From a virus, in IMG/VR virus record IMGVR_UViG_3300025889_000765, positions 1 to 27,517 of that record: a stretch of DNA of 27,517 nt; one strand, written 5' to 3'. The translations under genes and the position numbers were made by a program. This document shows positions 1-27,517 of this stretch, one piece after another (position 1 is the first letter of the stretch; each line of letters starts with the position of its first letter). Under the pieces are notes generated by a model that was given only the letters and a program-made list of their open reading frames with translations, did not search any database and was not told the DNA's origin.

Positions 1-3000
1 CTAAGCCCTTACTCTTATCAAGCATCAATCCAACAGGTTGACCAGCAGCAGTTACAGCATTAATGCCATTGTAATCCTGATACAGAGTGCTCAGATCATT
101 CACATCATACCAAGTGCCATACTGACCAGTGTAGAAGATAGAGGACACAATCACATCATCGCTAACAGGCTTAGTGTTTACTGTCCAACCTCTTGATTCG
201 AGTCTGTGCTTCGCGTATGTGCCTCCGACTCCTGGGGTTTGCATGTTTGTGGAGTTTAGGGTGATGATACCGCTAACTGTATTAGCATTGTTGATACTTA
301 AGAGAACATTGTCGATGCTTTGGGTGTTTAGTTTGGTATTTTCGAAAGTTCTATCAAAGTCTGTAGTTCCTGAAGTATTATCGAAGCAACCAGAAGGAAA
401 ACTCTCTAAGCTGGTGCATTGACCCCAAGTAACGGCCATGTTAGTCGCAGACCTGAAGTCTAGTTGAGGGAAACTAGATAAGTTGCTACAGGTAGCCCAA
501 GTCAGCGCAAAGTTAGTTCCTTTACTTGTATCAATCTGCGGAAAACTAGAAAGACTAACGCAGCCTCTCCAGGCTTCTGCGAAATGCGTTACATTAGCAG
601 TATTAATTGAGGGGAAACTAGAAAGACTACCACAGCTTTGCCAAGTTTGACCTAAGTAAGTTACTAAACCGGTATCAATTAAAGGAAAACTTGAAAGACT
701 ATTGCAATAAAGCCAAGTTGCATTAAAGCTAGTAGCTTGACTTGTATCTATTTGAGGAAAATCTAAAAGATTTCTACAGTAAGCCCAAGTTCCTCCAAAA
801 GAGTATGCTTGGCTTGTATCAATTAGGGGAAAACTAGTGAGAGCATTACATTCTCTCCAAGTCGCAGGAAGGCTAGTTGCTTGACCTGTATCAATCAGAG
901 GAAAGCTAGAAAGGTTGGAGCAGAAACCCCAAGTGCTATCAAAATTAGTCACTTGGCTTGTGTCAATTAATGGGAAAGAAACAAGGTTTTGGCAGTTATA
1001 CCAGGAAGTCCCCAAGCTAGTTGCTTGGCTAGTATCAATCAGAGGAAACTCAGTGATCCAGGTTGCTTGTCTCCAGTAACCATAAAAATTAGTAACATCA
1101 CCATAAGCACTTGCTCCAATTGCACTTGCACCACCTTCTCTGAAGTATTCGAATGCAGTGTCAATCTCAGACTGATCTAGTGCTACGTTTCTTACCAACA
1201 TGCCTAGAAGGTCATCATTGAATGAGTAGTTTACTGATAAACTGTTTGTTCCGATTGAGAAAGTTCCTGATGGTAGAAGAACACCGTAAGCTGCTGTTCC
1301 TCTTACATCTGATATAACTGCTGTTCCACTTACCTGACCTGGGACTTCTACGAGGAGTCTATCATCTACCTTGTCAAAGTCTAGGTAGTAGTATCCATCT
1401 GCTTCTGCTAATACAGGTCTTGCTGTGCTTGTTGGTTGTTTTGCGTGGAAGCCTGCTACTTCTCTGAGTGAGATATTGTCGAATGTGTTTGGGTAAGGAT
1501 CTTCTGTTGTGTATTCTGGGAGTCCTGTTACTCCTGATTTAGAGGCTAGGTAAGATTCTACTAAATCTACTTCTGCTCCGTTTAACTCTCGATCAACAAA
1601 AATTACTCCATACCATTCAGATGGATGAGGTGATGCGATATAAAGAGGATTTTGCGCGATAAGCAAGTTATTAGCAGAATTGGTTCCTGTATTAGTTCCT
1701 CCTATTGGTGACTCAACAATCCCATCCTTTCGGAGATAGGAATTTGCCGCATCAAATTTTTGAGTCCAGACATTAATGGAAGAACCGTCAGGCTCTGTGT
1801 AGGTAAGTCCTGCACCTGCGAACATTGACATATCACTTGTATTTTTAACACTATAAGTTTGAATATTACTAGTAGTTGACCAGTGAATTGCCGCTACAGT
1901 CGTAGAATCTGCCCATAAAGCTCCGCAAGCAAAAGTAAAAGGTTGCGCTATTGGGGTTGCAAAATCAGAAGTCTGCATACAGTCATCCACCCCATCAAAG
2001 TCCAGGTAGTAAAGACCATTAGACTCTTGCAGAACAGGTCTTGCGGTGCTTGTTGTTTGGGTGGCGTGGTTTCCAGGGAGTTCTTTGAGGGAGACGTTGT
2101 CGATGGTGCCGCTAAATGATCGCGCCTGGAAATACAATCTTGTATTTCCCACCGCCTTCATTCTTGCGGTTTTTCGCCCGTTGCCGTCTATTGTCTGCGT
2201 GGATGCCCCGTTCCCGGCAAAAACGACTACAGTTCCGCTCACTGTAGTTTGATCCCAAGATATTTCGTAGGTTTTCCCGGCGACCAAGCAGATTTGATCG
2301 AGGTTTGAAAATCCTGTTGTTACACATGATGCAACGCCGCCGGAAATCGTCCAGCCCGGCCCTTTGTTCCAGGCGGTATCGGTGTCAAACGTCCCGTTTG
2401 TGACCTGCTCACTTCCCAACTGCAAGCCCTTAGACTTGTCGAGTATCAACCCAACAGGCTGTCCCGCACCTGTGACTGGAATTGTTCCATTTGAATCCTC
2501 GAACAAGGTATCAAAATCAGAAGGATCATACCAAGCACCTTCCTCACCACTTGCGAATAGTGATGATATGGGGGCAGAGGGCATTGGTGATGGGTTGTGT
2601 AGAGAAATGTATAGAGAAGAAGTTTCAGGAATGAAGTGACGTTCGAGAGCTATTTCTTGAGAAGCGAAGAACTGGTCTCTAAAACGTTTCCAATAACCGC
2701 CATACACTCCTAGCATTTCCCCGCCAGCAAGAGTTAATCCTGAAGCGTTGAAGTGAACTTTTCCTAAGTCTCCAAAGTAATCATACTCATCGACATTGAA
2801 TAGGGTTACATCATAATCAGGATCTTCCGTAAGCTCTTGCTGCTGTTCACGAACTATGTTAACATATTGGTAGTTTGCGTTCGTATTTAGTAGGTAATGA
2901 GTGTTTGCAATATAGAATGGGAAGTCTTCTGCTTGATTGGCAAACTGCCCATACATTATGTTTTTTAGGTCTGCTTGGAGATTATCATAAAAGAGCCTAA

Positions 3001-3991
3001 AGTAATCACCCCAGCTATTTGCGATATCCATTGGGTTAGGATAATTAACTTGGGGACCATAGTAACTTCCTGATTCAGACTCTCCCTGCATCATAAAGAT
3101 GCCTCTAATTTCTATCTCTTCGTCTGGGTTAGCCTGTCTTAGGCTTTGGATAGCTGCTGATACGTCATTTACTAATGTGTAGTATAAACCGAACCCTTGA
3201 TTATAAGCAAAGGCTCCTCCCATATCTGTCCATGAGAGTTGATTAAAAGGAGCATCAAGACCACTCACCATGAAAGTCCCAGTGTGAGTGTTTTTAATTA
3301 AGTGAAGAACTTCTGGTGGGCGGCTAGGGCCAGCATCCAATTCTGAGGCATACTTCATAAATGGAAGAAGCATGTCATAATGAGGTTCACGACCAGACCA
3401 CCTGTGAGCACTGCTAAAGAAGGTTGAATATCTAGTCGCGTTGTATAATTGATTTGCGTCATTAATTACCCAGCTACCTGAACTTGCAGTAAGGCTATCT
3501 GGCTGCCAAATTTTGCACAACTGCTGAGGAACTTTAAATTCTGCTGGGACTTCGGTTCCTGATAGAGGGACTAGGTAGCCATCAATATTACTTTGACCAA
3601 CAGCAATGAAAACTTTTCTAGTTCTTCTAGGTAGAACAATATTTTGTCGTTCATCTGAGGATGAGGCGCTACCAAAAGTTAATGTCTTGCCTCCGGTTGG
3701 TGCGAATATATTTGCTGTAAGCCTATAGACCTTATCAGGGTTGACAGTAACCTGTTGGGTTAGTTCTCCAGAAGATAGCTGTAAGGTGCCTCGGTAAAAC
3801 TCATACGTGGAATTACCATTTACATCTACCCAACCATCTGAGCTAGCATCAAAATTTCCATTTAGGACTACCTGATCACCTAAGGTTTGAGATTGTGATT
3901 TATCTAAAACTAGACCGACAGGTTGACCAACCTCCGTAACCGGAGTTCCTGAAAAATCCTGATACAAATCGCTTAGATCGCTGAATCTCAT
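1..3991 (-). CDS. Giant modular tail fibre / receptor-binding protein with SASA esterase and 24-residue repeats (partial, 3' end outside window)
   Basis: This frame stays open from ATG at 3991-3989 to the left edge (over 1,330 codons) and has no stop in the window. An AGGGT ribosome site lies 7 nt before the ATG. Domains by residue: 1-40, a linker module ending GQPVGLVLDKS; about 125-430, a SASA/SGNH-type carbohydrate esterase with GQSN (Ser134), QGES (Glu304) and VHFNASG (His413); about 470-520, a second QPVGLILDKSKGL linker; about 525-635, a jelly-roll carbohydrate-binding-like domain starting VTNGTFD; about 640-820, a LamG-like domain (YYLDFDGVDD); about 840-960, a second LamG-type start (YYYLDFDKVDD); about 960-1200, 24-residue repeats; about 1200-1270, a repeat cap (RGWTV); then a third QPVGLMLDKSKGL linker at the window edge. 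It is last in the baseplate operon, where P2-like phages carry the fibre gene. Inferred role: binding and deacetylating host surface glycans. The domain calls are fairly sure; the target is unknown. Confidence 0.85.
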   Translation of the reverse strand, partial: MRFSDLSDLYQDFSGTPVTEVGQPVGLVLDKSQSQTLGDQVVLNGNFDASSDGWVDVNGNSTYEFYRGTLQLSSGELTQQVTVNPDKVYRLTANIFAPTGGKTLTFGSASSSDERQNIVLPRRTRKVFIAVGQSNIDGYLVPLSGTEVPAEFKVPQQLCKIWQPDSLTASSGSWVINDANQLYNATRYSTFFSSAHRWSGREPHYDMLLPFMKYASELDAGPSRPPEVLHLIKNTHTGTFMVSGLDAPFNQLSWTDMGGAFAYNQGFGLYYTLVNDVSAAIQSLRQANPDEEIEIRGIFMMQGESESGSYYGPQVNYPNPMDIANSWGDYFRLFYDNLQADLKNIMYGQFANQAEDFPFYIANTHYLLNTNANYQYVNIVREQQQELTEDPDYDVTLFNVDEYDYFGDLGKVHFNASGLTLAGGEMLGVYGGYWKRFRDQFFASQEIALERHFIPETSSLYISLHNPSPMPSAPISSLFASGEEGAWYDPSDFDTLFEDSNGTIPVTGAGQPVGLILDKSKGLQLGSEQVTNGTFDTDTAWNKGPGWTISGGVASCVTTGFSNLDQICLVAGKTYEISWDQTTVSGTVVVFAGNGASTQTIDGNGRKTARMKAVGNTRLYFQARSFSGTIDNVSLKELPGNHATQTTSTARPVLQESNGLYYLDFDGVDDCMQTSDFATPIAQPFTFACGALWADSTTVAAIHWSTTSNIQTYSVKNTSDMSMFAGAGLTYTEPDGSSINVWTQKFDAANSYLRKDGIVESPIGGTNTGTNSANNLLIAQNPLYIASPHPSEWYGVIFVDRELNGAEVDLVESYLASKSGVTGLPEYTTEDPYPNTFDNISLREVAGFHAKQPTSTARPVLAEADGYYYLDFDKVDDRLLVEVPGQVSGTAVISDVRGTAAYGVLLPSGTFSIGTNSLSVNYSFNDDLLGMLVRNVALDQSEIDTAFEYFREGGASAIGASAYGDVTNFYGYWRQATWITEFPLIDTSQATSLGTSWYNCQNLVSFPLIDTSQVTNFDSTWGFCSNLSSFPLIDTGQATSLPATWRECNALTSFPLIDTSQAYSFGGTWAYCRNLLDFPQIDTSQATSFNATWLYCNSLSSFPLIDTGLVTYLGQTWQSCGSLSSFPSINTANVTHFAEAWRGCVSLSSFPQIDTSKGTNFALTWATCSNLSSFPQLDFRSATNMAVTWGQCTSLESFPSGCFDNTSGTTDFDRTFENTKLNTQSIDNVLLSINNANTVSGIITLNSTNMQTPGVGGTYAKHRLESRGWTVNTKPVSDDVIVSSIFYTGQYGTWYDVNDLSTLYQDYNGINAVTAAGQPVGLMLDKSKGL
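385..1100 (-). repeat. 72-bp tandem coding repeats (24-residue SFPLIDT repeats, BspA/DUF285-like)
   Basis: The plus-strand image of the IDT codons recurs at 528, 600, 672, 744, 816, 888, 960 and 1032, exactly 72 bp apart. Degenerate copies lie on both sides. Each unit reads SFPLIDTSQ, then about 7 residues, W, two residues, C, two residues, L. F-P, Trp17, Cys20 and Leu23 of the unit are nearly invariant. Positions 14-15, 18-19 and 21-22 differ in almost every copy. The pattern resembles the BspA-like/DUF285 leucine-rich repeats of surface adhesins (LxxFDTSxVTNMxxMFxxC). It probably forms a solenoid with a variable binding face. Confidence 0.85.
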
Positions 3992-4010
3992 ACTTTTACC
4001 CTAAACCTAT

Positions 4011-7000
4011 TTAGCCTATCCAGAAACCAAATTCAATATTTTCTAGCGCAGATTCACCTTCCACAGGAACAGCTTCTATTGCTTCAGCGACTTCCTCGGA
4101 AGGAGTGTAAGAACCTTCAAGCAAGTCTTGAGCATCAAGATCCTTAATTTCTAAGAATATCAGTTGACCATTAGGATTATAATCACCTTCTCCGCCTCCT
4201 CCTGGTCCACCTTGAGCATTAAAACCTTGATAGTTAGTTAAGTCTCTATAACTGTCTCTACCCCCTCCGACAAGTCCGTGAATAGACGATGATTTATTAT
4301 AATCTCTACTCAAGAACCCATCAAGCCTAGCTTTCCCAGCAAATCTTGCGAATGTCTTTATTATAGTTCTTATATCAGGTTCAGGTAGATCCATTCGTAT
4401 GGGATCACAATATTTATTAAACAGAGGTCCTATTAAATCTCCTGCTAATTCTAGTCTGGTATAATCCCAAAGGGTTTCGTCTCGGAGAGATATTTCATCC
4501 AACAGAATGAATTGATTTAAGTTTTCCCTCTTAGGTATCATGAAAACTTCAATTAAATAATGCTGATTTGGATTATGTAAAGCACTTGTTTGATTAGAGC
4601 CACAACCGATAAAGGTGTCAAACTCAAAAGAAATTTCTGAAAAATATTTCTCTTCAAACAAGGCAACCGAGTCATTAAAGTTGCTTAACTCTGACTCTGG
4701 GTCGTTGTTGGTTCTGAGGCATCTAAATACCTTCGCACCTAAGTCATCAGCTTGAGTGTAGCCTTGAGTATCAAAAGAACTTCTATGTGCCAAGTCTCTT
4801 AGAATCTTATCGACCGTAATATTATTCTTATTTAGCTTTACCCAATTACCGCTAACGTCATAGTGATAGCTGTCATTGCCTTCTAGCTCTGTGTGAATCC
4901 ATACCCCTACTTCTGCATTCGTTAATGCTGTTCCATCATTTAAAGAAGCTAAACCCTTGAGACTAACTTTAAATTTGTGGTTTGGACTAAGGAATGAATC
5001 TTGTCTGAAGGTCCCTAGTTGATCTGAGAAGTCGCTGCCGTTTACATGGAATCTTAGTCTAGGAAGTCCATTAATACTTCTTAGCTTTACAAAAACATTC
5101 TCACGGATATAGGAATCTTCATCAAAGTTAACTAAATCGTATATTATGAATTCATTCTCAGGAGATGATCCCGAAGTATGAATCATATCCAGACCATCTA
5201 TCAACGTAGAGTTAATTACTTCATATGTGCCTGTGTAATTGTCTCTACTCGTTCTCGCTACTAAAGCATTTGAGGCACCGGCAGCATAACTCCCGTTCTC
5301 CAGGGAGGGTCCAAACGTAGCTGATCTTGTATTTAGCTTGATTACGTTTGAGCTATTTCTTGTATAGACTGCTTCACCGTTAAGGCCTCTATCTTGGAAA
5401 TCGCTATTCTTCAGGATACTGCCGAAGCAGTGGCTTAGGATATCTGTAGGATTTTGTGAGTAAACTTGAGTCGTTAATGGGTGAAAGTTAAACGTGCTAA
5501 CATACTCTTGATATAGTTGGTGAATTTTTCTACCAAAAGAATAGTTATAATACCCTTCAATAGAGTTTAGGACAGTGTCAGAACAGGATAATTTTTTATT
5601 AGCTTCTGATCCTGATACGTTGAACCAATAAGCCTTTTGAGCATAATCTGATCTATTAAGCAATGTAGTTGCTAGTCTATAGGCTTGAGCTTCTAATTTC
5701 TTCTGCTCAATTTTATAGATGACATACATGAATGGGTCTAGCTGCTCGCGGTCTTGGTATAAAATTGACGCATCAGACTCAAGGCCATATTGAGCTATAC
5801 CTCTCGTTGGTATTGTGTTAGCTAGATAATACCCATAGAATAAGCCATCTCCATTTGGTATACATTGCTTATAGATATCAGGAATACCTGAAAGTAAGCC
5901 GTCACACGTAGCTGAGGTTGATACGAATTCTAAGGATGATGGAATTAGTCCCCTAGTTATTAGGCTCGAATCCTGAGAGCTAGTAAGTCCAGGAATACGG
6001 CTAGATCTGAAGATTGGTGGATTAAAACCTGACCTATCAAAATATCCCACTAAATTTAGAGCGTTCTTATAGTTTCTTCTTCTAGTTGATTTCCTTATCG
6101 TATTAATAATATTTGTTGTGTTAAAAGTAACACCATGATTAGGGTTAGGGACGGTCCCTGTTTGTGGGTCTGGGAGTTCTGGTGCGCTAGAAACTGCATA
6201 TAGTGAGGCTAGTCTCTGTCTTCCCAAACCACTAAACTCTACCAATCCTTCTAAAATATTAATACCAACAGTTCTCAGGTTATTAGTTTGGGCTGGGTAG
6301 TCAGTTGGATCTCTTGAGATCTCTGTGAAGAGATTGCCTGTGGCTAGATAATCACTTGTATCTTCTAAGTATGTGCTAATTATTGCTATTGCGTGAGCAG
6401 GCGAAAACTCCTGAGCGGTTCTAGCTGCCATTAATATGGCATACTTAGAGTCCGAGGTAAATTGAATTTTATTAAAATCAAACTCTCCCGCTAAGAAATC
6501 TAGTCTGTAGTGTGAGGATTTACCGTTCCATAAGGAAAGATATTCGCTCTTATTCTTATCCGGTAAACTTACGACACGATCCCAATTAGGAGCTAATTCA
6601 AGAGATGATGTAAACAATAGCCAAGAGTTATCAATTGCTAAAGTATTTTGATTATCAATAGAGTTAGCTTTTACATAGGCTACTAAAGTTGCCGCAAATT
6701 CAGGATTGACGCCAAAACAAACTAGGAGATCTTCGAGAGCATCCAAGAACGGCTTTGTAATATCAGATGTGACGTAATAAGGAATTTCCTCAAATGGAGG
6801 GATAGGATGAACTTTACCTCTGTAATTAAATACGAAATTATCTGAGTCTTGTGGGAATGGCTGATTGGCTAGTCTAAAGTTGTTTGGAAATTTCCTGTAA
6901 AGATTTAGTAGGATCTTATCAACAGCCGCTCGAATATTATTATCGAAGTTTTTTGTATCGTAATTATCAATCCCTAAACTGTCTGCTACCTCTCTCGTGA

Positions 7001-8168
7001 ATGTAAAAAAGTTCTCGAAATATCTAGACTCAGTCGCCAGAGCATACATGACCAAGAATGGAAGGTAAGATTCCCAGAGTTCTTGAATATAAGAGTCTAG
7101 GTCTATTCCTCCTGGGCCAAATAAATTGTCTAAAGCAAGCTGAATACTTTGCTTAGTTCCTGTTCGTTTGTATACAGAAACAGCGTTAGCTAACTGAAGT
7201 CTCCACTTATTTTTATCATAGCCTAGCAACTTCCAACCAATCAGGTTTGCGAGTTCAGGGAGATACTCATCTGGGCAGTCTTGGAGATCGTATAGAGTTT
7301 TAAGCTGATTAACTTCATCCTGTCTATCAGCAATGGAGAAGGAAAAAGCTTTTATAAGTCGCCAGAAAGCTCCGTTACTTACTAGGTTCTCTGGGGCTTC
7401 TGCTGTGGTTGAGTAAAGCTCGAAGCTATCGGCAACGTAGGAATCCAGCTTGTTTAGATATGTTTCTGAGTAAAGGATCTCATTTATTGTTTTTAGTTTA
7501 TCAAGCTGTTGAGTTCCGCTTACATATTCACCATCGCCACGCTTAAAATCTGTTGGTATATAAGGAAATCTATTCTTCCAAACATACTCTGTTATTGCAT
7601 TTACTCCTTCAACAATCCCTAGATGCTTGTCTTCATATAGATAGTCACACAAGTAATCAATGACGATGGAGTAAGGTTGAATCCCTGCTATCTCGCTCGT
7701 TATCGCTAAAAGATAAAACCAACCTAGAGAGTTGATATAAGAATCTACGCTGTCTTGATCTGAACGGCTATTAATCAGTGTAGGGATTAAATCGGTTTCT
7801 AAGTATGTTCTAAATGCTGCTACTGAAGTAAAATCTCGGAAAGACTTGTTTAGTGGGTATAATACTTCTCTCTCAAACTTAAATTTGTCAATATCAGTTA
7901 TACGATTTTTCTTGTTGAAAAAAGATTCTATTCCCTCAAACGTAGCTAAATTAGAAAATGTAGTCCCAGTAGGTAAGCTTAATATAGAAGGTAGATTTTC
8001 TGCTAGTTCTAAGTGAGATTTGATGACCGTATCCAAGACATCGACTTTTTCTCCAAAGGCATTCTTATCCTCCAAGATGTAATATCTTGGGATAAGCGAC
8101 TCCATTACATCAGAGAAGTTTCTCTTGAAATGGCGTTGTTTCTTAGAAGAAAATCTACTATCTACCAT
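4011..8168 (-). CDS. Baseplate wedge protein, gp7 / P2 tail protein I-like, 1385 aa
   Basis: The gene starts at ATG 8168, which shares one base with the stop of the gp6-like gene (TGATG), with GAGGG just upstream. Residues about 290-390 carry the feature that identifies it: a DCPDEYLPELANLIGW segment followed by KRTGTKQSIQLALDNLFG. This matches the core of P2 gpI-type tail proteins, where a helical segment precedes a 'rHkGT..a...al..lG' motif. The rest is much larger than P2 gpI (about 180 aa) and closer in size to T4 gp7 (about 1030 aa). It includes a FSPAHAIAI motif near residue 590, beta-rich middle domains and a glycine-rich stretch near residues 1305-1325. Its place directly after the gpJ/gp6 gene is where P2 I and T4 gp7 lie. 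Inferred role: baseplate wedge scaffold linking the ring to the fibres. The family call is good; the extra domains are not recognised. Confidence 0.75.
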   Translation of the reverse strand: MVDSRFSSKKQRHFKRNFSDVMESLIPRYYILEDKNAFGEKVDVLDTVIKSHLELAENLPSILSLPTGTTFSNLATFEGIESFFNKKNRITDIDKFKFEREVLYPLNKSFRDFTSVAAFRTYLETDLIPTLINSRSDQDSVDSYINSLGWFYLLAITSEIAGIQPYSIVIDYLCDYLYEDKHLGIVEGVNAITEYVWKNRFPYIPTDFKRGDGEYVSGTQQLDKLKTINEILYSETYLNKLDSYVADSFELYSTTAEAPENLVSNGAFWRLIKAFSFSIADRQDEVNQLKTLYDLQDCPDEYLPELANLIGWKLLGYDKNKWRLQLANAVSVYKRTGTKQSIQLALDNLFGPGGIDLDSYIQELWESYLPFLVMYALATESRYFENFFTFTREVADSLGIDNYDTKNFDNNIRAAVDKILLNLYRKFPNNFRLANQPFPQDSDNFVFNYRGKVHPIPPFEEIPYYVTSDITKPFLDALEDLLVCFGVNPEFAATLVAYVKANSIDNQNTLAIDNSWLLFTSSLELAPNWDRVVSLPDKNKSEYLSLWNGKSSHYRLDFLAGEFDFNKIQFTSDSKYAILMAARTAQEFSPAHAIAIISTYLEDTSDYLATGNLFTEISRDPTDYPAQTNNLRTVGINILEGLVEFSGLGRQRLASLYAVSSAPELPDPQTGTVPNPNHGVTFNTTNIINTIRKSTRRRNYKNALNLVGYFDRSGFNPPIFRSSRIPGLTSSQDSSLITRGLIPSSLEFVSTSATCDGLLSGIPDIYKQCIPNGDGLFYGYYLANTIPTRGIAQYGLESDASILYQDREQLDPFMYVIYKIEQKKLEAQAYRLATTLLNRSDYAQKAYWFNVSGSEANKKLSCSDTVLNSIEGYYNYSFGRKIHQLYQEYVSTFNFHPLTTQVYSQNPTDILSHCFGSILKNSDFQDRGLNGEAVYTRNSSNVIKLNTRSATFGPSLENGSYAAGASNALVARTSRDNYTGTYEVINSTLIDGLDMIHTSGSSPENEFIIYDLVNFDEDSYIRENVFVKLRSINGLPRLRFHVNGSDFSDQLGTFRQDSFLSPNHKFKVSLKGLASLNDGTALTNAEVGVWIHTELEGNDSYHYDVSGNWVKLNKNNITVDKILRDLAHRSSFDTQGYTQADDLGAKVFRCLRTNNDPESELSNFNDSVALFEEKYFSEISFEFDTFIGCGSNQTSALHNPNQHYLIEVFMIPKRENLNQFILLDEISLRDETLWDYTRLELAGDLIGPLFNKYCDPIRMDLPEPDIRTIIKTFARFAGKARLDGFLSRDYNKSSSIHGLVGGGRDSYRDLTNYQGFNAQGGPGGGGEGDYNPNGQLIFLEIKDLDAQDLLEGSYTPSEEVAEAIEAVPVEGESALENIEFGFWIG

Positions 8169-9733
8169 CAGACCCTCACAATATTGATAGTGAAGTTATT
8201 TAATTGAATAAATTCATTAAAATCAACCTTTATAGCTCCTTCGTAGTTATCAATAGTAGCAAAAATAACGGAAGGAAGTGAAAAGATTTCTCGTGCTAAA
8301 TCTTGTGGAACAAATTCTTGACCAAAATCTCTGTTATCAACATTGAAGTAAGAGGTTATGATGGAAGCTACATTTTGCTTAATAACTTCCTCGTTTTCTT
8401 TAAGTTCTTTAGAGATTCTAAGAGTAGTAACAATATCAAGGGTTCTAATGAGACCATCAACGACTACAACATCATCAGTAAGCATCTTCTTGGGCTCAAT
8501 AGCATCAATTAGTTGCTTTTTAAATGATGGACTAGCTTTCTTTAATTGAAGATCATTAGCCTTCTCTAGTATGTAGATATCTATGATATTTGCTGAGGAA
8601 AACGCTCTTCGTGTTGCTGCGATAGCTTTTCCCGCTGAGCCATAATTAGATATAAAAGAGTTAGAGAAAGATTGATAATCAAGCATTGTTACTAGTCTAT
8701 CTTGTCGTCTAAATGCGAGGGGAGCATACCTCTTAGCATGGGCTATCGTCTCAGCATTGCCTCCCCCTGTGGCCTGAGAGACGCTTTCAAGAGTGCCTGC
8801 TCTAGGCACACTGCCTACCTCTCCTTGCATTGGCACGTTAATAAAGCTCTTAGGTAGGTTTCCTCTAGTCCCTCCACCAGCCCTGTAGGTAATAACAAAT
8901 GCGTCTCCGGGACTTGGGGATCTAGATAAAATGTTGTCTCCGAATACTAAAGTGGCTTTGTAGTCATCGTCTGAAATAACTTGGAAGACTTTACTATCTC
9001 CACCACTTACATAATAAAGATTTTCAACTTCTGTGTATCTCTCATTGGCTACAAGAACTTCAATAGAACCCTCTACTACAGGAGATATATCTAAAGATAT
9101 AAACTTAACTCCATTGCCAGCACCGAAGTTACCTTCTTTTCTAATTAAAGCTCCCTCAATTAAAACTAACTTGTTGAAAGTTAATCCATTTATACTATCA
9201 TCATACGTTAGCGTGATAGATCCATCTGAATTAGAAAAATCTACCATACCGTTTTGGGTTTTATATAAGGTATAAGATAGCTGCTCCCCGTCTTCGGGGG
9301 AACTGATAGTTACCACTCTATTATCGGCTGGTATATCAAAAGTCTCGGATTTAGCAATTCTTGCGTCTAAAGTTATCACTGCGCTTGCCACCGCGCTCGT
9401 AGGTCCTTTTAGTCTAACGCCAATTAGTTCTAAAAGCTTCTTGACACTGTTTCTATTTCTAGCTGTTCTTAGGAAGTTTTCATTTGCTAAGAAATCAGCT
9501 TTCATAGAGGTGACTGTTCCCACGTATGCCATGAGGTCAATTAACATGACCCCAAGATCAGACTCTACAAAGTTATTATAATCTAGTGGATAAACTGCTT
9601 GAATATACTTAACTAAATTTAGTCTGATGCTGTCAAAGTCAGCACCTGCGTAATCAATGAGCGTAGACTTATTTATCTGAAAGTCTTTTACGACTTTCAT
9701 AAAATCAGATTCGACTGTGCCTTTAAATATCAT
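8168..9733 (-). CDS. Baseplate wedge protein gp6 / gpJ-like, 521 aa
   Basis: The N-terminus has the T4 gp6 / baseplate-J signature: a DFDSIRLNLVKYIQ helix, then FVESDLGVMLIDLMAYVG, ADFLANENFLRTARNR and VKKLLELIGVRLKGPTSA at residues about 28-115. In this family the region forms the ring dimerisation domain around the central hub. The middle is beta-rich, with a RAGGGTRGN turn and an ATGGGNAET motif near residue 320, as is common in gpJ proteins. The C-terminal half (DYQSFSNSFISNYG onward) is also typical of baseplate J. The gene overlaps the gp25-like stop by 4 nt (ATGA) and the next start by 1 nt, so translation is probably coupled. Its length (521 aa) is between P2 gpJ (about 300 aa) and T4 gp6 (660 aa). 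Confidence 0.9.
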   Translation of the reverse strand: MIFKGTVESDFMKVVKDFQINKSTLIDYAGADFDSIRLNLVKYIQAVYPLDYNNFVESDLGVMLIDLMAYVGTVTSMKADFLANENFLRTARNRNSVKKLLELIGVRLKGPTSAVASAVITLDARIAKSETFDIPADNRVVTISSPEDGEQLSYTLYKTQNGMVDFSNSDGSITLTYDDSINGLTFNKLVLIEGALIRKEGNFGAGNGVKFISLDISPVVEGSIEVLVANERYTEVENLYYVSGGDSKVFQVISDDDYKATLVFGDNILSRSPSPGDAFVITYRAGGGTRGNLPKSFINVPMQGEVGSVPRAGTLESVSQATGGGNAETIAHAKRYAPLAFRRQDRLVTMLDYQSFSNSFISNYGSAGKAIAATRRAFSSANIIDIYILEKANDLQLKKASPSFKKQLIDAIEPKKMLTDDVVVVDGLIRTLDIVTTLRISKELKENEEVIKQNVASIITSYFNVDNRDFGQEFVPQDLAREIFSLPSVIFATIDNYEGAIKVDFNEFIQLNNFTINIVRV

Positions 9734-10194
9734 ACGTTAACGCTCACTTCAAATGTTGTGTTCTCATCATCCCTAATTTGACAGAAAACTCGAATAACTA
9801 AAGTAGGAATTCCGAATCTGCTAGCTTGGTCTGATCGACTAACCTGAACTTTGTTCAATTTTAGGTATGGGATATAAGTTGTTATAGAGTCTACTACTCT
9901 ATCTTTAGCTTCTATAACTAACTCCTCATCATAAGGTTCAAATAATAAAGACTCTAAATCACATCCGAATCCAGGTAGCATAACTCGCTCTCCTGGCTTA
10001 GTGTTTAATAGTTGCTTTAAGTTTGATTTGGCTAATTCAACCTCAACAGCGTTAGTAACATAACCTAACTCAGAGGGTATAAATGGAAATTTAATACCTC
10101 TCCTAGTAGAGTAATAAGTTTCTTTAATTGTAGAAGAAATCTTAGAGGAAGGTAAAACTCCTCGAATCGTAGTCTGTTCACTGAGGTTGTTCAT
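9730..10194 (-). CDS. Baseplate wedge protein gp25-like (GPW/TssE family), 154 aa
   Basis: Residues about 33-110 match the gp25/GPW fold: KFPFIPSELGYVTNA, VELAKSNLKQLLNTKPGERV, then MLPGFGCDLESLLFEP. The PGERVM...GFGCDL block is the family core and corresponds to the EPR region that joins gp25/TssE to the wedge and the sheath. It lies directly before the gp6-like gene and overlaps it by 4 nt, the usual W-J order. I see no Shine-Dalgarno sequence before ATG 10194. The preceding bases are AT-rich and contain AATAAATA (10207-10200), which overlaps the stop of the upstream gene and resembles T4-type late promoters. Confidence 0.92.
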   Translation of the reverse strand: MNNLSEQTTIRGVLPSSKISSTIKETYYSTRRGIKFPFIPSELGYVTNAVEVELAKSNLKQLLNTKPGERVMLPGFGCDLESLLFEPYDEELVIEAKDRVVDSITTYIPYLKLNKVQVSRSDQASRFGIPTLVIRVFCQIRDDENTTFEVSVNV

Positions 10195-10205
10195 ATTAGT
10201 ATTTA

Positions 10206-13200
10206 TTAGTTTTGTTGAATTTCTTTAAATTTGTTAAAGAATCTAGAAGCAAGTTCCTTATACCCATTAATTGTATAGTGAATATTGGGAGGAGGAATAG
10301 TTCCTACAGCATCACCTTCTAAATCTACAAGATGAACATTTAAATCAGGATTCTTAGCTACAAGAGCTTGCTGCTCCCTCACTATTCCTATGAAATATGC
10401 TCCAGCATCTGTGCTTTGATAATCAAAGACCTCAGGGACAGGTTGTTTCTGCATCTTTGAAGGTAAATGTCCGACTAAGAATGGGAAATCAGGCATATCG
10501 GGATTTCCTAAAGCCGCCTTCACTGAAGATTGAATTGTTGGATAAAAAATACTAGAGAAGTAATATCCCCACTCTCTTGCTCTTTGTTCTGGTTTTTCAA
10601 ACCAATAATTTTGAGAGTTTATTGGATCATCTAGATCCTTTACATACGATCCTTCCGCTTCTCCCTGGAGGAGTAGTAAAGTAACATTTATATCAGCGCC
10701 TTCAGTATTGATTTGTTGCAATTGTTCGATAGCTGCTGACATGTCGTTGAGAAAGGTAAACATTAAACCAGATCCTTGGACCTCCGCCGCGAAGTTAGTT
10801 GCGGGGTCTAGGTCAGTCCAAGATAGAGTTGCGAAATCTCCAGGAAGGCCACTAACCATAGATGCTGCATTGATTGCATTCTTTACAAAATAAACACTTT
10901 CTCCTTTTTGATAATCACTAACTAGCTTACCAAGATCTGAGACCATGCAGTAGTGCCTGTTAGCAAGCGCAGGATTATTTACAAACCTATTTGCGGGTTG
11001 TGTAAGGAAATATCTACTAGAGTTATATCCACCGAATCTAGGATCAGGTGTAGGTGTATTGTATCCTAAGGGAGCAAAATTGTAATTAACTAGGTCTAAG
11101 CTCTTCCATTCTCCTGCGGTGGCGTCTACGGCGATGGGCATCCAAATCTTAGTAGTTTCTTGCGGTAATTTAAATTCAGCGGAAACTAAGTTTTCAGTTC
11201 CTGAAAGATCAGTGGCAAATTCTCCATCAGTGAAGCTTCCATCCATGTTACTTTGACCAAGAGCTAAGAACAGGTTAATTACTGGTTTCTTGTATAGCTC
11301 TTTGAACAACACACTTTGAATCTTGTAGTTTTGTTTTGCAGCGTCTTGAGATACAGCTTTGTTGTAGAACTTTATACTTCCTAGATATCCGTTTAAGCCA
11401 CTTCTCTGTCCTCCAAACTCTCCACCCATGAAGTTTCCGTTGAGAGCATTGCCGTCAGTGTAGCCCCCTCCAACAATCCAAGGAGTAAAGAATGGATAGG
11501 TCTTTGGTCCATTCTTGATGGACTTCGGAGCTAAGTTACCGACAGTGTCCTCCGAATACTCAAAACTATTTTCTTTCTTGAATGAAGGAATTTTAATTGT
11601 TCTGCCTCTCTCGGTTCCAAACACATTAGATACAGCAGAAGACTCCAAAAGCTCTCCATCTAGGTAGACATTAACTGTGTCATCCTCATAGCTCACTGCC
11701 ATAGTTAGCTGGCAGTATTCTGCCTTGAGTGTTTGTAAGCTTTTTCCTGTGGCCGTCGTTTTGGTATGTGGGATATACATACCAAACCACTTATTCTGAG
11801 TCAGACACCCCGGTCTCATCATGAAAGTGGTTGAGCTAGAATCATAAGAGATCGTAGGAGCTATCACTAAACCATAACCATTAGCAGGGTCTTGCTCCGT
11901 AAAGTTATTAGACGGATTTAGTCCTCTAGTCCACCTCTTATCAATAGTAAACCCTACAATCATACCCTTGACATAGTCGGTAGATTCTGTGTAGGGCACA
12001 AAATTATAATCTTCTTCACGGGTTCTATTTTGGCTAATTCCTGTATTTTCGTTTGCTAGAATTAGTCGATACAGCGCGGAAGAACTATTATCGCTCCAAC
12101 CTAACGTTTGGTCTATGTCGGGAATGTAAGCCCAAGTGTCTAAAGAGAAGCCAGACTTTCTATAAGTCCAGTCTTGGAATTCTCTCGTATCTGGTAATTT
12201 GAGGTAGCTTCCAAGGGCAGACGGATTATTCCCTGAGTTAACAGTTATTCCTTTCAAGAACGGTGCTGCTAATCCGAAGCCATCGTAAATCTCTTGAGAT
12301 GTCTTAGCAACCAACTGAGCATTATTATAATCATCGGGAGTAGCGGCATTATTCATTCTAAACTCTAACGACGAAGGTAATACTACGTTAGAGTTTAGGA
12401 AGTTATACATGGCAAATAAACCATCAGTGCTAACAACTTCGTCCATGTTGATAGTTGGAGGTCTTGCCTCTGATACATCAGTTGTATCACTAATTATTGC
12501 ATCAAAGCCCATAGCTGGTATGTATAACTCGTCTATGGTCATGCTTGCGCTCTTAGGACTAACCTTAACGAATTTAGGTTCTAGAGGCATTACTATCCCA
12601 GATACACTTTCAGGGTTAATAACCAGTTGCTGTTGATCTGTTAAGGCTAGGGATACGTTGAATCCTTGAAGATAAGAGAAGTCGTTTACAGGGACGGTTC
12701 CAGGCGCGAATAGGACAGAACCCCCAAAAATATTTGGGGCTTTTACAGCTATCTCTATTTGCTTTTTTCTCTTATTAATCTTGATTTCATGTTGGGCAGA
12801 TTCGCTAACTAAGCTCTGCTTCAAGTTAGTTATGATTGCCTCAGACTCTCCTAAACTTTCTAGTTCAGTGATTTGTTTAGATATATCAATCACTCTCTTA
12901 TCTCTTTGTCCAATCAGAGTCTGTAAGAAGCCGTCCTTATCGTATTGTGGTTGTATTAATTCGCTATCATCAATAATATTGATATCGAATATACTGTTAA
13001 TCCACTTATTAAAGTTTCTACTTGAGATCTGCTCACCTTTACCTCCAAGATTTGGGTCAAACTCAAACTTCCACTTTTCGGACGCATCTACCAACTGCTG
13101 TCTATCTCTAAGCTCGACAAGAACCGGTATTAACCCGTCGTCAGTTTGTGAGTCATAGTAGAGGCCATCAATTGATAAGACGAACTGACCTTCTCGACTT

Positions 13201-13928
13201 TTCGGTGGACCATAGACTAAACGAATAAGTTCTTCACCTTCGTCTTCAGCATCAGCAATCTCAAAGCTTGTATTTGGGAATAATTCGCTATACTTTGCAT
13301 TAATCTTAGGCTCTCGTTCAGGATCTAACACTCTTTGAAGTAACTCTTCATTAATAGCGTTTTCTAAGGTTTGAACTTTTTCCTTGAGAGCGACTGCTTC
13401 TTCAATACTCTTTACTTGTCTTGCATAGTTAATATCTCTATTTAAAGTTCTCTCTGCCGAGTTTTGGAATGTTGGATTATCAGTAGAATCCATCGCATCC
13501 TTAATTTGGTTCAAGCAGTCTTTGATTCCTCTCAACGATGATCCCGCATTTTTAACATTTGCGTAGATATCCCCAGCTACGTCAACTAGTGCTGCTAGTT
13601 GAGCTATCCCCGCTACAAGTGATGGATCTAAATTTAGTAGGGAATTATCAGATCTTAAAGAAATAGTTCCTAACTCAGTGATATATTGCTCTATACCAAA
13701 CTTTTCAGCTAAGTAATTAAAGCCTTCTGTAATTCTTTCTTGAATTTTGGCCTTATATTCTCCAATCATTCTTTGTATCGTTAGTAAGATTGATCCTGGG
13801 AGAAGTGCTAGTAGGTCTACTGAGAGGTTCAGGACGCAGGAGGGAAGTCCTAACGAAGCAACGCCTGCTCCATATAAACCAGAGCCTTGGGCTAACAATC
13901 CACCAAAAAGTCTAATATCAAAGCTCAT
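10206..13928 (-). CDS. Large baseplate/virion protein with LamG-like middle and C-terminal SASA esterase, 1240 aa
   Basis: ATG 13928 overlaps the spike-gene stop by 4 nt, and GGAG lies 8 nt upstream. Residues 1-150 are helical and glycine/alanine-rich. About 160-200 and 330-400 look like coiled coil. About 560-870 resemble a LamG/concanavalin-type domain (GFSLDTWAYIPD, LYRLILANENTG, VNVYLDGELLESS, GYLGSIKFYN). About 885-1235 form a SASA/SGNH esterase: LALGQSNMDG (Ser893), LLLQGEAEG (Glu1090) and NIHYTINGY (His1217). It lies between spike and gp25 genes, which are adjacent in P2-like modules. The LamG part recalls the VrlC-type virion proteins of T4-like cyanophages, a recollection I could not check. 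Inferred role: a baseplate-mounted enzyme that trims acyl groups from host surface sugars. The usual DxxH aspartate is not three residues before the catalytic histidine. Confidence 0.75.
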   Translation of the reverse strand: MSFDIRLFGGLLAQGSGLYGAGVASLGLPSCVLNLSVDLLALLPGSILLTIQRMIGEYKAKIQERITEGFNYLAEKFGIEQYITELGTISLRSDNSLLNLDPSLVAGIAQLAALVDVAGDIYANVKNAGSSLRGIKDCLNQIKDAMDSTDNPTFQNSAERTLNRDINYARQVKSIEEAVALKEKVQTLENAINEELLQRVLDPEREPKINAKYSELFPNTSFEIADAEDEGEELIRLVYGPPKSREGQFVLSIDGLYYDSQTDDGLIPVLVELRDRQQLVDASEKWKFEFDPNLGGKGEQISSRNFNKWINSIFDINIIDDSELIQPQYDKDGFLQTLIGQRDKRVIDISKQITELESLGESEAIITNLKQSLVSESAQHEIKINKRKKQIEIAVKAPNIFGGSVLFAPGTVPVNDFSYLQGFNVSLALTDQQQLVINPESVSGIVMPLEPKFVKVSPKSASMTIDELYIPAMGFDAIISDTTDVSEARPPTINMDEVVSTDGLFAMYNFLNSNVVLPSSLEFRMNNAATPDDYNNAQLVAKTSQEIYDGFGLAAPFLKGITVNSGNNPSALGSYLKLPDTREFQDWTYRKSGFSLDTWAYIPDIDQTLGWSDNSSSALYRLILANENTGISQNRTREEDYNFVPYTESTDYVKGMIVGFTIDKRWTRGLNPSNNFTEQDPANGYGLVIAPTISYDSSSTTFMMRPGCLTQNKWFGMYIPHTKTTATGKSLQTLKAEYCQLTMAVSYEDDTVNVYLDGELLESSAVSNVFGTERGRTIKIPSFKKENSFEYSEDTVGNLAPKSIKNGPKTYPFFTPWIVGGGYTDGNALNGNFMGGEFGGQRSGLNGYLGSIKFYNKAVSQDAAKQNYKIQSVLFKELYKKPVINLFLALGQSNMDGSFTDGEFATDLSGTENLVSAEFKLPQETTKIWMPIAVDATAGEWKSLDLVNYNFAPLGYNTPTPDPRFGGYNSSRYFLTQPANRFVNNPALANRHYCMVSDLGKLVSDYQKGESVYFVKNAINAASMVSGLPGDFATLSWTDLDPATNFAAEVQGSGLMFTFLNDMSAAIEQLQQINTEGADINVTLLLLQGEAEGSYVKDLDDPINSQNYWFEKPEQRAREWGYYFSSIFYPTIQSSVKAALGNPDMPDFPFLVGHLPSKMQKQPVPEVFDYQSTDAGAYFIGIVREQQALVAKNPDLNVHLVDLEGDAVGTIPPPNIHYTINGYKELASRFFNKFKEIQQN

Positions 13929-15256
13929 GAGGGTAACTCCACTGATGCGTCATAATCTGACAGCTCAAAGTAGGGATGAACTGCCTTTCTAGCCCGTGTT
14001 GGAGGAGCAACAGGAGCTAAATCTATTCTTTCTCCATTAATCAAAACACCAGCCCCTAGTTCGATATGTCCATAAGGAGTAGCTATAGGAACATCTACGG
14101 CTGTTCTTTCATAAAAAGTAAAATCGTAATTTTGTTCTGTTATTTCATCAACAAATGAAGGTCTAAATTCTGAGTCTCCTTCTTCTAACAAAGCTAAAAT
14201 ATTAGAAGACAACTTAACTGTAGTTCCGGCTGCTATATTTACAGAGGCTTTAGCATGTAAGTTTAAATCGCTTTCTGACTTAACGTTTATAGATCCGCCA
14301 TGAATGTATATATTATCACTTGGCGCTCGTATAATTATTTTACCATCTGAGGAAATTTGCACTAAACCTTCCTCACCAAGAGCCTTAATCATTACTCGAC
14401 TTCTGTGAGTTAGTGGCGACCAAGCAGCTTGACCCAACGTCAATTGCATAAACTTATGCCCATCTCCTGCTGTGATATAGATATCCCTAACATCGCTAGA
14501 AACTCTAATATTACCATAAGGCTCTGTTACGGAAATAGGTCCTGCCGGAAGGACGGCTGGTTCTAAGTTCACCATACCTACTGATTCGTTTCTGATATTG
14601 ATGTCTTGTCCATCCTTGACTAACATGCGGATAGAAGACTTTCTAGAAGTTACGCTTACCTTGCCTGCGGTGTTTATTGCGATCTCTCTAGGTGCTATCT
14701 TAGGCCCTGCTGTGTATCCATCCTTATACCCAGAACCGATGGTAATACCGTCTCCTTCTTCATTCTGTAAATAAATACCGTAGCAGTTAGGACTATCGTT
14801 AAGTAGAAGTTTTTTTCTGTCTCTAGAGATTAGATCAATACCTGTGGAGAACCCGTTGCTCTCATCATAAGCATGGTTAAACCTCATGGTATTCCCCTTA
14901 CGATCCATCATGACTAATCTGGAGGGTGTGGCTTGAGAGTAAAGTCCTGGTGGGATGTGTCCTTGTTCTACTCGATCTTTGATTATATTTTTACCAGTCT
15001 CTACTGTTGATTCTATATCTCTTCTGTGGATAGTGCTCAGATAATAATATTCTGAATCCACCCTTACAAACAAGATCATAGAGTCTACTTCTGGTAGAGC
15101 AAAAAATCCTGCCTTCCCTTTTGGACTAAAGTCTCCCCCAAAAGGAGATGTATAATAGACATCTACTATACCTAGATTGTTACCAGCATCTACTGCTAGT
15201 GAGCCTCCTTCGGCAAGATCCGAGGTATTTACAACTTGTCCTTTATACATTCTCAT
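13925..15256 (-). CDS. Baseplate central spike, gp5/VgrG/gpV-like, 443 aa
   Basis: Residues about 1-85 look like an OB-fold (MYKGQVVNTSDLAEGG, GIVDVYYTSPFGGDFSP, MILFVRVDSEYYYLSTIHR), the N-terminal domain that seats gp5/VgrG spikes on the hub. About residues 300-350 have alternating polar/aliphatic strands (GKIIIRAPSDNIYIHGG, LNLHAKASVNIAAG), the usual pattern of a triple-stranded beta-helix needle. I see no lysozyme domain like that in T4 gp5. The C-terminus ends in a proline-rich stretch (LAPVAPPTRARKAVHPYF). The gene sits between hub and baseplate genes with an 11-nt gap upstream and an ATGA overlap downstream. Role: puncturing the outer membrane during contraction. Confidence 0.8.
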   Translation of the reverse strand: MRMYKGQVVNTSDLAEGGSLAVDAGNNLGIVDVYYTSPFGGDFSPKGKAGFFALPEVDSMILFVRVDSEYYYLSTIHRRDIESTVETGKNIIKDRVEQGHIPPGLYSQATPSRLVMMDRKGNTMRFNHAYDESNGFSTGIDLISRDRKKLLLNDSPNCYGIYLQNEEGDGITIGSGYKDGYTAGPKIAPREIAINTAGKVSVTSRKSSIRMLVKDGQDINIRNESVGMVNLEPAVLPAGPISVTEPYGNIRVSSDVRDIYITAGDGHKFMQLTLGQAAWSPLTHRSRVMIKALGEEGLVQISSDGKIIIRAPSDNIYIHGGSINVKSESDLNLHAKASVNIAAGTTVKLSSNILALLEEGDSEFRPSFVDEITEQNYDFTFYERTAVDVPIATPYGHIELGAGVLINGERIDLAPVAPPTRARKAVHPYFELSDYDASVELPS

Positions 15257-15267
15257 TTTAGAATCTC

Positions 15268-18150
15268 TTAGGTATCTTTTGTCTTTTCCTCTTCGGGTTC
15301 TGCGTCAATGGTTGCTTGCTTTTGTAGGACAAAACTACTTTCACAAGTATCTCCCGAAATTTCATGCTTCATCCCTAAAATCTTATAAGAGCCTGATAGT
15401 AAATAATCTATTGCATAATCTTCTGTATTTCCTAATAGTTTTGGTCTTCTGGCGAAGAGTATGCACGGATAACCTAACCAAAAGAAATTACTTAGTGAGA
15501 AGAAAGGTAAAGTCTTTATCTCTACGGTCATTGGAATTTTATCGACGAACTGTAGAAGGTCATCATACAGTTTTGTTGTTTCTAAAGAGTTTTCAGCTCC
15601 CTTAAGTCTGACTTTAGCTCTTGGAACCTCATCCTTTAAAGCGTTGCTTCCTGCCGCTATGTCTCCATATTCTTCAGCTAAGAAACGTCTATAATCATAA
15701 TCACCAGCGTCTATTACCTCTAATATTTGTTTAACATATGGTGGAAGTTGGTTTTTCTCATCTGGGTCCGACAGGAGTGCTAGGGCCTTCGTTTCTAGCA
15801 AGGCATAGTATATTAATTTTAATTTTGTCTCATCTACACCTCTAAATGGTGCTTCTTCTAAAACTTCTCCTCCGATGCCAATGGTGCCAAATTGTTCAGA
15901 AACTCCAGGTATCTCTCCCATGAGAACTTTTAAACTTAAGTCTATGTTCTGCTTTCTGTATTTATCTTCATGAGTTAATGGTGTTTGGGACAAGCCTAAC
16001 TCATGTAAAGTAATGTTTCTAATAAAGGAAATGTAGCCTTGAAAGTCTTCTCCTTCCCTCAATTCAAAATGGCTATGGAAGCTTCTTGTTCTACCTTGAG
16101 AATCGCTATACTCTCTCGCTATTTTACTTGAAAGATATCCTAACTTATCTTTATCAGCTAGTTCTTTAGCTACTTCTCTTAACTCTTTGCCAGCTCTCTG
16201 CCACGCTCCCTGTCTACCAAGTTCAGCAAATACTAAAAAGGGATTGTTCGGGTCTACTGGACCTGTGGGAGGTGTGTTAGGAGGTCGGACTTCTCCAAAA
16301 GAATATTCTCCATAACTCCCGCCTGTCCCGTAGCGATCTGCTATTAGTTCTTCTAGAAGCTCTCTGAATTTAGAATGTCTAATTGCTACATCATTTCTAT
16401 TTTTTGCTTTTGCTTCATCTCGTAAATCTTTGAGTTTACTTTCTAAGTCATTTATAGTTTCATTAAGTATTTCTATGTCTTTTGTATATTTTGCTAACTC
16501 GTCGTAACGTCTGTAGGTTTCATTAATCCCAGCTTTAATCAACGACAAGAAAGCATTGTTCTCAGTTACAGAAACAGATAATACGTTTGGATTAAACATA
16601 TTATATGTAAAAATTGGGAAATTATCATAGGCAAATGCTCCAGAACTAACCTCCTTGTTAAGAGTGTCTGTTAGTAAGTTTTCTAATAATCTTATGTCTT
16701 GTTCTTTTGGGTGAGATCCATATAAATCTCTAGTTCTCCAAGAGGAGTTAAGATAAGCAAAGGAATCCTCGCTTATAGGATAAGTATTATTGGTAACATT
16801 TGGGCTAACATTTACATCAAAACTTTCACCATAAAGCATGGCTCTTATTAACTTCTGATTACCTAAAAAGATGATTGGAAGCTCTTCTGATAAGCCTAAT
16901 ACTTTTTTTGCTTTCTCTGAAAAAAGACTTATAAAATTAGAAACAATTACTTTATCTGATTCACGCACTAAAGAGCATGGTGTTTTTGCTTTTCCTGGGA
17001 AAAGGTTTTCTAATCCTAGTTTGATGTTTTTTAGTAAGCTAAGTAAAGTATTTTTTACTTCTTCTGCATTTTCAAAGTCTTCTCCTGTCGCTGACTCAAA
17101 AAGAATGGTGCAAATGGCCCTATAATAATAAGGCACACGGACTGGGTCTCCTGTTAATTGAATATTTAAATTTTTTCCAACTACTTTTTTAAGCGTATCA
17201 TAATAAGGAACTAACCGCTGTGCGGTCGCTCTGGCGACTGGGCCTCCGCCATTTTTCATTTTGGTGTAGGGTTCCAAGTTTTTTAACTCCTTGATAAAAA
17301 GCGCATACTGTTCTCTCGCGCCTAGATTTTTCTCTCCTCCTTTCACACCTCCATTGTCTACATAATTTCTATGAAAACATAAATTAATAAGATCATCTGA
17401 TACGATAAAAACATTAGCTTCTTGATTAAATATTGTTCTTAAAAAAGTATTAATAGTTAGTTTAAATAACGAATCTCCGGGATTAAATCCTAATAAATAC
17501 TTGACTAATAAGTCTGAGTTTTTATTAAAGGAATCATCTTTGTTTGTTAAAGCTAGGTCACCAAAACTTGAACCATAAAAAGACCCGTCTATTGGACCCG
17601 TCTTAAAATCTATTTTCGTTAAAATATCATCATCAATTAAATCAGACGATAATGAATCAAAGATATTGTGATATCCAACTCCTACAGTAAAAGTTAATTG
17701 TATTGTTTTTGGTTGATTAAAGTCTTGAAATATTTGAGCTCCTAATAAAGTAAAACTGTTAAAACCTGACCAATAGCTCAAATTATCTCCTACACCAAAG
17801 GCTATATAAAAAACACCTTTTAAGTTTTCTCTTTTGCCGTTAGTAGCTATAACTCTCTTCTTCAGAGAAGCAAAATATTCTAATTCAAAAGATTTACCTG
17901 AATCAATAAATTCTATTACACACTTCGGGGGGCTTCCCTCAGAGTTAGTTCCTAATAGACTAAATTCAAATCTAGTTATTTCTGTATTATCTGTTGTTAG
18001 TAAAATAAACTGATCATTACTGAATGAATCTTTAACATCATTCATGAATGTGGACAGAGAAGTATACTTTTTCGACGGATCTGTAAACTGAGAGGCTAGA
18101 TCAGGATTAGTCGTAATCAGTATATTAGGAACTAAGACTGTAGGATTCAT
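15268..18150 (-). CDS. Baseplate hub protein, gp27/gpD-like, 960 aa
   Basis: The C-terminal 110 residues carry the hub signature: SLSNFFWLGYPCILFARRP, then a YLLSGSYKILGMKHEISG block and a final strand SSFVLQKQ. Phage hub proteins end in a similar 'lsG.Y.v..v.H.is...y.t.l.l.k' stretch. The N-terminus (VLVPNILITTNPDLASQF) is beta-rich. Residues about 540-590 look like a coiled coil (ELAKYTKDIEILNETINDLE), followed by a Gly/Pro-rich linker near 620-650. The protein is much larger than T4 gp27 (391 aa), so the middle is an insertion I cannot assign. The gene immediately precedes the spike gene, as gp27 and gpD genes do. Expected role: trimeric hub joining tube and spike. Confidence 0.7.
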   Translation of the reverse strand: MNPTVLVPNILITTNPDLASQFTDPSKKYTSLSTFMNDVKDSFSNDQFILLTTDNTEITRFEFSLLGTNSEGSPPKCVIEFIDSGKSFELEYFASLKKRVIATNGKRENLKGVFYIAFGVGDNLSYWSGFNSFTLLGAQIFQDFNQPKTIQLTFTVGVGYHNIFDSLSSDLIDDDILTKIDFKTGPIDGSFYGSSFGDLALTNKDDSFNKNSDLLVKYLLGFNPGDSLFKLTINTFLRTIFNQEANVFIVSDDLINLCFHRNYVDNGGVKGGEKNLGAREQYALFIKELKNLEPYTKMKNGGGPVARATAQRLVPYYDTLKKVVGKNLNIQLTGDPVRVPYYYRAICTILFESATGEDFENAEEVKNTLLSLLKNIKLGLENLFPGKAKTPCSLVRESDKVIVSNFISLFSEKAKKVLGLSEELPIIFLGNQKLIRAMLYGESFDVNVSPNVTNNTYPISEDSFAYLNSSWRTRDLYGSHPKEQDIRLLENLLTDTLNKEVSSGAFAYDNFPIFTYNMFNPNVLSVSVTENNAFLSLIKAGINETYRRYDELAKYTKDIEILNETINDLESKLKDLRDEAKAKNRNDVAIRHSKFRELLEELIADRYGTGGSYGEYSFGEVRPPNTPPTGPVDPNNPFLVFAELGRQGAWQRAGKELREVAKELADKDKLGYLSSKIAREYSDSQGRTRSFHSHFELREGEDFQGYISFIRNITLHELGLSQTPLTHEDKYRKQNIDLSLKVLMGEIPGVSEQFGTIGIGGEVLEEAPFRGVDETKLKLIYYALLETKALALLSDPDEKNQLPPYVKQILEVIDAGDYDYRRFLAEEYGDIAAGSNALKDEVPRAKVRLKGAENSLETTKLYDDLLQFVDKIPMTVEIKTLPFFSLSNFFWLGYPCILFARRPKLLGNTEDYAIDYLLSGSYKILGMKHEISGDTCESSFVLQKQATIDAEPEEEKTKDT

Positions 18151-18428
18151 TTTGGAAGTCTAATCCTTTCTCCTATATCGAAGTCTTCAAATACATCATA
18201 CTTATGAGACGCTAGGCATACTAGCCAATAGTCCTTTGGACTTTTATATAATACATTACCTATTAAATCTGGGCGGTCTTTATATCCTGGTGGGACTACT
18301 CCGGGTTTAGTTGATGAATCGAAATTACTCTGGGTGAATACTTTATCAGCTTTTGAATTTCCCACGATGCTAGTAATTTGTTTGCCTCGATGTGTATAAG
18401 TATTATAGCCTAATGAATAGTGTTCCAT
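18147..18428 (-). CDS. Baseplate wedge protein gp53-like (LysM-like), 93 aa
   Basis: This short protein has the gp53 pattern: a polar N-terminus, then YKDRPDLIGNVLYKSPKDYW, a LVCLASHKYDVFEDFDIG segment and a closing RIRLP. T4 gp53 and its relatives share the 'RPDli..k.Yg...yWw.l..aN...dpFe.l..G..i.iP' sequence, which folds like LysM and clamps neighbouring wedges. ATG 18428 has a good ribosome site (AGAGGT, 4 nt spacing). The stop overlaps the hub start (ATGA). Its place next to the hub gene fits the LysM-type protein seen in many contractile-tail clusters. Confidence 0.82.
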   Translation of the reverse strand: MEHYSLGYNTYTHRGKQITSIVGNSKADKVFTQSNFDSSTKPGVVPPGYKDRPDLIGNVLYKSPKDYWLVCLASHKYDVFEDFDIGERIRLPK

Positions 18429-18436
18429 GGTTACCT

Positions 18437-19309
18437 CTAAAATTCAGTGTCTTGTGGTCTTACTGGAGATATCATTGGGTCTAAGCTTCCTGTCTCCATA
18501 ATATATTCCCAGCCTGCTACGTTCTCGCCATCTAAAGTTGAAGTTCCTACATCAGGTCCGTAAGGAGCGTAAGAACCAAAATTACCTACACGAAGCTCTT
18601 CCATGGTTAAGGATATTTTTAGTTGTCTTGGTAGGAGCGTTTCGACATCATATCCTGCTTTCTCCTCAATAGTTATTTGATATTTTTCTACTACAAATCT
18701 CTTATTTTTGTGTAGAGGACCAAAGTTAAGTCTAACAGTTGGAGGAGGACTACGATGATCAGAGGTTCCAATAACCGAGCACCGAATTATATTTGTCCAG
18801 AAATAGTAAAGAGCTTTTACTTTGATTGACTCTGGGTTCACAGGAGAGATCCCTTGAAAGTTATAATATTCAGCCTGATAACTTTCTAACACATTTAATA
18901 TATTAGAAAATAAACCTGGTTTAATGCTTCCTGGTAATGGGTCGAACTCATTGACTGTGGTGTCCTTATAAACTTTAACAAATCTACCTATGTCAGAAGA
19001 AGATCCTAGATTATGATACAAGTGTGGAAGAGTTAAGTTGAAATTTAAAGTGACGGATGTCGAGTCAGCTCCTAAAAACGAGTAAAGATTACTATTTCTA
19101 CCGATTGGCTTATACTTACCTAATCTAGCTTGTTTTGATTCATTTATAGTTGGATTTTCGTAAAAAGGAATTCTAACTTTAAAGGACTTTTTTCTTTGGT
19201 TTTTTCTGCTTACTATCTCTGTGCTTGCAACTTCACCAATATCAAATAAGAATTCAATGAAGCCTCGTTCTTGGAGAAATCTATCTTCTATTTCAGGGAA
19301 GTATGCCAT
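18437..19309 (-). CDS. Baseplate / tail-tube-initiator candidate (gp48/gp54 position), 290 aa
   Basis: No catalytic motif is visible. Residues about 45-110 read KVRIPFYENPTINESKQAR, then GRNSNLYSFLGADSTSVTL and FNLTLPHLYHNLG. This 'fyEnP.i.E...ar......gR......f.Ga......l.f...lPH' style is familiar from beta-rich proteins coded just after the tape measure in contractile-tail phages. The position suggests the tube-initiation role of T4 gp48/gp54. ATG 19309 has a strong AGGAG site overlapping the tape-measure stop codon, so translation is probably coupled. The family name is inferred mostly from place and style, so the function stays tentative. Confidence 0.55.
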   Translation of the reverse strand: MAYFPEIEDRFLQERGFIEFLFDIGEVASTEIVSRKNQRKKSFKVRIPFYENPTINESKQARLGKYKPIGRNSNLYSFLGADSTSVTLNFNLTLPHLYHNLGSSSDIGRFVKVYKDTTVNEFDPLPGSIKPGLFSNILNVLESYQAEYYNFQGISPVNPESIKVKALYYFWTNIIRCSVIGTSDHRSPPPTVRLNFGPLHKNKRFVVEKYQITIEEKAGYDVETLLPRQLKISLTMEELRVGNFGSYAPYGPDVGTSTLDGENVAGWEYIMETGSLDPMISPVRPQDTEF

Positions 19310-19314
19310 ACGTA

Positions 19315-22140
19315 TTATCTCCTAGCTTGATCTAAAATATCTGGTCTCTTTGTTCTCTTGTCTGAGAGCTTATTGACTCCATCGACTAGATCTCCTAGTT
19401 TTTGTAATCTTTGTTGTGCTAGAATATTAGCAGTATCATCGTTATCAGTCTTAGAGATTAAGATTTGGGATCTAATTGTCTGCTGACTTAATTGAGCTAA
19501 GAAACTAGCTTGTTTATTTAAAATGTCTTGGCTTCTAGACTCTATGCTTTTATTTTGGTCTTTAGTCTTTTCATCAATACGTTTTACACTTTTCTTGGTT
19601 CCCTCACTAGATGTAAGAATCAAAGGTAAGAATGACAGTAATCCAATTACGATTCCGGGCCAACCGCCAAGAAGTCCTAAAAGACCACCTGCCATACTTT
19701 TTGTCTTTCCGACCGCGTTTTGAACCGCCATCCCTTGTAGAACTCTAAGTATATTTCCGATGGTAAAGTGTGTCTTCATCAGTTCAACAGGTATTTTCAA
19801 CAGAGGCATTAGGACTCGAATAGCTTGAGAAAAAGCAATAATCATTGCTCCACCAGCAAGAAACTTATTGACAGAACCAAAAAGACCTAAAAATATGAGC
19901 CAGGATTGAGAAATTAAAGCTAAAGGCTCAAGCAACATTTGACCTAAAGCGTTAATAGATTGTATAGCGTCCTGTATTCTAGCCGTTTCTGGGTCTCTAA
20001 CGTCTACCCCTTGAAGGGCCTGGGAAACCATTCTCATGTTTGCTAAATTTGCCAAACCACCAAAAGGCTCTAAAGCTCCGCCCAATGCAGATTCTGCCGT
20101 TCTGGTGTCTCCAAATCTATTTAAATATTCTTCTCCTGTAGCTACTGCCTTCTCAAACGCTGATATGAGAGCTTCAGTTTTCTGTTCTCCGCTAAATTCA
20201 GTTCCAGCTAAAACTCTAGTTTCCTCTTCAATACCAAGTAATCCAGCAGGAGCATATCCTTGTAATCCCCCAGAAAATAGTGGTCCTGCTGCTTGTTGCA
20301 GCACTCCTGCGGGTAGTAATCTCTGAACTCTACTTTCGATTTCTTTGAATGCTTGAATATTTGCTACTCCACCTGCTCCAAGCATAGTAGCTTTGATGCT
20401 TTCTGCAAACTGCGATATGCTCTTCATTAAGGCCGTAGTAGAAGTGTTATAAGTTTTTGCTGAGTCAGCTACTGATTGAGTAAATGTTTCTGTCCCAGCT
20501 ATGCTCAAATCGAGGACGCCTCTAAGAGACTGAATAGATGTAGCTAATCCTGCTGTATCCTCTCCTAGTAAGTCAGATCTTGCTAGTTGTTCTCCTACAA
20601 CAGTATAATTATCTTCTAATCCTGTCTGTAAAGCTATAGTAGAAGTCTTTAGTTCAGTTATGGCAGGTATATTATTTAGTAAGCTATTGTTTAATTGGTT
20701 AATTGGTGTATCAAAACCAAAACTAAGAGCCGTGTTTTGGAATTGAGCAGTTTCTCCCATTACTTTAGCTAATAGCTGTTTTAATTGTGCAAATAGAGCT
20801 ACAAGAACGTTTCTATCTGCAAAGAACGGTCTTCCTGGTGGGTTGCCTCCTCCTCCACCGCCTCCACCATTGCCTCCGCCTCCACCATTGCCTCCGCCTC
20901 CACCATTGCCTCCGCCTCCACCATTGCCTCCGCCTCCACCGCCTCCACCACCTCCTGATTGTTGCTGTTGTTGCTGGTTTCGTTTCAGTGCTTCCTCGGC
21001 AGCTTTCATTTTTTTCTCAGCGGCTTTCTGTGCTGCCTCCGCTGCTTTCAGTGCTGCCTCCGCAGTTTTCTGTGCTGCCTCCGCTGCTTTCTGTATTTTT
21101 TTAGCTACTTTAAGATCTTCTTCGGCTTGTTTAAGTTTGGCGGCTTCTGGTGACTGTTTCAGTGCGTCCCCTGAAGTTCCTTGCGCCACTTTTTGGAGGA
21201 CGGCTTGCTCTGCGGCCTTAACAGCCTCTTCCGCCTTAACAACATCTTTCTTCTTCTCTGAACTAAAGTCTTTAGCATAGTCAAGGTTGTCGCGGGAATC
21301 TGTGACCGCGTCCCGGGCCTTCATTACACTCTCTTTGGCTTTTTCTTTCTTTTCATAAAGATCTTCTGGTGGGAGGAAAGGGCCTAATTGTTGCTGATAC
21401 TGCTGAGAGTCTGCGACTTGATCATTAGCTGTCTGCAAGGTTTGTGAATTATTGTCAGCAGGTGTAGTTGGAGGAGTTTGAGGAGTTGGAGGAGTTGGAG
21501 GAGTTGGAGGACTTCCGGCTTGATCATTTGCTATCTGCAAAGTTTCATTGTTTGACGTAATTTTAGAACTCTCAGATTCTCCTGCTCTAGGAACTATCGT
21601 TAAAGTATTGTTAAGTTCTTTAAAAAGTTTAGTTAATTCATCTTCTAATAACTTTTGAGTTTTTTTAGCTTCTTTAGGGGATTTATTAAACTCAGACTTA
21701 AATAAAGTTTTAAATTCTTGTATAATTCTATTTGGGACAACAAAATCTTTATTTTCACTACTTTGAGCAGATATTTTTTTCTCGAGATCTCTCTGGTCTT
21801 TCTGAAAAGCTTTAGATCCGATAGTGTCGGATGGAGCCTCAAAAGCTTTTTCTAGTGCTTTTTGTGCAAGACCAAGTATCTCACTCAGGTCAGAGGAATC
21901 CATAGTTGCTTGGCCCTCTGACCCTGTAGTTGAGGGGGTTACGACTTGATCATTAGCTGTCTTCAAGGTTTCTTGATTTTCTGCGGGAGTAGAGGGAGTA
22001 GAGGGAGTAGAGGGAGTAGAGGGAGTAGAGGGAGTAGAGGGAGTATTTAATCCATTAGTAGCTGCCTTTAACGTTTCGTTATTGGAGTCTATAGAAGACT
22101 TTGAGCCTTCTGAAGGATCATTATTAGGATCGTCTGCCAT
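19315..22140 (-). CDS. Tail tape measure protein, 941 aa
   Basis: I chose ATG 22140 over the TTG one codon upstream. ATG 22140 has AGGAAG 6 nt before it and makes a TGATG join with the preceding stop. The N-terminal 200 residues are low-complexity: six TPS units, TPP repeats, and four copies of a short ETLxxANDQ-like motif. Then come an alanine/lysine/glutamate coiled coil (about 275-395), a glycine/asparagine run (about 400-440), an alpha-helical domain (about 450-720) and hydrophobic segments from about 720 to 830 (WLIFLGLFGSVNKFLAGG, GGLLGLLGGWPGIVIGLL). Membrane-like segments near the C-terminus, great length and position before the baseplate genes are typical of tape measures. It sets tail length and probably enters the host envelope on ejection. 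A tape-measure role is well supported; the low-complexity front is unusual. Confidence 0.85.
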   Translation of the reverse strand: MADDPNNDPSEGSKSSIDSNNETLKAATNGLNTPSTPSTPSTPSTPSTPSTPAENQETLKTANDQVVTPSTTGSEGQATMDSSDLSEILGLAQKALEKAFEAPSDTIGSKAFQKDQRDLEKKISAQSSENKDFVVPNRIIQEFKTLFKSEFNKSPKEAKKTQKLLEDELTKLFKELNNTLTIVPRAGESESSKITSNNETLQIANDQAGSPPTPPTPPTPQTPPTTPADNNSQTLQTANDQVADSQQYQQQLGPFLPPEDLYEKKEKAKESVMKARDAVTDSRDNLDYAKDFSSEKKKDVVKAEEAVKAAEQAVLQKVAQGTSGDALKQSPEAAKLKQAEEDLKVAKKIQKAAEAAQKTAEAALKAAEAAQKAAEKKMKAAEEALKRNQQQQQQSGGGGGGGGGGNGGGGGNGGGGGNGGGGGNGGGGGGGGNPPGRPFFADRNVLVALFAQLKQLLAKVMGETAQFQNTALSFGFDTPINQLNNSLLNNIPAITELKTSTIALQTGLEDNYTVVGEQLARSDLLGEDTAGLATSIQSLRGVLDLSIAGTETFTQSVADSAKTYNTSTTALMKSISQFAESIKATMLGAGGVANIQAFKEIESRVQRLLPAGVLQQAAGPLFSGGLQGYAPAGLLGIEEETRVLAGTEFSGEQKTEALISAFEKAVATGEEYLNRFGDTRTAESALGGALEPFGGLANLANMRMVSQALQGVDVRDPETARIQDAIQSINALGQMLLEPLALISQSWLIFLGLFGSVNKFLAGGAMIIAFSQAIRVLMPLLKIPVELMKTHFTIGNILRVLQGMAVQNAVGKTKSMAGGLLGLLGGWPGIVIGLLSFLPLILTSSEGTKKSVKRIDEKTKDQNKSIESRSQDILNKQASFLAQLSQQTIRSQILISKTDNDDTANILAQQRLQKLGDLVDGVNKLSDKRTKRPDILDQARR
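20851..20958 (-). repeat. 18-bp tandem repeat coding for a Gly/Asn linker
   Basis: The plus-strand string CCATTG recurs at 20867, 20885, 20903 and 20921, exactly 18 bp apart, inside runs of CCTCCG/CCTCCA. On the coding strand each unit gives Asn plus five Gly. This forms a flexible linker between the coiled coil and the main tape-measure domain. Such repeats are prone to replication slippage. Confidence 0.9.
21991..22044 (-). repeat. 9-bp tandem repeat (six TPS codon triplets) in the tape measure
   Basis: The plus-strand unit AGAGGGAGT occurs six times in a row without mismatch and codes for Thr-Pro-Ser triplets near residues 33-50. A looser TPP series lies at about 21470-21515. Perfect identity suggests recent expansion by slippage. 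Confidence 0.9.
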
Positions 22141-22634
22141 CAATCTTCCTCAATAAAATCAAGCTTTAAGTTTATTATACTTTGTATATTTTTAACTTTA
22201 AATGTCTTAAAATTTTCTTTTCCAAAAAGACTAAAGTTTATTTCTTCTTTGTTATCTTTAGCCTTCTTTTTAAAGTAATCTGAAACAGCATCTTCTAACT
22301 GATAAGATTTACCTTGAAGAACTTTATAGTCAGAAGCTTTCCTTCTTTTATATATTCTAGATAACGTAATTTGAGACGAAACTTGAGTTAAGTCTACTAC
22401 TAGACAAGTAACTAGTAAATTTCTTCTGTTAGAAATGTATAATCCTGTTTCTGTTTTATTTGTAGCAATAACGTAAGCAGTATAGTATCTTCCTAGATAC
22501 ATAAAAGCAAACAACGCACCTACTTTGAGGTAAGTTCTGGGTATGATTGAGCTGACTCTATTTACTTTACCAAGTCTGATAGAGCTGTTGTTCAGTTCTA
22601 GCTGAATGGAAATATTTTTCAGATAAGACTTCAT
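22140..22634 (-). CDS. Unknown protein upstream of the tape measure, 164 aa
   Basis: I do not recognise the family. The protein is basic and mostly strand-like: an N-terminal half with PRTYLKVGALFAFMYLG and YTAYVIATNKTETGLYISN, then a lysine-rich middle (RIYKRRKASDYKVLQG) and an acidic C-terminus (LKLDFIEED). Its stop overlaps the tape-measure ATG by one base, so it is the first gene of the continuous tail operon. ATG 22634 has no clear Shine-Dalgarno site and is followed by a second possible signal-free stretch. Tail operons often carry an assembly factor at this position, but nothing in the sequence proves that role. A small virion protein is equally possible. Confidence 0.6.
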   Translation of the reverse strand: MKSYLKNISIQLELNNSSIRLGKVNRVSSIIPRTYLKVGALFAFMYLGRYYTAYVIATNKTETGLYISNRRNLLVTCLVVDLTQVSSQITLSRIYKRRKASDYKVLQGKSYQLEDAVSDYFKKKAKDNKEEINFSLFGKENFKTFKVKNIQSIINLKLDFIEED

Positions 22635-22649
22635 TTTTCGACAAAATTT

Positions 22650-22658
22650 TGCTATAAA
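22650..22658 (+). promoter_or_regulatory. Candidate extended -10 promoter for the 92-aa gene
   Basis: TGCTATAAA fits an extended -10 element (TGnTATAAT) in the 89-bp gap between divergent genes. The predicted start site near 22665 is just before the GCTTGA boxes and about 60 nt before the ATG. No good -35 element is seen. The motif shares GCTATAA with the region before the helicase gene (26564-26570). Confidence 0.4.
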
Positions 22659-22668
22659 ATATATTTAA

Positions 22669-22696
22669 GCTTGAACCATGCTTGAGTGATGCTTGA
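22669..22696 (+). repeat. Three GCTTGA boxes at exact 11-bp spacing (possible operator)
   Basis: GCTTGA occurs at 22669, 22680 and 22691. Copies two and three also share the preceding AT. The spacing is close to one DNA helical turn, so a bound protein would meet all three on the same face. The array lies between the candidate promoter and the ATG of the 92-aa gene. Confidence 0.5.
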
Positions 22697-22723
22697 AGTC
22701 TTGTTTGTTCCTTTGGTGTATTT

Positions 22724-23002
22724 ATGTATGATAACGATATTAGGGTTAGCTTACTGGAGTTCTATGAGTTACTAGAGTATACGTTAAGCTTCAAATTCAG
22801 AGAGAAGTGGAAGAATCTTTACTCCGAAAGGATGATAAAGTTATTCCAATTTAAGATTTTGCACGCATTCAAAGCGGGAAAACCACTTAAAAAAATAAGT
22901 CTTCTTAACTACATGGTTTCTAAGGGCAAGTATAGAAAGGAAGTTATAGAAGACTTTTTTTCTATGATTGATCTAGAACTATATAGACCTTTTATTTCTT
23001 AG
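22724..23002 (+). CDS. Small unknown protein, 92 aa
   Basis: I do not recognise it. It looks all-helical and basic, rich in Phe, Leu and Lys (YTLSFKFREKWKNLY, FKILHAFKAGKPLKK), with an acidic patch near residues 74-84 (EVIEDFFSMIDLE) and a YRPFIS end. The only ribosome-site candidate is a weak GGTG five nt before the ATG. The gene has its own intergenic region with a candidate promoter and three GCTTGA boxes. It points toward the nuclease gene and overlaps its end by 11 bp. Small basic helical phage proteins near replication genes are often nucleic-acid- or polymerase-binding, but that is speculation here. Confidence 0.6.
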   Translation: MYDNDIRVSLLEFYELLEYTLSFKFREKWKNLYSERMIKLFQFKILHAFKAGKPLKKISLLNYMVSKGKYRKEVIEDFFSMIDLELYRPFIS

Positions 23003-23765
23003 TCTTTTTTTCTTCGTTAATACAATGAATTACGGTGTTCTGATCGTTGAACTTTGGGCAATAGCCATTCTTATACTCACACCAATTGCAGAACTCGTTC
23101 TCCATTGGCAGAAACTCGGGCTTCTTCATTTTACGAATCCTCCAGACCTTGGCGACCTGCCGCTTCTTCCACTCGAAAATTTGGGAGGACGAGAAACGAA
23201 CACTGACAAAGTTGTTAGTCAGCGGGTAATAGTGAGCGCATGTGATTTTTCCAAATGGAACATCGTATAGCTTGTTGATTGCGTAAGCGTAACCGCGCAA
23301 TTGGTTGTCGTTAAAAAGTTCTACCTTGGTCTTCTCGCGTTTTGAGGTCTTGTAGTCTATAATGAGGTAGCCACCCTCCGGCCCCTTGACGATCCGGTCG
23401 ATGACGAACTCATACTGGATGCCTTCGGCGAGTTCGATCTTGCTGTGAAGTTCACAGGAAACTGTTTCACCTTTAATCTGTTCGTTGAACCTCAGGAAGT
23501 TATTGATACATTTATCAGTATCCTTCTTCCTCTTCGGAGTGACATTGTATTCCTCCGAAAGCATCTTTGACAGCCGATGCAAGTCTTCTACCTTGGTGTA
23601 TTTCACACCGTCCTCGAAGATCTTGTGGATGTAGCTACCGTAGTTCAATGGTTCTTCGTTGGCACTCTTGCCCTTAAGTCTCTCATTATATCTATAATGG
23701 AATTTTAGAAGACATTGATCTATAATGTCACTTTTACTGTTTGATATTGTGCTAAGGAAGGTCAT
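22992..23765 (-). CDS. Cas4/RecB-like PD-(D/E)XK exonuclease with predicted Fe-S cluster, 257 aa
   Basis: Nuclease motifs by residue: GSYIHKIFED (His47), YEFVIDRI (Asp123), LIIDYKTSK (Asp137, Lys139) and DNQLRGYAYA (Gln155, Tyr159). Together these form the RecB-family PD-(D/E)XK active site, which uses divalent metal. Cys18 near the N-terminus plus Cys226, Cys229 and Cys236 near the end match the Cas4/AddB-type 4Fe-4S arrangement. ATG 23765 fits because Cas4-like proteins place the first Cys about 15-20 residues in; GGAG lies about 8 nt before it. The gene abuts the divergent primase start with no spacer. Its GC-rich codon use matches the primase and helicase, not the surrounding tail genes. 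Inferred role: DNA end processing in recombination-dependent replication. There is no CRISPR array or cas1/cas2 in the window. Confidence 0.85.
   Translation of the reverse strand: MTFLSTISNSKSDIIDQCLLKFHYRYNERLKGKSANEEPLNYGSYIHKIFEDGVKYTKVEDLHRLSKMLSEEYNVTPKRKKDTDKCINNFLRFNEQIKGETVSCELHSKIELAEGIQYEFVIDRIVKGPEGGYLIIDYKTSKREKTKVELFNDNQLRGYAYAINKLYDVPFGKITCAHYYPLTNNFVSVRFSSSQIFEWKKRQVAKVWRIRKMKKPEFLPMENEFCNWCEYKNGYCPKFNDQNTVIHCINEEKKTKK
23693..23726 (+). promoter_or_regulatory. Tandem candidate -10 elements for primase, inside the nuclease gene
   Basis: ATCTATAATG occurs twice, at 23690-23699 and 23718-23727, giving perfect TATAAT hexamers at 23693 and 23721. The ATG of the primase is about 40 nt beyond the second. 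TTGCCC at 23668 is a weak -35 candidate for the first, at 19-bp spacing. Both elements lie in the first codons of the nuclease gene on the other strand. Confidence 0.4.
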
Positions 23766-24749
23766 ATGATTTCTCCAAGTCTAATTATAGAATTTTTGAA
23801 GAAAAACTTCGAGCCTAATATGAAGTATGTCTCGGGCGGGCGCGAGGCCACAGTGAACTCATTGTTCGCCACAGACTACAAGATGCACATGTCTGTCAAC
23901 ACAGAGACTGGTCTGTGGCAATGCTTCAAATCTGGCAGGCGAGGTAACTTCGTCCAACTAGTTGCAGCAACTCAGCAGACGACATTTGATCGTGCTAGAT
24001 CCTACGTCCTATTCGAAAGCATCAAGCGTGGTGATGGCGAAGAGCGACCACAGATTGATCCGGGTCAGAAGATCTTCTTCACTCAGAAGGAGTTCAAGGA
24101 AGAGTTCGAGTGCAATGTGTTGCACGAGTTTGTAGAGTTAGATAAAGCATGGAAGCTGATTGGAGATTTCGTATTTGACCGCAGGCTAGAGATTACAGCG
24201 TTCGATGAGTCTCGCCCTTGGTTTGTTAGCTTCACCGGCAAGTTCGCTGGTCGAGTCTTCATTCCCTACTATTCAGATGATGATAGCATCTTCTTCTTCC
24301 AGGCTCGCTCTATCCTCCCGTCAGGCCACCCGAAGTATCTCAATTACAGCGGCCTGAAAGCCTCTGAGGTGCTTTATCCGTTCGATTGGGGTCAGGAGAG
24401 GGTCGTGGTCACCGAAGGCCCTGTGGATGCCATCACGCTCCAGCAATGCGGCATCAACGCGACCTGTCTAATGGGCTCGCACGTATCCAAGATCCAAGCA
24501 CAGCAGCTACGAGCTTTTGGTGGTGCAGTCATCCTATCAATGGACAATGATGAGGTCGGTAAGTTAGCCATGCTCAAGAACTTTGAATACCTCAAGAAGC
24601 AGGGTATTCCGTCTAACAGAATCTCGTTCCTCCCGTGCCCACGCGGGAAGGACTGGAATGAGTATTACCAAAAAGAAAGTGCGGAAGCCGTGAAGACCTC
24701 CGCACTTTCAAGTCTAAGTGAGTTATACTATCGTCTTTATACTAGTTGA
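23766..24749 (+). CDS. DNA primase (TOPRIM, DnaG-type), 327 aa
   Basis: The catalytic core is clear: a GRVFIPYYSDDDSIFFFQAR segment (about 162-181) like the basic part of DnaG-type primases, then TOPRIM with VVVTEGPVDAI (Glu217) and ILSMDNDEVGK (Asp260, Asp262), which bind the catalytic magnesium. A C-terminal PCPRGKDWNEY motif is also usual. Residues about 30-65 resemble a DnaG zinc-ribbon region (NTETGLWQCFKSGRRGNFVQL) but keep only one of the expected cysteines. AAGGA lies 5-10 nt before the ATG, inside the nuclease gene. The protein makes RNA primers for lagging-strand synthesis, presumably with a separate helicase. Its last 13 bases overlap the convergent structural gene, and its 3' end contains that gene's terminator. 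Confidence 0.88.
   Translation: MISPSLIIEFLKKNFEPNMKYVSGGREATVNSLFATDYKMHMSVNTETGLWQCFKSGRRGNFVQLVAATQQTTFDRARSYVLFESIKRGDGEERPQIDPGQKIFFTQKEFKEEFECNVLHEFVELDKAWKLIGDFVFDRRLEITAFDESRPWFVSFTGKFAGRVFIPYYSDDDSIFFFQARSILPSGHPKYLNYSGLKASEVLYPFDWGQERVVVTEGPVDAITLQQCGINATCLMGSHVSKIQAQQLRAFGGAVILSMDNDEVGKLAMLKNFEYLKKQGIPSNRISFLPCPRGKDWNEYYQKESAEAVKTSALSSLSELYYRLYTS
23784..23789 (-). promoter_or_regulatory. Candidate -10 element for the nuclease gene, inside the primase gene
   Basis: On the minus strand TCTATAAT lies about 20 nt before the nuclease ATG. The same octamer precedes the primase twice on the plus strand. A clear -35 is not visible. It lies within the first eight codons of the primase. Confidence 0.35.
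24670..24709 (-). terminator. Rho-independent terminator for the minus-strand structural gene, within primase coding sequence
   Basis: Arms GAAAGTGCGGA (24675-24685) and TCCGCACTTTC (24699-24709) form a perfect 11-bp stem with a 13-nt loop. On the minus strand the stem is followed by TTTTT (24674-24670). It is 28 nt downstream of the stop at 24737. There is no T tract on the plus strand, so it should act on minus-strand transcripts only. Confidence 0.8.
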
Positions 24750-25660
24750 ATATACATCAGAGGAGCTACTATGCGCTCCGTGAGCAAGTCGTATTTGAGT
24801 GTCAGGGCGTAAACACCTCGCATGTTGCCGAGGTTTCCTGCGGTCATTTCTGCGTGAGTTCTAAGTTGATCTGTGTCCCATGATAAAACAATCGTGTTGT
24901 CTGCGGTAAGTCGAATACTCCCTGATGTATCTGTGTAACCTGAAACCTCAACTCGGGAGGGTAGGTTATGGTCATCGTTAAGTTTTTCTATTTTGATCAT
25001 TGGATCAATGATCACAGCGTCATTGATCAGGTTTTTTATTACATCTGATAAATTGCCGTTTTCTATGGTGAAAGTAGTTGTAATCTTAACGTCTTGCTTA
25101 GAGCCTAGTGGGATCTTTTTAGTAATAAGTTGATTATTTGTCTTGATTAAGAGCGGCTCAGTTACCGAAATAAAGGTATTATCGTATAGATTAAATTGGT
25201 TAATTATCGTGGTGTAATTCCCGTTACCGAGTCTATCCACGGTCCAAACATCTAGATAAGATCCAACAGTAGATGCAGTAGTAGGTATGGCCGCTGTCCA
25301 ATCTTCTGAGTATCCTGTAGTCGCTGCATCAAGAACAACCACATACTCCCCAGTGGTTACTCGATAAACACCAGAAGCGTTGACGGTTGGAGAGTAAAGT
25401 GATGGATCTAAATAAGCCGCTCCACCACTTGGGGCGAAGTAAGCTTTAGCTAAACCAGAAACTGCACTCGTAACAAGACCATCAGCATCTAATAGAGATG
25501 ATGGATATGTGTTGGTATTCCTGGAGAATACTATGACATCCTTGATATCTGCGGGGTCATAATATTCTCCATTGTTAATGAAGTATACTTTAATAGCTAC
25601 TTTATCTGTAGGGCTAGGTCTGTTACCTCTATCGACTAGACTGTATCCGTTCAATTTCAT
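24737..25660 (-). CDS. Unknown, probably virion structural protein, 307 aa
   Basis: No family is recognised with confidence. The sequence is rich in beta-strand patterns and in Thr, Asn, Gly and Tyr, with almost no Cys, as in many phage structural proteins. Examples are GVYRVTTGEYVVVLDAATTG, GSYLDVWTVDRLGNGNYTT and RGVYALTLKYDLL. The start overlaps the end of the frameshifted gp26-like reading frame by 32 nt. It is followed by a strong terminator, so it is the last gene of a two-gene unit with the gp26-like gene. It is convergent with the primase gene, overlapping by 13 bp. A neck, fibre or tail-decorating protein is possible. Confidence 0.6.
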   Translation of the reverse strand: MKLNGYSLVDRGNRPSPTDKVAIKVYFINNGEYYDPADIKDVIVFSRNTNTYPSSLLDADGLVTSAVSGLAKAYFAPSGGAAYLDPSLYSPTVNASGVYRVTTGEYVVVLDAATTGYSEDWTAAIPTTASTVGSYLDVWTVDRLGNGNYTTIINQFNLYDNTFISVTEPLLIKTNNQLITKKIPLGSKQDVKITTTFTIENGNLSDVIKNLINDAVIIDPMIKIEKLNDDHNLPSRVEVSGYTDTSGSIRLTADNTIVLSWDTDQLRTHAEMTAGNLGNMRGVYALTLKYDLLTERIVAPLMYIQLV

Positions 25661-26548
25661 CGTTTTCTCTTTTCCTTTCGTCTGTGAATAATTTAAGGAA
25701 AATGACTCGATCAGCTCTAGTCATCCCTCTTACATCGGCATAAGTAAAGCCACAATGCTTTACTAGTATATATGCTTCATATAAGATGATATCTAAGTTA
25801 AAGTAACTTATTATCTCATCGTAAAAAAATCTGGGCTTGTAGTGAGATCATTTACCTCCTCAAACCCGCAATGTTCGCATTGGAACAAAAAGTTTGTATT
25901 TAGTCCTATTTCGCTACTGCCAAGAGCATTTACAATAGCATGAATATCTTTTCTTGGTAGTTTGTCCATTACTTCAATCTTAACTTTAGTGCTTGAGTTT
26001 CCTGCAATGGATACTACAAATCTCCAAAGATTTTGATAAAGTTTTTCTGTTGGCTGCTCTAGCTCTGTTGCTGTTGCTCGACGGACTACAACCTTCTGCT
26101 TAATTACTGGAAGTTCTATTTCTCTAGTTTTTTCGAGAGGTTCGTCTGGATAGTTACAAGAGAATGTGTTTAATACATCTACCGTAAAAGAATTTTTCTC
26201 GTTGCAAGAATTGCAGAAAATATCAACATCATAATTAGATCCTACAGATAAATTCCTAATTTGTATAATTAAGAAAATTTTATCTTGTTGAATTAGACTT
26301 CTAGGATCAATATTCTCTTCTAAGCACCTAGAAATTAGAAGATTAATTGCTTGCGACTTATCTTTTAGAGCTAAAAGAGCTTTCTCATCGTCGAAAGTCA
26401 TTGCTCTTAAATGAACATACTCACTCTCTAGACCATAAATCTTACCGAGGGAGGGTAATCTAACCTCGGCTCTCTCTACCTCAGGAATACTTCCAAGTAT
26501 TTGGCTTACAATATCATCTAGATTGGTTTCTTGCGGATTATTAGTCAT
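25629..26548 (-). CDS. Predicted -1 frameshift fusion (gp26-like + 64-residue C-terminal extension), about 306 aa
   Basis: After Phe242 a -1 slip on T TTT TTT (25829-25823) would continue YDEIISYFNLDIILYEAYIL and so on to the stop at 25629. The -1 frame is open from 25847 to 25632. It contains no ATG, GTG or TTG before the methionine of VRGMTRADRV, which would remove the helical core. So this piece is unlikely to be translated on its own. The extension looks like a compact helical protein with a basic/acidic tail (FTDERKRENDEIERIQSSR), in the place where T4 gene 51 follows gene 26. Its end overlaps the next gene by 32 nt. The alternative is one missing T in a homopolymer, which would make this a single ordinary gene. 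Confidence 0.6.
25785..25829 (-). promoter_or_regulatory. Candidate -1 frameshift signal: slippery heptamer plus downstream stem-loop
   Basis: Seven T on the minus strand (25829-25823) read as TTT TTT in frame. Downstream, TAAGTTA (25810-25804) pairs perfectly with TAACTTA (25800-25794) around a 3-nt loop. GATGA (25820-25816) can pair with TCATC (25789-25785) as an outer stem. The spacer is 2 nt to the outer stem or 12 nt to the inner stem. AGGAGG lies 25 nt upstream of the heptamer, further than the usual stimulatory distance of about 10 nt. Confidence 0.5.
25811..26548 (-). CDS. Baseplate hub assembly protein, T4 gp26-like, 245 aa (zero-frame product)
   Basis: The layout matches the T4-type baseplate assembly family: an N-terminal helix, VRLPSLGKIYG and VHLRAMTFDDEKAL (about 29-58), INLLISRCLEENIDPRSL, then DKIFLIIQIRNLSVGSNY. 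Two CxxC pairs, Cys112/Cys115 and Cys224/Cys227, suggest one zinc site linking the two halves. ATG 26548 has AAAGGTG upstream. The final codons are PDFFTMR then stop; the FF codons plus the preceding T form a T TTT TTT heptamer. Family members act as catalysts of hub assembly rather than virion parts. The name gp26 is from memory of sequence style and the gene neighbourhood, so it is moderately sure. Confidence 0.7.
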   Translation of the reverse strand: MTNNPQETNLDDIVSQILGSIPEVERAEVRLPSLGKIYGLESEYVHLRAMTFDDEKALLALKDKSQAINLLISRCLEENIDPRSLIQQDKIFLIIQIRNLSVGSNYDVDIFCNSCNEKNSFTVDVLNTFSCNYPDEPLEKTREIELPVIKQKVVVRRATATELEQPTEKLYQNLWRFVVSIAGNSSTKVKIEVMDKLPRKDIHAIVNALGSSEIGLNTNFLFQCEHCGFEEVNDLTTSPDFFTMR

Positions 26549-26558
26549 ACTTTCACCT

Positions 26559-26571
26559 TTATAGCTATAAT
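26559..26571. promoter_or_regulatory. 12-bp palindrome with opposed -10-like elements between divergent genes
   Basis: TTATAGCTATAA (26559-26570) is a perfect palindrome in the 32-bp gap between the gp26-like and helicase genes. The plus strand contains TATAAT (26566-26571) only 9 nt before the helicase ATG. The minus strand contains TATAAA close to the gp26-like ribosome site. No -35 element is clear. Confidence 0.4.
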
Positions 26572-26580
26572 AGCAGCACT

Positions 26581-27517
26581 ATGCTGCTCAAAATTGGCAA
26601 ATTAAAGACACAAATTATTACAGATAACACTGAGCTACTAAAAGCCTTGCAGTATCATTATTCGGCTCAGTATCCTGGGGCTAGCTACTCTCGCGCACGC
26701 GGGCGAGGGTGGGATGGTAAAAAATACTTTGTTAGCCCCAAAGGAGTATTTAGCACCGGACTCCTAGAAGATGTTTGTTTGTCTCTCACCAAGCTCGGTA
26801 TCAAGTATGAGTTAGAGTGGTTTGAAGCGGAACCCTGCACAATCTCGCGTGAGACGGTCGAGAATTACGTTCTACGCGACTACCAACAGCAGAGCGTGGA
26901 CGAGGCTCTCAATCGGAAGCGATTGATTGTGAAGTCTCCTACAGGCTCAGGGAAGACCCTCATCATGGCTCAGATTATCAACAGCTTCCCAGACTCGATG
27001 ATCACTGTCCTATTCAATAGCAAGCACCTGCTGACCCAGAGCTACGAGTTCTTCAAGTCTTGTGGGATTGAGGATCTAGGGATCAACTTTGGGGAAGGAT
27101 TCCAACATGGGCGGATCATGCTCTCCACAGTTCAGAGTATTAAAAACATCATTGATCCGTATGTTGCTGAATCTAGAGTGTTAATGGTCGATGAGGTCCA
27201 CGAGTTCTGTATGGGAAAGGTAACACTGGCAGCAATCAGCAGTTTCCCTCAAGCGGACTTCCGATTTGGGTTCACAGCTACCCCACCGAAGGACAAGTAT
27301 AAGCTGCTGAACCTCAAGTCAGCTATGGGATCTGTTCACGAGGTTGTATCTGTTCAGGAACTGATCGAGGATGGGAACCTGACCAAGCCCATCATCAAGA
27401 CGATAAAGTTTGAGTATCCTGAAGAAGAGCTTGAAAATTCTTGGTATGATTCCTATAACGATGTCTACGACAAGTATGTTGTTCAGGACCAACAGAAAGA
27501 GAAATACCTTGTAGAAT
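26581..27517 (+). CDS. uvsW: UvsW-like superfamily 2 DNA helicase (partial, 3' end outside window)
   Basis: The frame is open from ATG 26581 to the right edge (312 codons). The N-terminal domain has SRARGRGWDGKKYFVSPKG then GVFSTGLL, like the 'f..GnWDG..rl......lp.Gl' DNA-binding domain of T4 UvsW. The helicase core follows: Q-like motif VLRDYQQQSVDEAL, Walker A SPTGSGKT (about residues 120-127), motif Ia LFNSKHLLTQ, Ib ILSTVQSIKN-like (MLSTVQSIKN), Walker B MVDEVHEF (DEVH) and motif III FGFTATPP. The second RecA-like domain is cut by the window. UvsW family helicases drive branch migration and fork regression and remove R-loops to switch phages to recombination-dependent replication. No Shine-Dalgarno sequence precedes the ATG. 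GC-rich codon use matches the primase and nuclease genes. Confidence 0.9.
   Translation, partial: MLLKIGKLKTQIITDNTELLKALQYHYSAQYPGASYSRARGRGWDGKKYFVSPKGVFSTGLLEDVCLSLTKLGIKYELEWFEAEPCTISRETVENYVLRDYQQQSVDEALNRKRLIVKSPTGSGKTLIMAQIINSFPDSMITVLFNSKHLLTQSYEFFKSCGIEDLGINFGEGFQHGRIMLSTVQSIKNIIDPYVAESRVLMVDEVHEFCMGKVTLAAISSFPQADFRFGFTATPPKDKYKLLNLKSAMGSVHEVVSVQELIEDGNLTKPIIKTIKFEYPEEELENSWYDSYNDVYDKYVVQDQQKEKYLVE

Follow-up and report, generated by a model that had tools for sequence, protein, structure and literature searches.

Tail assembly chaperones that occur as a short and a long form are best known from phages lambda (G/GT) and P2 (E/E'), where the short product is the major one and the long product the minor one. 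In the lambda-type layout two ORFs overlap, and the reading frame changes shortly before the first one ends; the lambda slippery site is a run of G residues. The gene family described here follows the same layout in all relatives of its clade, with a major short and a minor long product predicted. It differs from G/GT in that its members are longer, carry a zinc-binding CxxC...CxxC domain and have U6U or U6C as slippery site.

In phage T4, gp26 and gp51 are hub assembly chaperones, and gp51 is absent from the particle (T4 tail review, PMC3004832). The T4-like proteins were described as tail assembly chaperones, gp26 as TAC-N and gp51 as TAC-NC, by Vladimirov, Gautam & Davidson (2022, Virology 566:9-15), according to its title and to later papers. 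The PRFect paper (PMC10885494), citing Vladimirov et al. 2022, states that certain T4-like phages do without frameshifting and have two chaperone genes, one short and one long and fused. In the phage Adele paper (PMC12846349), the same work is credited with -1 signals of the poly-T type in the chaperone genes of T4-like phages. The preliminary description of our locus, which knew of no established frameshift in T4-like gp26/gp51 genes, is thus out of date on this point to the extent that these later accounts convey the 2022 work, and the -1 mode in T4-like chaperone genes may be partly reported already. A chaperone locus of other phage families, the Vandenendeviridae and Andersonviridae, resembles ours in its arrangement of site and extension: a conserved GTTTTT -1 site followed by a -1 extension was argued from comparison of many genomes (Adele, PMC12846349).

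Locus layout and reading frames

The window, by which we mean the whole 27.5-kb stretch of virus DNA analysed here, encodes on its minus strand a gp26-like ORF of 245 aa (26548-25811) with a zinc-binding CxxC...CxxC domain, the predicted short form (TAC-N). This ORF matches PF12322 (T4_baseplate) with E=3.7e-17 and 63.2 bits, against a curated cut-off of 24.5, and phrog_150 (baseplate hub) with E=7.5e-22. It ends in GAT TTT TTT ACG ATG AGA TAA. The heptamer T TTT TTT, seven A's on the given strand (25823-25829), stands in the correct phase as the codons TTT TTT, as had been described. Three sense codons, not four, separate it from the zero-frame stop TAA (25813-25811, minus strand).

The -1 frame reads FF followed by 64 residues (25829-25632) and closes with TAG (25631-25629). 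The extension (25823-25629, stop included) starts with the codon TAC, whose T is the final base of the heptamer (25823), read a second time. The predicted long form thus joins the first 242 residues of the short form to the extension, giving 306 aa. Both the length of this frame and its helical character were confirmed, the latter by an all-helical AF2 model (pLDDT 87). The reported lack of a canonical start before its core also held: the sole start codon in the frame is an ATG at codon 35, within the conserved core.

Downstream lies a gene for a 307-aa protein (25660-24737, minus strand), the start of which lies within the final ~30 nt of the extension; relatives also have a gene like it 3' of the chaperone gene. 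A 942-aa protein (22143-19315, minus strand) is a candidate tape measure protein based on a weak match to phrog_339 (E=7.7e-4), and is presumed to be the client of the chaperone. This protein contains PSTPSTPST repeats and long Gly linkers. No tube gene was seen in the window, and several genes lie between the chaperone gene and the weakly identified tape measure gene.

An AGGAGG sequence (25860-25855, minus strand), 25 nt 5' of the heptamer, precedes a mini-ORF that opens with ATG in the third frame; one relative (L034) has GGAGGAG. We set this motif aside as a frameshift stimulator because it lies too far from the heptamer and is not a general feature of the relatives.

Other ORFs are also encoded on the minus strand. 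These include a 1240-aa tail-region protein (13928-10206) with 'FLALGQSNMDGSF', which by eye is like the GQSNM motif of SGNH/sialate esterases; this protein gave no Pfam match at 0.01. A 443-aa protein (15256-13925) has a sub-threshold match to DUF2345, a 1385-aa protein (8168-4011) matches Tail_P2_I, and an open ORF of 1330 aa (3991-2) runs off the contig end.

Conservation of the slip site and of the -1 extension

A scan of viral contigs with the single window protein gave no match, and a tblastn search with the 66-aa extension matched no phage record. The relatives in phage records that tblastn detected with the window protein are distant, sharing 25-29% identity with it except for one partial match at 37%. 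The baseplate gene gp6 led to a contig carrying a 47%-identical copy of the chaperone gene, with the same slip site (GAT TTT TTT AC) and an extension 48% identical to that of the window. A scan with the alignment of these two proteins gave 35 loci, all having an in-phase heptamer and a -1 extension, and a larger alignment gave 261 relatives in viral contigs, 80 of which were kept (62 distinct, 31-47% identity).

All 80 kept loci contain an in-phase TTTTTTT or TTTTTTC, 16-19 nt 5' of the stop, and a -1 extension of 54-64 aa. The window thus follows the X XXY YYZ heptamer rule with T TTT TTT in phase, and its clade follows it with T TTT TTY. The site is likewise found near the end of the gene, as T TTT TTT or T TTT TTC in phase, in eight of eight jumbo T4-like phage records (RAS14, XacN1, Atu_ph07, PA5oct, BF, Munch, XbC2 and RaK2), where the -1 extension is longer (70-80 aa). 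Retention of a slippery site by homologues, proposed as a check in the preliminary description, therefore holds for 62/62 distinct relatives and 8/8 jumbo records. No member of the window's clade is fused in one frame or begins the second part with a start codon of its own, in-frame fusion being found only in the two-gene Straboviridae. One of the 62 distinct relatives lies in a 130-kb contig from a Prochlorococcus single-cell assembly (QCKN01000003.1); seemingly the same contig occurs in IMG/VR.

To judge by sequence statistics, this conservation is more than chance. In 38 distinct -1 genes, T TTT TTY occurs in phase at none of 9430 positions elsewhere, and the three other Phe-Phe pairs of these genes are not slippery. 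At the site itself it is observed in 38/38 genes, against 17.3/38 expected from the amino acids and the codon use of each gene, a test whose probability is overstated because relatives are counted as independent. The extension is under purifying selection, with a median dN/dS of 0.35.

Three other explanations for this arrangement were considered. In the first, the RNA polymerase would slip on the T run, and mixed mRNAs would yield both proteins. The run of seven T's, extended to eight in a few relatives (e.g., L041 and L045), is a possible site for such transcriptional slippage, but in 29 of the 62 distinct relatives the run is just six T's and then a C, and six T's are short for transcriptional slippage. 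Moreover, the phase constraint on T TTT TTY, in which the second Phe codon is free, fits tandem tRNA slippage. We regard the transcriptional route as improbable.

Still less probable is the second, in which the extension would be a gene in its own right, with translation beginning at ATG codon 35 or by reinitiation after the stop of the short form. An in-frame ATG at codon 35 does recur, and GenBank records of jumbo relatives either list a hypothetical protein for the extension alone or omit it. However, this ATG lies inside the conserved core, where it encodes the Met of a conserved 'MTRxER' motif, and the conserved EAYILVK stretch precedes it. Two relatives (L011 and L064) have an extension without any start codon. 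The -1 frame is often closed just 5' of the heptamer; in about a dozen relatives it opens exactly at the heptamer, so that frameshifting there would be the only entry to the extension. A separate gene would also leave no reason for a fixed T TTT TTY site.

Finally, a miscounted seven-T run in what is really one continuous frame can be practically dismissed, for although the site is a homopolymer and the viral-contig scan found no second assembly of the window's exact site, the same phase and frame change are present in the 62 distinct relatives and the eight jumbo records, from many independent assemblies, and nearly half of these distinct relatives have TTTTTTC and hence no seven-base run.

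RNA structure downstream of the heptamer

A stem-loop with a 7-bp inner and a 5-bp outer stem is predicted 3' of the heptamer (25820-25785, minus strand) and is a possible stimulator of frameshifting. It is the minimum-energy fold, with -23.9 kcal/mol and a z score of -3.5 over 103 nt and a z score of -3.0 over 60 nt. The hairpin and outer stem proposed in the preliminary description thus stand as the favoured fold of the window, but they are not shared with its relatives, many of which have a different hairpin 8 nt after the heptamer. In -1 signals, the stimulatory structure is expected 5-9 nt 3' of the slippery site. Over the 60 nt 3' of the heptamer, the mean z score of the clade is -1.17 compared with -0.29 in control windows of the same genes. 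The stem 8 nt downstream shows a covariation of 0.252 versus 0.177 for shuffled alignments, a value as high being reached in 0/500 shuffles, with only 64% of cells pairing. RNAalifold run on the clade returned no common structure. A downstream RNA stimulator is likely present but variable.

Relationship to T4 gp26 and gp51

The extensions of the clade align with the C-terminus of Straboviridae gp51 (hhalign, E=3.8e-7), the score of 36.1 exceeding those of 40 column shuffles (at most 14.8) and of a reversed control, which was also far lower. The family phrog_634, 'baseplate hub assembly catalyst', is matched by 17/28 clade extensions. That of the window is not among them and matches only phrog_4845. 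T4 gp26 and gp51 both belong to PF12322 and are paralogues (hhalign, E=8.9e-20); gp51 reaches the end of phrog_150 and gp26 stops short of it. Consequently, T4 gp51 looks like a gp26-like domain followed by a C-terminal domain, that is, an in-frame long form to which gp26 would be the short form. The suggestion that the window locus joins a gp26/gp51 pair is upheld for the family link, but the extension corresponds to the C-terminal domain of gp51 and not to the whole gp51 gene.

The window gene and the T4 pair therefore share the PF12322/phrog_150 family, the short and long design, and a long form ending in homologous domains. They differ in that T4 and four other Straboviridae have two genes for the two forms, whereas the window would obtain both from one gene by -1 frameshifting. 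The distribution of PF12322 follows this division, with one copy in each of 11 phage records with a recoding site (eight -1 and three +1) and two copies in each of the five Straboviridae. One PF12322 gene was likewise found in each of ten contigs or assemblies of the window's clade, which may be partial. In two phages, Mel-JY01 and immuto, no PF12322 match above the cut-off was found.

In T4 itself, gp26 and gp51 are divergently encoded on opposite strands, and thus no frameshift can join them. T4 gp26 ends in KEFFELL, with the codons TTC TTT G about where the recoding Phe-Phe pair sits in the other genes. This non-slippery Phe-Phe is possibly a remnant of a recoding site.

A sister clade with the extension in the +1 frame

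A second group of genes, including those of SP-15, LIS04, GXN1, RM378, Mel-JY01, immuto and many contigs, carries its extension in the +1 frame, and this extension is homologous to that of the -1 genes (E=5.7e-9). A Phe-Phe pair is present in 24/30 +1 genes, and its second codon is TTT in 24/24 (16.2 expected), with the first codon free (17 TTT, 7 TTC). The base after the pair is C or T in 23/24 of these genes, which is what re-pairing of tRNA-Phe one base further on would predict; SP-15, for example, has TTT TTT CAC. A few +1 genes have CCC A in place of the Phe-Phe pair, LIS04 has TTT A, and another gene (L083) has its Phe-Phe pair far 5' of its stop. The heptamer of the latter gene, taken as a candidate -1 site, was rejected as a chance occurrence since the arrangement is actually +1. 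These patterns point to a putative +1 recoding site at or near the Phe-Phe pair.

In SP-15, LIS04 and Flavobacterium immuto, the chaperone gene lies between the tail tube and tape measure genes, as do its lambda and P2 counterparts. In RM378, the tail tube gene (2852-3358 of the record) directly follows the chaperone gene and is encoded on the other strand.

Mostly the same Phe-Phe codons are thus used in both clades, the -1 genes having T TTT fixed and the second Phe codon free, and the +1 genes having the first free and the second fixed as TTT. We lean towards the view that a single family has three interchangeable routes to its long form: -1 frameshifting in the window's clade and jumbo T4-like phages, +1 frameshifting in the SP-15 group, and two genes in the Straboviridae. 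Under this three-route reading, the direction of recoding would have switched within one orthologous gene. No report of +1 recoding in the gp26/gp51 family was found in the literature, which is weak evidence of absence. The window's clade, its scale and the +1 switch are possibly unreported.

Predicted structures

The short form was modelled by AF2 with a pLDDT of 89. Foldseek found nothing in the PDB for this model at E<=0.001, and its matches in BFVD are other phage baseplate hub proteins. After structural re-alignment of 593 PDB chains, YqbN ranked first (3klu, Z 6.4) and the HK97 tail assembly chaperone second (2ob9, Z 6.2). The two alignments cover residues ~6-106 of the short form with modest Z scores, below 8. 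These matches, confined to about the first 100 residues, are consistent with a chaperone fold, although both proteins lack the zinc domain. The model of the extension had no useful match in the PDB.

Proposed mechanism and significance

We estimate at about 93% the probability that the locus is one tail assembly chaperone gene of the T4 gp26/gp51 (PF12322) family which makes a short and a long form by programmed -1 frameshifting. A lambda-type chaperone counterpart with a fused long form, as first proposed from the window, is thus supported by the comparison across relatives. The slippage itself, its rate and the chaperone role are deduced from conservation and homology, and the steps would be as follows. 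Most ribosomes would pass TTT TTT and stop three codons on, releasing the 245-aa short form. On T TTT TTT a minority would move back by one base, probably aided by the downstream stem-loop, and go on to add the 64-residue helical domain that completes the 306-aa long form. If the analogy with lambda G/GT holds, the tape measure protein would be covered by many short forms, and tail tube subunits would be brought in by the extra domain of the few long forms. The ratio of short to long forms would matter because of this division of labour.

Such a gene, carried by viral contigs in the hundreds and by many jumbo phages, is an apparent single-gene alternative to the T4 gp26/gp51 pair. The records of jumbo phages call the chaperone gene 'baseplate hub' or hypothetical, with the extension split off or omitted. 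The family may also offer a natural system for studying the evolutionary change of frameshift direction. For T4 itself, our comparison supports the view of gp51, the hub 'assembly catalyst', as a tail assembly chaperone in its long form.
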